Of a stretch of 64,000 bases of DNA, positions 1-64,000 are shown piece by piece. Position 1 is the first letter of the stretch, and each line of letters starts with the position of its first letter. Source of the DNA: Subsaxibacter sp. CAU 1640 (GTDB lineage: Bacteria; Bacteroidota; Bacteroidia; Flavobacteriales; Flavobacteriaceae); NCBI RefSeq assembly GCF_023156585.1, contig NZ_JALNMI010000002.1, positions 538,479 through 602,478 of the forward strand, written 5' to 3'. The position numbers and the translations under genes were made by a program. The notes under the pieces were generated by a model. It worked only from the letters and a program-made list of their open reading frames with translations. It did not search any database and was not told where the DNA came from.

Positions 1-380
1 ATGGAAAGCAATAAACCTTTTGACAACAAATAATCGCCTATTAGAACGGCAATTTTGTTTTTCCAAAGTGCATTTATGGAGAAAAAACCTCGTCTTCTAT
101 TACTGTCGTCAACCACATCGTCATGCACCAAAGTTGCCGTATGAATCAATTCAATGACTGAAGCACCACGATAGGTTCGTTCGCTCACCTGGCCATTATC
201 AATCATTTTTGCTACCAAAAACACAAACATAGGCCGCATCTGTTTGCCTTTACGATTGACGATGTATGTTGTAATGCGATTGAGAAGTGCCACTTTGCTT
301 GACATAGATAGCAGAAACTTTTGCTCGAAAAGTTCCATTTCGTAAGCAACAGGAAGTTTTATTTGTTCAACTATTTTCAA
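1..380 (-). CDS. Polyprenyl synthetase (octaprenyl diphosphate synthase type), N-terminal part only
   Basis: Trans-isoprenyl diphosphate synthase that condenses isopentenyl diphosphate onto allylic diphosphates, normally to make the menaquinone side chain. The reverse strand reads through the first aspartate-rich motif as LVHDDVVDDSNRRRG, the Mg2+-diphosphate binding site, preceded by the substrate-binding GKQMRP. The gene runs off the left edge, so about 126 residues are visible and the second Asp-rich motif is missing. No ATG lies in frame before the conserved start; TTG at 378-380 gives an N-terminus KIVEQIKLP that fits the family, and an in-frame stop lies further upstream. The start is therefore an inferred TTG. 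Confidence 0.9.
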   Translation of the reverse strand, partial: MKIVEQIKLPVAYEMELFEQKFLLSMSSKVALLNRITTYIVNRKGKQMRPMFVFLVAKMIDNGQVSERTYRGASVIELIHTATLVHDDVVDDSNRRRGFFSINALWKNKIAVLIGDYLLSKGLLLS

Positions 381-526
381 AAATGGCCAGATAAAATCTA
401 ATACAAACGTAATAAAAATGTAGATTATAACCCATGGTTATGATTATAGATTATTTTTTCAATTCACTATCAATGGATTCTTAAATTTCCGACATTAGCA
501 ACGGTTAAATTTAAAACTAGAACTTT

Positions 527-1462
527 ATGAAAAAAATTACTTTATTATTTCTTATTATCATTGTATTCGAAACTGGATTTGCACAACAAACCATCTCATT
601 TGAAGGCTCTGAAGGCTATTACAATGGTGACATTAATGGGCAAAATGGTTGGGTTGTTACTGGTGATGGTTCAGGAGGTTTCGTCGTTAATCAAGTAGTG
701 ACAAGCGATGGCGCAACAGATGGAACCAACTCTCTAAAAATTGCCAATGATAATCGTTTTGGCTGGCAGTCAAATGGACCAATCATTGGAGGGTTTTACA
801 ACTACAGTTCACCCATTCCATATCAAAACGCTGTAATCTCGGGAGATATTTACATTGATGATGTAACCGGTGATTCTTCAGACTATCGATTTGGAACCGT
901 ATCAACTACGGCGGGTTATTATACCTCTATTATCCAATTTGTTTATACAGGTGAAGTAGCCGCATTAGTCGGTGACACATTCGTTGATGTTACCGGATTT
1001 ACTTGGGCGGTACAAACTTGGTATAATATAAGAATTGAAATTGGCACCACAAACATCACATATTATATAGACGATGCAGTCGTAGCTACTGGGGCTTTAG
1101 GGCCAAATCAAGCTAATAACATTGAACAAGTAAGATTCTTGCATGATAATTATACAGATACAGGATTCGCATATTTAGATAATTTTAGAACTAATGATGA
1201 GCCCACAGCTGGTGTTAATGAGTTTCTCCCAAATGTTTTCAATCATTCCTATAACACAGACACTGATGTTTTAACTTTAAAGTCTTCAAATTTGTCGTTT
1301 AATAATATCGAAGTTTACAACCTGCTAGGCCAGTCGGTAATGATTAGAGAATTATCTCAAACTATCGAAGATGTTAACCTATCAAGCCTTCAAGATGGTA
1401 TTTATGTAGCCAACATCTTAATTGATGGACAATTCCAAACCATCAAATTTTTGAAACAATGA
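527..1462 (+). CDS. Secreted protein with T9SS type A sorting domain
   Basis: A 311-residue exported protein. Residues 1-19 form a Sec signal peptide ending in FAQ. Residues about 20-225 are rich in Gly, Asn and aromatic residues in a beta-sandwich pattern resembling LamG/concanavalin-like domains (FEGSEGYYNGDINGQNGW, later a Y-L-D-N-F strand typical of such folds). The C-terminal 75 residues match a T9SS type A sorting domain: NNIEVYNLLGQSV, then GIYVANI and a final strand ending IKFLKQ. By family knowledge such proteins cross the outer membrane through T9SS and are released or attached. The substrate is unknown. It stands alone, converging on the next gene. Confidence 0.85.
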   Translation: MKKITLLFLIIIVFETGFAQQTISFEGSEGYYNGDINGQNGWVVTGDGSGGFVVNQVVTSDGATDGTNSLKIANDNRFGWQSNGPIIGGFYNYSSPIPYQNAVISGDIYIDDVTGDSSDYRFGTVSTTAGYYTSIIQFVYTGEVAALVGDTFVDVTGFTWAVQTWYNIRIEIGTTNITYYIDDAVVATGALGPNQANNIEQVRFLHDNYTDTGFAYLDNFRTNDEPTAGVNEFLPNVFNHSYNTDTDVLTLKSSNLSFNNIEVYNLLGQSVMIRELSQTIEDVNLSSLQDGIYVANILIDGQFQTIKFLKQ

Positions 1463-1486
1463 AATAATTTATTTTTATGTATCCAA

Positions 1487-1518
1487 AAGGCTGTTTCATT
1501 TCTAAAACAGCCTTTTTT
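1487..1518. terminator. Bidirectional rho-independent terminator
   Basis: Perfect 10-bp inverted repeat (AAGGCTGTTT 1487-1496, AAACAGCCTT 1505-1514) followed by T's on the plus strand and preceded by A's. It sits between two convergent genes and can serve both. Confidence 0.85.
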
Positions 1519-4050
1519 CTAAACTTTGTTTCTATAAAGAGTTTTATCAACACAACTTTTCATAGCTTTACTATCTAAATCGATGCCGATGAATGAATTT
1601 ATTTTTGAAATTATCTCATCAGTTTTATAAAGAACATCCTTATAGTTCAAATAAATAAGTTCTACACCTGGCTCATTTTCTTTCCATATCGATACTTTGT
1701 TTAGCTGTTTTGTGTATGAATCAAAAAGCTTTAGGGGTAAATTTTCAGGGTCTTTACCAATCATTTTTTGTTGAGATTTCACCACTTCTGTTAAATCACG
1801 ATTCATGAATATCACCTTATAGCGATATTTAGAATCGAGAAACCTCAATAATGGTGCTACTACTTTAATAGTTTTATCTTGAGCTAAATGAAGCCAACTA
1901 TTATCTTTATGTAAAGTCATAACTGGATCGTATTCAAAATAACCTTTAGGGTTGGAATGATCAGCTTTTCTATTTTCGTCGGTCAAAATATCCATACCTC
2001 CACTATTTAGCATTTGCATCATCAAGGAGGTCCCTGAACGCGGTAATCCTGAAACTATTGTTATTTGACCTTTTCTATATTTGGACGACATTTTATCGAT
2101 AAACTCTGTTGGTTCAATTATTCTATCTTCAATATTTTCAATGGCCATTTCAGCTCTGTGAAAAGTTTTTCTGGTTAATCTCGAAGCTGTCTCGAATGCC
2201 GTTTTTGCGCTTTGTAAATCCCCTAACTTTTCTAAAGCCCTCCCCAAAACATAATGTGCCCTAGAATAATATCTAACAAGCTCAATACTCGTAAGAGCGG
2301 ATTCAGCTGCTTCTTCAAACTCATTTAACTCAACATAATTTTCAGCTATTGCCGCATGATATTTAGCTGAATCTGGTTCTAATTCTATGGCTTTTTCATA
2401 AGCATTTTGAGCTTCTTCATATCTTAAAAGTTTATGTTTAATCACTCCTATTTTATACCATAGTTCAGAATTTGACCATCTGTTTTGAGCTTGGGCTTCC
2501 TCTAATATCTTAAGGGCTTTTTCAGTCTTTCCTTTGCCCAGCATTACAGATGATTCTAAAAAGAAAAGTGTATACTTTATTGAGGTACTATGATTTTTTA
2601 GTGTGTCTAAATAGCCTGCCGCTTCATCAAACTCTTTATTTTCAATGCATATACTTATTAAATCAACATAAAAAAGCGAAGTATCAATCGGTTCTTTTTC
2701 CTTTATCAACTCCAAAAGAATTTTTTTTGCCTCGACATAATTTTTTTTGCCAATATGAACTCTTGCCAAATTATGCTTTAGGTCACATTGGGTTTTCTTA
2801 ACTGCAGTTTCAACTTTTTCATCACCTCTTTCAACATAACCTAATTCAATAAGTTGCTCCATTGTTTCTTTATCAGTAAACACATCAGAGCTATTTTCCA
2901 AATCGAGTTCTCCAAAATCACCTTTCACTTCTTCCCAACTCTTTATATAATTGATTGGTTTAGAATTCTTAAAAATTTCTAAAGCCACTTTGCCATCCAT
3001 ATCTTCCCCAATTGGCAATCTATAATGGTGTAATATTGTTGGTGCAATATCAATCAGTCCTAAACCATAAACTTTTTCATTTTTTTTGATGTTTGGGCCC
3101 ATGGCAACAAAAATACCGAATTGACGATGATCCATGGCTGCCGCTGCCTGCATTTTTGGTAATTCCAACAATCGTTTGTTACCAGATTCATAACCATGGT
3201 CGGACATTACAATCACTGTAGTTTCATCATCAATCAATTCCAATACCCTCTCCAGCATCATATCCTGAAACCTGTAAGCTCCATTAATAGCATCTTTAAA
3301 AATGTCATATTGGTCGACGTTTATTCTAGGTAGTTTAGGAGGATGGAATTTCATGTAAGAATGACAAAAATGATCAATCAAGTCATAGTAAACGGCCATG
3401 AAGTCCCATTCTGTGGTTCTTAAAAGTCTAGTAGCTGCATTGTGCACAGAAACATTTTCAGATAAGATTTTTGCCAAAGGAGTCAATCCTTTTTCCTTTT
3501 CCTGATCAATTTTAGCAGCATTCGGTATGAAGGGAAGAATGTGTTCACTCGTGACCTCAAATGCAAACATCCGAAGGTCTTTAAAATCGTCTTCCAAAGA
3601 TTTTGGGTGAACTGTTCCAGGCTCCATTGGTTTTTGCTTTTTCGGATCTAAAGACACTTTTTGGAATTTGTCAGTCACAATGACACCATTGATAGGTTCT
3701 GCCGGGAAGCTTGGCCACCATCCTACCAAATTGCTTTTCATCCCCTGATTGTGAAAAATATTCCAAAGTGCCCTTGACTTTCTAGAGTTTGCTGTAACAG
3801 GTCTTACTCCTTGATTATTATCCATTACCTCAATAAAACCTAATATACCATGTTTGTCAGGAGTCTTACCTGTTGCCACTGATGACCACAGCATTGGTGA
3901 GTATGGCGGATTCATAGTACTCATATTACCGTACACACCGTTTTCGATCATTTTTTGAAGAGCCGGCATATGTCCTTTAGCTAATAGTGGACCTATCAAT
4001 TTCCAATCAGCAGCATCCCAACCTATAAGGAGCAGTTTATTCTTCTTCAT
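1519..4050 (-). CDS. Alkaline-phosphatase-superfamily phosphodiesterase / TPR / sulfotransferase fusion
   Basis: An 843-residue, three-part protein. Residues 1 to about 370 are a type I phosphodiesterase/nucleotide pyrophosphatase domain: metal-binding Asp in LLIGWDAADW, candidate Ser nucleophile region in NPPYSPMLWSSVATGKTPD, DLIDHFCH, VMSDHG and MDHRQFG provide the other expected Asp/His ligands. Residues about 420-650 are TPR repeats (for example LWYKIGVIKHKLLRYEEAQ). Residues 660-843 are a P-loop sulfotransferase-like domain with the PAPS-loop motif VSGLPRSGTS. No signal peptide is visible, so a cytoplasmic location is likely. ATG at 4050 overlaps the end of the 54-residue gene upstream by 14 bp; TTG at 4062 is an alternative. 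The substrate is unknown; family logic suggests handling of phosphate or sulfate esters. Confidence 0.85.
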   Translation of the reverse strand: MKKNKLLLIGWDAADWKLIGPLLAKGHMPALQKMIENGVYGNMSTMNPPYSPMLWSSVATGKTPDKHGILGFIEVMDNNQGVRPVTANSRKSRALWNIFHNQGMKSNLVGWWPSFPAEPINGVIVTDKFQKVSLDPKKQKPMEPGTVHPKSLEDDFKDLRMFAFEVTSEHILPFIPNAAKIDQEKEKGLTPLAKILSENVSVHNAATRLLRTTEWDFMAVYYDLIDHFCHSYMKFHPPKLPRINVDQYDIFKDAINGAYRFQDMMLERVLELIDDETTVIVMSDHGYESGNKRLLELPKMQAAAAMDHRQFGIFVAMGPNIKKNEKVYGLGLIDIAPTILHHYRLPIGEDMDGKVALEIFKNSKPINYIKSWEEVKGDFGELDLENSSDVFTDKETMEQLIELGYVERGDEKVETAVKKTQCDLKHNLARVHIGKKNYVEAKKILLELIKEKEPIDTSLFYVDLISICIENKEFDEAAGYLDTLKNHSTSIKYTLFFLESSVMLGKGKTEKALKILEEAQAQNRWSNSELWYKIGVIKHKLLRYEEAQNAYEKAIELEPDSAKYHAAIAENYVELNEFEEAAESALTSIELVRYYSRAHYVLGRALEKLGDLQSAKTAFETASRLTRKTFHRAEMAIENIEDRIIEPTEFIDKMSSKYRKGQITIVSGLPRSGTSLMMQMLNSGGMDILTDENRKADHSNPKGYFEYDPVMTLHKDNSWLHLAQDKTIKVVAPLLRFLDSKYRYKVIFMNRDLTEVVKSQQKMIGKDPENLPLKLFDSYTKQLNKVSIWKENEPGVELIYLNYKDVLYKTDEIISKINSFIGIDLDSKAMKSCVDKTLYRNKV

Positions 4051-4201
4051 TACCAAATTCAATATTTGATGCTGTTTTTAATTCTCTCCAAGCTTCAAAA
4101 GCCAAATCTCCAAAAGCTAAAAGACCTAGATTGCTTTCCAAAGGAATGTCCTTAAAGCTTATTGTCAGCTTATCACCGTACATATTATTTTTTTTTTCCA
4201 T
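4037..4201 (-). CDS. Small 54-residue protein, overlapping the phosphodiesterase gene
   Basis: Too short for usual gene calling but convincing: ATG at 4201, 54 codons, and its stop lies inside the start of the next gene (a 14-bp overlap in another frame), which suggests translational coupling. The protein begins MEKKNNMYGD, has a central LGLLAFGDLAFEAWRELK stretch that could form an amphipathic helix, and ends in an acidic EFGNEEE tail. No signal peptide or known motif. I do not recognise the family. Its position suggests a partner or regulator of the phosphodiesterase/sulfotransferase protein. Confidence 0.6.
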   Translation of the reverse strand: MEKKNNMYGDKLTISFKDIPLESNLGLLAFGDLAFEAWRELKTASNIEFGNEEE

Positions 4202-4250
4202 TTAATAATTTGTATTATAGATATTTAATTTCTACTTTTATGTTGATTTT

Positions 4251-4265
4251 GCTGTAAAATACAGC
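4251..4265. promoter_or_regulatory. Short palindrome between divergent genes
   Basis: GCTGTA-AAA-TACAGC is a perfect 6-bp inverted repeat in the intergenic space between the divergently transcribed small gene (start 4201) and the T9SS protein (start 4292). It could be an operator or part of an RNA hairpin. No T-run follows, so it is unlikely to be a terminator. Confidence 0.3.
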
Positions 4266-4291
4266 TGTTTTAACTCTAAACCCAAAAATAT

Positions 4292-5119
4292 ATGAAAAAA
4301 ATTACTTCTGAAAACCTTTCCGAAAGACTTGTAAAATATGGCGCATTTTCAGCTGCCATACTTGGGGCAGCCAATGCAAGTGGTCAAATCGTTTACACTG
4401 ATATTGCGGACATTACCGTCGATGCTACAAATCCTCGTGCAGCTATTGACATTGACGTTGATGGCACTGGGGATTATCTTTTTGGCTCTAGAACAACCGC
4501 TCCAAATTTTGTTTTTATGTTTCCCGCTTCAGCAAGTACCGCTGCCAGTTATAATTCTAATGCAATGGTCGGGTTCGCTTCTAGTGGATTTTATTATCCT
4601 TCAAATTTAGCTGCAGGTGACCCCATTAATAACACAAATGGTATTTTCTCATCTGCAAGAGGCGATTTCAATTATAATGCATGTGCTTACCCAGGTAGTC
4701 AATTTTGTGATGGGATGGATGGATATGTAGGTCTGCATTTTAAAATCGGTGCCAACACTCATTATGGATGGGTGAGAGTCCAAGTGGCAGCAAATGCATC
4801 GAATGTTATAATCAAGGATTTTGCTTATAATACTACTCCAGGCCAATCAATTAATGCTGGACAAACAACATTAAGTGTTGATGAATTCAACGTAAACGAC
4901 ATCAGAGTAGTTGCGCTAAATAAAAACATTTCATTGTTTAATTTACCGCAAAGCACTAGCTATAATCTATTTTCCACCTCTGGACAATCAGTTCTTAAAG
5001 GAGTTACGAATAACGATACTTACGTAATCGAAGCTGCTTCTGTCGCAACTGGTGTTTATGTATTAGAATTGAATGATACAGCTACCAACGCTGTTATCAG
5101 AAAGAAAGTAGTTTTATAA
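4292..5119 (+). CDS. T9SS type A sorting domain protein with atypical N-terminus
   Basis: A 275-residue exported protein. The N-terminus is not a classic signal peptide: about 14 polar/charged residues (MKKITSENLSERLVKYG) precede a short Ala-rich hydrophobic core (AFSAAILGAANAS) and then GQIVYTDI. I believe related flavobacterial exported proteins share this layout. Residues 35-190 are Asp/Gly-rich with IDIDVDGTGDYLFG and a paired CxxxxxxxxC region, and include HYGWVRVQV. The C-terminal 80 residues are a T9SS sorting domain (ISLFNLP, SGQSVLKG, GVYVLEL, ending RKKVVL). The function of the passenger domain is unknown. Confidence 0.8.
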   Translation: MKKITSENLSERLVKYGAFSAAILGAANASGQIVYTDIADITVDATNPRAAIDIDVDGTGDYLFGSRTTAPNFVFMFPASASTAASYNSNAMVGFASSGFYYPSNLAAGDPINNTNGIFSSARGDFNYNACAYPGSQFCDGMDGYVGLHFKIGANTHYGWVRVQVAANASNVIIKDFAYNTTPGQSINAGQTTLSVDEFNVNDIRVVALNKNISLFNLPQSTSYNLFSTSGQSVLKGVTNNDTYVIEAASVATGVYVLELNDTATNAVIRKKVVL

Positions 5120-5141
5120 TTTATTTTCTGAATATTATACA

Positions 5142-5177
5142 AAAACTGCTTTCAATGTTTTGAAAGCAGTTTTTTTT
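5142..5177. terminator. Strong bidirectional terminator
   Basis: A 14-bp perfect stem (AAAACTGCTTTCAA 5142-5155 and its complement 5160-5173) with a 4-nt loop, T-run after it and A-run before it, between two convergent genes. Confidence 0.9.
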
Positions 5178-6216
5178 ATGATTTGTTGGCCAATTGCCCA
5201 CAGGCAGCATCAATGTCTTTACCTCTGGAACGTCTTACCGTTACAGTGATGTTGTTTTTTTCTAACATCGAAATATACATATCCAATGCTTGGGAATTTG
5301 CCTGTTGAAATTCACCATCATCAATGGGGTTGTATTCAATTAAATTGACCTTGCTTGGTGCAAATTTGCAGAACTGTATCAAGGCGTCAGCATCATTTTT
5401 AGTATCATTGATTCCATCCCAAACCACATATTCATAGGTGATGGTATTTTTGGTTTTGGAGTACCAATATTCCAGTGCTTCTCTCAAATCTTTCAATGGA
5501 AAGGTAGCATTGAACGGCATAATGGAAGTCCTTACCTCATCTATTGCGGAATGCAACGACACAGCCAACCCAAACTTCACTTCATCATCTGCCATTTTTT
5601 TGATCATCTTTGGCACACCTGAAGTTGATACCACAATCCGTTTCGGTGACATTCCAAGACCTTCAGGCGAGGTGATTTTATCAATGGCCTTAAGCACGTT
5701 ATTGTAATTCATCAATGGTTCGCCCATACCCATAAAAACGATGTTGCTCAAGGGTCTATCAAAATACAGCCTGCTTTCTCTATCAATAGCAACCACTTGG
5801 TCGAAAATTTCATCCGGATTGAGATTGCGCATACGTTTTAATCTTGCTGTTGCACAAAATTTGCAATCCAAACTACAACCCACTTGTGATGACACACAAG
5901 CAGTGGTGCGTTTTGCCGTTGGAATTAGAACAGACTCGACAATCAGGCCATCGTGCAAACGGACAGCATTTTTGATGGTGCCATCATTACTACGTTGCAT
6001 TTGGTCCACTTTGATATGGTTAATGACAAAATTTTCTTCTAGCATTTGACGAGTCTCCTTTGAAATATTGGTCATATCTTCAAAAGTATACGCTGCCTTG
6101 TTCCAAAGCCATTCGTAGACCTGGTTACCTCTAAATGCTTGGTCTCCATTGTTTACAAAAAACTCTCGAAGTTGTTCTTTGGTTAATGCTCTGATATCTT
6201 TTTTTGCTGTTTCCAT
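5176..6216 (-). CDS. rlmN: 23S rRNA (adenine-2503-C2)-methyltransferase RlmN
   Basis: Radical-SAM enzyme that methylates C2 of A2503 in 23S rRNA (and A37 of some tRNAs) in the cytoplasm. The 346-residue length fits the family. The radical-SAM cluster motif CSLDCKFC is present after ACVSSQVG. The typical SNIVFMGMGEPLMNY follows. The C-terminal catalytic cysteine is in DIDAACGQL. The N-terminus contains the helical RNA-binding region (FRGNQVYEWLW). It is transcribed alone, with queA about 220 bp away on the same strand. The last bases overlap the shared terminator. Confidence 0.95.
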   Translation of the reverse strand: METAKKDIRALTKEQLREFFVNNGDQAFRGNQVYEWLWNKAAYTFEDMTNISKETRQMLEENFVINHIKVDQMQRSNDGTIKNAVRLHDGLIVESVLIPTAKRTTACVSSQVGCSLDCKFCATARLKRMRNLNPDEIFDQVVAIDRESRLYFDRPLSNIVFMGMGEPLMNYNNVLKAIDKITSPEGLGMSPKRIVVSTSGVPKMIKKMADDEVKFGLAVSLHSAIDEVRTSIMPFNATFPLKDLREALEYWYSKTKNTITYEYVVWDGINDTKNDADALIQFCKFAPSKVNLIEYNPIDDGEFQQANSQALDMYISMLEKNNITVTVRRSRGKDIDAACGQLANKS

Positions 6217-6223
6217 CTAGATG

Positions 6224-6231
6224 CAAAAATA
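6224..6231 (-). promoter_or_regulatory. Possible -7 box for rlmN
   Basis: On the minus strand TATTTTTG matches the Bacteroidota TAnnTTTG element. It lies only 8 bp before the rlmN ATG, implying a very short leader. No clear -33 TTG was seen at the usual spacing. Confidence 0.35.
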
Positions 6232-6309
6232 ATGAAAGGTTTTACGAATTCCTGTTTTTAACTGTGATTTCGGTATTTGGATAATAACTGCATTAGCGAT
6301 TGAGCTATT

Positions 6310-6380
6310 GTTTGAGCTCTTTAGGTGTTTTCTCAAACACCTAAAAGCGAGTAGCGAAAGCGCGACCCGAAGGGGAATGC
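6310..6380. repeat. Structured, GC-richer intergenic segment
   Basis: Contains an 11-bp perfect hairpin (TTTAGGTGTTT 6320-6330 and its complement 6335-6345) with a competing GTTTGAG/CTCAAAC pairing (6310-6316 and 6333-6339), followed by a run rich in GCG and CGAAGGGG. It encodes nothing obvious. Its style resembles dispersed repeats seen between genes in flavobacteria, but one copy in this window cannot prove that. Confidence 0.4.
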
Positions 6381-6383
6381 CAT

Positions 6384-6408
6384 AAAAAAAGCCTTGCTGA
6401 ACAAGGCT
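6384..6408 (-). terminator. Rho-independent terminator of queA
   Basis: On the minus strand AGCCTTG-TTCAG-CAAGGCT is followed by seven T's, 28 bp after the queA stop. Confidence 0.85.
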
Positions 6409-6435
6409 CTTATAGTTTTATAAAAAGTTGGCTAC

Positions 6436-7485
6436 TTAAAGAATCAACATTGCGTCTCCATAGGTGTAGAAACGGTATTTTTCCTTCACAGCTTCCTCAT
6501 ACGCTTTTTTCATAAAGTCGTGACCAGCAAATGCCGACACCATCATCAACAATGTCGATTTTGGCGTGTGGAAATTGGTAATCATACAATTGGCAATGCT
6601 AAAATCGTACGGAGGAAAGATGAATTTGTTGGTCCACCCTGAAAATTCATTCAACATTCCGCTTGATGACACCGAGCTTTCAATAGCTCTCATAGAGGTT
6701 GTTCCGACTGCGCAAACTCGTTTTTTATTTTTCTTGGCGTCGTTTACCGTATTTACAGCCAACTCATCAATAAAAGCCTCTTCGCTGTCCATTTTGTGTT
6801 TTGACAAATCTTCAACCTCAACAGGGTTAAATGTTCCCAATCCGACGTGAAGCGTTACTTCTGCAAAATTCACGCCTTTGATTTCCAAACGTTTCAGCAG
6901 ATGTTTTGAGAAATGCAAACCAGCCGTAGGCGCTGCCACAGCACCTTCTTTTTTGGCAAAAATGGTTTGATAACGTTCTTCATCTTCTGGCTCTACCTCA
7001 CGTTTAATGTATTTTGGTAAAGGTGTTTCGCCTAATTCGGTCAACTTGTGACGGAATTCTTTATAAGAACCATCATATAAAAACCTCAAAGTACGACCTC
7101 TGGAAGTGGTATTGTCGATAACCTCTGCCACCAACGTATCGTCATCGCCAAAATATAGCTTGTTTCCAATACGGATTTTTCGAGCAGGATCTACCAATAC
7201 ATCCCAAAGACGTTGTTCTTCATTTAACTCCCTCAACAAAAATACTTCGATTCTTGCACCAGTTTTTTCTTTATTTCCATAAAGACGTGCAGGAAACACT
7301 TTTGTATTGTTAAGAATCATAACATCGCCCTCATCAAAATAATCGATAAGATCCTTGAACATTTTATGCTCTATGGTTTTTTCTTTTCGATTAAGCACCA
7401 TCAAGCGTGACTCGTCACGGTTTTCCGCTGGATGTTCTGCCAATAATTCTTCTGGAAGTTTAAAATTGAAGTTTGATAATTTCAT
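6436..7485 (-). CDS. queA: S-adenosylmethionine:tRNA ribosyltransferase-isomerase QueA
   Basis: Transfers and isomerises the ribosyl group of SAM onto 7-aminomethyl-7-deazaguanine in tRNA, giving epoxyqueuosine. The 349-residue length matches QueA. Motifs seen include the N-terminal [32 protein letters not shown], and the conserved [13 protein letters not shown] and [12 protein letters not shown] blocks, with [19 protein letters not shown] near the end. It is the last gene of the minus-strand run that begins upstream at rsgA, with a 68-bp gap from aroA containing its own promoter-like sequence. Confidence 0.95.
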
Positions 7486-7506
7486 TTGCTACTATTTTTA
7501 AGGCTG

Positions 7507-7538
7507 CAAATATACAATCTCAAACTAGGGGTTGTCAA
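7507..7538 (-). promoter_or_regulatory. Promoter for queA
   Basis: Minus strand TTG (7536-7538), 21 bp, then TATATTTG (7507-7514), a good match to the Bacteroidota primary-sigma promoter, 22 bp before the queA ATG. Confidence 0.5.
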
Positions 7539-7553
7539 GTAAATGACGGATTA

Positions 7554-8783
7554 TTATTGTGTTATTTTGAATCCAATGGATTTTAGGTCATCCCAAAAAG
7601 TTGGATATGATTTTGAAACTACCATAGCATCATGAATTTGAAGAGAGGTCTTCAAGGCCAAAGGCGCAAAAGCCATCGCCATTCGATGATCATTGTAAGT
7701 AGTAATGCTAATATCGCTTTTGATGTTAGTTGCAGTTTCAAGTTCCAAAGAGTCATTAGTGACATTTACACTTGCTCCTAACTTTTCGAGTTCCGTTTTG
7801 AGAGCCAATAATCGGTCGGTCTCCTTAATTTTTAATGTATGAAGCCCTTTTAGGTGACATCCGAGACCAAGACCAAAACACGTGACTGCAATAGTTTGGG
7901 TAATGTCTGGTGAGTTTGATAAATCATATTCGATTTTCGATTGACGATTTTCGATTGACGATTTTCGAAGCACGATTGAATTATTGATGAAATCACTTGT
8001 GACACCATAATCTTGATAAATTTCCGCCAGCACAGAATCTCCTTGTAAACTATCTGGTTCGTAAGAGGAAAGCTTGATTTCAGTGCCGATCGGACTCAAT
8101 GCTACCATGCTATAATAATATGATGCAGAAGACCAATCGCTCTCTACCAGTGATTTTGGGTTGGTAATTTCTACTTGAGGATGAACGGTAAGTAGGTTCC
8201 CCTCAAAAGCCGTTTTTACTCCTTTTTTGTTCAGCAACTCCAACGTCATATTAATATAAGGAACCGATGTTATCTTTCCTATCAGAGTTAATTGCAAGCC
8301 GTTTTTCAGCTTTGGCGCAATTAAAAGCAAGGCAGAGATATACTGACTGCTTACATTGGCAGGAAGCGACACTTTGGATTTTTCAAGTGTGCTCCCCTTT
8401 ATTTTTAATGGTGGGAATCCTTCATTTTCAACATAAGAAATATTAGCTCCCAATTCATTAAGAGCATCCACTAATATTTTAATAGGTCGCTCTTTCATAC
8501 GAGATGAGCCTGTTAATATCACCTCTCGTCCTTCTTGAATGGCAAAAAATGCAGTTAGAAATCGCATCGCTGTTCCAGCGTGGTGAATATCAATTTCAGA
8601 TTCACTGGTGGTCAATGCTTTTTGCATCACCATTGAATCATCTGAATTTGACAGATTAAGAATTTCTATAGACGGGTACAACGCCTGAAGTAATAGCAAT
8701 CTATTGGACTCGCTTTTGGAACCTGTAATAGTAATTTCTGCACCTGAACTTGTAATTGCCGATTTGTGGAGCTTCAACACCAT
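7554..8783 (-). CDS. aroA: 3-phosphoshikimate 1-carboxyvinyltransferase (EPSP synthase)
   Basis: Shikimate-pathway enzyme joining phosphoenolpyruvate and shikimate-3-phosphate. The 409-residue protein shows the family blocks SKSESNRLLLLQAL (N-terminal substrate site), HAGTAMRFLTAFFA, SSRMKERPI, SSQYISALLL, ESDWSSASYYYS, LKIKETDRLLALKTELEKLG and YNDHRMAMAFAPLAL. It looks like the diverged form common in Bacteroidota. An in-frame 14-bp tandem repeat encodes RKSSIENRQSKIE between two conserved blocks (see the separate entry). It starts 3 bp after the MazG-like gene, so it is probably co-transcribed. It fits with the aromatic operon 7 kb away. Confidence 0.93.
   Translation of the reverse strand: MVLKLHKSAITSSGAEITITGSKSESNRLLLLQALYPSIEILNLSNSDDSMVMQKALTTSESEIDIHHAGTAMRFLTAFFAIQEGREVILTGSSRMKERPIKILVDALNELGANISYVENEGFPPLKIKGSTLEKSKVSLPANVSSQYISALLLIAPKLKNGLQLTLIGKITSVPYINMTLELLNKKGVKTAFEGNLLTVHPQVEITNPKSLVESDWSSASYYYSMVALSPIGTEIKLSSYEPDSLQGDSVLAEIYQDYGVTSDFINNSIVLRKSSIENRQSKIEYDLSNSPDITQTIAVTCFGLGLGCHLKGLHTLKIKETDRLLALKTELEKLGASVNVTNDSLELETATNIKSDISITTYNDHRMAMAFAPLALKTSLQIHDAMVVSKSYPTFWDDLKSIGFKITQ
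7931..7970. repeat. 14-bp tandem repeat inside aroA
   Basis: Two perfect copies of CGATTTTCGATTGA (7931-7944, 7945-7958) and a partial third copy (7959-7970). The period is not a multiple of three, yet the reading frame stays open and adds a short charged loop to the enzyme. Confidence 0.85.
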
Positions 8784-8786
8784 ACT

Positions 8787-9113
8787 TTATTTCAGCTTTT
8801 CGTTTGAATGGTGCCTATCGTGGTCTCGTTTGGTTTTTTTATCCATTTTTTTGTCAAAAGCTGCCTGTAAGTCAATACCTGTTTGATTTGCCAAGCACAA
8901 AACCACAAACACAACATCTGCCAATTCTTCACCCAAATCTTTGTCTTTATCACTTACCTTTTCGCTTTGTTCGCCATAGCGCCTCGCAATTATTCTTGCC
9001 ACCTCTCCCACTTCTTCAGTGAGTTGTGCCATATTGGTAAGCTCATTGAAATAACGAACGCCGTGCTCCTTTATCCAATCGTCTACGATTTTTTGAGCGT
9101 CCTGAATTTTCAT
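8787..9113 (-). CDS. MazG-like nucleotide pyrophosphohydrolase
   Basis: A 108-residue all-alpha NTP pyrophosphohydrolase, the single-domain type thought to clear non-canonical or excess dNTPs. The metal-binding pattern is visible: TEEVGEVARII followed about 25 residues later by LGEELADVVF (the ExxE ... ExxD signature). The C-terminus is Lys/His rich. It begins directly next to the stop of the transglutaminase-like gene and ends 3 bp before aroA, indicating an operon. I see no toxin gene beside it, so this is a housekeeping enzyme, not a MazEF unit. Confidence 0.85.
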   Translation of the reverse strand: MKIQDAQKIVDDWIKEHGVRYFNELTNMAQLTEEVGEVARIIARRYGEQSEKVSDKDKDLGEELADVVFVVLCLANQTGIDLQAAFDKKMDKKTKRDHDRHHSNEKLK

Positions 9114-11135
9114 TTATACCTTTTTTAAAACTATTTTTTCTTTTTGCTTCTCAATCATAAATTGGTAGAACTTTTTGAATTGCTCATAGTCATCTGATAG
9201 TATCAATGCTTTATTGATATCTATAGTGATTGATAACTGAAGCATTGATCCATTTTCTTTCACCAAATATGTAAAACTTCCTTCTTTTCCGTTAAATTCC
9301 ATTTTAGTGCTTTGTGGTAAGCTATCCACACTATATCCTTCTGGCAACATGATATTTACAATATACTTATCTGATATTGGATAAACAAAATCTATAGGGT
9401 ATTCTCTTTTATCCTCTTTAAATGGATTTTCTGTAGGAGACAGGAAAAGTAAAGGTGATAAATATAATTTCCCTCCTATATCTTCTAGTGCGTTAGGAAA
9501 ACTAAACTCGTAGATTTGAGTAAGAGGTTGTGATACATCCTGAAAATTTTCTATTTCCAATTTAGTAACCTCTAATTCTGCTTTGCCCTTTTCAATACTC
9601 TCAATCATTTGATCATTGCTAAAATTATCATTTCTTTCTCTATTTACAAAAGCTTGATAATCGGTAAATTGCCTTCTTACCTTTCCTATTGCTGATAGAT
9701 TAGAATTCAGCTTAAAATTAAGAGACACGAGTTCTTTTGAGGATACGGTAGGTGTTAAATCTATCCAGTCTGATGATTCATCTTTTCGTATTAAACGACC
9801 TAACCAATTTAGTGATTTTAAAGGAAGAATGTTAGGCGCTGTAAATTTTTGGGTTGCATCTAACAGCATGGCGCTATCATCAACCACCAATCCACAAATT
9901 ACATAATTAAAACCTGTTCGTGTTGGCAACAAAGGGATTCCATTATTTTTGGTGCTTACCAAAATAGGATTTGCATCTAAACCAGCATAGCGAAGCATCG
10001 AAATCAACATTAAATTTATATCTGCTGAATTACCAGTACCATCTTTGTATGCTCTAGCTACGCCAACATCAGCAGTATAACCGTTGTAACCGTTCCATTT
10101 AACTTTTGACTTTACGTGGTTAAAAATCAACGATGCTTTTAATATTGGGTCTGAAACATCCTTTAAAAGAAGACTTAAATCATTGTCATAATACCCCTTC
10201 TTATTAAGTTGTATACCAAAATCAGGATCATCATAAATAATTTTTGTTACTTTCTCCCAAGTAGTTGACAAAGGTCTTGTAGGCTCATTAGGGTATTTTA
10301 TCATATTCAGTTCCATAATCAATTTAGCCTGATAGTTAAAAACGTTGTCGACATATTCCTCATCCTTTAAAGGCGGAACTTTGGTTAAGTTTGCCTCAAT
10401 TATATCTACCCTATAGTCAACTTTCGATGTCGAAAATTCGGTTTTTCTCACATAGAATGTGCCTGCATCCGACTTTGTGGAATAGGTGAAACTCTCGTTA
10501 TTGACCGATTTAGATAAGTTTGGAATATAAGTGGCTTTAGGATTTAATAGCGATTTATACTGAAAATATTCAGGCGTTGCCACCTTAAAATCCATTTTAT
10601 TGATGGGAATCATTTTTTGGAGAGATATATCATCAATTCCAATATTTTGAGACTGAATGGTATATTCAAATTCTATGATGCAACCTTCTTGGATATTTGG
10701 CATTGTGAATTTTGTAGTCTTCCAATATTTGTTTGTTTTCTCTTCAAAAATACCATCCTTTTTCAGTTTGTCTTCCTCTATTTTACCCTCCACTAAAGTA
10801 TAGGTGATACCTTTAAGGCCAAAAAGTTCTTCGTTATTAGAACTAGAGCCTTCAGAATTCGAATAAAGTTTCACTAAATGTGTTGCATAATCAAATCCCT
10901 CTTTGTTATATATTTTGATTCGTTCATAAACTTCATTTTCTTGCATAAAACCAATTCCCTGACGGAATACAAACCTAATATTTTGTTTCTTATACAGTAT
11001 TGCGGCATTGGCTTCTGGAAAATCAGGGTGCACTGTTTCCATCAATTCTTCTTTGCTTACTTTCCCAAATCTGTAGTCCTGTGCAATACTGAAGTGGCTA
11101 ATCATGAGAATAACCAATACTAACATTTTTTTCAT
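9114..11135 (-). CDS. DUF3857 / transglutaminase-like exported protein, catalytic residues lost
   Basis: A 673-residue periplasmic protein with signal peptide (residues 1-19, ending SIAQ). Residues about 50-240 form a DUF3857 domain (VYERIKIYNKEGFDYA, IQEGCIIEFEYTI). Residues about 320-430 are a transglutaminase-like fold. Compared with its neighbour, the nucleophile cysteine position is Ser370 (GTGNSADINLML) and the histidine is Asn410 (GFNYVICGL), while the Asp remains (LLDATQ, 426). It is therefore probably not a cysteine protease or transglutaminase. The C-terminal 200 residues are beta-rich. It lies 5 bp after its paralogue, likely in one transcript. Function unknown. Confidence 0.8.
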   Translation of the reverse strand: MKKMLVLVILMISHFSIAQDYRFGKVSKEELMETVHPDFPEANAAILYKKQNIRFVFRQGIGFMQENEVYERIKIYNKEGFDYATHLVKLYSNSEGSSSNNEELFGLKGITYTLVEGKIEEDKLKKDGIFEEKTNKYWKTTKFTMPNIQEGCIIEFEYTIQSQNIGIDDISLQKMIPINKMDFKVATPEYFQYKSLLNPKATYIPNLSKSVNNESFTYSTKSDAGTFYVRKTEFSTSKVDYRVDIIEANLTKVPPLKDEEYVDNVFNYQAKLIMELNMIKYPNEPTRPLSTTWEKVTKIIYDDPDFGIQLNKKGYYDNDLSLLLKDVSDPILKASLIFNHVKSKVKWNGYNGYTADVGVARAYKDGTGNSADINLMLISMLRYAGLDANPILVSTKNNGIPLLPTRTGFNYVICGLVVDDSAMLLDATQKFTAPNILPLKSLNWLGRLIRKDESSDWIDLTPTVSSKELVSLNFKLNSNLSAIGKVRRQFTDYQAFVNRERNDNFSNDQMIESIEKGKAELEVTKLEIENFQDVSQPLTQIYEFSFPNALEDIGGKLYLSPLLFLSPTENPFKEDKREYPIDFVYPISDKYIVNIMLPEGYSVDSLPQSTKMEFNGKEGSFTYLVKENGSMLQLSITIDINKALILSDDYEQFKKFYQFMIEKQKEKIVLKKV

Positions 11136-11140
11136 ATAAG

Positions 11141-13042
11141 TTAAGTTTTAGATTTTAATACAATCTTGGATTTATCATGCTTCAAAACTTCCAATAAAAA
11201 CCTTCTAAAGCTTTCATATTCCTCTTTTTTGTACGCTCCTTTATTTATGACAAACTTTCTGTTGTAAATAAGTTTATTGTCTTCACTTTTAAATATAGAA
11301 ACTGAATATTCGCCAAAATTATTCTTAATTTCAACATCTTCTATCAAGGTTTCTATTTCCAAAGAATGTGGAATCGTAATTTCATAACTATCAATATCCG
11401 TAACCCCCCTTTCTATTTCAAAAGGAATATTTCTATTTGGGTAACGTTGCGGTGCCGATTCGCGACGGTTAAAAAAATTAGGTTGGATCAACAATCTGTT
11501 TCCTGCTCTTGACGCATACAAATCTGAACTTACGTTAACCTTTTCTGTAAAGATGATATCATTTTTATTGGATTCAAACTCTAAATCGCCAACATCTAAT
11601 GAATTAATGTAACCCCATTGGTCTTTATAGTTAAGTTTCTGATCCTTTTGACTCATATTTGGAATTTGATATCGATAGCCAAAACGCGAGCCATAAGATT
11701 TTATAAGCACTTGTGCCTGCATCCCTCCTGCCTCTGAAAGTTTTACCTGTGCTTTTGTATGCAAGACATTATTTTCAGTTTTGTAAGACGTGGTATGCAC
11801 TATCTTACCTCCCTCTGGCGTAATAATTAAGGCATCTCTATCGTCCGTAAAATTAGCTGTGTAACCAAAAGGTGTTGTTTGACTAGTGCATTCCAACCAT
11901 ACATAATCTGATTCGGTGGGGATACAAAGCACTGCATGATTTCCTTGTACAGAAGAGAATGAAGAGTCAATATCACGAATATCTCTGTCTCCATAAATAA
12001 TAGCATAGTAGGAATTAACCCCAACTTCATCCAATAGAGCCTTCGTATAATTAGAGAGTCCTTTGCAATCACCATAACCCAAACGATCTACATCACCAGC
12101 CAACATTGGTTTCCATCCTCCTATTCCAATCTGAACACTGATATAGCGCGTTTTACTCTGCATATATTGGTAAACAATTTTAGCCTTTTCTAAATCTGTA
12201 GTTGCATTAGACGTGAGCGCTTTTATTTCACTTTTAACTTTTTCAGGCAATACTTCTGTACCTTTAATAAGTTTATCGTTCATCCATTTCCCAAAATCAC
12301 TCCAATCATTATTGCTTCCTTTAACACCTTCCATGTCAAATTCCGTGAGAGATGCTTTTAATATTGGTGTAAATTTCGAAAAATCAGGACTATAAACTTC
12401 GGGTTTGATTGATTTTAGATTTCTTGCGGAATATTGGAAATCACCTAATTTTTCTATGCCATAGTCTTCAAAATTTGATGTTTTTATTCTAATAGGAATA
12501 CCTGATGAATTGATAAGCTTGTAATCAGCATTTTCTGTACTTATATAATATCCTTCAATAGGCTGCCAGCCATTTAGAAAAGCTGTAGAGCTCTTCTCAA
12601 CTTCGGTTTCGAACAATACCGTATAGGGATAAGCGGTTGGTGTATAATTTAAGTATTTTACTCTATTATCAGAATAAAGGGTTACTCCACTTACGGCGCT
12701 TACATCTTCAAAATCATTTTTTCTTATTTTTTTTATTTCCTTACCAAATGCGTCATATATTTTAACCTCCATTTTTTTTATGTTGGTATTTTGGTCATAG
12801 TACATTACGGCTCCATGCCTGTTCTTACCAGAAGAATTAAGAATTGTAACAATTCTTTTATTAGTGTAAAGCATTTTGTTGTATGCTTTGACATCAATTG
12901 TGGTCTCATCCCATCTTACAACGGCATTTGACTCTGTGGACAACTCACTCGGAATGAACAATGATTTAAGTAATTTTTCTTCTTGGGCAGCCAAAGAAAT
13001 AGGCAGCAGAAACACAAAAAACAGGAATAATCTTGATAACAT
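11141..13042 (-). CDS. DUF3857 and transglutaminase domain exported protein
   Basis: A 633-residue paralogue of the downstream gene. Signal peptide MLSRLFLFFVFLLPISLAAQ, residues 1-20; the ATG at 13042 was chosen because this peptide starts there, whereas a longer in-frame reading begins only with TTG. DUF3857 spans about 45-215 and the transglutaminase-like core about 275-390, with Cys326 (GYGDCKGLSNY), His369 (GNHAVLCIP) and an acidic residue Glu384 (VWLECTSQ) where Asp is usual. This copy keeps a plausible catalytic triad. It probably acts in the periplasm, perhaps as a peptidase or amidase; the substrate is unknown. It precedes its degenerate partner. Confidence 0.82.
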   Translation of the reverse strand: MLSRLFLFFVFLLPISLAAQEEKLLKSLFIPSELSTESNAVVRWDETTIDVKAYNKMLYTNKRIVTILNSSGKNRHGAVMYYDQNTNIKKMEVKIYDAFGKEIKKIRKNDFEDVSAVSGVTLYSDNRVKYLNYTPTAYPYTVLFETEVEKSSTAFLNGWQPIEGYYISTENADYKLINSSGIPIRIKTSNFEDYGIEKLGDFQYSARNLKSIKPEVYSPDFSKFTPILKASLTEFDMEGVKGSNNDWSDFGKWMNDKLIKGTEVLPEKVKSEIKALTSNATTDLEKAKIVYQYMQSKTRYISVQIGIGGWKPMLAGDVDRLGYGDCKGLSNYTKALLDEVGVNSYYAIIYGDRDIRDIDSSFSSVQGNHAVLCIPTESDYVWLECTSQTTPFGYTANFTDDRDALIITPEGGKIVHTTSYKTENNVLHTKAQVKLSEAGGMQAQVLIKSYGSRFGYRYQIPNMSQKDQKLNYKDQWGYINSLDVGDLEFESNKNDIIFTEKVNVSSDLYASRAGNRLLIQPNFFNRRESAPQRYPNRNIPFEIERGVTDIDSYEITIPHSLEIETLIEDVEIKNNFGEYSVSIFKSEDNKLIYNRKFVINKGAYKKEEYESFRRFLLEVLKHDKSKIVLKSKT

Positions 13043-13107
13043 AATTAGGTTGTTAAATGCTAATTTAACAATATTTGTCAAACATCAAAATGAAAAATAA
13101 CTTTCTG

Positions 13108-13560
13108 TCAATCTTTATGTTTCGTATCAATGATAATGGTAACTGGTCCATCATTTAAAAGTTCTACCTTCATATCTGCGCCAAAGCTTCCTGTTTGAAC
13201 TGTTTTTCCAAAATCTTTTTGTAGTTTTTCGATGAAACTGTCGTATAAAGGTATTGCAACATCGGGTTTTGCTGCTTTGATATAACTGGGACGATTACCT
13301 TTTTTGGTACTTGCGTGCAATGTAAATTGGCTCACCACAATGATATCTCCGTTTATATCCTGAATTGAGCAATTCATCACGTCATTTTCATCAGGAAAAA
13401 TACGTAGGTTTAGAATTTTATTGCAAAGCCAATCAATGTCTTCTTGAGAATCTTCATTCACAACACCTAGCAGCACCAACAATCCCGTTTTTATTAATGC
13501 TACTTTTTCACCATCAATCGTGACGCTTGCACTTGAAACTCTTTGCAGGACTGCTTTCAT
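13108..13560 (-). CDS. dtd: D-aminoacyl-tRNA deacylase
   Basis: Hydrolyses D-aminoacyl-tRNAs to prevent D-amino acids entering proteins. The 150-residue protein has the two signature motifs SQFTLHA and an NDGPVT variant of the family Gly-cisPro motif, plus the [14 protein letters not shown]-terminus. ATG at 13560 overlaps the rsgA stop by 4 bp (ATGA), so translation is likely coupled; an earlier in-frame codon at 13572 lies within rsgA and is less likely. Confidence 0.95.
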
Positions 13561-14507
13561 TCTTTCATCCAATCTTCAGTTCGATAATTTTCATCCTCAC
13601 CTTCTAGAATCTGCATATAACTTCTATAACGAGAAAAAGCCACATCACCACTTTCCAACGCCTCTTTAACCGCACATTTTGGTTCTTCAATATGCAAACA
13701 GTTATTGAACTTGCAATCTTGTTTGAGCTCAAAAATTTCCGGAAAATAGTCACCGACTTCCTCTTTATCCATATCCACCACACCAAAACCTTTAATACCA
13801 GGCGTATCGATTATCTTGGCTCCAAAACTTAAATCAAACATTTCTGCAAATGTTGTAGTATGCTGACCTTGACTATGCTGTGTTGAAATTTCTTTTGTTT
13901 TTAAATCTAAATCCGGTTCGATGGCATTTACCAAGGTCGATTTTCCAACGCCAGAATGTCCAGAAAACATACTCACTTTATCCTTCATCATAGCCTTTAC
14001 CTTATCAACATTCTTAACAGTTGCGGCAGAAATCTCTAGGCATTCATATCCAATCTTTCGATAAATATGCTCTAAAAATTTAACTTCCATCAAAGTGTCT
14101 TCATCATACGTATCAATCTTATTAAACAATAAAATCGTCTTTACAGAATAAGCTTCCGCAGTGACCAAAAATCGATCAATGAACGACGTCAAAGTTGGAG
14201 GATTATTGATGGTGACAAGCAAGAAAACCTGGTCGATATTTGAGGCAATGATGTGCGTTTGTTTTGAAAGATTGACTGATTTTCTAATGATGTAATTCTT
14301 TCGGTCGTGAATATTATGAATGATTCCTGTAGTTTGGTCATTATCTGTTTCCAATTCAAAATCAACAATATCCCCTACTGCAATCGGATTGGTACTTTTT
14401 ATGCCTTTCAACCTGAATTTCCCTTTGATTCGGCATTCATACGTAGTCCCAAAATTGGTCTTCACTGTGTACCAACTTCCTGTAGATTTATAAACCGTTC
14501 CTGTCAT
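13557..14507 (-). CDS. rsgA: Ribosome small-subunit-dependent GTPase A
   Basis: Late 30S ribosome assembly GTPase with circularly permuted GTPase motifs. In the 316-residue protein an N-terminal OB fold ([13 protein letters not shown]) is followed by FNKID (G4), then [13 protein letters not shown] (G1 P-loop), TTFAEM (G2) and DTPG (G3), and a C-terminal zinc knuckle with CKFNNCLH...C. It is the first gene of the minus-strand run that continues into dtd. Confidence 0.96.
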
Positions 14508-14590
14508 TTGCTAAATTGATGTAACAAAATAACAATTTTTAAGTCTAGAAAAAGTATAACTTTAATGTAAATTTTTTAAAAACCAACGAC

Positions 14591-15049
14591 ATGAAAAAAT
14601 TAGGAATTGTTTTAGCCATGGCTATTTTGTCATTTATGGACACCAATGCCCAAGTGGAATACAAGGTGATTACCAGTGTAGAATCAATCGTTCCAAGCGG
14701 ATTGGGACGTTCTCGAATTGTATCAGCGTCAGAAGATAGAAATTACAAAGACTTCACTTCAAACAGAACTGAAGAAGACGATGAACGAAACAAATCGGAT
14801 AGAGGCGATATCCGTGTGAAAAATTTTGAAGAAACTAAACTTCTAAATTTTTATAACATTGGCGGTATCCGCTTTCAAAATATTGCTGCAAACGATGCCG
14901 TAGTAACTTCGAAAATCAACACCATGGTTGAAGAAGGCTGGGAACTAGCATTTGTGACAAGTGCCGTAGAAAGTGATGGTGGCAAGGACGATGGACAAGG
15001 CATCTTTATCACACGTTATATTTTTAAGCGCACTAAACCAACAAATTAA
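14591..15049 (+). CDS. Exported hypothetical protein
   Basis: A 152-residue protein with a signal peptide (MKKLGIVLAMAILSFMDTNAQ). The middle is highly charged (SNRTEEDDERNKSDRGD). The C-terminal third, INTMVEEGWELAFVTSAVES then FITRYIFKR, resembles the small DUF4177-type fold in which a Trp-Glu turn precedes a final beta strand ending in charged residues. That likeness is only by pattern. It stands alone between the divergent rsgA and the convergent aromatic operon. Confidence 0.7.
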   Translation: MKKLGIVLAMAILSFMDTNAQVEYKVITSVESIVPSGLGRSRIVSASEDRNYKDFTSNRTEEDDERNKSDRGDIRVKNFEETKLLNFYNIGGIRFQNIAANDAVVTSKINTMVEEGWELAFVTSAVESDGGKDDGQGIFITRYIFKRTKPTN

Positions 15050-15050
15050 A

Positions 15051-15083
15051 AAAATAGCCTCGAATTATCTTCGAGGCTATTTT
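15051..15083. terminator. Bidirectional terminator
   Basis: A 14-bp perfect stem (AAAATAGCCTCGAA and its complement, 5-nt loop) with A-run and T-run on either side, between convergent genes. It ends the aromatic operon on the minus strand. Confidence 0.9.
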
Positions 15084-16166
15084 TTATCCATTTATCACTT
15101 TCTCCTGATGATTTATTGATTCCTGATGGATTGCTTTAAAAACTCTTAAGATAAATTCCTCACTCAAGTTTTTCTCTTCTCCTTGAAGAATCATTTTTCC
15201 GAGAATTTCGTTCCATCGTTTAGTTTGTAGCACAGCAACATTTTTGGACTTCTTCAAGGCGCCAATCTCATCAGCAATTTTCATACGCTTGCCCAAAATA
15301 TCTATCAACTGGTGGTCGATAACATCAATTTGTGTACGCATCGTGGACAACTTATTTTTGAATTCCGCAGCGTCATCAGTAACCTTTCTAATTCTTAAAT
15401 CTTTGGTAATCTGATCCAAGGTCTCTGGTGTGATTTGCTGTGCAGCATCGCTCCAAGCATTGTCTGGGTCGTAATGCGTTTCTACCATCAATCCATCATA
15501 GTTCAAATCTAGAGCTGTTTGGCACAAATCAAAAATGATATCGCGTCGTCCAGCAATATGGCTTGGGTCTAAAATAATTGGCAAATCTGGAAATTTATTT
15601 TGCAAGTCAATCGCTATCTGCCATTCCGGATTGTTTCTGTAGCGTGTTTTTTCGTAAGTAGAAAATCCTCTATGGATGACACCTAATTTTTTTATGTCGG
15701 CCGTGTAAAACCGTTCTACAGCACCTAACCAAAGTGACAAATCTGGATTCACTGGATTTTTGACCAACACCGTTTTATCAGTTCCTCTCAAGGCATCTGC
15801 AATATCTTGTACGATAAATGGACTCACAGTGGTACGAGCGCCAATCCATAGAATATCTACATCGTGCTGCAGCGCCAATTCCACGTGATGCGGATTTGCA
15901 ACTTCAGTGGTGGTTAAAAGACCTGTTTCTTGCTTCGCTTTTTGCAACCATTTCAATCCAAGCGCTCCTACACCTTCAAAATTTCCAGGTCGTGTGCGAG
16001 GTTTCCAAATTCCAGCTCGTAAAACCGTAGTATCAGTTTGTTTCAATTGATGCGCAATTTTCAAAACTTGCTCTTCTGTCTCTGCACTGCAAGGCCCAGC
16101 AATGACCAAGGGATGGTTTAATTCAAAATCATCCAACCATTTTCTCAATTCCTTATTATTTTCCAT
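15084..16166 (-). CDS. Bifunctional DAHP synthase / chorismate mutase
   Basis: Catalyses the first shikimate-pathway step (PEP + erythrose-4-phosphate) and the conversion of chorismate to prephenate. In the 360-residue protein, residues 1 to about 255 are a class I-beta (KDO8P-synthase-like) DAHP synthase: VIAGPCSAET, GIWKPRTRPGNFEGVG, TEVANP, LVKNPVNP, DPSHIAGRR. Residues about 265-350 are an all-helical type II (AroQ) chorismate mutase (MRTQIDVIDHQLIDILGKRM). It is the last gene of the pheA-aminotransferase-tyrA operon, 51 bp after tyrA. The fused mutase may let phenylalanine/tyrosine supply be controlled together with pathway entry. Confidence 0.93.
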   Translation of the reverse strand: MENNKELRKWLDDFELNHPLVIAGPCSAETEEQVLKIAHQLKQTDTTVLRAGIWKPRTRPGNFEGVGALGLKWLQKAKQETGLLTTTEVANPHHVELALQHDVDILWIGARTTVSPFIVQDIADALRGTDKTVLVKNPVNPDLSLWLGAVERFYTADIKKLGVIHRGFSTYEKTRYRNNPEWQIAIDLQNKFPDLPIILDPSHIAGRRDIIFDLCQTALDLNYDGLMVETHYDPDNAWSDAAQQITPETLDQITKDLRIRKVTDDAAEFKNKLSTMRTQIDVIDHQLIDILGKRMKIADEIGALKKSKNVAVLQTKRWNEILGKMILQGEEKNLSEEFILRVFKAIHQESINHQEKVING

Positions 16167-16217
16167 AGTTTTTTATAATTCAAAATATCTATTATAGCTT
16201 TTGAAATCAGAGATTAC

Positions 16218-17075
16218 TTATTTTATTCCGTTTAATATATCTTTAATGTGATTTGTATTCTGCATTTCATCAAAAATTGCTTCAAAATCATCCTGCTCCA
16301 TCATTGCCTTGAAATGTGTTAAATTATGGATGTATTCTTCCAAAGTTTCGATGACGTTTTCTTTATTCTGTTTAAATATTGGCGTCCACATCGCTGGTGA
16401 ACTCTTTGCCAATCTTACCGTACTTGCAAAACCACTTCCTGCCATATCAAAAATGTCACGTTCATTCTTTTCCTTTTCAATCACTGTTTTACCAAGCATA
16501 AACGAGCTGATATGCGACAGATGCGACACATAGGCAATATGCTTGTCGTGTGCTTCCGGATTCATATATCTGATGCGCATTCCTAAATCAGAAAATAGCT
16601 TTAATGCCCTTTCTTGTAGTTTAAATGCCGTCTTTTCAACCTCACAAATGATGAGGGTTTTATGTTGATATAGGTTTGCAATTGCTGCTTTTGGTCCTGA
16701 AAATTCTGTTCCTGCAATAGGATGGGTCGCTAAAAAATTTCGCCTTTTCGGGTGATTATCCACTGACTTACAAACGGGCAATTTTGTCGAGCCAACATCC
16801 ATTACGAGCGTATTATCAGATACTACATCCAAAATTGTTGACAGTTTTTCCGAAGCTGCATCTACAGGTATGGAAAGTATCACCAAATCTGCATTTTGTA
16901 AATCACTTAATTCAGCTTTTTCATCAATTAAATTCAAGGCTAGTGCCTCATCCAAATGTGATTCGTTATGGTCCACGCCGTAGATAGTTGCGTTAGGATA
17001 CTGTTTACGAATATCCAAGGCAAAACTTCCGCCAATTAACCCAATTCCTATGATATAAACACTGTTCATACTCAT
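16218..17075 (-). CDS. tyrA: Prephenate dehydrogenase
   Basis: NAD(P)+-dependent oxidation and decarboxylation of prephenate to 4-hydroxyphenylpyruvate on the way to tyrosine. The 285-residue protein has an N-terminal Rossmann motif (IIGIGLIGGSFAL), conserved HPIAGTEFSGP and a helical C-terminal dimerisation part with HDKHIAYVSHLSH and SPAMWTPIF. No C-terminal ACT domain is seen. ATG at 17075 overlaps the preceding aminotransferase stop by 4 bp (ATGA), so the two are translationally coupled. Confidence 0.93.
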   Translation of the reverse strand: MSMNSVYIIGIGLIGGSFALDIRKQYPNATIYGVDHNESHLDEALALNLIDEKAELSDLQNADLVILSIPVDAASEKLSTILDVVSDNTLVMDVGSTKLPVCKSVDNHPKRRNFLATHPIAGTEFSGPKAAIANLYQHKTLIICEVEKTAFKLQERALKLFSDLGMRIRYMNPEAHDKHIAYVSHLSHISSFMLGKTVIEKEKNERDIFDMAGSGFASTVRLAKSSPAMWTPIFKQNKENVIETLEEYIHNLTHFKAMMEQDDFEAIFDEMQNTNHIKDILNGIK

Positions 17076-18217
17076 TTTACCCTTGCAATTGCTTCCTCAA
17101 AATCTTCCGTGGTGGCGCACAATGATATTCTGATGTAACCTTCTCCTTTTGTTCCGAAAATCGTTCCTGGTGCCACAAAAATCGAATTGGCTTTTAAAAG
17201 GACATCAATAAATTCTTCGGATGACACTCCTGATGGAAGTTTTCCCCAAACAAACATTCCTGCAGAATTTTTATCGTATGTACAATTCAATTCATCTGCC
17301 AATTTCCAAGCCAATTTCCGACGCTCTTCATACACACTGTTCAAACTAGTGTACCACAATTTTGAACTTTTCAAGGCCTCAATCGCACCTTTCTGAATGC
17401 CATAAAACATACCAGAATCCATATTGCTTTTCACTTTTAGAATAGCATCAATATATTCCGTTTTACCCAAAACCATTCCGACTCTCCAGCCAGCCATATT
17501 AAACGTTTTACTCAAGGAATTCAATTCGAGACATACATCTCTGGCACCAGAGTATTTAAGAATGCTTCTAGGAAACTCGTTCAAAACAAAACTGTACGGA
17601 TTATCATTGACAACCAAAATGTTATTGCGCTTTGCAAAAGCAATGATATCCTCAAACGTCTTATTAGAAGCTTGTGCTCCAGTAGGCATATGCGGATAAT
17701 TGACCCACATCAACTTCACTTTTTCGAGATTTTTCTTCTCCAAATGAAGCAGATTCGGCTCGTAATTGTTTCTTTCGACCAAATCATAATATCTTGGTTT
17801 CGCATTTAACAATTTGGTAACCGACGTATAGGTTGGATAACCAGGATTTGGAATCAGCACTTCATCGCCTTCATTCAAAAAAGCCATAGAAATGTGCATA
17901 ATACCCTCCTTACTTCCCATCAGCGGTAGAACTTCTCTTAACGGACTTAAGGACACACCATAATTGCTTTTATAAAATTCGGTGATGGCTTCGCGAAATT
18001 CAGGTAAGCCGATGTAGTTCTGATATTTGTGCGCTCCTTCATCGTCGATACTCGATTTAAGAACATCCATAACACGTTGCGATGGCGACATATCTGGGCT
18101 ACCAATACCCAAATTGATGATGGGCTTGCCGTGGGCTTTCAGCAGGTTGACTTCCTTCAATTTCTTTGAAAAGTAGTATTCCTCAACGTGGTCTAACCGG
18201 TTGGATGGTTGAATCAT
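17072..18217 (-). CDS. PLP-dependent class I/II aminotransferase (likely aromatic/prephenate)
   Basis: A 381-residue fold-type I aminotransferase. The PLP lysine lies in SLSKTFNMAGWRVG, and other family marks include INLGIGSPDMSPS, NPGYPTYTS, NDNPYS and the C-terminal IRISLC arginine that binds the substrate carboxylate. It overlaps pheA upstream and tyrA downstream by 4 bp each, so its likely role is the transamination of phenylpyruvate/hydroxyphenylpyruvate or prephenate. By sequence it resembles the aspartate/LL-diaminopimelate aminotransferase group, so exact specificity is inferred from context. Confidence 0.88.
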   Translation of the reverse strand: MIQPSNRLDHVEEYYFSKKLKEVNLLKAHGKPIINLGIGSPDMSPSQRVMDVLKSSIDDEGAHKYQNYIGLPEFREAITEFYKSNYGVSLSPLREVLPLMGSKEGIMHISMAFLNEGDEVLIPNPGYPTYTSVTKLLNAKPRYYDLVERNNYEPNLLHLEKKNLEKVKLMWVNYPHMPTGAQASNKTFEDIIAFAKRNNILVVNDNPYSFVLNEFPRSILKYSGARDVCLELNSLSKTFNMAGWRVGMVLGKTEYIDAILKVKSNMDSGMFYGIQKGAIEALKSSKLWYTSLNSVYEERRKLAWKLADELNCTYDKNSAGMFVWGKLPSGVSSEEFIDVLLKANSIFVAPGTIFGTKGEGYIRISLCATTEDFEEAIARVK

Positions 18218-19041
18218 AATTTTGCGTTTTTATATTCGCCTAATATTTTAAAATCTTCAGCCATAATCTCTATAATCGATTTGGCTTTCTTGTAATTTTT
18301 ATAATCTTCAAAAGTGACATCCACAAAAAAAGCATATTTCCAAGGTGTATCAATCTTTGGCAACGATTGAATTTTCGTTAAGTTCAACTGGCAATCGCTC
18401 AATACATTCAGTACACTGGCAAGACTTCCTCTTTTGTGTTCCAATTCAAATTTCAGTGACGCCTTGTCAATGTCTTTTTCAGCAATTTCAGAATTTGTGG
18501 TTTTCACGATGACAAAACGGGTTTCGTTATGTTTAATAGTCTGTATACTTTCTGAAATAATTTCCAACTGAAACAATTCTGCGGCCAAACCGCTCGCGAT
18601 GGCTCCTACATTCTTCAATTGTCTTTCATTGATTCGTCTTGCCACTTCGGCTGTATCCTTGTCCTCAATGAGTTTTATGTGAGGATGTTTTTTAAAAAAT
18701 TCCTTGCATTGCAATAATGCCATCGGATGCGAATACACTTCTTCAATATCACCAATTGCTTGATTAGGCAATGCCATCAAATGATGTTGAATGTCCAGAT
18801 AATGTTCGCCAATAATGTGCAAATGATTCGTATCTATCAAAGCGTAATTTGGGATAATGGAACCTACGATGGAATTCTCAATAGCCATAATGGCAGCATC
18901 CGTTTTTTGCTTCAAGAGATTATCGACCACTTTATCAAAAGTCATACATTCTACCACTTCCACAGCATCGTCAAACCATTCCTGTGACACAATGTGGTGA
19001 AAGGAGCCTTTGATACCTTGTATGGAAACCGATTCAATCAA
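18214..19041 (-). CDS. pheA: Prephenate dehydratase
   Basis: Converts prephenate to phenylpyruvate. The 275-residue protein has a periplasmic-binding-like dehydratase part (IQGIKGSFHH, ENSIVGSI, SHPMALLQC, the catalytic NETRFVIV motif) and a C-terminal ACT domain (LEHKRGSLASVLNVLSDCQLN) that normally binds Phe for feedback inhibition. No mutase is fused; that activity is in the last gene of the operon. The start is TTG at 19041: an in-frame stop lies 12 bp upstream and the first ATG is far inside the conserved region. A 6-codon ORF (ATG at 19054, stop at 19034-19036) overlaps this TTG and may feed ribosomes to it. Expression is probably controlled by the attenuator upstream. Confidence 0.93.
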   Translation of the reverse strand: MIESVSIQGIKGSFHHIVSQEWFDDAVEVVECMTFDKVVDNLLKQKTDAAIMAIENSIVGSIIPNYALIDTNHLHIIGEHYLDIQHHLMALPNQAIGDIEEVYSHPMALLQCKEFFKKHPHIKLIEDKDTAEVARRINERQLKNVGAIASGLAAELFQLEIISESIQTIKHNETRFVIVKTTNSEIAEKDIDKASLKFELEHKRGSLASVLNVLSDCQLNLTKIQSLPKIDTPWKYAFFVDVTFEDYKNYKKAKSIIEIMAEDFKILGEYKNAKL

Positions 19042-19061
19042 AAATCTGATTCATTTAAACT

Positions 19062-19087
19062 AAAAAGTCCCGATTTTCATCGAGACT
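19062..19087 (-). terminator. Attenuator terminator before pheA
   Basis: Minus strand AGTCTCGAT-GAAA-ATCGGGACT (19066-19087) then a short T-run (19062-19066). Its 5' half can instead pair with the end of the leader peptide gene: CGAGGCCTTATA (19119-19130) pairs with TATAAG-A-GTCTCG (19081-19093), 12 bp with one bulge. The two structures exclude each other, as expected for termination/antitermination. Confidence 0.8.
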
Positions 19088-19111
19088 CTTATAAAATTTA
19101 TTTCCTATAAA

Positions 19112-19189
19112 TTATACATATAAGGCCTCGCTTCTTTCGCTAAAAAAGAAATAAAACCAGTTATAATATGTAGAATTCGTTGCTTTCAT
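19112..19189 (-). CDS. Aromatic amino-acid leader peptide
   Basis: A 25-codon ORF starting at ATG 19189, placed between a promoter-like sequence and the attenuator hairpin. Nine of its residues are aromatic, and eight of them fall in residues 8-16 (YYNWFYFFF). Ribosome stalling at these Tyr/Phe codons under aromatic starvation would free the end of the leader (codons for SEALY, 19119-19130) to form the antiterminator. It is probably not a functional protein but a sensor of charged tRNA-Phe/tRNA-Tyr levels. The hairpin UUCUUU/AAAGAA within the leader may be the protecting 1:2 structure. Confidence 0.8.
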   Translation of the reverse strand: MKATNSTYYNWFYFFFSERSEALYV

Positions 19190-19201
19190 ATTTGTGAGTA
19201 G

Positions 19202-19232
19202 CTAAAGTAACCAATAAATCGAAAAAACAAAA
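19202..19232 (-). promoter_or_regulatory. Promoter of the aromatic operon
   Basis: Minus strand TTTTG (19228-19232), 18 bp, TACTTTAG (19202-19209), one base off the TAnnTTTG consensus. It predicts transcription starting just before the leader peptide. Confidence 0.5.
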
Positions 19233-19294
19233 CAATTTTTGAATCTTTTGTCGTTACAATATTTGACGCTTGCAAGAAGCTGATGAATATTGTT

Positions 19295-19302
19295 TACATT
19301 TG
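19295..19302 (+). promoter_or_regulatory. -7 box for gldA
   Basis: TACATTTG matches TAnnTTTG exactly and lies 28 bp before the gldA ATG. A possible upstream TTG has spacing of about 22 bp. Confidence 0.5.
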
Positions 19303-19330
19303 AACCAATAACCTCTTTTTATATTGATGT

Positions 19331-20227
19331 ATGTCTATTGAAGTTGAAAATCTTTCGAAAGTTTATGGCGAGCAAAAAGCGCTTGACAATGTGTCTTTTA
19401 AAGTGAACAAAGGCGAAATTGTTGGTTTTTTGGGACCGAATGGTGCAGGGAAATCGACAATGATGAAGATTTTGACCACCTATGTTGATGCTTCTGAAGG
19501 GATTGCAAAAGTCAATGAATTTGATGTACAAAATGCTTCGAAAGAAGTACAGAAATTGGTGGGTTATCTTCCAGAGCACAATCCGTTGTATCTCGAAATG
19601 TATGTAAAAGAGTATTTGAGTTTCAATGCTGGCGTTTATCAAGTTGACAAAAAAAGAATTGACGAGGTCATTGAATTGACTGGCTTGTCTCCAGAAGCAC
19701 ATAAAAAAATCGAACAGCTTTCAAAAGGCTATCGTCAGCGTGTTGGTTTGGCCAATGCGCTCTTGCACAATCCGGATGTGTTGATTCTCGATGAACCTAC
19801 GACAGGCCTGGACCCAAATCAATTGGTGGATATCAGAAACCTCATCAAAAGTTTGGGTAAAGAAAAAACCGTGTTTTTATCTACACACATTATGCAAGAA
19901 GTGGAAGCGATGTGTGACCGTGTCATCATCATCAACAAAGGAACCATTGTTGCCGATAGAAAATTAAAAGATTTGAAAGCCGACCAAGCGCAGATTATTG
20001 AAGTCGAATTTGATTACCGAGTGGAAGATGTGCTTTTGAATAAATTGAAACACGTGTCTTCTGTCAACAACGTTCACGATTTTGTGTATGAATTGACTTT
20101 TTCAACAAAAGAAGATATGCGTTCGGTAGTTTTTGATTTTGCGCACGACAATGGTTTGAAAATTCTTCGTTTGAATCAGAAGAATATGAATTTGGAGAGT
20201 TTGTTTAGGGAATTGACCTCGAACTAG
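19331..20227 (+). CDS. gldA: Gliding-motility ABC transporter ATP-binding protein GldA
   Basis: A 298-residue ABC ATPase. Walker A is GPNGAGKST, the signature is LSKGYRQRVGLANAL and Walker B is VLILDEPTTGLDP. The length and the C-terminal extension ending FRELTSN fit GldA, which works with GldF and GldG membrane proteins in the gliding system of flavobacteria. gldF/gldG are not in the window, which agrees with gldA being separately encoded in other flavobacteria. A generic multidrug-type ABC ATPase is the alternative. Confidence 0.85.
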   Translation: MSIEVENLSKVYGEQKALDNVSFKVNKGEIVGFLGPNGAGKSTMMKILTTYVDASEGIAKVNEFDVQNASKEVQKLVGYLPEHNPLYLEMYVKEYLSFNAGVYQVDKKRIDEVIELTGLSPEAHKKIEQLSKGYRQRVGLANALLHNPDVLILDEPTTGLDPNQLVDIRNLIKSLGKEKTVFLSTHIMQEVEAMCDRVIIINKGTIVADRKLKDLKADQAQIIEVEFDYRVEDVLLNKLKHVSSVNNVHDFVYELTFSTKEDMRSVVFDFAHDNGLKILRLNQKNMNLESLFRELTSN

Positions 20228-20250
20228 AAGTTGTAACTAGATTCCCTTTA

Positions 20251-21003
20251 TTAATTCTGAATAATCAGCTCTCCCGTGTAAAACTGCTGAACATTCATAA
20301 TTGGAGGTTCGTTCACTAAAATCACATCACCTGTACTTCGTATTTCTCCAGTGATGGATTGCTGCGGATTCAAAATCATATCATTGCTGCCTCGATGGAA
20401 AATCTCAATGTATTGTGCTACCAGATTTTGACCTTCAAAACGTCCATCACCTGAATAAAATCCAATAAATAAATCGTTGACAGTACCAGTGATAAACACA
20501 TTTGAGAGATTATTGGTAACGATATCCAGTCGATTGCAATTCACCTGAACATTTAAATCACCATCGGTGTGATAGACATCTTCCTCTTCAAAATCTTCTG
20601 AAATCAGCATTAAATTTGGATAATTTAGCACACCATTACTACGCATCGTGAGTCCGCTGCTGTTTCTGATTTCTGTAAGATTGGGAGCGCTGACGTATAT
20701 TTTTGTGAGACCATAAGCTCTAACAAGGTTGCAGCCATTTTCATTCTTCAAAATCAATCGTCCATCTTCCACATTCACTTTGATATCATTCATCAAATAT
20801 TCACCAGTTTCTACCACTACGCTGTGAGTTTCGGCTTCAGTCACAATCAACTCGATGCGTTCAAAAACAGTTATGCTATTAAACGTTTCAACTTCAAATT
20901 CCTGCTGCACAATATCGCCAGCATTCTGAAAGCAATTGGGTACATTGTCTCCATTGCAGGCTATCAAGAGTAGACTTAAAAATAACAAAACCAATTTTCT
21001 CAT
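20251..21003 (-). CDS. GIN-domain (DUF2807) lipoprotein
   Basis: A 250-residue lipoprotein: signal peptide with lipobox LLIAC, so Cys16 would be lipidated. Residues about 38-240 look like a DUF2807 head GIN domain, a right-handed beta-helix (FNSITVFERIELIVTEAE, DIKVNVEDGRLILKN, LDIVTNNLSNVFITGTVNDLFI). It starts within the stop of the PagL-like gene (ATGA overlap at 21000-21003) and so is in the same transcript. Function unknown; probably located at the outer membrane. Confidence 0.82.
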   Translation of the reverse strand: MRKLVLLFLSLLLIACNGDNVPNCFQNAGDIVQQEFEVETFNSITVFERIELIVTEAETHSVVVETGEYLMNDIKVNVEDGRLILKNENGCNLVRAYGLTKIYVSAPNLTEIRNSSGLTMRSNGVLNYPNLMLISEDFEEEDVYHTDGDLNVQVNCNRLDIVTNNLSNVFITGTVNDLFIGFYSGDGRFEGQNLVAQYIEIFHRGSNDMILNPQQSITGEIRSTGDVILVNEPPIMNVQQFYTGELIIQN

Positions 21004-22094
21004 AACCTCACTCCTATTCCAAATTCAACGGCTTCAGCTTTTGCTCCGTGCGCTTTTACGGTTACCGCACCAAAAACTTTATCACCAAAATACCTCTGCA
21101 ATCCAATTCGATTGTAAACCCTTCCTTCAAAATCATAGGGATAATACACATAATAACCCAGTTGCGTGATGAAGGATGTTTTGTTGATGAACAGTTCGTG
21201 ACCCACAAAAATGCCAACACGTTTCCAATCTTCATCGCCGGAAATATTATATTCTGGAAATGCTACCGAATAATAGTAAATCAATTCCTCTAGAAATTTT
21301 GCCAAAAACACATCTGTTCCAAATTGAACTGCACTTTTTCGGTTCAAACGTTTATCAGCATAACCAGAAAAAACATAAAATGGAAATTGTCCCATTCCAT
21401 TGACATCACTTTCATTGACACCTGTGCGAAATGCGAAATTGTATTTGATGGGTTCAGTGAACTTTTTTTCTTCAGAAGAAGGAATGTATTCTGGTTTGTT
21501 CTCGTGGGCAAATAAATAATTTGCTCCAACATTAAAAGCGAAGGTATTTGTGGAATTATTAGGCGCTTTCACATTCGCATTTGAATAATGAATGATTGAA
21601 ATTCCTGCCTGAAGCCCAAATCCTTCAAATAAATTTTCCTTTTTATAATTGAATTGCAGATACGTTGAACTCAATAAATCGGAGCCATAGGCATTGTTGA
21701 TGTAATTATCGTATTTGTCATAAGGTTTTGTGGCATACGCAATACCCTGACCAATACGAAACATCAGGCTGCGTTTCAAAAAATAGAAATTGAAGTGTGC
21801 GTACACGCCGTGATTTTCACCCAAATAATAGTTTTTCATATCCTGATACGAGTACGAAAATCCCCAATCTGGATAGTTGTAGCGACTTTCCCAATCCTTA
21901 AATCCGTAGGTCTTTTTGTTGAAGCTTAAGATAAGCCCTGTCGGATGGTCGGTAATCAAATGGGCAATGTCTGGATTGTGCTCCAAAATAGTGCCGTGAA
22001 AAAAACTCGCGTCGATTTCAAAAGATTTCTTCCCATCCTGCGACATCACAGATATGTACAAAAAAGAAAAGAAAACGACCAGTATTTTTTTCAT
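21000..22094 (-). CDS. PagL-like acyloxyacyl hydrolase (lipid A deacylase family)
   Basis: A 364-residue outer-membrane beta-barrel protein with signal peptide (MKKILVVFFSFLYISVMSQ). The PagL active-site pair is visible as His169 and Ser171 in IIHYSNANV. Alternating aromatic strands run through the protein and the end is FGIGVRL, typical of barrels. PagL removes the 3-O-acyl chain from lipid A. This protein is roughly twice the length of proteobacterial PagL, with the extra part after residue 200. It is followed with overlap by the GIN lipoprotein. Confidence 0.8.
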   Translation of the reverse strand: MKKILVVFFSFLYISVMSQDGKKSFEIDASFFHGTILEHNPDIAHLITDHPTGLILSFNKKTYGFKDWESRYNYPDWGFSYSYQDMKNYYLGENHGVYAHFNFYFLKRSLMFRIGQGIAYATKPYDKYDNYINNAYGSDLLSSTYLQFNYKKENLFEGFGLQAGISIIHYSNANVKAPNNSTNTFAFNVGANYLFAHENKPEYIPSSEEKKFTEPIKYNFAFRTGVNESDVNGMGQFPFYVFSGYADKRLNRKSAVQFGTDVFLAKFLEELIYYYSVAFPEYNISGDEDWKRVGIFVGHELFINKTSFITQLGYYVYYPYDFEGRVYNRIGLQRYFGDKVFGAVTVKAHGAKAEAVEFGIGVRL

Positions 22095-22139
22095 TCAAAG
22101 GGCTTTCGTACAAAAATAGTAGAATAATTGGATAACGGA

Positions 22140-23399
22140 TTATTGAAGTCTTTGCAAAGCACCTTCGAGGAGTTTGAAAATCGTCTCGATGTCCTCTTTT
22201 TTCGCAGTTCCTACCGATAAACGAAACCAATTGGAATCATTTGAAGCTCCAAACGCATAAAATGGCACGACTGCCAATTTCGCCTCCTGCAATAAATAAC
22301 TGGTCACATCTTGAATAGAAATCAAGCGTTTTCCTAAATCGGTGACTTTACCAACCAAATCAAATTGAACCGTCAAATACAACGCAGCTTCTGGTTGAAT
22401 GGCTCTCACGGGAAATCCTGCATTCTTCAAACGTTCAAAACCATCATAAAACGCTATCAAGCGGTAATTCAATTCAGTTTTGATGTGATTTATATATTTT
22501 GAAACAGCTTCCCCTTGGTTTAGAAAATCAGCCGTGGCGATTTGTTCAGCCTTTGGAGCCCAAGCACCAATATGGCTCAACATTGCCTTCATTTTTTCAA
22601 TAACGTTTAGAGGTCCAAATGCCCAACCAACACGAACTCCAGTCGCTGCAAAAGCCTTCGAAATTCCGTCAACAAAAATAGTGTAATCACGAATTTCGGG
22701 CACCAAACTCACCGGATTGTAATGCTCAATTCCGCCGTACGTTAATTGCCAATAAATTTGGTCATACAACAAATACAAAGGCTTTTCACCAGCATCGGCA
22801 CGTCTGTGGTTTTCACCCACTATCAAATTTGAAATCTCCAACAATGTTTTCTTGTCAAACGTTGTACCAGTAGGATTCAGTGGCGAACACAATGAAATCA
22901 AATTTACTTGCTTAAGATAAGGCTTGATATCTTCGGCCGTAGGCATAAACTTGTTTTCAGGTTTTGTTTCAATAACAATACCTTTATTTCTTGCCAAATA
23001 GGTGTAGGCATCATTGTTCCAAGAAGGCACAGGATACAACACCGTATCATCAATATCTAAAATCGTTTGGTAAATTGCATAAATCAACGGTCGTGCACCA
23101 CCAGAAATCAAGATTTCATTAGGCTGATATTGAAGTTCGAGGTGGCTCGACAAATAATCCGACACACTTTTGCGGAGAGATTCCATCCCATTTGCAGCAG
23201 GATAATTGGTCTCGTGGTTTTCATATGCATCAACAATCGCTGATTTTAATTCTGAAGGAATCGGAAAAATGCTTGGGTCAAAATCGCCAATGGTCTGATT
23301 ATAGACCACTTCACCTTGCGCTTTCATTACATTGACCTCTCCGGCAATCTTGATGATTTCAGAACCTTTTAAACCTTCAGCTAATTTTGATGTTTTCAT
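22140..23399 (-). CDS. Class I PLP-dependent aminotransferase
   Basis: A 419-residue fold-type I aminotransferase. Conserved items: FPIPSELKSAI, NYPAANGMESLRKSV, SGGARPLIYA, PLNPTGTTFD, YLLYDQIYWQL, and the PLP lysine in DGISKAFAATGVRVGW. The C-terminal FRLSVG carries the carboxylate-binding Arg. The family includes aspartate aminotransferases; exact substrate not clear. It is transcribed alone from a promoter-like sequence just upstream. Confidence 0.88.
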   Translation of the reverse strand: MKTSKLAEGLKGSEIIKIAGEVNVMKAQGEVVYNQTIGDFDPSIFPIPSELKSAIVDAYENHETNYPAANGMESLRKSVSDYLSSHLELQYQPNEILISGGARPLIYAIYQTILDIDDTVLYPVPSWNNDAYTYLARNKGIVIETKPENKFMPTAEDIKPYLKQVNLISLCSPLNPTGTTFDKKTLLEISNLIVGENHRRADAGEKPLYLLYDQIYWQLTYGGIEHYNPVSLVPEIRDYTIFVDGISKAFAATGVRVGWAFGPLNVIEKMKAMLSHIGAWAPKAEQIATADFLNQGEAVSKYINHIKTELNYRLIAFYDGFERLKNAGFPVRAIQPEAALYLTVQFDLVGKVTDLGKRLISIQDVTSYLLQEAKLAVVPFYAFGASNDSNWFRLSVGTAKKEDIETIFKLLEGALQRLQ

Positions 23400-23422
23400 T
23401 GATAGTGCGCAGTAATTTTTTG

Positions 23423-23430
23423 CAAAAGTA
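23423..23430 (-). promoter_or_regulatory. -7 box for the aminotransferase gene
   Basis: Minus strand TACTTTTG, a perfect TAnnTTTG, 23 bp before the ATG. No clear -33 element. Confidence 0.4.
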
Positions 23431-23476
23431 CGCTTTTATTCACTATAAAATGAATCAGAATTTGGAGTTTTTTAGA

Positions 23477-24433
23477 CTAAAAAACTTTTGATGCGATGGT
23501 TCGGATATTCTCACTTTTACCCATTGAATAATAATGTAGCACAGGAATTCCAGCCTGTTGAAGTTCTTTTGATTGATTGATGCACCACTCGATACCAACT
23601 TCGCGAACCTCATCATTATTTTTACATTTAATGACTTCCAGAATGAGTTCTTCAGGTAAATCGACGTGAAATCGATGCGGAATCAAATTGAGTTGTTTTT
23701 TGGTGGCAATTGGTTTCAAACCAGGAATAATTGGAACCGTAATGCCTTCGTTTCGGCACTTTTTGACAAAATCGAAGAACTTTTGGTTATCAAAAAACAT
23801 TTGGGTTACAATATATTCTGCACCATTTTTGATTTTCTTTTTCAAAAAATGAATGTCGCTGTCAAGACTTGGCGCTTCCATATGTTTTTCCGGATAGGCT
23901 GCCACACCCACGCAGAAATCGGTTTTTGATGAATTTTGAAGTTCTTCATCCAAATAAATACCATCATTCAAATCGCGAATTTGCTTTACCAAGCCATTAG
24001 CATATTCGTGACCTTCCTTTTCTGGACGGAAATACGTTTCATTCTTCACCGCATCACCTCGAAGTGCCATCACATTCTGAATTCCGAGGAAATCCAAGTC
24101 AATCAGAAAATTTTCGGTATCCTCTTTTGTAAATCCGCCACACAAGATATGCGGAATGGCATCGACCTTAAATTTATTTTGAATGGCAGCGCAAATCCCA
24201 ACAGTTCCAGGACGCTTTTTCACGACCTGTTTTTTCAGCAAACCATTTTCTTGTTCCTTAAAAACATACTCTTCACGATGATAGGTCACATCAATAAACG
24301 GTGGCTTAAACTCCATCAATGGCTCAATATTCTCAAAAATTGAATTGATGTGCTGCCCTTTTAAAGGTGGTAAAATTTCAAACGAAAATTGAGTGGCTCC
24401 GTTTGCTTTTTTGATGTGTTCAGTTACTTTCAT
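23477..24433 (-). CDS. metF: Methylenetetrahydrofolate reductase
   Basis: Reduces 5,10-methylene-THF to 5-methyl-THF, the methyl donor for MetH. The 318-residue protein has SFEILPP (catalytic Glu), FIDVTYHREE, GGFTKEDTENFL, NVMALRGD and YIVTQMFFDNQKFFDF, all typical of the FAD TIM-barrel family. It lies downstream of the metH pieces on the same strand with a 260-bp gap, and belongs functionally to the methionine cluster. Confidence 0.95.
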   Translation of the reverse strand: MKVTEHIKKANGATQFSFEILPPLKGQHINSIFENIEPLMEFKPPFIDVTYHREEYVFKEQENGLLKKQVVKKRPGTVGICAAIQNKFKVDAIPHILCGGFTKEDTENFLIDLDFLGIQNVMALRGDAVKNETYFRPEKEGHEYANGLVKQIRDLNDGIYLDEELQNSSKTDFCVGVAAYPEKHMEAPSLDSDIHFLKKKIKNGAEYIVTQMFFDNQKFFDFVKKCRNEGITVPIIPGLKPIATKKQLNLIPHRFHVDLPEELILEVIKCKNNDEVREVGIEWCINQSKELQQAGIPVLHYYSMGKSENIRTIASKVF

Positions 24434-24445
24434 AGGCCTCCTAAA

Positions 24446-24514
24446 TCCTCCAAAGGAGGACTTTTATTTAGTATTTATAAAATTGACCCATAAAATTCCT
24501 TCCCTTTGGGAAGG
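24446..24514. repeat. Two short purine/pyrimidine hairpins between metH and metF
   Basis: TCCTCC-AAA-GGAGGA (24446-24460) and CCTTCCC-TTT-GGGAAGG (24498-24514). Both look like the short dispersed hairpins common between flavobacterial genes. Neither has a T-run, so they are poor terminators. Confidence 0.5.
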
Positions 24515-24527
24515 TTAGGATGGGCTT

Positions 24528-24617
24528 TCAAGCCATTAAGTATGCAGCAAATAATGAAATTATCGTGATTACTATAAGTTGGATAAAAAACCGAAGTTCT
24601 ATACTTATTTTCCTCAT
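24528..24617 (-). CDS. Possible 29-residue membrane microprotein
   Basis: ATG at 24617, then MRKISIELRFF and a hydrophobic stretch IQLIVITIISLFAAYLM, stop at 24528. It would form one transmembrane helix with a positive N-terminus. It lies in the 260-bp gap between metH and metF. No strong ribosome-binding site is visible and the ORF could be chance in AT-rich DNA. Confidence 0.3.
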   Translation of the reverse strand: MRKISIELRFFIQLIVITIISLFAAYLMA

Positions 24618-24693
24618 CTTTTTCGCAATTTATTTTCACTGCAACATTACGACTTTTAATATGTTTTGATTTTAATTTATGTTCAACTGTCTG

Positions 24694-27363
24694 TTAATTT
24701 TCGGCCAAATTTGGACTTAACCATTTTTCTGCTTCTTCAAGTGATATTTGACGTCGCTTTGCATAATCCTTCAACTGGTCGTCGGCAATTTTTCCGAGCC
24801 CAAAATATTTAGCTTCCGGGTTTGCAAAATAATAACCGCTCACACTTGCCGCTGGCCACATCGCGAGACTTTCGGTCAATTCTACGCCAATGTTTTCCTT
24901 GACCTTAAGCAATTCCCAAATGGTTGGTTTTTCCAAATGGTCTGGACACGCTGGATATCCTGGTGCTGGGCGAATGCCTTTGTAATCTTCCTTAATCAAT
25001 TCTTCATTGGTCAAATTCTCGTTTTTGGCATAGCCCCAATAATTGGTTCTAACTTCCTTGTGTAAATATTCGGCAAAGGCTTCCGCCAAACGGTCTGCCA
25101 AAGCCTTTATCATAATGGAATTATAATCGTCATTATTTTTCTCAAACTGCTTTGCCAATTCATCCGTTCCAAAACCTGTGGACACACAAAATGCACCAAT
25201 ATAATCTTGTTTTCCAGAAGATTTTGGCGCAATGAAATCTGCCAAGGCGATGTTTGGAACACCTTCACGTTTTTTGGATTGCTGGCGAAGGGTTAAAAAC
25301 GTATGACCTCCATCAACTTCGATATCATCATCATTAACTGTATTTGCTGGAAATAATCCGAAAATAGCTTTGGCCTTCAATAGTTTTTCATCCAAAATTC
25401 GCTGCAAAAGATTTTTGGCATCCTTAAACAAATCTTTAGCTTGCTCACCGACGACGCTGTCCTCCAAAATATCTGGATAACGTCCGTGCAAATCCCAACT
25501 TCTGAAAAACGGGCTCCAATCGATGTAATCTTCCAATTTTTTCAAATCAAAATCCTCTAAAACCTTAATTCCCAAATGATTTGGCTTTACTATTTCTGAA
25601 GCATTCCAATCAATCTGAAATTTATTTTGACGAGCTTCTTCGATAGAAACATATTCTTTTTCCTTGCTTCGATTTAAAAATTGCTCTCGGAATTTATCAT
25701 ATTCCTCACGAATCTGTTCTTTATAGATTTTATTATTCTTTTGAAGCAAATTTCCAACAACAGTCACCGCTCTTGAGGCATCATTGATATGAACAACACT
25801 GTGATTGTACGTTGGCGCAATTTTCACGGCAGTATGTGCTCGAGACGTGGTGGCACCACCAATAATCAGTGGAATGTTGAAATTTTTCTTTTCCATTTCC
25901 TTCGAAACGTACACCATCTCATCCAAAGACGGCGTTATCAATCCGCTTAAACCGATGATATCCACATTTTCGGCAATGGCTGTCTCGATAATTTTTTCAG
26001 GTGGAACCATCACACCCAAATCCACAATTTCATAATTGTTGCAACCCAAAACGACACTCACAATATTTTTTCCGATATCGTGAACATCCCCTTTTACAGT
26101 TGCCATTAAGATTTTTCCGGCAGATTGAGATTTTCCATCCTTTTGTGCTTCAATAAACGGTTGCAAATAAGCCACCGCTTTTTTCATCACACGAGCAGAT
26201 TTTACAACTTGTGGAAGGAACATTTTTCCGCTGCCAAATAAATCGCCGACCACATTCATCCCAATCATCAAATGCCCTTCGATGACTTCAATCGGTCGCT
26301 CTACAGTGGTTCTAGCCTCTTCGACATCCTCAATAATATAAGTGTCAATGCCTTTCACCAAAGCGTGCGTAATTCTATCTTGAAGTGGCTCATTCCTCCA
26401 TTCCTGAACAGATACTGATTCATCTTTTTTGTTGTTCTTGACAGTTTCAGCAAAATCCAACAAACGTTCCGTGGCATCATTTCTTCTATCAAAAAACACA
26501 TCCTCAACTAATTCCAACAGTTCTTTATTAATTTCGTCGTAAACCTCCAACATCGCAGGATTGACGATACCAAGATTCATTCCGTGTTGGATGGCGTGAT
26601 ATAAGAATGATGCGTGCATTGCCTCACGAACGGTGTCATTTCCCCTAAAAGAGAAAGATACGTTGCTGACACCTCCAGAAACATTCGCATAAGGCAGATT
26701 CTCACGAATCCATTTGGTAGCGTTGAAGAAATCAAGCGCATTTTTGCGATGCTCTTCCATACCTGTGGCGACAGGAAAAATATTCGGGTCAAAAATGATG
26801 TCCTGAGGTGGAAAGTGGACAATGTTCACTAATATGTTATAAGAACGTTCGCAAATTTCAATTCTTCGTTCATACGTATCTGCCTGACCATCTTCGTCAA
26901 AAGCCATCACAATCACTGCAGCTCCGTAACGTTTGACCAATTTTGCGTGATGGATAAAGGCTTCTTCACCTTCCTTTAGACTGATGGAATTAACGACCGA
27001 TTTTCCTTGAACTACCTTCAATCCAGCCTCTATGATTTCCCATTTGGAGCTGTCAATCATAATTGGGATTCGAGAAATATCAGGTTCCGAGGCAATCAAA
27101 TTGAGGAATGTGGTCATCGCGTGAACGCCATCCAACATTCCTTCGTCCATATTCACGTCGAGAATTTGTGCACCACCATCCACTTGGTGTCGCGCCACCT
27201 CAAGCGCTTCCGAATATTTTTCTTCTTTGATTAATCTTAAAAATTTTCTAGAACCAGTAACATTAGTTCGCTCTCCGACATTAATAAAATTACTTTCAGG
27301 TGTTACTACGAGTGGTTCTAGTCCCGAAAGGATTAAATATTTCTTACAGTCACCTTCCGCCAT
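24694..27363 (-). CDS. metH: Methionine synthase, cobalamin-dependent: folate, B12 and activation domains
   Basis: An 889-residue protein equal to the C-terminal three-quarters of a normal MetH. Domains: pterin (methyl-THF) binding barrel about 20-290 ([26 protein letters not shown]), B12 cap and binding about 310-560 with the cobalt-ligand motif [10 protein letters not shown] and downstream [14 protein letters not shown], and the SAM-dependent reactivation domain about 570-889 ([15 protein letters not shown]). The homocysteine-binding module is the separate gene just upstream, overlapping by one base (TAATG). It transfers a methyl group from methyl-THF through cobalamin. Confidence 0.95.
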
Positions 27364-28364
27364 TATGCAAATACTTTTAGTTCTCTTGGTTTATAATTTT
27401 TTGCCACATCAGCAATTGCCTTGATATGGTCTGGCGTTGTGCCGCAACAACCACCAATAACATTAATCAAGCCATCCTTTAAATAATCTTCCACTAGAAT
27501 CTGCATCTGTTTTGCTGATTGGTCGTATTCTCCAAAGGCATTTGGAAGTCCAGCATTTGGATAGGCAGATGTGTAGAATTCCGTTTCATTGGAAAGCCTC
27601 TGCAAATACGGTTTTAGCTGTTCTGCACCTAGAGCGCAATTAAAACCAACACTTAATAGAGGCACATGAGAAATGGACGCTAAAAAGGCTTCGACCGTTT
27701 GCCCTGAAAGTGTTCTCCCTGACGCGTCTGTTATCGTCCCAGAAACCATCACTGGAATATCGATATTGCGTTCTTCCTTGACTTCTTCGATAGCGAAGAG
27801 ACAGGCTTTTGCATTTAATGTATCAAAAATGGTTTCCACTAAAAGTACATCCACACCACCATCAATCAAAGCTTCCACTTGCTGTTTGTAGGCGATTCGT
27901 AATTCATCAAAGGTCACAGCACGATATTCAGGTCTGTTGACATCTGGAGACAAACTTGCTGTTTTGTTTGTAGGGCCGATACTTCCTGCAACAAAACGAG
28001 GTTGCTCGGGATTTGCTTTCGTGAATTCATCGGCGACTTGTTTTGCGATTTTAGCAGACTCAAAATTCAATTCGTACACCAAATCTTCCATATGATAATC
28101 TGCCATACCGATGGTCGTACCTGAAAAGGTATTAGTTTCAACGATGTCAGCACCAGCTTCAAAATATTTGCGATGCACTTCGGCAATCGCGTGCGGCTGC
28201 GTGATGGACAATAAATCATTGTTTCCCTTCAACGAATGCGGATAATCCTTGAAACGCTCGCCACGATAATCTTCTTCGGTGAACTCGTAACGCTGTAACA
28301 TGGTACCCATAGCGCCATCTAGCACTAAAATTCGTTTTTTTATTTCTTCAGTTATTGAAGGCAT
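27363..28364 (-). CDS. Homocysteine S-methyltransferase module of split MetH
   Basis: A 333-residue protein matching only the N-terminal homocysteine-binding barrel of MetH. N-terminal [21 protein letters not shown]; zinc ligands are Cys in VGFNCALG and the pair in [11 protein letters not shown]. It must act with the 889-residue partner encoded immediately after it (TAATG overlap) to make methionine. I believe the two-gene arrangement is common in Bacteroidota. It lies 3 bp after homoserine dehydrogenase, inside the SAM-I-controlled operon. Confidence 0.93.
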
Positions 28365-28367
28365 ATG

Positions 28368-29447
28368 TTAATTTACTTGATTTGACAATTTAATAATATC
28401 TGATAGCAGACCTCGTGCCGTGACAGCCTTTCCTGCTCCTGCTCCTTGAATGACCAATGGAAATTCATTATAAGAATCTGAATAAATCTCAAATACCGAA
28501 TCGGCTCCTTTCAATTGACCAATTGCGGAATTTTTAGCTTCGGAAATCAGTTTGACTTCCAAGGTATTTTTTTCAACATCCAATTCTCCAACATAGCGTA
28601 ACACGTGGTCTTGTGATTGCTTTGATTTGATATCCGAAAATACGTTGTCCAATTCCTTAACCCTTGATTTAAACTGATGCAAGGTGGTTTTTCCGTTGAG
28701 TTGCTTCGGAACCAATGATTCGACCGAAACATCCTTGATTTCAGGTTTTAGATTCAGCTCTCGTGCCAAAATTAACAATTTTCTGGCGACATCATTTCCT
28801 GACAAATCTTCTCGAGCATCAGGCTCGGTCAAACCTAGTGTTGTAGCCTGACTCAAAATATCTGAAAATGGAATGTTATCATCAGAAAATGAATTGAAAA
28901 TATAGCTCAATGAACCCGAAAAAACACCACGTATTTTCTTAATATCTTCTCCAGAATCATATAAGCGTTTGATGGTTTCAATCACTGGTAACCCTGCGCC
29001 CACATTCGTTTCATACAAAAATGACTTTTTATTTGATTTCAACGTCTCACGAAATGATTCGTAAAAATCATAGCTTAAGGTATTCGCGATTTTATTGGCA
29101 GAAACGATATGAAAACCATTCTTCACCAATAATTCATAACTATTCACCAACTCGCGACTTGCCGTAGCATCAACTGCAATCAGATTGTCCAAATTTTTAC
29201 TTTGAACAAAATCGATAATGTCTTGAATTTTAAAAGGCACGGAGCAGGTTTCAAAATCACATTCCCAAATACTTGTGTTTTCACTCGATTTGAAGAAGGC
29301 CAATTTGGAATTGGTCACAACGGGAATGTTCAGCTGCAAGTTCTGCGCGGCCAGTTTTGGCTTTGCGCAATTGATTTGTTCAATCAAAGTGCTGCCCACG
29401 TTCCCGATTCCGAAGATGACGATGTTTAGGCTTTTAAGACTCGACAT
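28368..29447 (-). CDS. Homoserine dehydrogenase
   Basis: Reduces aspartate semialdehyde to homoserine, the branch point to methionine and threonine. The 359-residue protein has an N-terminal NAD(P) motif (NIVIFGIGNVGSTLIEQ), the catalytic domain with GAGLPVIETIKRL, GVFSGSLSYIFN and DAREDLSGNDVARKLLILARE, as in the C-terminal half of ThrA. No aspartokinase or ACT domain is attached. ATG at 29447 was preferred over an upstream TTG at 29480; it overlaps the end of the preceding PLP gene by 14 bp. Confidence 0.92.
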   Translation of the reverse strand: MSSLKSLNIVIFGIGNVGSTLIEQINCAKPKLAAQNLQLNIPVVTNSKLAFFKSSENTSIWECDFETCSVPFKIQDIIDFVQSKNLDNLIAVDATASRELVNSYELLVKNGFHIVSANKIANTLSYDFYESFRETLKSNKKSFLYETNVGAGLPVIETIKRLYDSGEDIKKIRGVFSGSLSYIFNSFSDDNIPFSDILSQATTLGLTEPDAREDLSGNDVARKLLILARELNLKPEIKDVSVESLVPKQLNGKTTLHQFKSRVKELDNVFSDIKSKQSQDHVLRYVGELDVEKNTLEVKLISEAKNSAIGQLKGADSVFEIYSDSYNEFPLVIQGAGAGKAVTARGLLSDIIKLSNQVN

Positions 29448-30609
29448 AGTGCTTCGATTTTTGTTTGTTGACACCAGCAAACGCTTGGCTCAAATCATTA
29501 ATCAAATCGTGGGCATCTTCAATGCCGCAAGACAAACGAATCAAAGAATCCTTGATGCCAGATTGCAAACGAATCTCACGAGGAATCGAACAATGCGTCA
29601 TTTGCGGTGGGTGACAGAGTAAACTCTTCACACCTCCAAGGCTTTCAGCCAACTTAAAATAGCTGGTGCTTGTGACGAATTGATTTGTGGCATCTTGCGT
29701 GTCTTCTTTAAGCGTGAAAGACACAATTCCGCCGAACAAACCGTTTTGTTGACGTTTTGCAATGGCGTGATTTTTATGCGTTACCAAACCTGGATAAAAC
29801 ACCTCATCCACTGCGTGATGATTTGACAGAAATGCAGCAACCGCAAAGGCATTTTCACACTGCTTTTTATAACGAAGCTCCAAGGTTTCAATGCCTCGGA
29901 TGGTCAAAAAGCAATCCCAAGGACCAAGCACACCTCCAGAAGCATTCTGAACGAATTTAATTTTTTCTGATAGTTCTTGTGTTTTGGTCACTACTAAACC
30001 TGCGACCAAATCAGAATGTCCGCCGATGTATTTTGTACCACTGTGGATAACAATATCTGCACCCAAAGCGATTGGTTTTTGAGCAATTGGGCTTGCAAAG
30101 GTATTGTCTACGACCAATAATGCACCAACACTTTTCGCAATGATTGCGATGGTTTGAATATCGGACACTTTCAATGTTGGATTGGTTGGTGATTCAATCC
30201 AAACGAGTTTTGTTTTACTGCTGATTTTGTCGGCGACATTGCTTGCATCTGTCGTATCGACATAATGTACTTTCACACCCAACTTCTCGTAAACGTGTGT
30301 AAAAAGTCGGTAGGCGCCACCGTAAATGTCATCAACCGCAATGATTTCATCGCCAGCTGATAATAGCTTTAGCACTGCGTCGATGGCTGCCAAACCTGTA
30401 GCGAAGGCAAATCCGGAATGGCCACCTTCTAGGTTAGCGACGACATCTTCAAGTACTTTTCTTGTAGGATTGTTTGTCCTTGCATAATCATACCCTTTAT
30501 TGACACCAGGTGCCTCTTGGATAAAGGTTGACGTTTGGTACACAGGTACCGAAATTGCTCCAGTTAGCGGGTCGCTAGGAATGGAATGGATAATTTGTGT
30601 TGCACTCAT
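29434..30609 (-). CDS. Trans-sulfuration PLP enzyme (cystathionine gamma-synthase / O-acylhomoserine sulfhydrylase type)
   Basis: A 391-residue Cys/Met metabolism PLP enzyme. Marks include PVYQTSTF, YDYARTNNPTRKVLE, SGFAFATGLAAI, DDIYGGAYR, WIESPTNPTLKV, DNTFASP and the PLP lysine in HSGTKYIGGHSDLVAG. Members interconvert activated homoserine, cysteine or sulfide; which acyl group and sulfur donor are used cannot be read from sequence alone. It is the first gene of the minus-strand methionine operon, with a SAM-I riboswitch and terminator upstream. Confidence 0.9.
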   Translation of the reverse strand: MSATQIIHSIPSDPLTGAISVPVYQTSTFIQEAPGVNKGYDYARTNNPTRKVLEDVVANLEGGHSGFAFATGLAAIDAVLKLLSAGDEIIAVDDIYGGAYRLFTHVYEKLGVKVHYVDTTDASNVADKISSKTKLVWIESPTNPTLKVSDIQTIAIIAKSVGALLVVDNTFASPIAQKPIALGADIVIHSGTKYIGGHSDLVAGLVVTKTQELSEKIKFVQNASGGVLGPWDCFLTIRGIETLELRYKKQCENAFAVAAFLSNHHAVDEVFYPGLVTHKNHAIAKRQQNGLFGGIVSFTLKEDTQDATNQFVTSTSYFKLAESLGGVKSLLCHPPQMTHCSIPREIRLQSGIKDSLIRLSCGIEDAHDLINDLSQAFAGVNKQKSKHYVES

Positions 30610-30692
30610 TTTTCTAATTTTTTTGAGTTAATAAATAGATTAAAACAAAAAGCCAAATAAGTCTTTGCAGACGTACCTAATAGAAAAATGTT

Positions 30693-30728
30693 AAAAAGAA
30701 AAACGTTATTTCAGAAAGAAATTAACGT
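30693..30728 (-). terminator. Expression-platform terminator of the SAM-I riboswitch
   Basis: Minus strand ACGTTAATTTC-TTTCT-GAAATAACGT (one bulged A) followed by TTTTCTTTTT, only 3 bases after the riboswitch closing helix. SAM binding is expected to favour this terminator and stop transcription before the methionine operon. Confidence 0.8.
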
Positions 30729-30730
30729 GT

Positions 30731-30852
30731 TGTTATCTATCCAAATCATCGATAAATGAATCGAGTCATTAAGTAGAATTTAGCACCTTCTCGCAGTCCG
30801 AGGGTTGCTAAGGCTTCATCGGGTCTAATCCCTCCGCCTTTCTTGATAACAC
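30731..30852 (-). promoter_or_regulatory. SAM-I riboswitch (S-box)
   Basis: On the minus strand the hallmark S-box order is intact: closing helix GTTATC (30845-30850) with GATAAC (30732-30737), AAGAAAGGCGGAGGGA, the kink-turn/pseudoknot segment CCCGATGAAGCC, TTAGCAACC, then a variable hairpin and AAGGTGCTAAATTC, and finally GGATAGATAAC. It precedes the PLP/homoserine dehydrogenase/metH operon. By family knowledge it binds S-adenosylmethionine and turns the operon off. Confidence 0.95.
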
Positions 30853-30881
30853 TTCAGTAAGTTTTTGAACTTTATTGAGTA

Positions 30882-30914
30882 CAAATATTGCAACACAAAA
30901 TTTAGAATTCCAAA
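30882..30914 (-). promoter_or_regulatory. Promoter of the methionine operon
   Basis: Minus strand TTTG (30911-30914), 21 bp, AATATTTG (30882-30889), one base from consensus, about 30 bp upstream of the SAM-I riboswitch. Confidence 0.45.
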
Positions 30915-30940
30915 TTTCAGACGAAAAAATTTAAAAATAA

Positions 30941-30970
30941 TTTGCCATCCATTTAATTTTTTTACTTTTG
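30941..30970 (+). promoter_or_regulatory. Promoter of metK
   Basis: TTTG (30941-30944), 18 bp, TACTTTTG (30963-30970). It predicts a start about 15 bp before the SAM-II element and a 5' UTR of roughly 120 bases. Confidence 0.65.
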
Positions 30971-30984
30971 CCGAAGATAAATTT

Positions 30985-31036
30985 TAGAGGAAAGATTTGA
31001 CTGATTGCAACCTCATTAAAAAATGCTAAAGGCAGT
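30985..31036 (+). promoter_or_regulatory. SAM-II riboswitch
   Basis: Matches the compact SAM-II pseudoknot: first helix GAGG (30987-30990) with CCTC (31011-31014), conserved loop GATTTGACTGATTGCAA, linker ATTAAAAAAT, and the 3' strand GCTAAAGG that pairs back to TTGC in the loop. It lies upstream of metK. It has no terminator after it, so translation control is likely, though the metK ATG is about 60 bases further on. Confidence 0.85.
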
Positions 31037-31096
31037 GCAAACTTCCTTCGACGCAAAACGTCAAATCGCTTTCAATTACTTATTTAAAGACTTAAT

Positions 31097-32350
31097 ATGG
31101 CGTATTTATTTACATCAGAGAGCGTGTCTGAAGGACACCCAGACAAAGTGGCGGATCAGATCAGTGATGCGTTGATTGATCACTTTTTAGCATTTGATAA
31201 AGATTCAAAAGTGGCTTGTGAAACCCTTGTGACGACAGGACAGGTAGTTCTTGCGGGCGAGGTAAAATCGAACACGTATTTAGATGTTCAAAAGATTGCG
31301 AGAGAGACCATCAATAAGATAGGTTATACGAAGAGTGCGTATATGTTTGACGGCAATTCGTGTGGTGTATTTTCGGCTATACACGAGCAATCTGAAGATA
31401 TTAATCGTGGGGTGGACCGTGCGAGCAAAGAAGAGCAAGGTGCGGGCGACCAAGGAATGATGTTTGGATACGCGACAAGAGAAACGGAAAACTTAATGCC
31501 TCTTGCGCTGGACTTATCTCATCGTATTTTGATTGAACTGGCAGCGTTGCGACGTGAGAACAAGGATATTACATATCTACGTCCGGATTCTAAAAGTCAG
31601 GTGACTATTGAATATAGCGATGACAACGTTCCACAACGGATCGATGCTATTGTGGTATCTACACAGCACGATGAGTTTGGCGATGACGATACTATGCTTG
31701 CCAAAATCCGGAAGGATATTGTTGACATCTTGATTCCTAGAGTGAAGGCTGGACTTCCGGAACATATACAAGAACTTTTTAATGACGAGATCAAATATCA
31801 CATTAATCCTACGGGGAAATTTGTTATCGGAGGGCCTCATGGTGATACTGGACTGACTGGTCGTAAAATCATTGTGGATACTTATGGTGGCAAGGGCGCT
31901 CATGGTGGCGGTGCTTTCTCTGGTAAAGACCCTAGTAAGGTAGATAGAAGTGCTGCATACGCTACTCGTCATATCGCCAAGAATCTTGTGGCGGCTGGAC
32001 TGTGTGATGAAGTATTGGTGCAGGTGAGTTACGCTATCGGGGTGGTAGAACCGATGGGTATCTACATCAATACATACGGTACATGCCCTTTTAATTTGAC
32101 TGATGGCGAAATTGCAGAGAAGGTAGAGCAAATTTTTGATATGCGACCTGCTTCTATTGAAGAGCGATTGAAGCTTCGTCAGCCGATGTACAGTGAAACG
32201 GCTGCTTATGGCCACATGGGAAGAACCAATGAGACTGTTACCAAAACTTTCTCGCAGCCTAATGGTGACGACGTTGAAGTTGAGGTTGAGTTATTCACTT
32301 GGGAGAAACTTGACTATGTGGATAAGGTTAAAGAGGCCTTTGATATTTAG
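31097..32350 (+). CDS. metK: S-adenosylmethionine synthetase
   Basis: Makes SAM from methionine and ATP. The 417-residue protein has [37 protein letters not shown], the P-loop-like [33 protein letters not shown] and a C-terminal helical end. It is divergently transcribed from the methionine operon and carries its own SAM-II riboswitch. GC content looks higher than in neighbouring genes, as expected for a highly expressed gene. Confidence 0.97.
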
Positions 32351-32410
32351 TATTAAGAATTGAGTAGTTAGTATTAAGACTTGATTCTTTTATCTGACTC
32401 GAAATATATG

Positions 32411-32446
32411 AAAAGCCTTCTGCGTGTTTGCGTGGGAGGTTTTTTT
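32411..32446 (+). terminator. metK terminator
   Basis: Hairpin of nine or more pairs including G-U (GCCTTCTGCG with CGTGGGAGG) followed by seven T's, 60 bp after the stop. Confidence 0.7.
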
Positions 32447-32573
32447 ATTCATGATATTTGATTCGGAATTTAAGATTCTTGACGAATTATTTGTTGTTTC
32501 AATCTTCATCTTTGATGCTTCGATCTTCAATATTTATATAATCTTCTATTTTATTCATCATTCAATTATCAGT

Positions 32574-32617
32574 ATAAAAAAAACCTTCTTCGTGTTATTG
32601 AAAAAGGTTTTGATTTT
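32574..32617. terminator. Terminator for the peptidase gene, usable both ways
   Basis: AAAACCTT (32580-32587) and AAGGTTTT (32604-32611), extended by GAAGAA/TTTTTC pairing, with a run of T's on the minus strand just after the M28 peptidase gene. Nothing else was found in the 283 bp between metK and the peptidase. Confidence 0.7.
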
Positions 32618-32633
32618 TTGATTTCGATATGGC

Positions 32634-34208
32634 TTAATCCATGCCTCCTTTGCGGGTTGGGGAACGTTGTGTAGGCCATTCTTGTTGTTTGCCTGTGCGT
32701 CTGCTTGTTGGGAGGACGCTTTTTTCGTTTGAGGTCTTTGTTTCGTCTTCACTCGCCATGTATGTGAGAATTGCAGCAAGGATTGCGTTGCTTCTGACAT
32801 CATCAAATACAATTTTATCATAGGTATCACGGTTTGTGTGCCATGTGTAATTGCCGTAATCCCAGCTTAACGCGCTTAAATTAAAAGCTGGCGCACCTGC
32901 AGCAACGAATGATGCATTGTCAGAGCCTCCACCACTAGGTGAGCCTGGGAAATTTGTTTCGATGTGCTTTGAGATATCATTTGGAACTGCTTCTAACCAG
33001 CGTGTGAGGTATTCATATGAATGTAGATAGCCAGCTCCAGATAAATTAACGGTGCGTCCGGTACCATTATCTTGATTGAATAGCGCCTGAAGACCCTTTA
33101 CAACTTCTGGATGGTCTTCTACATAAGCGCGAGAGCCGTTTAAGCCCTGCTCTTCGCTTCCCCAATGCCCTGCGATGATGGTTCTTTTTGGGTTAGGATA
33201 AAATTTCTTCAATAGACGCATTGCTTCCATCATGACGATGGTTCCTGTGCCATTGTCAGTCGCTCCTGTGGCGCCGTCCCACGAATCTAAATGCGCTGAA
33301 AGGATGATGTATTCATTTGGTTTTTCGGATCCTTTGATGGTAGCGATGGTGTTAAATGTAGGAGCGGTTCCTAAATCTTTTGATTCAGCTACAATTTTTA
33401 CTTGAGGCTTCACTCCATACTCTACCATACGATATAACATGCCGTAATCTTCGAGTTCGATATCTACAGTAGGAATTTTTTTAGTGGAAGCGCCAAAGAT
33501 TTTGTTGCTACCGATTTCTCTAGACCAATAAGACGCAATGATGCCCGCTGCACCTGCTTTTTCGAGGGCTGCGATGCCTTCATCATTCAAACCATTGGCA
33601 CGTCTGTTTGCATAACCTGTACGTTTGAGGTTTTCTTTGTAGATATCAGACATTGAATCGCGCTCCTTTTTCATTTTGGCAAAAGATTCTTCTGTCGCAT
33701 ATTCTTCCCAATTGCTATCGGGGCGTCCTGTAGGTTGGTATTCTGAAATCATTACCAATTTACCTTTGACATTCTTCAACCAATTTTGGAATTCTGTAGA
33801 ATCTTTCACCATAGGAAGCTTTACGACTTCGGCAGTAACACCTTTAGCGCCCGTGCCAGGACTCCAAGCCAGCTGCATACCATCTAACGACTGTACTCTA
33901 GGATATACAAGGTCGATGTGCGTGATGCCACGTTCCCAAGATTTCCATTCGCCCCACTTTTCATTTTCTGCAGTGATGCCCCACGACTTGTATTTGTCCA
34001 CGACATAATCGTGAGCCTGTTTCATTTGCGGCGTACCGACCAATCTTGGGCCTACAACGTCCAATAATTCGTGTGCGAGCTGCGGTAATTGCGAATTGGT
34101 GGTGGCTTCCTTAATGATGTTTTCGACTACTGGGTCTTCGGTTTGGGCATTTGCCGATGCGATGGTAAGTGCAAGGGCGCATAAGGTAGATTTAAATGTG
34201 TTGTTCAT
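32634..34208 (-). CDS. Exported M28 family zinc peptidase
   Basis: A 524-residue protein resembling plasma glutamate carboxypeptidase/aminopeptidase S. Signal peptide of about 21 residues (ALALTIASANA). A PA domain lies around 130-290 (AGAAGIIASYW). The co-catalytic zinc site is present: SAHLDSWD, ATDNGTG (bridging Asp), GSEEQG (general base Glu and ligand), NQDNGTG and a final His in NYTWHTNRDTYD. The C-terminal 35 residues are basic and low in complexity. It probably cleaves peptides in the periplasm or outside the cell. Confidence 0.9.
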   Translation of the reverse strand: MNNTFKSTLCALALTIASANAQTEDPVVENIIKEATTNSQLPQLAHELLDVVGPRLVGTPQMKQAHDYVVDKYKSWGITAENEKWGEWKSWERGITHIDLVYPRVQSLDGMQLAWSPGTGAKGVTAEVVKLPMVKDSTEFQNWLKNVKGKLVMISEYQPTGRPDSNWEEYATEESFAKMKKERDSMSDIYKENLKRTGYANRRANGLNDEGIAALEKAGAAGIIASYWSREIGSNKIFGASTKKIPTVDIELEDYGMLYRMVEYGVKPQVKIVAESKDLGTAPTFNTIATIKGSEKPNEYIILSAHLDSWDGATGATDNGTGTIVMMEAMRLLKKFYPNPKRTIIAGHWGSEEQGLNGSRAYVEDHPEVVKGLQALFNQDNGTGRTVNLSGAGYLHSYEYLTRWLEAVPNDISKHIETNFPGSPSGGGSDNASFVAAGAPAFNLSALSWDYGNYTWHTNRDTYDKIVFDDVRSNAILAAILTYMASEDETKTSNEKSVLPTSRRTGKQQEWPTQRSPTRKGGMD

Positions 34209-34397
34209 TCGTTCTTTAAATTGTTTTATTTTTTAATTTAGTCATTGAAATTGTTTTGCCGATAAAACAGCGGTCTTAAAGATAACGAATGGTTCTATAG
34301 TTTTTGGTGTTTCGTATATAGTTTTTAGTATGTGATATTCTAACTTTCACATTATTAATTCAATATAAATTTTTTCATTTTCAGATTGTTTTTTGAT

Positions 34398-34628
34398 CAT
34401 TCAACAGTTGCAGGTGCAATTTTAATATTTGCAGGTACGTTTTCAACTTTTGCAACTAGCTTTTCAACTTTTGCAGGTACGTTTTCAACTTGTGCATATT
34501 GCTTTTCAACCTTTGCAGGTATATATTCAACATTTACACGTGCGCCTTCAACTTTTGCAACTAGCTTTTCAAGAAGTGCAGGTGTCTTTTCAACATTTGC
34601 AGCTATATCTTCAACATTTAAACTTTCA
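34398..34628. repeat. 21-bp tandem repeat (minisatellite), about 11 units
   Basis: Units of exactly 21 bp from 34398 to 34628, typified by TTTTCAACTTTTGCAGGTACG. Units at 34440-34460 and 34545-34565 share the ending ACTAGC, and 34419 and 34461 share GGTACG, so there is a higher-order pattern. The last unit is degenerate. Because 21 is a multiple of three, several frames stay open, but none has an ATG. The minus-strand frame would encode a Val-Glu-Lys-Ala-Pro heptad pattern (for example VEKLVAKVENVPA), flanked by stops at both ends. This fills most of the 505-bp gap between the two neighbouring genes. Confidence 0.9.
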
Positions 34629-34657
34629 GTTTAACTATCCTATTCTTAAAAAAAGTA

Positions 34658-34692
34658 AAATCCCATGAAAGATTAGACTATACATGGGATTT
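34658..34692 (-). terminator. Terminator of the orphan gene
   Basis: AAATCCCATG and its complement CATGGGATTT with a 15-nt loop, followed on the minus strand by TTTTACTTTTTTT, 22 bp after the stop of the next gene. Confidence 0.8.
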
Positions 34693-34713
34693 AAATATAA
34701 TGGCAACATTATA

Positions 34714-35436
34714 TTATTTTGGCGGTTTTCTAAAATTAAGCTTTATAAGTGCCTTATACGTAGGGCTACCTACGGGTGTAATAGACAAACCGTAGGTTCT
34801 TGCTGCGTTTGCCGTATCTGATGCATTGACTTCATTAAAATAAAACAACCCTTTGCGATAGGTGCGCGATGAAGCAAGCGGTGCAGAGGCATCGTTGAGA
34901 TTTCTGGTATCTGCAAGCATTGTGTCTTGCAAGGTTTGCCAATACGCAATCTTGTATTTGTCTTCGTTAGGGTTATAGTTTGCTGTGTTATTCAACAACA
35001 CCACTATCTCACCAATGGTATTGGTGCGTTGATCATAACTAGTTTTGGCATTAGAATGCGTATTTACGTCTGGGTCAGTGCTACTGGTTTTTACTTTTTT
35101 GATACCTCTGTACTTGCGTGCAAGTGCATCAAAATCTTCCATTTGAGCTGGACCTACACCTTTTGTGGCTCTAAAGGCTTTTCTTAAGCCTGTCAATTCT
35201 TTTGATACGGGGTCAAAAGTAGCCTCGCGTGCATCTACCATCACCTTGTAGGGACCTACTTTAGAGTTGACGTCATTTTGTGCATCTGTGGTATTGGTGA
35301 GCCACAATTTTAAATTGGGAATCTCACTGTCTGCATTAGACGGTGCATAGGCAGGACCCATGTCTGTAAAAATAATAATCATGTTTGAAAGGTTTGCATT
35401 GAACTTTGCAAAACCCACTTCGGATTTAGATGCCAT
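34714..35436 (-). CDS. Orphan protein of unknown function
   Basis: A 240-residue soluble protein beginning MASKSEVGFAKF, without signal peptide or membrane segment. It is Asn/Thr/Lys rich with a central GVGPAQMEDFDALARKYRGIKK and GEIVVLLNNTANYNPNEDKYK and a C-terminal LSITPVGSPTYKALIKLNFR. I do not recognise the family. It is flanked by a 21-bp minisatellite on one side and a gene-poor stretch on the other, the kind of setting seen for recently gained or fast-changing genes. Confidence 0.65.
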   Translation of the reverse strand: MASKSEVGFAKFNANLSNMIIIFTDMGPAYAPSNADSEIPNLKLWLTNTTDAQNDVNSKVGPYKVMVDAREATFDPVSKELTGLRKAFRATKGVGPAQMEDFDALARKYRGIKKVKTSSTDPDVNTHSNAKTSYDQRTNTIGEIVVLLNNTANYNPNEDKYKIAYWQTLQDTMLADTRNLNDASAPLASSRTYRKGLFYFNEVNASDTANAARTYGLSITPVGSPTYKALIKLNFRKPPK

Positions 35437-35583
35437 ATAACTGGGATTTAATTGATTAGCGACGTTAAAGTAGCTAAAAAAATAATCACTTTAACAAAGT
35501 GTGAAAAATATTTTTTTAGTCTGTCTAAAAACTTTAAAAAGCGCTCCAGAACTCTATATAAAACTAATAAAAGTGATAAGATT

Positions 35584-35877
35584 TTAGCTTACGGAATTGT
35601 GGTGATTGAGGTGCTGATCTTTATTAAAATGCCCGTGAATGAGCATGCGAAGATGGTGATAGGAATTAAAAGTGTGCTGGTCTCTGTTTGGGATGACGTG
35701 CCTGTGAACCATGAGGTCGTTAATCATGTCTTCTAAAATATCATCAGGAATCATAGTGAGTCGATTTTGGCAATGATGGTTTTTATACAGTTTTGAATGG
35801 TGGTGATGAGCCAGTGCATCCTTAACAAAGGTGTGCGATTTTTGAATATGAAACAAGGCGGTACAGAAATACAACAT
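35584..35877 (-). CDS. Doubtful His-rich small protein
   Basis: A 97-codon ORF with an ATG. The product is unusually rich in His (a HHHH run near residue 25, 18 His in all) with a plausible helix DDILEDMINDLMVHRH. No signal peptide, no recognised domain and no clear ribosome-binding site. It could be a real metal-binding protein or a remnant; I lean to remnant. Confidence 0.3.
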   Translation of the reverse strand: MLYFCTALFHIQKSHTFVKDALAHHHHSKLYKNHHCQNRLTMIPDDILEDMINDLMVHRHVIPNRDQHTFNSYHHLRMLIHGHFNKDQHLNHHNSVS

Positions 35878-35943
35878 TTTCTTAACGGCCTGTGAACATT
35901 GGTGAGGGTGTTGAGGGATTTGAGGGGCTTTATTGGGGTAATG

Positions 35944-35973
35944 AAAAAAGCCTCCTGGGTGGAGGCTTTTATT
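35944..35973. terminator. Terminator of the first tandem lipoprotein gene
   Basis: AAAAGCCTCC-TGGGT-GGAGGCTTTT, with six T's on the minus strand, about 60 bp downstream of the lipoprotein stop; also symmetrical for the plus strand. Confidence 0.85.
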
Positions 35974-36033
35974 AGAGTGTTAGATTATTCTATTTTTAGA
36001 TTATTGATCTCAAAGTTTGTGATTTGAGATGCT

Positions 36034-37797
36034 TTAATTATCTCTTCTGACATGCATAGTTCCAGAGATAGGTGTGCCTTCGGTAGGGTTAGTGAACGGT
36101 ACAAGTTCGCCGACAAAGTTGATGTCTATATATTCACCTACATTTCCAAAAGATGTGACGTTGACAGTACCTTGAAAGACATATTCGAGAGTGGTAGAAT
36201 CTCCGTTTTCATCTTGAAAACCAATGTATGCGTTAGTATAAGCTCCCACAGAGTTAAAATTAGCAATATTAAACTCAAAGAAGTATTGTTGGTTGTTTGA
36301 ATAATAATAAGCAACCAAATAATCACCATCAGTGCCTGCCTGAACATTAAAATTATAAGTAATGGTAGGATGGTCATCTACTTGATAAGTTATGAATTCT
36401 TCTACAGTATTACATGCCGCGATGGTACCTACATTAGTAATTGGTGGCGTGAAAGTGTAGTAAATAGAATCTGTTTCTTGAAGATTTTCAAAGTCCACTC
36501 CGTATAAATGAAATTCATCATTATCAGCACAAGAAAGAAAATTAAATTCAAAAGTGCCATCATCTAGGCTGCTGAAAAAACGGTGAAAATTATGAGTCAA
36601 CATCACATAACCTTCATTGACAGGGTCGCCGTTACAAGTTGTAAAGTTACCAAAGACAGTTTGAGTGACATAAGACCCATTGTCCGCAATGTTGATAGTA
36701 ATTGATGAGTCTTCAGTAAAAGGTCCAATGTTTGCTTCATAAAGGTCTTCGACTCCACATATAGTATATGATCTGACGTATACAAGGAGTGTTTCGTTAC
36801 TCGGAACGAACCCACACACTTGTCCAGTTTCATTGGTATCACCACCTCTTAATCCATAGACATTACTTTGAATCCATACCCATGCATCAGCGAGCGCATT
36901 ACCATCGGCATCGAGGACATTGACACATAAATTGATAGCTTCAGCAGGTACATCGCAATTCCAGAACGAAAAATGTGTGACTGTGCCCACGTAAGCATTG
37001 CCAACAAGGGTTGCGACGCCGTCTTCTATCCAATAACCGTATTGTTCATCAAAATGCCAAAGCGGTATGGTGCTTGGAGCATCGGCCATCAACGAGGCAT
37101 CGAGAGGTACTTTGATCTCGGCTGAAGAGCCTTCTGCGAGATTGAGCTCTTCGCCTCCACTGCCGCGCAATTCGACCGCCAACATACCGAATGTTTGCAA
37201 CATACGAGGTTCGTTTTGAGCATTGGCAGCATATAGCATGCCTGGCATCTGATCTTGCATATCCTCATTGGCTGGGTCGAGATGGTGCATGATGACATTG
37301 ACGCTGCCACTGTAGGCGCTGCCGTCTGCTTTTTGATAGTCCCCTTCTAGAGCGACCGATGCGCCGTTGGGAAGCGCTATTGTTTCCGCTGTACCCGAGG
37401 TTGTGGTGCCCGCGACCGTTTCTGGAAGCATCATGATGGTGACATTGTTAGTGCCAGCAGAAGGCACGACGGAACGAGAGCCGTGCAGATAGCCCGGTTT
37501 TGAGGCTTTGACGTAGCCGAAGTGTTCATTTACCGTTGCATCGTTTATGATGAAGATGCCATTGGCGTCTGTCATGGCAGTTTTAGTTCCTATGGTGATA
37601 ATGACACCTTCTATGGGATTTCGGTCGGTGTCTATGACTTTTCCGAGGAAATTTCTTTGTATTTCACTGCCGAAGTTTTCTGAAAATGTGTTTGGATCAT
37701 GTTGTTGAGGTTCTGGGTTGCCCGAGCTACTGTCGTCTTTATCACAGGAGACAAGCGTTATGGCAAGGCAAAGGATGATGGTGAAGAGTTTTTTCAT
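36034..37797 (-). CDS. Carboxypeptidase-regulatory-like lipoprotein, copy A
   Basis: A 587-residue lipoprotein: signal peptide MKKLFTIILCLAITLVSC with Cys18 as lipidation site, then a DKDDSSSG linker. Residues 50-130 are a carboxypeptidase regulatory-like beta domain (GKVIDTDRNPIEGVIITIGTK). Residues about 140-279 form a further module ending in GTVTHFSFW. The C-terminal 300 residues are Ig-like beta domains with Cys residues (CVNVLDADGNALADAWVW). Residues 1-279 differ from copy B at only nine positions while the rest is strongly diverged. Probably surface exposed; binding or adhesion is a guess. Confidence 0.8.
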   Translation of the reverse strand: MKKLFTIILCLAITLVSCDKDDSSSGNPEPQQHDPNTFSENFGSEIQRNFLGKVIDTDRNPIEGVIITIGTKTAMTDANGIFIINDATVNEHFGYVKASKPGYLHGSRSVVPSAGTNNVTIMMLPETVAGTTTSGTAETIALPNGASVALEGDYQKADGSAYSGSVNVIMHHLDPANEDMQDQMPGMLYAANAQNEPRMLQTFGMLAVELRGSGGEELNLAEGSSAEIKVPLDASLMADAPSTIPLWHFDEQYGYWIEDGVATLVGNAYVGTVTHFSFWNCDVPAEAINLCVNVLDADGNALADAWVWIQSNVYGLRGGDTNETGQVCGFVPSNETLLVYVRSYTICGVEDLYEANIGPFTEDSSITINIADNGSYVTQTVFGNFTTCNGDPVNEGYVMLTHNFHRFFSSLDDGTFEFNFLSCADNDEFHLYGVDFENLQETDSIYYTFTPPITNVGTIAACNTVEEFITYQVDDHPTITYNFNVQAGTDGDYLVAYYYSNNQQYFFEFNIANFNSVGAYTNAYIGFQDENGDSTTLEYVFQGTVNVTSFGNVGEYIDINFVGELVPFTNPTEGTPISGTMHVRRDN

Positions 37798-37845
37798 ATT
37801 GTGTTGATTGTGTTTTTATAAAGATGCGAAAATTGTGGAAAGGTT
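36961..37845. repeat. Duplicated segment, copy A
   Basis: Covers codons 1-279 of lipoprotein A plus about 48 bp of upstream DNA. Nearly identical to 38809-39693; similarity stops abruptly at both ends. Confidence 0.85.
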
Positions 37846-37878
37846 GCGTATTAAACAGCTATGTAAAAATCAAATTTA

Positions 37879-39645
37879 TCAATTATCTCGAATAATGTGT
37901 AAAACTCCTGTTATTGTGTGTGATATAGAATTGCCATCAACATAAGTTCCTGAAAAATTCATATCTACATATTCGTCAAGTTGACCGTATTCAGTTACAT
38001 AGATACTGATATCATCTGTAGTAATATCTCCAAAATCAGCATTTTCGTCAGTAAAAGCAATCCATGTATAGTAATTTTGAACATTATAAACCCCAACACC
38101 ATTAAATTGAGAAATTCCCATGTTAAAAGTATGGTTGTTTCCACTTGGATCATCTTTCTGGACAATAAAAATATCAGCATCAAATCCACTATTTATAAAA
38201 AAATTATAAGTAATCGGGGGATGATCATCTACTTGATATGTTATAAATTCTTCGATGGAATTACAAGCCAATAGATTTCCGATATTGGTTGATGGAGAAG
38301 TGAATGTATAATTTATAGTTCCCGTAGATTGAATATTTTGAAAATCTTGTCCCTCGATAGTGAAGGTGTTTGAACCTGTAGAACAATGCAAAACATTAAA
38401 CTCAAAAGAACCATTATCGACATACTCAAATAGTACATTATTATTGTAATTCAATTGGACATAACCTTCCGTTACATTATTACCATTACAATCTTTAAAA
38501 CTCCCCAAAATGGTTTCAGTAGTTGCATCGACGGTACTGGGAATTACAATCGTATATGTTGTAGACGTAGTAAAAGGCCCAATGTCTACAGTATAAATAG
38601 GAATGTTTAGACAAGCCTGATTAAAAACTCTTAATTGAAACATACGGTTTGAAGGAGCCATTCCACAAACTAATCCTAACTCATTCGTTAGACGCCTATG
38701 ACTTTCACCGAATATTGCCAGCTCTACACCAATAAAATTAAGTGGATTATTATTTTCATCTGTCACCTCTATACATAAAGAAATAGGACTTGTAGGTGTG
38801 CACAAAAACCAAAAAGAAAAATGCGTAACTGTGCCCACGTAAGCGTTGCCTACAAGGGTTGCGACGCCATCTTCTATCCAATAACCGTACTGTTCATCAA
38901 AATGCCAAAGCGGTATGGTGCTTGGAGCATCGGCTATCAGTGAGGCATCGAGCGGTACTTTGATTTCAGCAGAAGAGCCTTCTGCGAGATTGAGCTCCTC
39001 GCCTCCACTGCCGCGCAATTCGACCGCCAACATACCAAATGTTTGCAACATACGAGGTTGGTTTTGCGCATTGGCAGCATATAGCATGCCTGGCATCTGG
39101 TCTTGCATGTCCTCACTGGCAGGGTCGAGATGGTGCATCATGACATTGACGCTGCCACTGTAGGCGCTGCCATCTGCTTTTTGATAGTCCCCTTCTAGAG
39201 CGACCGATGCGCCGTTGGGAAGCGTGATGGTTTCGGCTGTACCCGAATTTGTGGTGCCTGCAACCGTTTCTGGAAGCAACATAATGGTGACATTGTTAGT
39301 GCCAGAGGAAGGCACAACTGAACGAGAGCCGTGCAGATAGCCCGGTTTTGAGGCTTTGACATAGCCGAAGTGTTCATTTACCGTTGCATCGTTTATGATG
39401 AAGATGCCATTGGCGTCTGTCATGGCAGTTTTAGTTCCTATGGTGATAGTGACACCTTCTATGGGATTTCGGTCGGTGTCTATGACTTTTCCGAGGAAAT
39501 TTCTTTGGATTTCACTGCCGAAGTTTTCTGAAAATGTGTTTGGATCATGTTGTTGAGGTTCTGGGTTGCCCGAGCTACTGTCGTCTTTATCGCAGGAGAC
39601 AAGCGTTATGGCAAGGCAAAGGATGATGGTGAAAAGTTTTTTCAT
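37879..39645 (-). CDS. Carboxypeptidase-regulatory-like lipoprotein, copy B
   Basis: A 588-residue tandem paralogue of copy A with the same lipobox (LVSC), regulatory-like domain and second module (nine substitutions in 279 residues). After FSFW at residue 279 the proteins differ: here FLCTPTSPISLCIEV and a separate set of beta domains. Only islands such as EEFITYQVDDHP and the final RDN are shared with copy A. The two genes lie 81 bp apart, same strand, no terminator between them, but each carries the same 48-bp upstream sequence, so each may have its own promoter. Confidence 0.8.
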   Translation of the reverse strand: MKKLFTIILCLAITLVSCDKDDSSSGNPEPQQHDPNTFSENFGSEIQRNFLGKVIDTDRNPIEGVTITIGTKTAMTDANGIFIINDATVNEHFGYVKASKPGYLHGSRSVVPSSGTNNVTIMLLPETVAGTTNSGTAETITLPNGASVALEGDYQKADGSAYSGSVNVMMHHLDPASEDMQDQMPGMLYAANAQNQPRMLQTFGMLAVELRGSGGEELNLAEGSSAEIKVPLDASLIADAPSTIPLWHFDEQYGYWIEDGVATLVGNAYVGTVTHFSFWFLCTPTSPISLCIEVTDENNNPLNFIGVELAIFGESHRRLTNELGLVCGMAPSNRMFQLRVFNQACLNIPIYTVDIGPFTTSTTYTIVIPSTVDATTETILGSFKDCNGNNVTEGYVQLNYNNNVLFEYVDNGSFEFNVLHCSTGSNTFTIEGQDFQNIQSTGTINYTFTSPSTNIGNLLACNSIEEFITYQVDDHPPITYNFFINSGFDADIFIVQKDDPSGNNHTFNMGISQFNGVGVYNVQNYYTWIAFTDENADFGDITTDDISIYVTEYGQLDEYVDMNFSGTYVDGNSISHTITGVLHIIRDN

Positions 39646-39693
39646 ATTGTGTTGATTGTGTTTTTATAAAGATGCGAAAAATGTGGAAAGGTT
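38809..39693. repeat. Duplicated segment, copy B
   Basis: Partner of 36961-37845: codons 1-279 of lipoprotein B plus about 48 bp upstream. The conserved upstream part is ATTGTGTTGATTGTGTTTTT and the following bases. Confidence 0.85.
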
Positions 39694-39728
39694 GCGTGGG
39701 AATTGTAGGAAATTTTGAACAGTAGGCA

Positions 39729-39757
39729 TAAAAAAACCTTCCGTAAAGGAAGGTTTT
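39729..39757. terminator. Terminator of the small acidic lipoprotein gene
   Basis: AAAACCTTCC-GTAAA-GGAAGGTTTT, with a run of seven T's on the minus strand, 24 bp after the stop. Confidence 0.85.
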
Positions 39758-39780
39758 GTGTTATACATCAAATACTTTGA

Positions 39781-40053
39781 TTATTGTTCATCATCTGTAA
39801 TTTCTTTAGCAGCATCTTCGATGGCCTTGCCAGCTTCTTTAGTTTCTTCGGCGGCATTATCCATAGCTTTACCAGCTTTTTCTAGTGCGCCTTCGGTTTC
39901 ATCAGCTACATCATCTGCAGCATCTTCAACAGCATCACCTACATCATCCATTGTATCTTCTACATCATCTGCTTTTCTTTCGGTGTCTCTGCAAGAGGTA
40001 AATGACATACTCATTGCCATTACCAATACGATACTTAAAAGTACTTTTTTCAT
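39781..40053 (-). CDS. Small acidic lipoprotein with amphipathic helix repeats
   Basis: A 90-residue protein: signal peptide with lipobox SFTSC (Cys21), then about 65 residues made almost only of Ala, Asp, Glu, Lys and Val in repeats of 7-11 residues (DAVEDAADDVADE, EKAGKAMDNAAEETKEAGKAIEDAAKE). This predicts one long amphipathic helix, as in YtxH/apolipoprotein-like stress proteins. Role unknown; perhaps envelope stability. It stands between the tandem lipoproteins and waaA with its own terminator. Confidence 0.75.
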   Translation of the reverse strand: MKKVLLSIVLVMAMSMSFTSCRDTERKADDVEDTMDDVGDAVEDAADDVADETEGALEKAGKAMDNAAEETKEAGKAIEDAAKEITDDEQ

Positions 40054-40137
40054 TGTATTGATTTTTAGTGTTAATTGTGGATTCTAAAATACTCAATGCG
40101 AAGCGATAAAACAAACGCAATCACAATAAGATTTAAC

Positions 40138-41406
40138 TTATATACGGAGATTGTTCGTGATTTGGACGACTGCACCCTTGTGCTCGGCGATGAATTGTGC
40201 ATTGCGATTGCCGAATTCTTTGCGATGGTCTTTGTCTGTGATGAAGTTATTGAGCGTTTGATTTAATTCTTCTTGATTTTTGATACTGACAACGCCGGCT
40301 TGGTCTATCATACGTTGTGCCTCTGGGAATTTTTTATGGTTTTTACCAATAATGACAGGCACTCCAAATACCGCAGGCTCTAGAATATTGTGCAGACCAG
40401 TTGTTCCCATAGCACCACCAACGTAAGCGATGTTTGCATAACTATATATTTTTGATAGCATACCGATATTATCAATAATCATCACAGAGTAATCGGCTAG
40501 ATTGTGTTGGTCCTTTTCAGAATGGAGTACTGTTTTTGGTGAAAGACTGGCTTGCAGATTTTTGATTTGCGGTTGTTTGATGCTATGCGGCGCTATGATG
40601 TATTTGATGTCGTTATTTGGGTTTTTATTGATGAATTTTACCAAAAGTTCTTCATCTTCGGGCCACGAACTGCCTATGACTATGCATAGGTGGTTCTGTT
40701 TGAACTCTTCAATGAAGGGTAACGAGTTGTTTTGAGTCAATTGGTCTGTTACTCTGTCAAATCTTGTATCACCAGCGATAGAAACGTTTTTGAAATTGAT
40801 GGATTCGAGCAGTTTTTGAGATGATTCATTCTGCACATAGATGTGTTCAAAAGCCGAAAGTGCGTTGCGCATCATACCACCATACCATTTAAAGTAAGAT
40901 TGCTTTTCTCTGAACAGTGCGGAAATCAATATTGCTTTACCGTTGCGTTTTTTAAGTTCCAAAAGATAATTGGGCCAAATATCATACTTCACAAAAACTG
41001 TTACATCAGGATGCACAAGGTCGAGAAAACGATTTGCATTGGATGGGCTGTCCATAGGAAGGTATGCGACCACGTCTGCAATGTCGGTATTCTTACGTAT
41101 TTCATATCCAGAAGGCGAGAAAAAGGTTAGGATGACCTTATGGTTTGGGTAACTTTTGCGCATTTCCTTAAATACGGGAAGGCCTTGCTCGTATTCGCCC
41201 AGTGATGCGCAGTGGAACCAAAATGTTTTGTCGCTAGGTTGAATTTTCTGTAAACGTTTGAAAGTTTCAGCACGACCATCCACGCCCAATTTTAATTTTT
41301 GGTTGAAAAGTGCCAAGAATTTTAAAAGAATCTCGGTGAGATAAATTCCAATGGTATATAAAATGCGCAAGTAAATTTGTTTTTTGCTAAAATACGTCAC
41401 TTTCAT
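40138..41406 (-). CDS. waaA: 3-deoxy-D-manno-octulosonic acid transferase
   Basis: Adds Kdo from CMP-Kdo to lipid A precursors at the inner membrane. The 422-residue protein has an N-terminal membrane anchor (IYLRILYTIGIYLTEILLKFLALF), the Kdo-transferase N domain with FHCASLGEYEQGLPV (acceptor-site Glu) and FFSPSGYEI, and a GT-B C domain with IGSSWPEDE, APHSIKQPQI and YVGGAMGTTGLHNILEPAVFG. ATG at 41406 was chosen; an earlier start would be TTG at 41433. It is divergent from the DegT aminotransferase gene. Confidence 0.93.
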   Translation of the reverse strand: MKVTYFSKKQIYLRILYTIGIYLTEILLKFLALFNQKLKLGVDGRAETFKRLQKIQPSDKTFWFHCASLGEYEQGLPVFKEMRKSYPNHKVILTFFSPSGYEIRKNTDIADVVAYLPMDSPSNANRFLDLVHPDVTVFVKYDIWPNYLLELKKRNGKAILISALFREKQSYFKWYGGMMRNALSAFEHIYVQNESSQKLLESINFKNVSIAGDTRFDRVTDQLTQNNSLPFIEEFKQNHLCIVIGSSWPEDEELLVKFINKNPNNDIKYIIAPHSIKQPQIKNLQASLSPKTVLHSEKDQHNLADYSVMIIDNIGMLSKIYSYANIAYVGGAMGTTGLHNILEPAVFGVPVIIGKNHKKFPEAQRMIDQAGVVSIKNQEELNQTLNNFITDKDHRKEFGNRNAQFIAEHKGAVVQITNNLRI

Positions 41407-41498
41407 AACATTCGATTGGTTGAAGCCGTACAATTTTGTAAATTCGCTACCTTATGATGCGTATCAATCGCAGCATACTAAATGCATAATTTCTTCCG

Positions 41499-42638
41499 AT
41501 GAATAAAATACAAATGGTTGACCTAAAGGGTCAATATTCCAAAATCAAAAACGTTGTGGATGCCTCAATTGCAGAAGTACTTGACAACACTGCATATATT
41601 AATGGACCAAAAGTCCACGAATTTCAAAAAAACCTGGAGCAGTATCTAGGCGTCAAACACGTCATTCCTTGTGCCAACGGAACAGATGCCCTTCAAATAG
41701 CGATGATGGGCTTGAATTTAAAGCCAGGCGATGAAGTCATCACGGCAGATTTTACCTTTGCAGCAACGGTGGAAGTTATTGCTTTGTTGCAATTGACACC
41801 TGTTTTGGTAGATGTTGACCCAGATACCTTCAATATTGATATCGACGCCATCAAAAAAGCTATTACTCCGAAAACCAAAGCTATTGTTCCTGTACATTTA
41901 TTTGGGCAATGCGCCAATATGGAAGCCATTATGGCTATTGCGAAAGAACATAATCTTTATGTTATTGAAGACAATGCACAAGCTATCGGCGCAACTTATA
42001 CTTATGCCGATGGTACTAAAGCCAAAGCAGGCACTATTGGACATGTGGCTTCAACGTCGTTTTTTCCGAGCAAGAATTTAGGTTGCTATGGTGATGGAGG
42101 TGCGATTTTTACCAATGATGATGATTTGGCGCATTACATTCGAGGCATTGTGAATCATGGTATGTATGAGCGTTATCATCATGATGTGGTTGGTGTCAAT
42201 TCTCGATTAGATTCGATACAAGCAGCCGTTTTGGATGCTAAATTGCCCCATTTGGATGATTATAATAAAGCAAGAATCAAAGCTGCCAATGCCTATGATA
42301 CAGCTTTTAAGGGACACGAAAACATCATCACACCTCATCGCGAAGGTGATGAAGACAATCACGTGTTCCATCAATATACTTTAAAAGTTAAAGGCGCTGA
42401 TAGAGATGCTTTGGTGAAACATTTGGGCGAAAAAGGCATTCCTTGTGGTGTGTATTACCCAATTCCACTTCATCTTCAAAAAGCTTATAAAGATTCAAGA
42501 TATAATGAAGAAGATTTTGCTGTTACCAATCAATTGGTAAAGGAAGTGATTTCATTGCCAATGCATACGGAACTAGATGATGAGCAGATTGAATTCATCA
42601 CCTCAGCAGTTATTAATTTTGTAAACTCAAATTTATAA
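41499..42638 (+). CDS. DegT/DnrJ/EryC1/StrS family aminotransferase
   Basis: A 379-residue PLP sugar aminotransferase that typically converts a keto group on a nucleotide sugar to an amine. Conserved features: MVDLKGQYSKIK, ANGTDALQIAM, DFTFAATVEVI, VPVHLFGQCANM, EDNAQAIGATY, the PLP lysine in SFFPSKNLGCYGDGGAI, and GVNSRLDSIQAAVL. It is followed directly by galE (the ATG begins right after the stop), so they form an operon probably for an envelope glycan precursor. Which sugar is used is not known. Confidence 0.9.
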   Translation: MNKIQMVDLKGQYSKIKNVVDASIAEVLDNTAYINGPKVHEFQKNLEQYLGVKHVIPCANGTDALQIAMMGLNLKPGDEVITADFTFAATVEVIALLQLTPVLVDVDPDTFNIDIDAIKKAITPKTKAIVPVHLFGQCANMEAIMAIAKEHNLYVIEDNAQAIGATYTYADGTKAKAGTIGHVASTSFFPSKNLGCYGDGGAIFTNDDDLAHYIRGIVNHGMYERYHHDVVGVNSRLDSIQAAVLDAKLPHLDDYNKARIKAANAYDTAFKGHENIITPHREGDEDNHVFHQYTLKVKGADRDALVKHLGEKGIPCGVYYPIPLHLQKAYKDSRYNEEDFAVTNQLVKEVISLPMHTELDDEQIEFITSAVINFVNSNL

Positions 42639-43655
42639 ATGAAGGTTTTAGTTACAGGAGGTTTAGGCTTTATAGGTTCTCATACTGTTGTTGAATTGCA
42701 ACAAAAAGGTTTTGAGGTTGTCATTATTGATGATTTGTCGAATTCTTCCATTGAAGTTTTAGGCGGCATCGCATCGATAACTGGCAAGACTCCTCTCTTT
42801 GAGCAATTCGATTTAAGAGATAAACAGAAAGTTGAAACCTTCTTTGAAACTCATAACGATATTGTAGGTGTCATTCATTTCGCGGCCAGTAAAGCGGTGG
42901 GTGAAAGTGTGGAAAAGCCCTTGCTTTACTATGAAAACAATCTGAATACGCTTATTTATATGCTAAAATCGGTTGTGCAACTAGAGGCCAGCTTTATCTT
43001 TAGCTCGTCCTGTACTGTTTATGGTCAAGCGGATCAAATGCCAATTACCGAAAATGCACCTACTAAACCAGCTGAATCTCCTTATGGAAACACGAAACAA
43101 ATTGGTGAGGAAATCATCAAGGATACCTGCAAAGTTCATTCGAAATTGAATGCCATTTCGTTACGTTATTTCAATCCCATCGGAGCGCATCCCACTGCTA
43201 AAATTGGTGAATTGCCAATAGGTGTTCCGCAGAACTTAGTACCTTTTATTACCCAAACTGCTGCAGGTCTTCGTAAGGAGCTGTCTGTTTTTGGAAATGA
43301 TTACCCAACACCAGATGGCACTTGCATTAGAGATTACATTCATGTGGTCGATTTGGCAAAAGCACATGTCATAGCTTTAGAACGTTTGATTAACGGAAAG
43401 AATCAATATAATTATGAGACTTTTAATGTGGGAACAGGCAAAGGAAGTTCTGTATTGGAAGTCATTAAATCTTTTGAAAAAGTTTCAGGTAAAGAGTTGC
43501 CATATAAATTTGCCCCCAAACGAGAGGGCGATGTCATTCAAGCTTATGCAGACACAGCCAAAGCGAATAATGACCTTGGGTGGAAAGCTGAATCAACTCT
43601 TGACGATGCGATGGACTCTGCCTGGAAGTGGGAACAGCATATTAGAAACATCTAA
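42639..43655 (+). CDS. galE: UDP-glucose 4-epimerase
   Basis: NAD-dependent interconversion of UDP-glucose and UDP-galactose (or the N-acetyl forms). The 338-residue short-chain dehydrogenase has VTGGLGFIGSHT at the N-terminus, HFAASKAVGES, the Ser in SSSCTVYGQ and catalytic YGNTK, then ISLRYFNPIGAHP, GTCIRDYIHVVDLAKAH and FNVGTGKG. Starts directly after the upstream stop codon, and the amidohydrolase gene follows after 10 bp. Confidence 0.93.
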   Translation: MKVLVTGGLGFIGSHTVVELQQKGFEVVIIDDLSNSSIEVLGGIASITGKTPLFEQFDLRDKQKVETFFETHNDIVGVIHFAASKAVGESVEKPLLYYENNLNTLIYMLKSVVQLEASFIFSSSCTVYGQADQMPITENAPTKPAESPYGNTKQIGEEIIKDTCKVHSKLNAISLRYFNPIGAHPTAKIGELPIGVPQNLVPFITQTAAGLRKELSVFGNDYPTPDGTCIRDYIHVVDLAKAHVIALERLINGKNQYNYETFNVGTGKGSSVLEVIKSFEKVSGKELPYKFAPKREGDVIQAYADTAKANNDLGWKAESTLDDAMDSAWKWEQHIRNI

Positions 43656-43665
43656 AACCATCATA

Positions 43666-44943
43666 ATGAAAAAATTTCTTCTATTTTTTGTCCTTTTAAC
43701 TTCTACCTTGTTGATTGGACAAAATACTTACATCCATTGCGGAAAGTTAATCGACACAAAAGAAGGAAAAGTTTTGACTAACAAAACCATCATCGTTTCT
43801 GGGAAGAAAATCGTTTCGGTCGAGAATGGATTTATCGAACCAACAACTGCTGAAGATAAAATTATTGACCTTAAAGATAAAACTGTTATGCCTGGGCTAA
43901 CGGATATGCACGTGCATATCGAAAGTGAGACAAATCCGAATGCCTATTTAGAAGAATATACTTTAAATGATGCTGATATGGCTTTTAATTCCTTGCATTA
44001 TGCCGAAGTCACCTTGATGGCAGGTTTTACAACAGTTCGAGATCTTGGCGGAAGTGGCGTAAATGTTTCTTTACGTGATGCTATCAATCAAGGAAAAGTG
44101 GTTGGGCCAAGAATTTTCACGGCTGAAAAATCATTGGCTACTACAGGTGGCCACGCCGATCCAACCAATGGTAGTAAAAAAGAATTGATGGGAGATCCAG
44201 GGCCAAAAGAAGGTGTTGTGAATAGTATTGATGATGCCGCCAAAGCCGTAAGACAGCGCTATAAAAATGGCGCCGATTTAATCAAAATTACTGCAACAGG
44301 TGGTGTGTTGAGTGTGGCTAAAAGTGGGCAAAATCCTCAATTTACCGTTGAAGAAATAAAAGCCATTTGCGACACTGCAAAAGATTACGGCTTTCACGTG
44401 GCTGCCCACGCCCACGGAGATGAAGGGATGCAACGTGCGATTTTGGGTGGCGTAAAAACCATAGAACACGGTACTTTGATGAGCGATGAAACTATGGAGC
44501 TTATGAAAAAATATGATGTGTATTTAGTTCCTACGATTACTGCTGGAAGAACTGTTGCCGACAATGCAAAAATTAAAGATTACTATCCTGCAGTGATTGT
44601 TCCGAAAGCACTTGAAATTGGGCCAAAAATTCAGGATACTTTTGGAAGAGCTTACAAAAAAGGCGTCGGAATTGTATTTGGAACCGATGCAGGCGTGTTT
44701 TTTCACGGTGAAAATGGTCGAGAGTTTGCCTATATGGTTGAAGCGGGAATGCCCGCGATGAAAACCATTCAAAGCGCTACGATTACGCCAGCTGTCATTC
44801 TAAATATGACAGATGAAATAGGTCAAATTAAATCTGGTTTTTTTGCAGATATCATTGCCACTGATGATGACCCAACGCAAAACATTAAAACAATGGAAAA
44901 TGTTGTTTTTGTGATGAAAGAAGGAAAAGTTTATAAACAATAA
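43666..44943 (+). CDS. Exported metal-dependent amidohydrolase
   Basis: A 425-residue amidohydrolase-superfamily protein with signal peptide (MKKFLLFFVLLTSTLLIGQ). Metal ligands: HxH in TDMHVHIES, a likely carboxylated Lys in DLIKITATGG, His in AAHAHGDEG and IEHGT, and Asp in FGTDAGVF. This places it with periplasmic Xaa-Pro dipeptidase/imidazolonepropionase-like enzymes. The true start is the ATG at 43666; the frame is open further upstream into galE but that part is out of frame with galE and lacks a leader. Follows galE closely. Confidence 0.9.
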   Translation: MKKFLLFFVLLTSTLLIGQNTYIHCGKLIDTKEGKVLTNKTIIVSGKKIVSVENGFIEPTTAEDKIIDLKDKTVMPGLTDMHVHIESETNPNAYLEEYTLNDADMAFNSLHYAEVTLMAGFTTVRDLGGSGVNVSLRDAINQGKVVGPRIFTAEKSLATTGGHADPTNGSKKELMGDPGPKEGVVNSIDDAAKAVRQRYKNGADLIKITATGGVLSVAKSGQNPQFTVEEIKAICDTAKDYGFHVAAHAHGDEGMQRAILGGVKTIEHGTLMSDETMELMKKYDVYLVPTITAGRTVADNAKIKDYYPAVIVPKALEIGPKIQDTFGRAYKKGVGIVFGTDAGVFFHGENGREFAYMVEAGMPAMKTIQSATITPAVILNMTDEIGQIKSGFFADIIATDDDPTQNIKTMENVVFVMKEGKVYKQ

Positions 44944-45061
44944 TGCTTGGTTTGGAATTTCGCAATCAATAGTGTTATCATTGTGAATATGCTAATTAAT
45001 TCTTTAGTTCTTTAAAATATTCTAAATAATTTTCTGATTAACAATGATTTAAGTTGTAATA

Positions 45062-45093
45062 TTTGTTCATTAAAAATGTGATTTGTTACTTTG
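45062..45093 (+). promoter_or_regulatory. Promoter of the 63-residue gene
   Basis: TTTG (45062-45065) and TTACTTTG (45086-45093) about 21 bp apart resemble the Bacteroidota promoter with one base missing in the -7 box. The 120 bp before it show nothing else. Confidence 0.4.
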
Positions 45094-45114
45094 TACTCAA
45101 TGAAACTTGATACA

Positions 45115-45306
45115 ATGAAACTGATAAGCATTAAAAGGGAGACCAAAAACGAAGAGCGTTTTACACCAAAAATGGGTGTTTTGCAGACGAAAGTGACTTA
45201 TGTAAAAAAGCAATTTTTGAATCTTCCTTACAAGACTCTCCATAAATACAGACAGACTTATTACGGGGAAGTAAAAGATTGTGATGATTGTATATTGACA
45301 AGATAA
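45115..45306 (+). CDS. Small basic protein of unknown function
   Basis: A 63-residue protein, ATG at 45115 (an alternative ATG is at 45100). Basic, with FTPKMGVLQTKVTYVKKQF, a Tyr/Lys-rich middle and a C-terminal CDDC pair that could bind metal. No signal peptide. A well-formed terminator follows 8 bp after the stop and a promoter precedes it, which supports a real gene. I do not recognise the family. Confidence 0.55.
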   Translation: MKLISIKRETKNEERFTPKMGVLQTKVTYVKKQFLNLPYKTLHKYRQTYYGEVKDCDDCILTR

Positions 45307-45313
45307 AATTAAG

Positions 45314-45341
45314 AAGGCCTTCAAATTGGAGGCCTTTTTTT
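45314..45341. terminator. Bidirectional terminator
   Basis: AAGGCCTTC-AAATT-GGAGGCCTT (9 pairs) followed by seven T's on the plus strand, between the small gene and the convergent lspA. Confidence 0.85.
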
Positions 45342-45343
45342 AT

Positions 45344-45829
45344 TTAGTTCTTTTTACTTCGAAAACTGGCTATCAAGAGCATTATCATTCCAGCACTTAC
45401 AGACATATCTGCAACATTAAAAATTCCTGTCCTGAAAACGCCACCCAAATCTATATGGAAGAAATCAGTAACAGAACCATAAACTATTCTATCAAAAACA
45501 TTGGCAATACCTCCTCCAACAATACAGCAAAAAGCAATCAGACTCATTCTGTCCAGTGTTCTGTTTCTCAAGATATAGTAAATGACGTAGCCTAAAACCA
45601 AAATTGGCAAAATCAACAAGAAAATTAGCCTTGATGTATCACTCAATTCACTTCCCATTCCCAAAAAAGCACCTTTATTTTCAACATTGTGAAGGGTAAA
45701 ATAATCTCCAATGATTGGAGTTTCACTAAAAGGACTGACCTTTGCCCTAACAATTACTTTTGAAATCTGGTCAATGGCGATATTGGCAACAATCAATAAA
45801 ATGATGCCAAGAGTTCTGGATAATTTCAT
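45344..45829 (-). CDS. lspA: Lipoprotein signal peptidase (signal peptidase II)
   Basis: Inner-membrane aspartyl protease that removes signal peptides from lipoproteins. The 161-residue protein has four hydrophobic segments (residues about 7-24, 65-85, 94-112, 135-155). Active site motifs: NVENKGAFLG, GGGIANVFDR and FNVADMSVS, each with the expected Asp or Asn. Several putative lipoproteins in this window are its likely substrates. Overlap is absent, but fabD ends 3 bp upstream, so they are probably co-transcribed. Confidence 0.95.
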   Translation of the reverse strand: MKLSRTLGIILLIVANIAIDQISKVIVRAKVSPFSETPIIGDYFTLHNVENKGAFLGMGSELSDTSRLIFLLILPILVLGYVIYYILRNRTLDRMSLIAFCCIVGGGIANVFDRIVYGSVTDFFHIDLGGVFRTGIFNVADMSVSAGMIMLLIASFRSKKN

Positions 45830-45832
45830 AGA

Positions 45833-46726
45833 CTAAACGTTAGATTCAAAAGTTGCAGCAGCAGTTTGTGCTTCTCTATCTATTTTTTTGACCAAACCTT
45901 GCAAGACGTTTCCTGGGCCAACTTCAGTAAACAATGTCGCTCCATCGGCAATCATTTGCTGAACTGATTGCGTCCAACGTACTGGCGCAGTCAACTGGGA
46001 AATCAAATTCTTTTTAATATTATTTTCATCAATAACTGCATTAGCCGTTACATTCTGATAAATAGGACAGTTTGGTTTATTGAACAATGTATTTTCAATA
46101 GCGGTAGCCAATTCTTCTCGTGCAGGCTCCATTAAAGGCGAGTGAAAAGCACCACCAACAGGAAGCACCAACGCACGCTTTGCTCCCGCTTCTTTCATAG
46201 ATTCGCAGGCTTTATTGATGGCTTCAATGTCGCCGGAAATCACCAATTGACCTGGACAGTTATAATTGGCAGCAACCACAACGCCTTCCGTTTTGGCACA
46301 AATATCTTCAACTAATGCATCCTCCAACCCCAAAATTGCAGCCATCGTACTAGGTTGCAATTCGCAGGCTTTTTGCATAGCCAAAGCACGCTTTGACACC
46401 AATTTCAATCCATCTTCAAAAGAAAGTGTTCCATTTGCAACCAACGCAGAAAGCTCACCCAAAGAATGACCAGCAACCACATCTGGTTTGAAATTATCTC
46501 CCAAGGTCTTTGCCAAGATTACTGAATGTAAAAATACTGCTGGCTGTGTAACTTTGGTTTCTTTTAAGTCTTCGGCGGAACCTTCAAACATCACATCTGT
46601 GATTGAAAATCCAAGGATATCGTTTGCATTTTCAAAAAGTTCTTGAGCTAAAGGAGATTTTTCATATAAATCAAGACCCATTCCTGTAAATTGCGCGCCT
46701 TGACCTGGAAATATATATGCTTTCAT
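45833..46726 (-). CDS. fabD: Malonyl-CoA:ACP transacylase
   Basis: Loads malonate onto acyl carrier protein for fatty-acid synthesis. The 297-residue protein begins KAYIFPGQGAQFTGMG and has the nucleophile motif GHSLGELSAL, QKAC, GAFHSPLM (catalytic His) and a late EVGPGNVLQGLVKK. It is followed closely by lspA. Confidence 0.96.
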   Translation of the reverse strand: MKAYIFPGQGAQFTGMGLDLYEKSPLAQELFENANDILGFSITDVMFEGSAEDLKETKVTQPAVFLHSVILAKTLGDNFKPDVVAGHSLGELSALVANGTLSFEDGLKLVSKRALAMQKACELQPSTMAAILGLEDALVEDICAKTEGVVVAANYNCPGQLVISGDIEAINKACESMKEAGAKRALVLPVGGAFHSPLMEPAREELATAIENTLFNKPNCPIYQNVTANAVIDENNIKKNLISQLTAPVRWTQSVQQMIADGATLFTEVGPGNVLQGLVKKIDREAQTAAATFESNV

Positions 46727-46746
46727 TTGAATTTATTTTAATGCAG

Positions 46747-46754
46747 CAAAAATA
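46747..46754 (-). promoter_or_regulatory. -7 box for fabD-lspA
   Basis: Minus strand TATTTTTG matches TAnnTTTG, 20 bp before the fabD ATG. Confidence 0.45.
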
Positions 46755-46833
46755 GGAATTTTAACAGACATAAGACCGCTTATTTCGACAAGCTCAATAC
46801 AAGTCGCTTCTAGAATCAAGAATCAGGATGATT

Positions 46834-48390
46834 TTACAAACCCATTACAGCAGCTTCGGCACAACGTTCGCCATCCATCGCAGCGGAAATGATGCCACCA
46901 GCATAGCCACCACCTTCACCACAAGGAAACAAGCCTTGGACTTGTGGATGTTCCAAATGTTCATTTCTGGGAATACTGACTGGTGATGAGGTTCTAGACT
47001 CCACGCCAACAATGTTGGCTTCTTCAGTATAATAACCTTTCATTTTTTGTCCGAATGCTTTGAATCCTGTTCGCAATCGGCTGCCAATCAATTTTGGTAA
47101 CAAAGAGTGCAAAGGTGCTGATTTCAATCCTGGCTGGTAAGATGTTGCATTTAAATCAATGGATTGTTTGCCTTCTACAAAATCAGTCAGGCGTTGCGCT
47201 GGTGCTACTTGACTTCTTCCGCCAGCTGTAAATGCCAAACGCTCCAAATCTTTTTGATATTCCAAAGCTTTCAGCACACCAAATTGCTCATATTTATACA
47301 AATCCTTTTCCGCATTGATTTCAACAACGATTCCAGAATTGGCAAATAGATTGTTTCGTTTTGAAGGTGACATACCGTTGACCACAACTTCACCATTGGC
47401 TGTAGCAGCTGGGACAATAAAACCGCCAGGACACATACAGAATGAGTACACACCACGCTCATTCACCTGTTCTACCAAACTATAAGCGGCAGCAGGCAAC
47501 AGCTCATCGCGCTCACCCACGCAACTGTATTGAATGGAGTCGATAATGTGTTGCGGATGCTCCACACGCACCCCCATTGCAAAAGATTTTGCTTCTAATG
47601 CAATCTCCTTTTTGTGAAGCAAATAGAAAATATCGCGTGCCGAATGACCAGTTGCCAGAATCACGCGATTGGCTTCGAGTTCAGCTCCATTTTGCAATTG
47701 AATGCCTTTGATTTTGTTAGCCTTGATGATGAAATCGGTCACTCTGGTTTCAAAATGGATTTCGCCTCCATACTTTAAGATAGTTTCCCGAATGTTCTGA
47801 ACCACTTTTGGCAATTTGTTGGTACCAATGTGCGGATGTGCATCTACTAAAATTTGGTCGGTTGCTCCGTGAAAAACCAGATTTTCGAAAATGCGTCTAA
47901 CGTCTCCTCTTTTAAGGCTTCTAGTGTATAATTTACCATCAGAATAAGTTCCTGCGCCACCTTCACCAAAGCAATAATTGGAATCTTCATTTACAAAATG
48001 GTCTTGATTGATGGCTTTCAAATCGCGACGTCTGTCCTGAACGTTTTTGCCTCGTTCCAACACAATCGGTTTAAAACCCAATTCGATGCATCGCAATGCC
48101 GCATACATTCCAGCTGGTCCAAAACCTACAATATGTATTGGCTTGGTATTGGAAACATCTTTGTAGTCAAAACTATAATCAGACTCTTCACGCACTGGCT
48201 CGTTGATGTAAACAGATACTTTGTAGTTAAAAATAATCTGTTTCTTTCGCGCATCAATCGATTTGCGCAATATCTTTAGTCCTGAAATGGTATCTTCTGA
48301 AACATCCAAACATTCGGCAGCTTTCTGTATTAGGATATTAGGAAGTTTTTCTTCTTGGAGTGTAATTCGAAGTTGCAGGTCTTTTACCAT
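46834..48390 (-). CDS. FAD-dependent dehydrogenase of uncharacterised type
   Basis: A 518-residue flavoprotein. An N-terminal ~85-residue domain (QLRITLQEEKLPNILIQKAAE) precedes the FAD motif HIVGFGPAGMYAALRCIELG. Further features are GGAGTYSDGKLYTR, a middle substrate domain, and the end GEGGGYAGGIISAAMDGERCAE, a second FAD contact. This is the COG2509 layout, present in many bacteria without a known reaction. A terminal Cys is present in the ERCAEAAVM region. It follows the alpha/beta hydrolase gene by 9 bp. Confidence 0.88.
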   Translation of the reverse strand: MVKDLQLRITLQEEKLPNILIQKAAECLDVSEDTISGLKILRKSIDARKKQIIFNYKVSVYINEPVREESDYSFDYKDVSNTKPIHIVGFGPAGMYAALRCIELGFKPIVLERGKNVQDRRRDLKAINQDHFVNEDSNYCFGEGGAGTYSDGKLYTRSLKRGDVRRIFENLVFHGATDQILVDAHPHIGTNKLPKVVQNIRETILKYGGEIHFETRVTDFIIKANKIKGIQLQNGAELEANRVILATGHSARDIFYLLHKKEIALEAKSFAMGVRVEHPQHIIDSIQYSCVGERDELLPAAAYSLVEQVNERGVYSFCMCPGGFIVPAATANGEVVVNGMSPSKRNNLFANSGIVVEINAEKDLYKYEQFGVLKALEYQKDLERLAFTAGGRSQVAPAQRLTDFVEGKQSIDLNATSYQPGLKSAPLHSLLPKLIGSRLRTGFKAFGQKMKGYYTEEANIVGVESRTSSPVSIPRNEHLEHPQVQGLFPCGEGGGYAGGIISAAMDGERCAEAAVMGL

Positions 48391-48399
48391 ATGGCAAAA

Positions 48400-49299
48400 T
48401 TAATTCAAACTTGTTAAAAAACGTCTGATATGTCCAAAATACAACTCTGGTTGCTCCAACCAACCATAATGGACAGCCTTATCAATGTATATAACTTCAG
48501 AATTTCTGAAAAGCTTATGAGTGGCTTCTGCTATTTCTTTTCCAATTATGTCTTGCTCTCCTTGGATTATTAAAACTGGCTTTTTGAAATTTTTTAAAAA
48601 ATCTTTACAATCAAAATGAATTTCTCTCATATTTTCCCAAAGTAAGCCATTGATCCGCATATTACCTTGAGTCAGTCGTTCTGCAACCATGGAAACAAGT
48701 GTTTTGTCATATACGTAAGCTGGCGCTAAATAGTTGCCTCTTTTAAGTGCAGCAAAGTGTGATGAATCTCCGCGTCGTATCCGTTGTGTCCAATAATTTA
48801 AAGAATCTCGTTGTGTTTGAGTTAATCGGGAAGTGATATCTAGCGTAGAAAGCAATGTCAAATCGACGCCACCTGAAGACGACAATATTAAACCGTTCAC
48901 TTTTTCAGGGTGTATTGATGTATAATATGACCCCAACATTCCACCAAATGAGTGTCCCAATATTGCCCATTCCTCAATGCCCAAGTGTTTTCTAATAGCT
49001 TCAATATCTTCAACCATTAAATCCATAGTCATGGTTTTTGAGGAAATAGTGTCGATTTTTGATTTACCAGTACCTCGCTGGTCGTAAATAATGGCGAGAT
49101 TATTTTTACCTAATTCTTTTGCAAGAGATCCAAAACCTTCACTACTCATTCCAGGTCCTCCATTGATAATCAACAAAGGCTTTCCTTTTCCGAAAATTTC
49201 TAAATGAATTTTAGTTTTTCCGGATTGAATCGATTGCTCTTGTTGAGCAATCAAGGTCATTGTAGTGAGTGCGAAAAACAGAAAAACAATATGTTTCAT
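48400..49299 (-). CDS. Exported alpha/beta hydrolase, proline iminopeptidase-like
   Basis: A 299-residue protein with signal peptide (MKHIVFLFFALTTMTLIAQ). Nucleophile elbow GHSFGGML, oxyanion motif INGGPGMSSE, acid in IIQGEQDIIG and His in DKAVHYGW complete the triad. The HGGPG-like motif (here NGGPG) and YDQRGTGKS are typical of proline iminopeptidase-type enzymes. Probably a periplasmic peptidase or esterase. Close to the tethered DHFR upstream (6 bp) and the FAD enzyme downstream. Confidence 0.85.
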   Translation of the reverse strand: MKHIVFLFFALTTMTLIAQQEQSIQSGKTKIHLEIFGKGKPLLIINGGPGMSSEGFGSLAKELGKNNLAIIYDQRGTGKSKIDTISSKTMTMDLMVEDIEAIRKHLGIEEWAILGHSFGGMLGSYYTSIHPEKVNGLILSSSGGVDLTLLSTLDITSRLTQTQRDSLNYWTQRIRRGDSSHFAALKRGNYLAPAYVYDKTLVSMVAERLTQGNMRINGLLWENMREIHFDCKDFLKNFKKPVLIIQGEQDIIGKEIAEATHKLFRNSEVIYIDKAVHYGWLEQPELYFGHIRRFLTSLN

Positions 49300-49305
49300 A
49301 ATCGG

Positions 49306-50214
49306 CTATGTACGTATATAAGTAATAAATGAAAACGAGTATTTGTGTACAGCATCCTTCGAATGAAATGTTTTATCAATTTCTGTCCAAATGTCACTAT
49401 CAATTTTTGGAAAAAACGTATCGGCATCAAAGCTTTCGTGCACTCTGGTCATTTCAATTTTAGAAGCAAATGGCATCGCCTGTTTGTAAATTTCACCACC
49501 ACCAATAACAAATGGTTGTTGATCACCTTTTGCCGCGTCTAAAGCATCATTCAAATTATTAACAACGATCACACCATTTGGCACTTGATAATTGGATTGT
49601 CTTGTAATGACAATGTGAGTTCTATTTGGTAAAGGTTTTGGAAAACTTTCAAAAGTTTTTCGCCCCATAATGATGCAGTGTCCAGAAGTCAGACTTTTGA
49701 AGCGTTTAAGATCATCACTTAAATGCCAAATAAGTTGATTGTTTTTACCAATTGCATCGTTTTCACCAGCTGCAACTATCAGTGTCAGACCATTAACTAT
49801 TGAAGTTTTTTTTTCCTCGGCAGAAGTAGGTTGTACCGGTTTAGGTTGAGTCGTCTCCACTGATTTTTCAAGTTGAGCTATACGCTCATTCTGCTTTGCA
49901 ACTAACTTATCGAGCTGTTGTTGCTCCCATTTTTTACCCATAAACCTATCGGTCACAAAAACACTGAATAGATGGTATAGAAACAAAAATAACCAGGCCA
50001 ATATGGCAAACACAAACCAATCCATCTCGAAGAACTTTGTGTTTTCACCAATGCCCAAGACGATATTGAGAATGATTAAAAAAACAGCGCCAATCAAGAA
50101 AATTACGAAGTGCGCAAACAATCGCTTCTTTTGTTTGATGCGACGTTGTGCATTTTCAATAAGTTCCATTTGGTCTTTGTCTATTTGAGGAACTGGTTTC
50201 TTTTTTCCGAACAT
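49306..50214 (-). CDS. Membrane-tethered dihydrofolate reductase (2TM-DHFR fusion)
   Basis: A 302-residue fusion. Residues 1-95 form a 2TM domain: two hydrophobic helices (about 33-56 and 65-88) between basic, amphipathic flanks. Residues 96-120 may be a short coiled coil (LDKLVAKQNERIAQLEKSVE), then a Pro-rich linker. Residues 142-302 are a full DHFR: VAAGENDAIGKNNQLIWHL, the active-site Asp168 in LSDDLKRF, IIMGRKTFES, and FVIGGGEIYKQA. It supplies tetrahydrofolate for ThyA (encoded 1.2 kb away) and for the methionine pathway. The reaction is certain by motif; why it is tethered is not known. Confidence 0.88.
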   Translation of the reverse strand: MFGKKKPVPQIDKDQMELIENAQRRIKQKKRLFAHFVIFLIGAVFLIILNIVLGIGENTKFFEMDWFVFAILAWLFLFLYHLFSVFVTDRFMGKKWEQQQLDKLVAKQNERIAQLEKSVETTQPKPVQPTSAEEKKTSIVNGLTLIVAAGENDAIGKNNQLIWHLSDDLKRFKSLTSGHCIIMGRKTFESFPKPLPNRTHIVITRQSNYQVPNGVIVVNNLNDALDAAKGDQQPFVIGGGEIYKQAMPFASKIEMTRVHESFDADTFFPKIDSDIWTEIDKTFHSKDAVHKYSFSFITYIRT

Positions 50215-50297
50215 AGTTTTAATGTTTGTTATGTAAAGTTAAATAATTTTTGATGATATCGGAATCTTTCATTGCAATTGGAAGTAGCCAGAACACG

Positions 50298-50316
50298 AAA
50301 ACGTTTTAGCGCTAAA
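50298..50316. promoter_or_regulatory. Two overlapping palindromes between divergent genes
   Basis: AAAACGTTTT (50298-50307) overlaps TTTAGCGCTAAA (50305-50316), a perfect 12-bp palindrome, in the 295-bp gap between the DHFR fusion and the CBM48 gene. They may be transcription-factor sites. The rest of the gap shows only AT-rich DNA and the promoter below. Confidence 0.4.
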
Positions 50317-50478
50317 TATGCTGAAAACCAGCTTCAAACATTTATTTGCTTTGATAAAAATCTGCTAATGAAACTATTAGTTTTTTCAAAACTTTAATTA
50401 ATTAGATGTCTAATATTACCAAATTGATAATTCTTTGAACTTAAGATATTTATTGAGTGCATAATTAAGTTTGTTTCA

Positions 50479-50486
50479 TACATTTG
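50479..50486 (+). promoter_or_regulatory. -7 box for the CBM48 gene
   Basis: TACATTTG matches TAnnTTTG exactly, 23 bp before the ATG. Confidence 0.5.
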
Positions 50487-50509
50487 CAAAAAATTAATTA
50501 ACTAGGATT

Positions 50510-50806
50510 ATGGCAATTACAAAACAATATTTGAAAAGCAAACCAGTTTGTAAAGTAACTTTTTCTTTACCTGCTGAAGACGCAAAAAAAGTAAAAGTAG
50601 TAGGTACTTTTAATGACTGGAATGAGAAAAAAGCGTTAGAGCTTAAAAAATTCAAGAATGGTAACTTTAGAGGTACTGTTGATTTGGAAAAGGACAATTC
50701 TTACGAATTTAGATATTTGGTTGATGGCACTTATGTAAACGATGACCAAGCAGATTCATACAAATGGAATGAATTTGGTTCTGAAAACGGTGTTTTGAAC
50801 GTATAA
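50510..50806 (+). CDS. Isoamylase early-set / CBM48-like glycogen-binding protein
   Basis: A 98-residue single-domain protein with the carbohydrate-binding early-set fold found in AMPK beta subunits and branching enzymes: VCKVTFSLPAEDAKKVKVVGTFNDWN, LKKFKNGNFRGTVDLEKDNSYEFRYLVDG and a final GVLNV. The Trp in FNDWN is the usual glucan contact. No signal peptide, so cytoplasmic. No enzyme is attached; the role may be in glycogen binding or regulation. Confidence 0.85.
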   Translation: MAITKQYLKSKPVCKVTFSLPAEDAKKVKVVGTFNDWNEKKALELKKFKNGNFRGTVDLEKDNSYEFRYLVDGTYVNDDQADSYKWNEFGSENGVLNV

Positions 50807-50826
50807 TTATTTGTATATAAATAGTT

Positions 50827-50858
50827 AAAGAGCTCTCTTTTAAGGGAGCTCTTTTTTG
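50827..50858. terminator. Terminator of the CBM48 gene
   Basis: AAGAGCTCTC with GGGAGCTCTT around a 6-nt loop, then six T's. The 3' end lies inside the convergent TonB-like gene. Confidence 0.8.
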
Positions 50859-51379
50859 TTTTGAAGTTTTTTCTTTTCCTTTTCAGAAAGATACAGAGAA
50901 TTGTCAACCTTAAAGACAATTGGTAGCGCATAAGGCACAATGACAGCTTTTCCTTTTTGAAAACCAGGTTTTTCAAATTTTGGAAGTGAATTAATAGCCT
51001 TAAAAGCTTCTTTCTCCAAATCGGGATGTGGACCGCGAACATTTATTTCAGTAACCTCTCCTTCTTTATTTACCTTGAACATCGCCAATATTCTTACATT
51101 TCCATCTGGCAATCCTAATCCTTTGGCAACATTGATATTAAATTTTTTAAGAACGTGTTTCGTAATATTTTCAGACATACATTTCTTTAATTCAGAATTG
51201 TCCAAATTTTCAGCACATCCTTTATACACAGGAGCTCTCTCGATAACGACAAACGGAACTTCATAATCTTCTCCGGAAACTTCTCCTACCTCTATTATCT
51301 CAATCTCTTCAGGTATATTTTTTTGAGAATATCCTGAAATATTAATAAGAAAGCTAAACAAAAAAATTAAATATTTCAT
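50840..51379 (-). CDS. TonB C-terminal domain protein
   Basis: A 179-residue exported protein with a signal peptide (MKYLIFLFSFLINISGYSQ), a 50-residue linker, and a TonB C-terminal-like domain about 95-160: GNVRILAMFKVNKEGEVTEINVRGPHPDLEKEAFKAI, then VPYALPIVFKV. It contains the PVYKGC...KKCMSENI pattern, in which two Cys may form a disulfide. Unlike true TonB it lacks the N-terminal membrane anchor and Pro-rich spacer, so it is a TonB-like periplasmic protein. It follows thyA by 10 bp. Confidence 0.82.
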   Translation of the reverse strand: MKYLIFLFSFLINISGYSQKNIPEEIEIIEVGEVSGEDYEVPFVVIERAPVYKGCAENLDNSELKKCMSENITKHVLKKFNINVAKGLGLPDGNVRILAMFKVNKEGEVTEINVRGPHPDLEKEAFKAINSLPKFEKPGFQKGKAVIVPYALPIVFKVDNSLYLSEKEKKKLQNKKELP

Positions 51380-51389
51380 TTCCTAAACT

Positions 51390-52214
51390 TTAAACAGCCA
51401 CTACGCCTTTGATATGCGGATGCGGATTGTAATCTATCAAGGTGAAATCTTCAAATTTAAAATCGAAAATGTTCTTGATTTCTGGGTTTAAAATCATCTT
51501 CGGAAGTGGTCTTGGTTCGCGCGACAGTTGCAATTCCAATTGTTCAAAATGATTATTGTAAATATGTGCGTCACCGAATGTGTGAATAAAATCACCTGCT
51601 TCGTAACCACAAACTTGAGCCATCATCATCGTGAATAATGCATAAGAAGCAATGTTGAATGGCACTCCAAGAAAGATGTCTGCACTGCGTTGATAGAGCT
51701 GGCAGGACAATTTCCCATTAGCCACATAAAACTGAAAAAAGGCGTGACACGGAGGCAACGCAGCTTTACCGTTTGCTACGTTTTCAGAAAAAGATTTTGA
51801 AGTATCAGGCAAAACCGAAGGATTCCAAGCAGACACTAGCATTCTTCGACTGTTAGGATTATTTTTCAGTGTTTGAACTATCTCTTCGATTTGGTCTATT
51901 TCGTCACTGTTCCAATTTCGCCATTGATGACCATAAACAGGGCCTAAATCACCATTTTCATCAGCCCATTCGTTCCAAATACGTACGCCATTTTCGGTTA
52001 AGTAGTTTATGTTTGTATCACCTTTCAAAAACCATAGCAGTTCATAAATAATCGATTTTAAATGTAGCTTTTTGGTGGTTACCATTGGAAAACCTTCACT
52101 CAAATCAAAACGCATTTGATATCCAAAAACACTTTTAGTTCCTGTTCCTGTTCGGTCACCTTTTTGGTTTCCGTTTTCCATAACGTGCCTTACGAGGTCG
52201 TGATATTGTTTCAT
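51390..52214 (-). CDS. thyA: Thymidylate synthase
   Basis: Converts dUMP to dTMP using methylene-THF. The 274-residue protein has [33 protein letters not shown], catalytic Cys in [34 protein letters not shown] and a C-terminal IKGVVAV. Upstream lies a hairpin near the start codon and downstream the TonB-like gene. It pairs with the tethered DHFR nearby, which regenerates its folate. Confidence 0.97.
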
Positions 52215-52220
52215 ATTTAT

Positions 52221-52238
52221 TTTCCACGAAAGTGGAAA
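52221..52238. promoter_or_regulatory. Hairpin in front of thyA
   Basis: A perfect 7-bp stem (TTTCCAC and GTGGAAA) with a 4-nt loop, 6 bp before the thyA ATG. On the minus-strand RNA it would cover the place of the ribosome-binding site. It might also be one of the short dispersed hairpins seen elsewhere in this window. Confidence 0.4.
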
Positions 52239-52275
52239 TCTTTTTAAATCCTCTGAATTATTTCAGATTTTAAAA

Positions 52276-52311
52276 ATAAAAAAAAGGGTCAAATCTATCC
52301 GACGTGACCCT
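52276..52311 (-). terminator. Terminator of the nucleoside transporter gene
   Basis: Minus strand AGGGTCA (52311-52305) and TGACCCT (52291-52285) with a 13-nt loop and then eight T's, about 60 bp after the transporter stop. Confidence 0.8.
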
Positions 52312-52373
52312 CAAATTATATCAAAAGTTATTAACTTTTAAAGAATAGATTCTAACCTTCGTAGGTATTTGAA

Positions 52374-54086
52374 TTACCCAATAATCATCCCAGCGATTGT
52401 TGCTGATAGAAGTGAAGCTACTGTACCACCTATCAAAGCCTTAATGCCAAACTCTGACAGTGTTTTACGCTGACCTGGCGCCAATGACCCAATACCTCCA
52501 ATTTGAATTCCTATAGAGGCAAAATTTGCAAATCCACAAAGCATATATGTTGCCATAATAATGGATTTTTCAAACTTTAAATGTGTGGCACTTGCGACAT
52601 TTTTGAGCTCTGCCAATTGTATGTATCCAACAAATTCACTTGCGGCCAATTTAATTCCAAGTAGTTGCCCCATCAATGCCATATCTTCCTTTGCAACACC
52701 AATTAACCACATCAATGGCGAGAAAACGTAACCCAAAATGAACTCCAATGACAAAGCTGCATAAGGCGTGTTTGCCGAAATCCAAGCGTTCAAACCTGTG
52801 ACGCTTCCTATTTTTCCAAACCCGTAATTGATCATTGCTATGAAGGCAATAAATACCAACAACATTGCGCCAACATTGGCAGCCAATTTCAATCCTTCCG
52901 TAGTTCCATTTGCTATGGCATCCAACACATTCGATCCAATATTTTCCTGTGTAACTTCGATATTTGAATTGATTTCTTGTTGCTGTGGATATAAAATTTT
53001 GGAAATAACGATAGCTCCAGGAGCTGCCATTACAGAAGCAGTCAAAAGGTGCTTTGCATAAAAAATCTTCAATGCTTCGTCTTCGCCTCCCAAAAATCCG
53101 ATATATGCTGCCAATACACCGCCAGCAACAGTTGCCATACCTCCTATCATTACCAATAAAATTTCGGAGCGTGTCATCTTTTCTAGATATGCCTTGATCA
53201 TCAAAGGTGCTTCCGTTTGACCAAGGAAAATGTTTCCTGCGACGCTCAAACTTTCTGCTCCAGAAATGCCCAATAATTTTGTCAGAACCCAAGCCATAGC
53301 CGACACCACCTTTTGTATAATTCCCAAGTAAAACAACAAAGATGTCAATGCCGAAAAGAAAATAATGGTTGGCAAAACCTGAAATAGAAAAATAAATCCG
53401 AAACTGTTGACATCCATCATTCCGCCCAATAAGAAAGTGCTTCCTGCTTGTGTGAACTCAAGAACTTTTACAAACATTTTTCCAATGGTTTCAAAGACTT
53501 TTTGGACAAATGGTACTTTCAAGACACCTATCGCCAATAACAATTGTGCTACCAAACCGAACCCAACCGTTTTCCAGTTGATGGCTTTTCGGTTGGTACT
53601 CAATAAAAATGATAGCAACAACAATACAGCCATTCCCAAAACACCTCTCATCAAGCTATTTGTAGAAAAACCTTCACTTGGAACGATTCCTTCTGTTGTT
53701 GCCTCGGTTACTACCGCAGTTTTTGCATTTGGAGATTTGAAAATATAAGACGCTTCGGCACCTGAAAACACCAAAGTGGAATCTGTAAGCTGGCTGATTT
53801 TAAATCTTTCGACTTTATCTGAAGGATTGTCGTAATAAAAAATCAACAGACTATTTTGATACAAATAATTACCTGAAGCATCAAGACTGTCTTTATCTTT
53901 TATCGAAAAATGAAACTCACCATTCTTTAGTTGAAGTGAATCAGCAGAGGCATTAATGTTATATAAATTGATGCCCTCTTGATTTTTAACAGCATCTAGT
54001 TGCCAAGTTTTTTCAACGGTTTGCCCAAAAGTGTTAAAAGTGATTGCAAAAAAAATAGCCGTTAAAGCTAACAACAACTGTTTCAT
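52374..54086 (-). CDS. NupC-type nucleoside transporter with N-terminal lipocalin-like domain
   Basis: A 570-residue protein. Residues 1-21 are a signal peptide (ending FGQ). Residues 22-130 are a beta-rich lipocalin-like domain (KTWQLDAVKNQEGINLYN, DSLQLKNGEFHFSIKDKD, LIFYYDNPSDKVERF). From about residue 145 it is a concentrative nucleoside transporter (CNT/NupC family): many membrane segments, GQTEAPLMIKAYLEKMTRSE (substrate-binding hairpin), ATVAGGVLAAYIG, and a late LCGFANFASIGIQIGG. CNT proteins import nucleosides with H+ or Na+. The added periplasmic domain is unusual for the family; it may gate or bind substrate. Confidence 0.88.
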   Translation of the reverse strand: MKQLLLALTAIFFAITFNTFGQTVEKTWQLDAVKNQEGINLYNINASADSLQLKNGEFHFSIKDKDSLDASGNYLYQNSLLIFYYDNPSDKVERFKISQLTDSTLVFSGAEASYIFKSPNAKTAVVTEATTEGIVPSEGFSTNSLMRGVLGMAVLLLLSFLLSTNRKAINWKTVGFGLVAQLLLAIGVLKVPFVQKVFETIGKMFVKVLEFTQAGSTFLLGGMMDVNSFGFIFLFQVLPTIIFFSALTSLLFYLGIIQKVVSAMAWVLTKLLGISGAESLSVAGNIFLGQTEAPLMIKAYLEKMTRSEILLVMIGGMATVAGGVLAAYIGFLGGEDEALKIFYAKHLLTASVMAAPGAIVISKILYPQQQEINSNIEVTQENIGSNVLDAIANGTTEGLKLAANVGAMLLVFIAFIAMINYGFGKIGSVTGLNAWISANTPYAALSLEFILGYVFSPLMWLIGVAKEDMALMGQLLGIKLAASEFVGYIQLAELKNVASATHLKFEKSIIMATYMLCGFANFASIGIQIGGIGSLAPGQRKTLSEFGIKALIGGTVASLLSATIAGMIIG

Positions 54087-54120
54087 CTTTGAAAAATTAG
54101 TTTGGTAAGTTAAGTAATAT

Positions 54121-54128
54121 CAAAAGTA
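54121..54128 (-). promoter_or_regulatory. -7 box for the nucleoside transporter gene
   Basis: Minus strand TACTTTTG, a perfect TAnnTTTG, 34 bp before the ATG. Confidence 0.4.
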
Positions 54129-54181
54129 TCATTGCAATATAAATGAAATTTTGATAAATACCATTCATACACTTTCAATGA

Positions 54182-54790
54182 TTATCTTTTGGAAATTTCG
54201 TCACGGATTTTCGCAGCAGCTTCGTAGTCTTCGTTGGCTACTGCTTCATCAAGCATCGTATGCAGTTCTTCAATGGATTTGCCTTTATAGGTTTCCTGAA
54301 ATGAAGATTCCAACTCTTCGGCTACTAAATCATCAACCAAGATACTATCTTCTTGTTCATCCTCTTTCTTCGGATTCACTTTTAGGTAAATTCCAGCTTT
54401 ATCCAAGATATTTTTATAAGTGAAAATAGGCGCTTGAAAACGCAATGCCAACGCAATGGCATCACTGGTGCGAGCATCGATGATTTCTTCGATTTTATCC
54501 CGTTCGCAAATCAGACTTGAATAGAAAACACCATCTACAAGTTTATGGATGATGACTTGCTTCACAACGACGTCAAATCGGTCAGCAAAGTTCTTGAATA
54601 AATCGTGAGTCAACGGTCTAGGAGGACGAATTTCTTTCTCCAATGCAATCGCTATGGATTGAGCTTCAAACGCTCCTATAACAATAGGCAGTTTTCTATC
54701 GCCATCTACTTCATTCAATATCAAAGCATACGCACCATTTTGCGTTTGGCTGTAAGAAATTCCTTTTATGTTTAACCGAACTAAACTCAT
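54182..54790 (-). CDS. Bifunctional nuclease domain protein with UvrB/UvrC motif
   Basis: A 202-residue protein. Residues 1-135 match the BFN/DUF151 domain (LPIVIGAFEAQSIAIALE, RPLTHDLFKNFADRF, IIDARTSDAIALALRFQAPIF). Residues about 168-202 are a UVR motif (SIEELHTMLDEAVANEDYEAAAKIRDE), as in UvrB. The BFN family has reported DNase/RNase activity in a few organisms, but the real role is unclear. It lies just upstream of the NupC gene on the same strand with a gap of 95 bp. Confidence 0.88.
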   Translation of the reverse strand: MSLVRLNIKGISYSQTQNGAYALILNEVDGDRKLPIVIGAFEAQSIAIALEKEIRPPRPLTHDLFKNFADRFDVVVKQVIIHKLVDGVFYSSLICERDKIEEIIDARTSDAIALALRFQAPIFTYKNILDKAGIYLKVNPKKEDEQEDSILVDDLVAEELESSFQETYKGKSIEELHTMLDEAVANEDYEAAAKIRDEISKR

Positions 54791-54903
54791 ATTCTTTAAA
54801 GCACAAATAACTGTTTAAATTAGGACTTTAGCAACTGACGAAAGAAAATTTTGTCAATTAGTCTTAATTCAAACAGTCCATTTGCTGTTACAAGTTACTA
54901 AAA

Positions 54904-55866
54904 TTATGCGTTTTGAGCCTTAAATTCCTTGAGTTTTTCCGTAAGTCTAGGCACTACATCAAATGCATCGCCCACTACTCCATAATCGGCTGCCTTAAAA
55001 AATGGTGCCTCTGGATCTGAATTGATAACCACCTTTACCTTCGAAGCATTGATACCTGCCAAATGCTGGATCGCACCTGAAATTCCGACTGCAATATATA
55101 AGTTAGAAGCTACTGGTTTACCTGTTTGACCTACGTGTTCACTATGCGGTCTCCAACCTAAATCCGAAACTGGTTTTGAGCAAGCCGTTGCAGCTCCGAG
55201 GACATTTGCCAACTCTTCAATCATTCCCCAATTTTCTGGTCCTTTTAAACCTCTACCTCCAGACACCACAATTTCGGCATCTGCAATGCTTACCTTATTG
55301 GAAGCTTTATCAACTGAATCCACATGGACTCCATTATCTGGTATATTTGGAGAAAATGCTTCAGCAGACGCACTTCCAGAATTTTCAACCAATCCGAACG
55401 AATTATTTGAAACGCCAACCACCTTTACATCTGTATCGATTGTTGTGAAATTGAATGCTTTATTTGTAAAAGCAGTACGCTTCACTGTAAAAGGTGACGC
55501 ACTGGTAGGTGCAGCAACCACATTTGAAGCGTAACCAGCGTCAAGATTTACGGCTAAAATTGGCGCCAAATATTTACTATCGGCACTTTGGCTTAAGATA
55601 ACAACTTTAGTTCCCTCTTTTTCTGCGGCTTGCTTAATAACGTTAGCATAAGTTTTGGCATTGAACGCATCCATTTTACCATCATTCACTTTCAAAACCT
55701 TATCAACACCATAAGTCCCTAATTCAGAAACATCATCGGCATTGACAGCAATTGCAGTAACGGTAGTTCCCATTTGATCTGCAACGGCTTTAGCGTAAGA
55801 AGCAACCTCAAAAGCTGCTTTTTTGAATTTCCCTTTTTCTGATTCTGTATATACTAAAACTGACAT
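54904..55866 (-). CDS. etfA: Electron transfer flavoprotein alpha subunit
   Basis: A 320-residue ETF alpha subunit that binds FAD and passes electrons from acyl-CoA dehydrogenases to the quinone pool. Family marks: SVLVYTESEKGKFKKAAFE, VVSGGRGLKGPENWGM, LGAATACSKPVSDLGW, the FAD motif VGQTGKPVASNLYIAVGISGAIQH and INSDPEAPFFKAADYGVVGD near the end. It follows etfB by 21 bp. Confidence 0.95.
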   Translation of the reverse strand: MSVLVYTESEKGKFKKAAFEVASYAKAVADQMGTTVTAIAVNADDVSELGTYGVDKVLKVNDGKMDAFNAKTYANVIKQAAEKEGTKVVILSQSADSKYLAPILAVNLDAGYASNVVAAPTSASPFTVKRTAFTNKAFNFTTIDTDVKVVGVSNNSFGLVENSGSASAEAFSPNIPDNGVHVDSVDKASNKVSIADAEIVVSGGRGLKGPENWGMIEELANVLGAATACSKPVSDLGWRPHSEHVGQTGKPVASNLYIAVGISGAIQHLAGINASKVKVVINSDPEAPFFKAADYGVVGDAFDVVPRLTEKLKEFKAQNA

Positions 55867-55887
55867 TTTTTTCTTTTTTGAAATTAA

Positions 55888-56634
55888 TTAAATGACTTTC
55901 GCTTCGTTGTGAAGTAAACTGACCAACTCATCCAAATTATCTGGAGAAACCAATTTTACCGCTCCTTTAGGTGCAGGTTTTTCAAACTTCACTGTTGACG
56001 TTTCCGTTGAAACATCAACTGGTTCCATCACCTTTAATGGTTTTTGACGCGCCATCATAATACCTCTCATATTTGGGATTCTCAAATCGCTTTCTTCAAC
56101 CAGACCTTTTTGCCCTCCAATGACCAAAGGCAACGTTGTAGAAACAGTTTCTTTTCCACCATCAATTTCTCTAACAGCCTTGGCATTTGTTCCATCAACT
56201 TCAAGATTGATACAATTGGTTACAAAGTTAGCTCCGATTAGTTCAGCTAACATACCAGGAACCATTGCACCATTATAATCAATAGACTCACGTCCTGCAA
56301 TCACCAAATCATATCCACCATCTTTCACTACATTGGCCAATTGCTTTGCTACCGCATATCCATCGGTCGCAGGTGTATTTACTCTGATGGCACCATCAGC
56401 TCCAATAGCCAAAGCCTTACGAAGTGTAGGTTCTGTTTCTGGACCTCCAACGTTGACAACATCTACTGTAGCTCCTTGTTTTTCCTTGAACCACATAGCG
56501 CGAGTTAAACCGAACTCATCATTTGGATTAATCACAAATTGAACACCATTAGTATCAAACTTGGTATCGCCATCTGTAAAATTGATTTTTGAAGTCGTAT
56601 CTGGTACGTGACTAATACATACGAGTATTTTCAT
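55888..56634 (-). CDS. etfB: Electron transfer flavoprotein beta subunit
   Basis: A 248-residue ETF beta subunit, partner of EtfA. It shows MKILVCISHVPDT, FVINPNDEFGLTRAM, GADGAIRVNTPATDGYAVAKQLA, VIAGRESIDYNGAMVPGMLAELIG and the ETF-beta signature VDGTNAKAVREIDGGKE with LVIGGQKGLVEESDLRIPNMRGIM. It is the first gene of the pair. No promoter consensus was clear in the 217-bp gap upstream. Confidence 0.95.
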   Translation of the reverse strand: MKILVCISHVPDTTSKINFTDGDTKFDTNGVQFVINPNDEFGLTRAMWFKEKQGATVDVVNVGGPETEPTLRKALAIGADGAIRVNTPATDGYAVAKQLANVVKDGGYDLVIAGRESIDYNGAMVPGMLAELIGANFVTNCINLEVDGTNAKAVREIDGGKETVSTTLPLVIGGQKGLVEESDLRIPNMRGIMMARQKPLKVMEPVDVSTETSTVKFEKPAPKGAVKLVSPDNLDELVSLLHNEAKVI

Positions 56635-56791
56635 TTTTATGGTATTTTTTAAAAGTTAGTGGTTTTATTGATGATTCTCGAATTTTCTGTGTTGAAAACT
56701 GACTGATTTTCCTAAAACCGCAATGTATTTTTAATCGGATACGAAGTTAAATATTTTAGTCGACATATTTACTATGCGTGCATAATAAATT

Positions 56792-56832
56792 TAAAAAAGA
56801 AAGGATCAAATCATAAACTAGAATTTTGACCC
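56792..56832 (-). terminator. Terminator of the lipoprotein gene
   Basis: Minus strand GGTCAAAAT and ATTTGATCC form a stem with an 11-nt loop, followed by TTTCTTTTTTT, about 20 bp after the stop of the next gene. Confidence 0.65.
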
Positions 56833-56851
56833 TTACTTTTTAATAAAATTT

Positions 56852-57529
56852 CTATTGAAGACTAGGTATCATTTTAAACCTGCCATCAGTTATTGTAATC
56901 ACATCCGAAGAATCCTCTGTATTATATAGTTTTACCGCAAAATTGCCTTCAATTATTTGTGCAGTACCGACTTGGACTTCCAAAATATATGAATTAGCTG
57001 GTATAGAGGAAATTATACTAAAATAGCTTCCGGTTTGGTCTCCGCCGTAGGTGTCATAAAAAGGCCCTTGTGTTGCAATTGGATTATAATTGACACCAAC
57101 TTTTCCGGTCGGTCCATTAGAAGGTTCGTTACTGGAAGCAAAATCATATTCTCCTATAGGAAATTTATCATTAAAAGTTTCTGATTGGTAAGCCTCATCC
57201 GAGCACAAGTGAAATCTCACAAATTCCATTCCTATTGAAGGTCGATTCTCGTCATCTAAATTTGGATATAAAAAAGGATGATAGTTATATCCTCCTGTAT
57301 CAGGATAATAGGCACAAACTGCTGGAAGTGTATTACTTAAACCTGGGGAATAATCAAGTGTTGTGGCATCAACTCTTTGTCCAAATAAAAATGGTTCACC
57401 ATTAATTTTTCCAGACATAAAATAGATGTAGTCTGCGCTATCAAAATTAGATGAATCAGATGGACTATCATTGCTGCTACAAGCAAAAATTAGTAGTCCC
57501 ATTGCAAAAAATAAACTTCTTTTAACCAT
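56852..57529 (-). CDS. Hypothetical lipoprotein
   Basis: A 225-residue protein with a lipoprotein signal (LLIFACSSND, Cys17) and Ser/Asp linker. The rest is beta-rich with FMSGKINGEPFLFGQRVD, a Pro/Tyr/Gly-rich middle and IEGNFAVKLYNTEDSSDVITITDGRF near the end. That last pattern occurs in flavobacterial surface lipoproteins that carry a calycin-like fold, but I cannot name the family. Transcribed alone, with its own terminator, divergent from pdhB. Confidence 0.7.
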   Translation of the reverse strand: MVKRSLFFAMGLLIFACSSNDSPSDSSNFDSADYIYFMSGKINGEPFLFGQRVDATTLDYSPGLSNTLPAVCAYYPDTGGYNYHPFLYPNLDDENRPSIGMEFVRFHLCSDEAYQSETFNDKFPIGEYDFASSNEPSNGPTGKVGVNYNPIATQGPFYDTYGGDQTGSYFSIISSIPANSYILEVQVGTAQIIEGNFAVKLYNTEDSSDVITITDGRFKMIPSLQ

Positions 57530-57696
57530 ATTGAATTGTTTTATCCTGTTATGGTCCGAATATAGAAAATTTATTTAAATATGATTGATTTAAAAATTTA
57601 TTGACTACTTCATACACTGTGTGGTTTTGTGGTTCATAAAAATTTTATTTCTTATGTCATTAGTGATTTTTCAATATTTATATTGTCAATAATTCC

Positions 57697-57704
57697 TATT
57701 TTTG
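57697..57704 (+). promoter_or_regulatory. -7 box for pdhB
   Basis: TATTTTTG matches TAnnTTTG, 22 bp before the ATG. No convincing -33 box; the rest of the ~200-bp gap is AT-rich without other signals. Confidence 0.45.
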
Positions 57705-57726
57705 CTATTCGAATTAAAATTTTACA

Positions 57727-58704
57727 ATGAAGACAATTCAATTTAGAGAAGCTATTGCTGAAGCGATGAGCGAGGAAATGCGTCGCGATGAGAGTGTTTA
57801 CCTGATGGGTGAAGAAGTAGCCGAATACAATGGTGCCTATAAAGCATCTAAAGGAATGTTAGATGAATTTGGCCCGAAACGTGTTATTGACACTCCTATT
57901 GCCGAACTTGGTTTTGCTGGAGTTGCCATAGGTTCTACTATGACTGGCAACAGACCGATTGTAGAATATATGACTTTCAACTTCTCATTGGTTGGTATTG
58001 ACCAAATTATCAATAATGCAGCCAAAATCAGACAGATGTCTGGTGGGCAATTCAGTTGTCCGATTGTCTTTAGAGGACCGACTGCTTCTGCTGGTCAGTT
58101 GGGTGCTACGCATTCTCAAGCCTTCGAAAATTGGTTCGCAAATACTCCTGGTTTAAAGGTTGTTGTACCTTCTAATCCTTACGATGCCAAAGGTTTATTG
58201 AAATCTGCCATTCGTGACAATGATCCTGTAATCTTTATGGAAAGTGAGCAAATGTATGGTGACAAAGGTGAAGTTCCTGAAGGTGAATACACAATCCCTT
58301 TAGGAGTTGCTGAAATCAAAAGAGAAGGTAAAGACGTCACGATTGTTTCTTTCGGAAAAATCATCAAAGAAGCTTACAAAGCTGCTGATGAATTGGAAAA
58401 AGAAGGTATTTCCTGTGAAATTATTGACCTTCGTACCGTGCGTCCAATGGACAAAAAAGCCATCTTGGAATCTGTAAAGAAAACGAATCGATTGGTTATT
58501 TTGGAAGAGGCGTGGCCATTTGGAAACGTCGCAACCGAAATCACATATATTGTTCAGTCTGAAGCATTCGATTACCTAGATGCTCCAATTGTAAAATTAA
58601 ACACTGCCGATACTCCTGCACCATATTCTCCTGTATTATTGGAAGAATGGTTACCAAACAGCGAAGATGTCATTAAAGCGGTGAAAAAAGTTATGTATAA
58701 ATAA
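57727..58704 (+). CDS. pdhB: Pyruvate dehydrogenase E1 component beta subunit
   Basis: A 325-residue E1 beta subunit. Pairs with an alpha subunit to decarboxylate pyruvate with thiamine diphosphate. N-terminal FREAIAEAMSEEMRRDESVYLMGEEVAEYNGAYKA, TPIAELGFAGVAIG, YMTFNFSLVGIDQIINNAAK, GPTASAGQLGATHSQ, and the C-terminal transketolase domain with IDLRTVRPMD and EEAWPFGNV. Members may act on branched-chain keto acids, but the motif set fits pyruvate. The alpha subunit is not next to it. Confidence 0.93.
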   Translation: MKTIQFREAIAEAMSEEMRRDESVYLMGEEVAEYNGAYKASKGMLDEFGPKRVIDTPIAELGFAGVAIGSTMTGNRPIVEYMTFNFSLVGIDQIINNAAKIRQMSGGQFSCPIVFRGPTASAGQLGATHSQAFENWFANTPGLKVVVPSNPYDAKGLLKSAIRDNDPVIFMESEQMYGDKGEVPEGEYTIPLGVAEIKREGKDVTIVSFGKIIKEAYKAADELEKEGISCEIIDLRTVRPMDKKAILESVKKTNRLVILEEAWPFGNVATEITYIVQSEAFDYLDAPIVKLNTADTPAPYSPVLLEEWLPNSEDVIKAVKKVMYK

Positions 58705-58728
58705 TTCGCATTTTTTTGCGTTATATAG

Positions 58729-58761
58729 ACTTCATCAGCACAATTGTTGATGAAGTTTTTT
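58729..58761 (+). terminator. pdhB terminator
   Basis: ACTTCATCA (58729-58737) with TGATGAAGT (58748-58756), then six T's. The next gene starts 5 bp later, so it needs a promoter elsewhere or read-through. Confidence 0.8.
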
Positions 58762-58765
58762 GCTT

Positions 58766-61264
58766 ATGAATCTAAAACTACTTGTCCCAATTTTTTTCTT
58801 CGGTTTTATTTCCGCCTTGGCACAGACCAAAATCAGTGGATATGTTTTAGATGAACAAAATGTGCCTGTTGCTTATGCCAATGTATTTTTCAAAGGTTCT
58901 ACTGAAGGTACCATCACTGATGAAAACGGTAAATTTTATCTAGAATCGAGCAATACTTGGGATGTGGTCAATGTTTCCTTTTTAGGTTATGAAACATTGG
59001 AAGTGACGTTGACAAAAAAAATCAACTACGATTTAAAACTCATCCTGAAAGAAGCTGCTTCACAACTCAATGAAGTGGTTATTGTTACAGGAAAACAATC
59101 CAAAAAGGAATCTGAAAATCCTGCAATAGCCATCTTAAAAAAGATTTGGGAGCGAAAGCGTAAAAACGGACTCAAGAAATTTGATCAATATCAATACAAC
59201 AAATACGAAAAGGTTGAATTTGACCTCAACACCATTGATAGTTCCCTAATTAAAAGCAGACTTTTCAAAGGAATGGAGTTTGTGTTTGACCAAGTTGACA
59301 CTTCAAAAGTTACTGGAAAAACGTATTTACCAATTTTTTTGAATGAAGCTTCAAGCATTGTGTATGGTGATAATGTTTTAAATAAAGAAAAAGAAGACCT
59401 CAAGGGTAATAAAAATTCAGGCTTTAGCAACAATCAAATTATTATTGATTTTGTGGATGATTTATATTCGGAATATGACATCTACGATAACTATCTGAAA
59501 TTCTTTGACAAAAGTTTTGTCAGCCCTATATCAACCACTGGTATCAACACTTACAACTATGTTTTGTCAGACAGTGCCTATATCGACAATAAATGGTGCT
59601 ACAACATCATTTATTATCCTCGACGTAAAAACGAGTTGACTTTTAAAGGTGACTTCTGGGTGAATGATTCCACATTTGCCATTAAGGAAATCAATATGCA
59701 AGCTTCCAAAAGCGCCAACATCAATTGGGTAAAAGAGATTTATATCGAACAGGAATTTGAAGTGTTGAATGATTCGGTATTTCTTATCAAGCGTGATTAT
59801 ATGCTTTCGGATTTTGCTTTCAACAAAAAAGAGCAATCAAGAGGTGTTTATGGTAAGCGAACGACCTTGTTCAACAATTATCAATTCAATATTAAGAAAG
59901 ACGAAAGTTTTTATACAAAGGAAGTTTACGACTACGATCAAGATGTTTACAATCGGGATGATTCTTTTTGGGAAGAAAACCGTCTGGAAGCATTGAATCA
60001 AGATGAACGAGGTGTCTATAAAATGCTGGACACCCTCAAAACGGTCAAGAAATTCAAACGGCTTTACAACTTGGGAAGCATTTTGGCTTCAGGTTATATT
60101 GAATTTCCTAGTATCAATATGGATTATGGTCCAATTTTTTCAACCTTCGGCTTCAATCAGGTGGAAGGTGTTCGTTTACGTACAGGTGGAAGAACCTATT
60201 TTGGACCAAACGATTTATGGAGAGTTGAAGGATTTCTCGCATATGGATTTAAAGATGATAAATTCAAATATGGAATTTCGGGTAAATGGCTTCTCGACAA
60301 AAAGAATCGATTGATTATTTCTGGTGGAAATCGACGTGATGTTGAACAAATAGGTGCCAGCTTAACAAATTCGACCGATGTTTTGGGTAGAAGCTTGGCT
60401 TCTTCAGCTGTGTTGACTACAGCACCAAATGATAAACTGACCAATATCAATCTTACGACTTTTTCCATTGAAATGGAGCCCGTAAGGAATCTGGTCTTTA
60501 GGACAAGTTTGAGCTATCGAACTTTGGAGTCTGCATCGGAAACATTCAGTCTCGATTATTTTGATCCCGAATCGCCAACAGGCATTGCTTCGACCGTTAG
60601 GCAATATGAAAACGCTTTCTCGATTTCATACTTTCCAAAACGCAAAATGACAGGATTCGGCGTAGAGCGTCGCACTGCAAATGACAATTTTGCCAGCCTT
60701 TTTGCGCAGGTGACGCGTGGCGATAAAAGTGTTTTCAATGGTGATTTTGACTATACGAAAGTTCAATTTTCATACATTCAACCTTGGGCTGTAGGTGGTT
60801 TTGGTCGTTTGACCACAACAGTTGAAGCAGGAAAAACCTTCGGAGAAGTTCCTTTGGGTCTTTTAAGTGTAGTACCTGGTAATCAATCGTATTTTTCAAT
60901 TTACAATACCTTTTCGCAATTGGATTTTTACGAATTCGTTACCGATACCTACACCTCATTCCATTTGGAACATAACTTCAATGGACGTTTTTTCTCTAGA
61001 ATTCCTTTCTTAAGAAAATATAATCTTCGAGAAATTGTTGGGGTTAGAGGTGTTTGGGGAGATATTTCGCAAGAGAATAAAGATTTAAATGCCTCTGGGC
61101 TTATTTACAACGCTCCAACAGATAAAATCTACTACGAGTACAGTTTTGGAGTTGGCAACATATTTAAAGTCTTTAGATTAGATTTCAATTTCCGAGGAAA
61201 TTACAGAAATGTTCCAGATGCTAGAAATTTTGGTGTCACTGGTAGTTTTGGGTTTTATTTTTAA
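58766..61264 (+). CDS. DUF5686 outer-membrane protein with carboxypeptidase-like domain
   Basis: An 832-residue exported protein. Signal peptide MNLKLLVPIFFFGFISALAQ. Residues 22-100 are a carboxypeptidase regulatory-like plug (ISGYVLDEQNVPVAYANVFF, VVNVSFLGYETLEV). The remainder is beta-barrel-like, with many alternating Tyr/Phe strands and an end FGVTGSFGFYF, matching the DUF5686 proteins of flavobacteria, which are TonB-receptor-like in layout. The ATG at 58766 follows a TTG at 58760; the ATG is preferred. It sits directly after the pdhB terminator. Likely an outer-membrane protein of unknown cargo. Confidence 0.87.
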   Translation: MNLKLLVPIFFFGFISALAQTKISGYVLDEQNVPVAYANVFFKGSTEGTITDENGKFYLESSNTWDVVNVSFLGYETLEVTLTKKINYDLKLILKEAASQLNEVVIVTGKQSKKESENPAIAILKKIWERKRKNGLKKFDQYQYNKYEKVEFDLNTIDSSLIKSRLFKGMEFVFDQVDTSKVTGKTYLPIFLNEASSIVYGDNVLNKEKEDLKGNKNSGFSNNQIIIDFVDDLYSEYDIYDNYLKFFDKSFVSPISTTGINTYNYVLSDSAYIDNKWCYNIIYYPRRKNELTFKGDFWVNDSTFAIKEINMQASKSANINWVKEIYIEQEFEVLNDSVFLIKRDYMLSDFAFNKKEQSRGVYGKRTTLFNNYQFNIKKDESFYTKEVYDYDQDVYNRDDSFWEENRLEALNQDERGVYKMLDTLKTVKKFKRLYNLGSILASGYIEFPSINMDYGPIFSTFGFNQVEGVRLRTGGRTYFGPNDLWRVEGFLAYGFKDDKFKYGISGKWLLDKKNRLIISGGNRRDVEQIGASLTNSTDVLGRSLASSAVLTTAPNDKLTNINLTTFSIEMEPVRNLVFRTSLSYRTLESASETFSLDYFDPESPTGIASTVRQYENAFSISYFPKRKMTGFGVERRTANDNFASLFAQVTRGDKSVFNGDFDYTKVQFSYIQPWAVGGFGRLTTTVEAGKTFGEVPLGLLSVVPGNQSYFSIYNTFSQLDFYEFVTDTYTSFHLEHNFNGRFFSRIPFLRKYNLREIVGVRGVWGDISQENKDLNASGLIYNAPTDKIYYEYSFGVGNIFKVFRLDFNFRGNYRNVPDARNFGVTGSFGFYF

Positions 61265-61285
61265 ACTTAAATCTTCAAAATTTAA

Positions 61286-61315
61286 TTGCAAAACTTAAGG
61301 ACTTCCGTATCTTTG
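61286..61315 (+). promoter_or_regulatory. Promoter of ppa
   Basis: TTG (61286-61288), exactly 19 bp, TATCTTTG (61308-61315): the best match to the consensus in this window, 19 bp before the ATG. Confidence 0.75.
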
Positions 61316-61334
61316 CACCCCTAAAAAATAGAAA

Positions 61335-61862
61335 ATGACAGTCACAGGAAAAAAAACCATTGATGTTCTTATAGAAATCCCAAAAGGAAGCCGAAACAAA
61401 TACGAATATGATTTTAAACTGAAAAAAATCAGATTTGACAGAATGCTATTCTCATCAATGATGTATCCGGGTGATTATGGTTTTATACCAGAAACACTTG
61501 CATTGGACAAAGATCCTTTAGATGTTTTGGTGTTGGGAACAGAGCCAACTTTTCCAATGTGTGTTATGGAAGTAAAGCCAATAGGTGTATTTCATATGAC
61601 CGACGAAAAAGGACCAGACGAAAAATTGATTTGCGTCCCTGTTTCAGATCCAATATGGAACAAATATCAAGACATTGAAGACTTAAATCCTCACAGGATT
61701 AAAGAAATTGAGCATTTCTTCCAAGTTTACAAAGATCTTGAAGAGAAAAAAGTTGATGTAGGCGGTTGGGGTAATGCTAGTGAAGCTTATGAAATTCTTA
61801 ATAAGTGCATCGAACGCTATGAAAATAGCGAACATAAAGCGAATGGAAATTTTACCATTTGA
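61335..61862 (+). CDS. ppa: Inorganic pyrophosphatase (family I)
   Basis: A 175-residue soluble pyrophosphatase that hydrolyses PPi. It has IEIPKGSRNKYEYD, MMYPGDYGFIPETLALDKDPLDVLVL (the DxDPxD signature), GPDEKLICVPVSDP and HFFQVYKDLE. Length and motifs match the family. Followed by its own terminator and then by the membrane pyrophosphatase gene, so this locus holds both soluble and membrane PPi hydrolysis. Confidence 0.96.
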   Translation: MTVTGKKTIDVLIEIPKGSRNKYEYDFKLKKIRFDRMLFSSMMYPGDYGFIPETLALDKDPLDVLVLGTEPTFPMCVMEVKPIGVFHMTDEKGPDEKLICVPVSDPIWNKYQDIEDLNPHRIKEIEHFFQVYKDLEEKKVDVGGWGNASEAYEILNKCIERYENSEHKANGNFTI

Positions 61863-61885
61863 TCAATAAATCAAAATCATAACTT

Positions 61886-61919
61886 AAGCCCTTATATAAT
61901 AAAGTATAAGGGTTTTTTT
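61886..61919 (+). terminator. ppa terminator
   Basis: CCCTTATA (61889-61896) and TATAAGGG (61905-61912), extended by AA/TT, followed by seven T's, 24 bp after the stop. Confidence 0.85.
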
Positions 61920-61937
61920 AATTCTTACAGATTTTAC

Positions 61938-61945
61938 TACTTTTG
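61938..61945 (+). promoter_or_regulatory. -7 box for hppA
   Basis: TACTTTTG matches TAnnTTTG, 25 bp before the ATG at 61971. Confidence 0.5.
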
Positions 61946-61970
61946 CCAGCAATCAACAAATCAAATTAAT

Positions 61971-64000
61971 ATGGAACAAAATATGATTTATGTGCCAATC
62001 GCATTGGCAATTTTAGGGCTCCTCTTTATGTTCGTCAAGATGGCTTGGGTTAAAAAGCAAGCTGCTGGTGACGCTAAAATGCAAGGAATTTCAAAAAGCA
62101 TCAAAGAAGGTGCATTGGCATTTTTAAATGCTGAATATAAGTTGTTAGCGATTTTTGTAGTGATAGCATCTGCCGCTTTGTTCGGCATTTCTCAAATAGT
62201 AGACACTACAAGCTGGATGATTGTTCCAGCATTTATTTTTGGTGCATTTTTCTCTGCATTGGCAGGAAATATCGGTATGCGTATCGCTACTGAAGCGAAT
62301 GCTCGTACTACCGAAGCTGCCAAAACAAGTTTACCACAAGCCTTGAAAGTGTCTTTCGGTGGTGGTACTGTAATGGGTCTTGGTGTGGCTGGTTTAGCTG
62401 TATTGGGATTGAGCTTATTTTTTATGTTCTTCTTGGGACAATTTATGGGAGCTGAAGGCTCTTTCTACGATAATATGACGGTTGTTTTAGAAACTCTTGC
62501 TGGTTTCTCGTTGGGTGCTGAATCTATTGCATTATTTGCACGTGTAGGTGGTGGTATCTATACCAAAGCTGCTGACGTTGGAGCTGATCTTGTGGGTAAA
62601 GTTGAAGCTGGTATTCCAGAAGATGACCCTCGCAACCCTGCCACCATTGCGGATAACGTAGGTGACAACGTAGGTGACGTGGCTGGTATGGGTGCTGACT
62701 TGTTCGGTTCTTATGTAGCGACGGTATTGGCATCCATGGTGTTGGGTAACTACATCATTAAGGATATGGCCGACAATGGTATGGTGAATGAAACGTTTAA
62801 TGGAATGGGAGCTATTCTATTGCCATTGGTCATTGCTGGTGTTGGTGTTTTAGCGTCCATTTTAGGAACGTTCTTGGTTCGCATCAAAGATAATTCTGCT
62901 AAAGAAGCACAAGTACAAAGAGCCTTGGATACAGGAAACTGGGTATCCATTATCTTGACATTAGTGGCGAGCTACTTCCTAATTGATTGGATGTTGCCTG
63001 AAATAATGACGATGAAATTTTTCGGCGAAGGTTACAAAGAAATCCCTTCTATGAATGTATTCTGGTCTGCGTGTATCGGTTTGGCGGTTGGCGCATTGAT
63101 TTCGACAGTAACAGCTTATTATACAAGTCTTGGTAAAAAACCAGTGTTGGATATTGTTAGAAATAGTTCAACAGGAGCGGCAACCAATATCATTGCTGGT
63201 TTGGCAGTTGGTATGAAATCGACCTTACTTTCAGTTATCTTGTTTGCAGCTGCTATTTACGGCTCTTATGAGTTGGCTGGCTTCTATGGTGTGGCTTTGG
63301 CTGCATCTGCAATGATGGCAACCACTGCGATGCAGTTGGCTATCGATGCATTCGGACCTATCGCTGATAATGCTGGTGGAGTGGCCGAGATGAGCGAATT
63401 GCCTAAAGAAGTACGTGAGCGTACCGATATTTTGGATTCTGTGGGAAATACGACTGCTGCTGTTGGTAAAGGTTTTGCAATTGCTTCTGCTGCGTTGACA
63501 GCATTGGCACTATTCGCTGCATATGTAACCTTTACAGGAATTGACGGTATCAACATCTTTAAGGCTGATGTATTGGCTGCACTTTTCGTAGGTGGAATGA
63601 TTCCTGTGGTATTCTCTGCTTTAGCAATGCAATCTGTCGGAAAAGCAGCAATGCAAATGGTACAGGAAGTGCGTCGTCAGTTTAGAGAAATCCCTGGTAT
63701 TATGGAAGGAACTGGCAAACCGGAATACGGTAAATGTGTTGAAATTTCTACACAAGCCGCTCTAAAGGAAATGATTGTTCCTGGTTTGATTACCATTATT
63801 ACTCCTATCGTCATCGGATTGATTTTTGGTGCTGAACCTCTTGGTGGTTATATGGCTGGTGTTTGTGTGAGTGGTGTAATGTGGGCTATTTTCCAAAACA
63901 ACGCTGGTGGTGCTTGGGATAATGCTAAAAAATCGTTCGAAGCTGGTGTTGAAATCAATGGAAAAGTAGAATACAAAGGAAGTGATGCTCACAAAGCTGC
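61971..64000 (+). CDS. hppA: Membrane-bound ion-translocating pyrophosphatase, 5' part
   Basis: Cation- or proton-pumping PPase with many membrane helices; it hydrolyses PPi and pumps ions out. The visible 676 codons include the signature GGIYTKAADVGADLVGKVE, the PPi-binding region DPRNPATIADNVGDNVGD, and GNTTAA at residues 492-497. The Ala at that position is characteristic of K+-dependent enzymes, while K+-independent ones have Lys. Whether Na+ or H+ is pumped cannot be told from what I checked. The gene runs off the right edge, so the last part is missing. Confidence 0.95.
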   Translation, partial: MEQNMIYVPIALAILGLLFMFVKMAWVKKQAAGDAKMQGISKSIKEGALAFLNAEYKLLAIFVVIASAALFGISQIVDTTSWMIVPAFIFGAFFSALAGNIGMRIATEANARTTEAAKTSLPQALKVSFGGGTVMGLGVAGLAVLGLSLFFMFFLGQFMGAEGSFYDNMTVVLETLAGFSLGAESIALFARVGGGIYTKAADVGADLVGKVEAGIPEDDPRNPATIADNVGDNVGDVAGMGADLFGSYVATVLASMVLGNYIIKDMADNGMVNETFNGMGAILLPLVIAGVGVLASILGTFLVRIKDNSAKEAQVQRALDTGNWVSIILTLVASYFLIDWMLPEIMTMKFFGEGYKEIPSMNVFWSACIGLAVGALISTVTAYYTSLGKKPVLDIVRNSSTGAATNIIAGLAVGMKSTLLSVILFAAAIYGSYELAGFYGVALAASAMMATTAMQLAIDAFGPIADNAGGVAEMSELPKEVRERTDILDSVGNTTAAVGKGFAIASAALTALALFAAYVTFTGIDGINIFKADVLAALFVGGMIPVVFSALAMQSVGKAAMQMVQEVRRQFREIPGIMEGTGKPEYGKCVEISTQAALKEMIVPGLITIITPIVIGLIFGAEPLGGYMAGVCVSGVMWAIFQNNAGGAWDNAKKSFEAGVEINGKVEYKGSDAHKA

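Follow-up and report, generated by a model that had tools for sequence, protein, structure and literature searches.

The pheA operon and its leader region

The window, a stretch of 64,000 nucleotides from Subsaxibacter sp. CAU 1640, carries a four-gene operon for aromatic amino acid synthesis that is preceded by a short leader region, with all of the following features on the minus strand and listed in the direction of transcription.

19202 to 19230, minus strand: promoter-like element TTG-N18-TACTTTAG, read by eye and putative
19112 to 19189, minus strand: leader peptide open reading frame (ORF) MKATNSTYYNWFYFFFSERSEALYV with its stop codon, read directly from the sequence, with similar leaders 5' of pheA in relatives
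19142 to 19168, minus strand: control codons YYNWFYFFF (leader codons 8 to 16), with Phe and Tyr both present in 202/202 leader blocks
19125 to 19157, minus strand: predicted 1:2 (protector or pause) hairpin, from folding, in which the control codons pair with a purine-rich region that includes arm 2
19119 to 19130, minus strand: arm 2 (CGAGGCCUUAUA), antiterminator 5' side, within the last part of the leader ORF, from folding and pairing of its 5-bp core in relatives
19081 to 19093, minus strand: arm 3, antiterminator 3' side, of which 19089 to 19081 doubles as the terminator 5' arm, from folding and comparison
19062 to 19089, minus strand: intrinsic terminator (hairpin 19089 to 19064, U-tract 19066 to 19062), from folding and presence in relatives
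18214 to 19041, minus strand: pheA, prephenate dehydratase with an ACT domain and a TTG start at 19041
17072 to 18217, minus strand: class I/II aminotransferase, presumably an aromatic aminotransferase, substrate role putative
16218 to 17075, minus strand: tyrA, prephenate dehydrogenase, above the NCBIfam cut-off
15084 to 16166, minus strand: DAHP synthase-chorismate mutase fusion (PF00793 and PF01817)

The initial annotation of this stretch was right in naming a pheA-tyrA operon, which additionally holds the DAHP synthase-chorismate mutase. The aminotransferase has its top scores against LL-diaminopimelate aminotransferase models, yet below their cut-offs, and its position in the operon points to an aromatic role. 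A class II DAHP synthase was not found in the genome, the sole other PF00793 (DAHP_synth_1) protein is the Kdo8P synthase, and the DAHP synthase of the operon is the only recognizable one encoded in this genome. Because this enzyme is included, the operon would control entry to the whole aromatic pathway and not merely the Phe/Tyr branch.

The leader ORF has 25 codons and a TAA stop, running from 19189 to 19112 (ATG AAA GCA ACG AAT TCT ACA TAT TAT AAC TGG TTT TAT TTC TTT TTT AGC GAA AGA AGC GAG GCC TTA TAT GTA TAA), with the stop codon at 19114 to 19112. Residues 8 to 16 (YYNWFYFFF) include eight aromatics, and Y24 brings the total to nine, so that direct reading gives the same ORF and aromatic count as had been noted before. 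The last four aromatic codons (13 to 16, 19142 to 19153) are nearly fixed at their silent sites, reading TAT TTC TTT TTT in ∼95% of 101 close leaders; judging from these sequences, codon identity alone does not explain this.

Two mutually exclusive structures are predicted from the leader end onward, since both use 19089 to 19081. The terminator (arms 19089 to 19079 and 19074 to 19064, loop 19078 to 19075) folds at -13.8 kcal/mol, with a z-score of -5.95 against dinucleotide shuffles, and the antiterminator, in which 19130 to 19119 pairs with 19093 to 19081 over 12 bp with one bulge, reaches -13.6 kcal/mol when folded without the terminator 3' arm (z -3.29, with 0/200 shuffles as good). Folding thus reproduces the antiterminator first proposed from the letters alone and its exclusion of the terminator, and the coordinates proposed with it are off by no more than a few bases, although the terminator is slightly longer than the 19066 to 19087 originally assigned. 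Since the antiterminator does not exceed the terminator in stability, the switch must depend on the order of folding. The U-tract of the window copy is short (UUUUUAGUUU), which is probably why a strict terminator scan does not report the window's terminator; in many relatives it is longer.

Upstream of the leader, the promoter-like element differs at one position of the -7 box from the Bacteroidota consensus TTTG-N19-21-TAnnTTTG, which it otherwise resembles, and transcription driven by it would begin shortly 5' of the leader ATG. The strict form TTG-N15-23-TAnnTTTG, which the window's own copy fails, occurs upstream of 16/201 leaders of relatives and of none of the shuffled sequences.

Conservation, covariation, and spacing of the leader

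With one genome sampled per genus, an aromatic leader lies 5' of pheA in 119/120 genera of the family, and these leaders differ as much as MTKQYFWNGFYFYFFFKRSTGLF and MSNLITWNAFYYFYFFYRDRIGSAV. In related species, 76/80 named loci have an ORF with at least six aromatics in 10 residues upstream of pheA, and two of the four exceptions (L020 and L050) have less than 160 nt of upstream sequence. All 202 distinct leaders are followed by a terminator, which is positioned 20 to 53 nt (median, 24) 3' of the leader stop, and the distance from the stop to pheA ranges from ∼50 to >200 nt among relatives.

The complementarity between the leader and the terminator 5' arm is also kept among relatives. The duplex averages -12.4 kcal/mol, compared with -6.0 when the leader part is dinucleotide shuffled (mean z -3.6), and for 182/202 leaders individually at most 2 of 50 shuffles do as well. 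A 5-bp core of arms 2 and 3 pairs in 200 of the 202, although this core is the best match chosen in each sequence, so that the shuffle comparison, which controls for that choice, is the fairer figure; relatedness among the sequences is not fully removed. The three arms covary, with arm 2/arm 3/arm 4 combinations of GAGAC/GTCTC/GAGAC or GGGAC, GGGAC/GTCCC/GGGAC, GGAAC/GTTCC/GGAAC, and CAGGA/TCCTG/CAGGA. Conservation in relatives had been put forward as a test of an attenuator at this locus, and the aromatic codons are indeed kept, as is the antiterminator pairing, through compensatory changes.

The spacing of these elements is similarly constrained. Measured from its first base, the last clustered aromatic codon lies 11 to 23 nt 5' of arm 2 in 200/202 leaders (mostly 14 to 18), and in most of the 202 the stop codon lies 7 to 19 nt past the start of arm 2. 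A ribosome covers ∼12 to 15 nt ahead of its decoding site and about as much behind it; with this footprint, a stall anywhere in the block would free arm 2, and a ribosome at the stop codon would cover it. The 1:2 hairpin, which would hide arm 2, has a modest excess of stable folds, with at most 2 of 40 shuffles doing as well in 45/202 relatives, and at least half of arm 2 is paired with the aromatic block in 158/202 predicted leader folds; its stability is not above that of synonymously resampled leaders.

Trp codons are present in 136/202 aromatic blocks and make up 137 of 1,574 aromatic codons in the 202 distinct leaders, a share close to that expected of ordinary proteins. They are frequent but not clearly enriched, and Trp was not retained as a clear third signal, although sensing of Phe, Tyr, and Trp together by the leader is possible. 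Relating leader Trp to the presence of DAHP synthase in the operon is uninformative, because the gene is always close downstream of pheA in the ∼35 genera compared (coordinates compared by eye).

Beyond the family, three families of the order (f2, f9, and f13) also have an aromatic leader with a terminator, as do three families of the class (f17, f18, and f19) and part of a fourth (f22). The leader is present in f3 and f23, where the terminator is less certain; that of f15 is weaker (five aromatics in 10), and three f15 genomes have a terminator. No aromatic leader was found in f16 (genomes of ∼0.6 Mb), in the single f12 genome, or in f5, where PheA identity is only ∼30%. Among other classes, one genome each of f28, f31, f40, and f46 (together L273, L276, L278, and L283) carries the leader, exactly those with a PheA 42 to 44% identical to the query, and it is absent from the checked genomes of these families with a PheA 31 to 36% identical. 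By eye, the gene following pheA in L276 and L278 is the same kind of aminotransferase, and in L273 pheA and DAHP synthase-chorismate mutase form a single reading frame. Since the leader tracks the Bacteroidia-type PheA in these four families, the pattern suggests that leader and operon travel together and may have been transferred jointly between classes. A broader proposal, that a single leader responds to Phe, Tyr, and Trp alike, gates the sole DAHP synthase and with it the whole pathway, is ancestral to most Bacteroidia, and passed to other classes with the operon, is tentative and on balance rather unlikely to hold in full.

Predicted attenuation and competing explanations

The pheA leader is very probably a ribosome-mediated transcription attenuator. 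The sequences themselves establish the ORF, the two mutually exclusive structures with their conservation, covariation, and spacing, and the operon content, and the order, spacing, and codon content that first suggested classical attenuation are borne out by conservation, covariation, and geometry in the 202 leaders. Promoter activity, ribosome stalling, termination, and the direction of control are predicted from this arrangement. Transcription would start just 5' of the leader, which would be translated as it is synthesized. When charged tRNA-Phe or tRNA-Tyr (possibly also tRNA-Trp) is scarce, the ribosome would stall in codons 8 to 16 with its leading edge short of arm 2, leaving arm 2 to pair with arm 3 once that is made; the terminator would not form, and RNA polymerase would enter the genes for PheA, the aminotransferase, TyrA, and DAHP synthase-chorismate mutase. 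When charged tRNAs are plentiful, the ribosome would reach the stop codon at 19114 to 19112 and cover arm 2, arm 3 would pair with arm 4, and transcription would end near 19062. In the absence of translation, pairing of the aromatic codons with the arm 2 region in the 1:2 hairpin would probably favor termination too.

The leader could instead act as an arrest peptide of the TnaC type, sensing the nascent peptide or free aromatic amino acids and not tRNA charging. The nearest relatives keep the residue order T-Y-x-N-W-F-Y-F-F-F tightly, which would favor an arrest peptide, but in these same leaders the silent sites are nearly fixed too (TAT TTC TTT TTT), which indicates constraint at the RNA level as much as at the peptide level. 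Across genera, moreover, the order of F, Y, and W varies freely (FYFYFFF, YYFGYFYYF, and FYYYFF, among others), whereas the density of aromatics and their distance to arm 2 are kept, and sensing of this kind is very improbable.

Less probable still is a plain promoter-proximal terminator or 5' mRNA stabilizer, with an ORF that merely serves translational coupling or reinitiation into pheA. Short leader genes close to a downstream start can help reinitiation (PMC4833913), but the distance from the leader stop to pheA is variable, the terminator sits between the ORF and pheA, and the aromatic content fits the pathway, as do the His and Trp contents of other leaders. AT-rich DNA commonly yields Phe and Tyr codons, which would favor a chance ORF next to chance hairpins; this least probable of the explanations is refuted by the conservation in 119/120 genera, the terminators after every leader, the covariation, and the fixed geometry, and the checked genomes with a divergent pheA lack such an ORF.

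Related leaders and known attenuators

Ribosome-mediated attenuation at pheA would not stand alone in this genome. The his operon has a leader, MKFIQNHHHHFHTCTQAS, before hisG, and the trp operon has a leader, MNTILNHTWWWNSRNANFVN, before trpE (L232/L233); 3' of each, an inverted repeat and a T run that resemble a terminator were identified by eye. The trp leader matches the Rfam family Bacteroid-trp (RF01692), and the His leader is without an Rfam match. The amino acids of both leaders agree with the pathways of their operons, which therefore provide a control for specificity within the genome. An ORF, MSNVNHSSTITISSTSLEGFTTVTTTTTTLWG, also lies 5' of a fused aspartokinase-homoserine dehydrogenase gene (C3, L302, ∼1207 to 1305) and is likely a Thr/Ile leader peptide. 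An ilvD-type dihydroxyacid dehydratase (PF00920) was not found in the whole genome, which would mean that standard branched-chain amino acid synthesis is missing, if the assembly is complete. The window itself contains two back-to-back riboswitches: a SAM riboswitch (RF00162) at 30730 to 30852 on the minus strand faces genes for a PLP sulfhydrylase-like protein, homoserine dehydrogenase, and methionine synthase (30609 to 24694), and a SAM-II riboswitch (RF01726) at 30981 to 31039 on the plus strand faces metK at 31097, with gene names taken from reading the translations.

The closest enterobacterial counterpart is the pheL-pheA attenuator of Escherichia coli and Salmonella (RF01859, Phe_leader), which likewise has a short Phe-rich leader and a terminator/antiterminator switch 5' of pheA. 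The window leader scores 20.8 bits against this model, under its cut-off of 55, and an existing Rfam name was rejected, this sub-threshold match being the sole one. It differs in adding Tyr codons, and in relatives often Trp codons, and in preceding a four-gene operon that includes DAHP synthase (a comparison drawn partly from general knowledge). The ilvGMEDA and thrABC attenuators similarly combine in one leader the codons for several amino acids that a branched pathway yields as end products, although these are branched-chain or Thr/Ile codons and not aromatic ones. A 2010 survey of bacterial attenuators by Lopatovskaya and colleagues may already include a prediction of the pheA element.

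Within the phylum, Bacteroid-trp, listed in Weinberg et al. 2010 (PMC2864571), is also a leader-peptide attenuator, but it has Trp codons and precedes trp operons, and the RF01692 model has no match at the pheA leader. In Flavobacterium psychrophilum, the main text of a transcriptome study describes a structured element upstream of pheA that is conserved in other Flavobacteriaceae genera and has no Rfam hit, and it reports strong signs that operons for amino acid biosynthesis are preceded by leader-peptide attenuators (Guerin et al. 2021, PMC9723704). Being structured and 5' of pheA like the element in the window, it is independent support for such an element; unlike the present analysis, that main text presents neither a mechanism nor a leader sequence or covariation for pheA. 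The initial annotation's surprise at an attenuator of this kind in this phylum was therefore too strong, since the kind is known from the Bacteroidete trp leader in Rfam and this instance is partly known from the published pheA 5' element. Relative to that main text, the explicit mechanism, the covariation, the breadth of distribution, and the location of the sole recognizable DAHP synthase in the operon are new here.

For the 5' element whose action the main text of the 2021 report does not state, these observations provide a concrete model that can be tested, and they supply ∼200 natural variants of the leader for study. A new Rfam family for the pheA leader and improved annotation of small ORFs could be warranted. 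A single genome here carries leaders for His, Trp, Phe/Tyr, and probably Thr/Ile, suggesting that the Bacteroidota regularly use leader-peptide attenuation to control amino acid operons.
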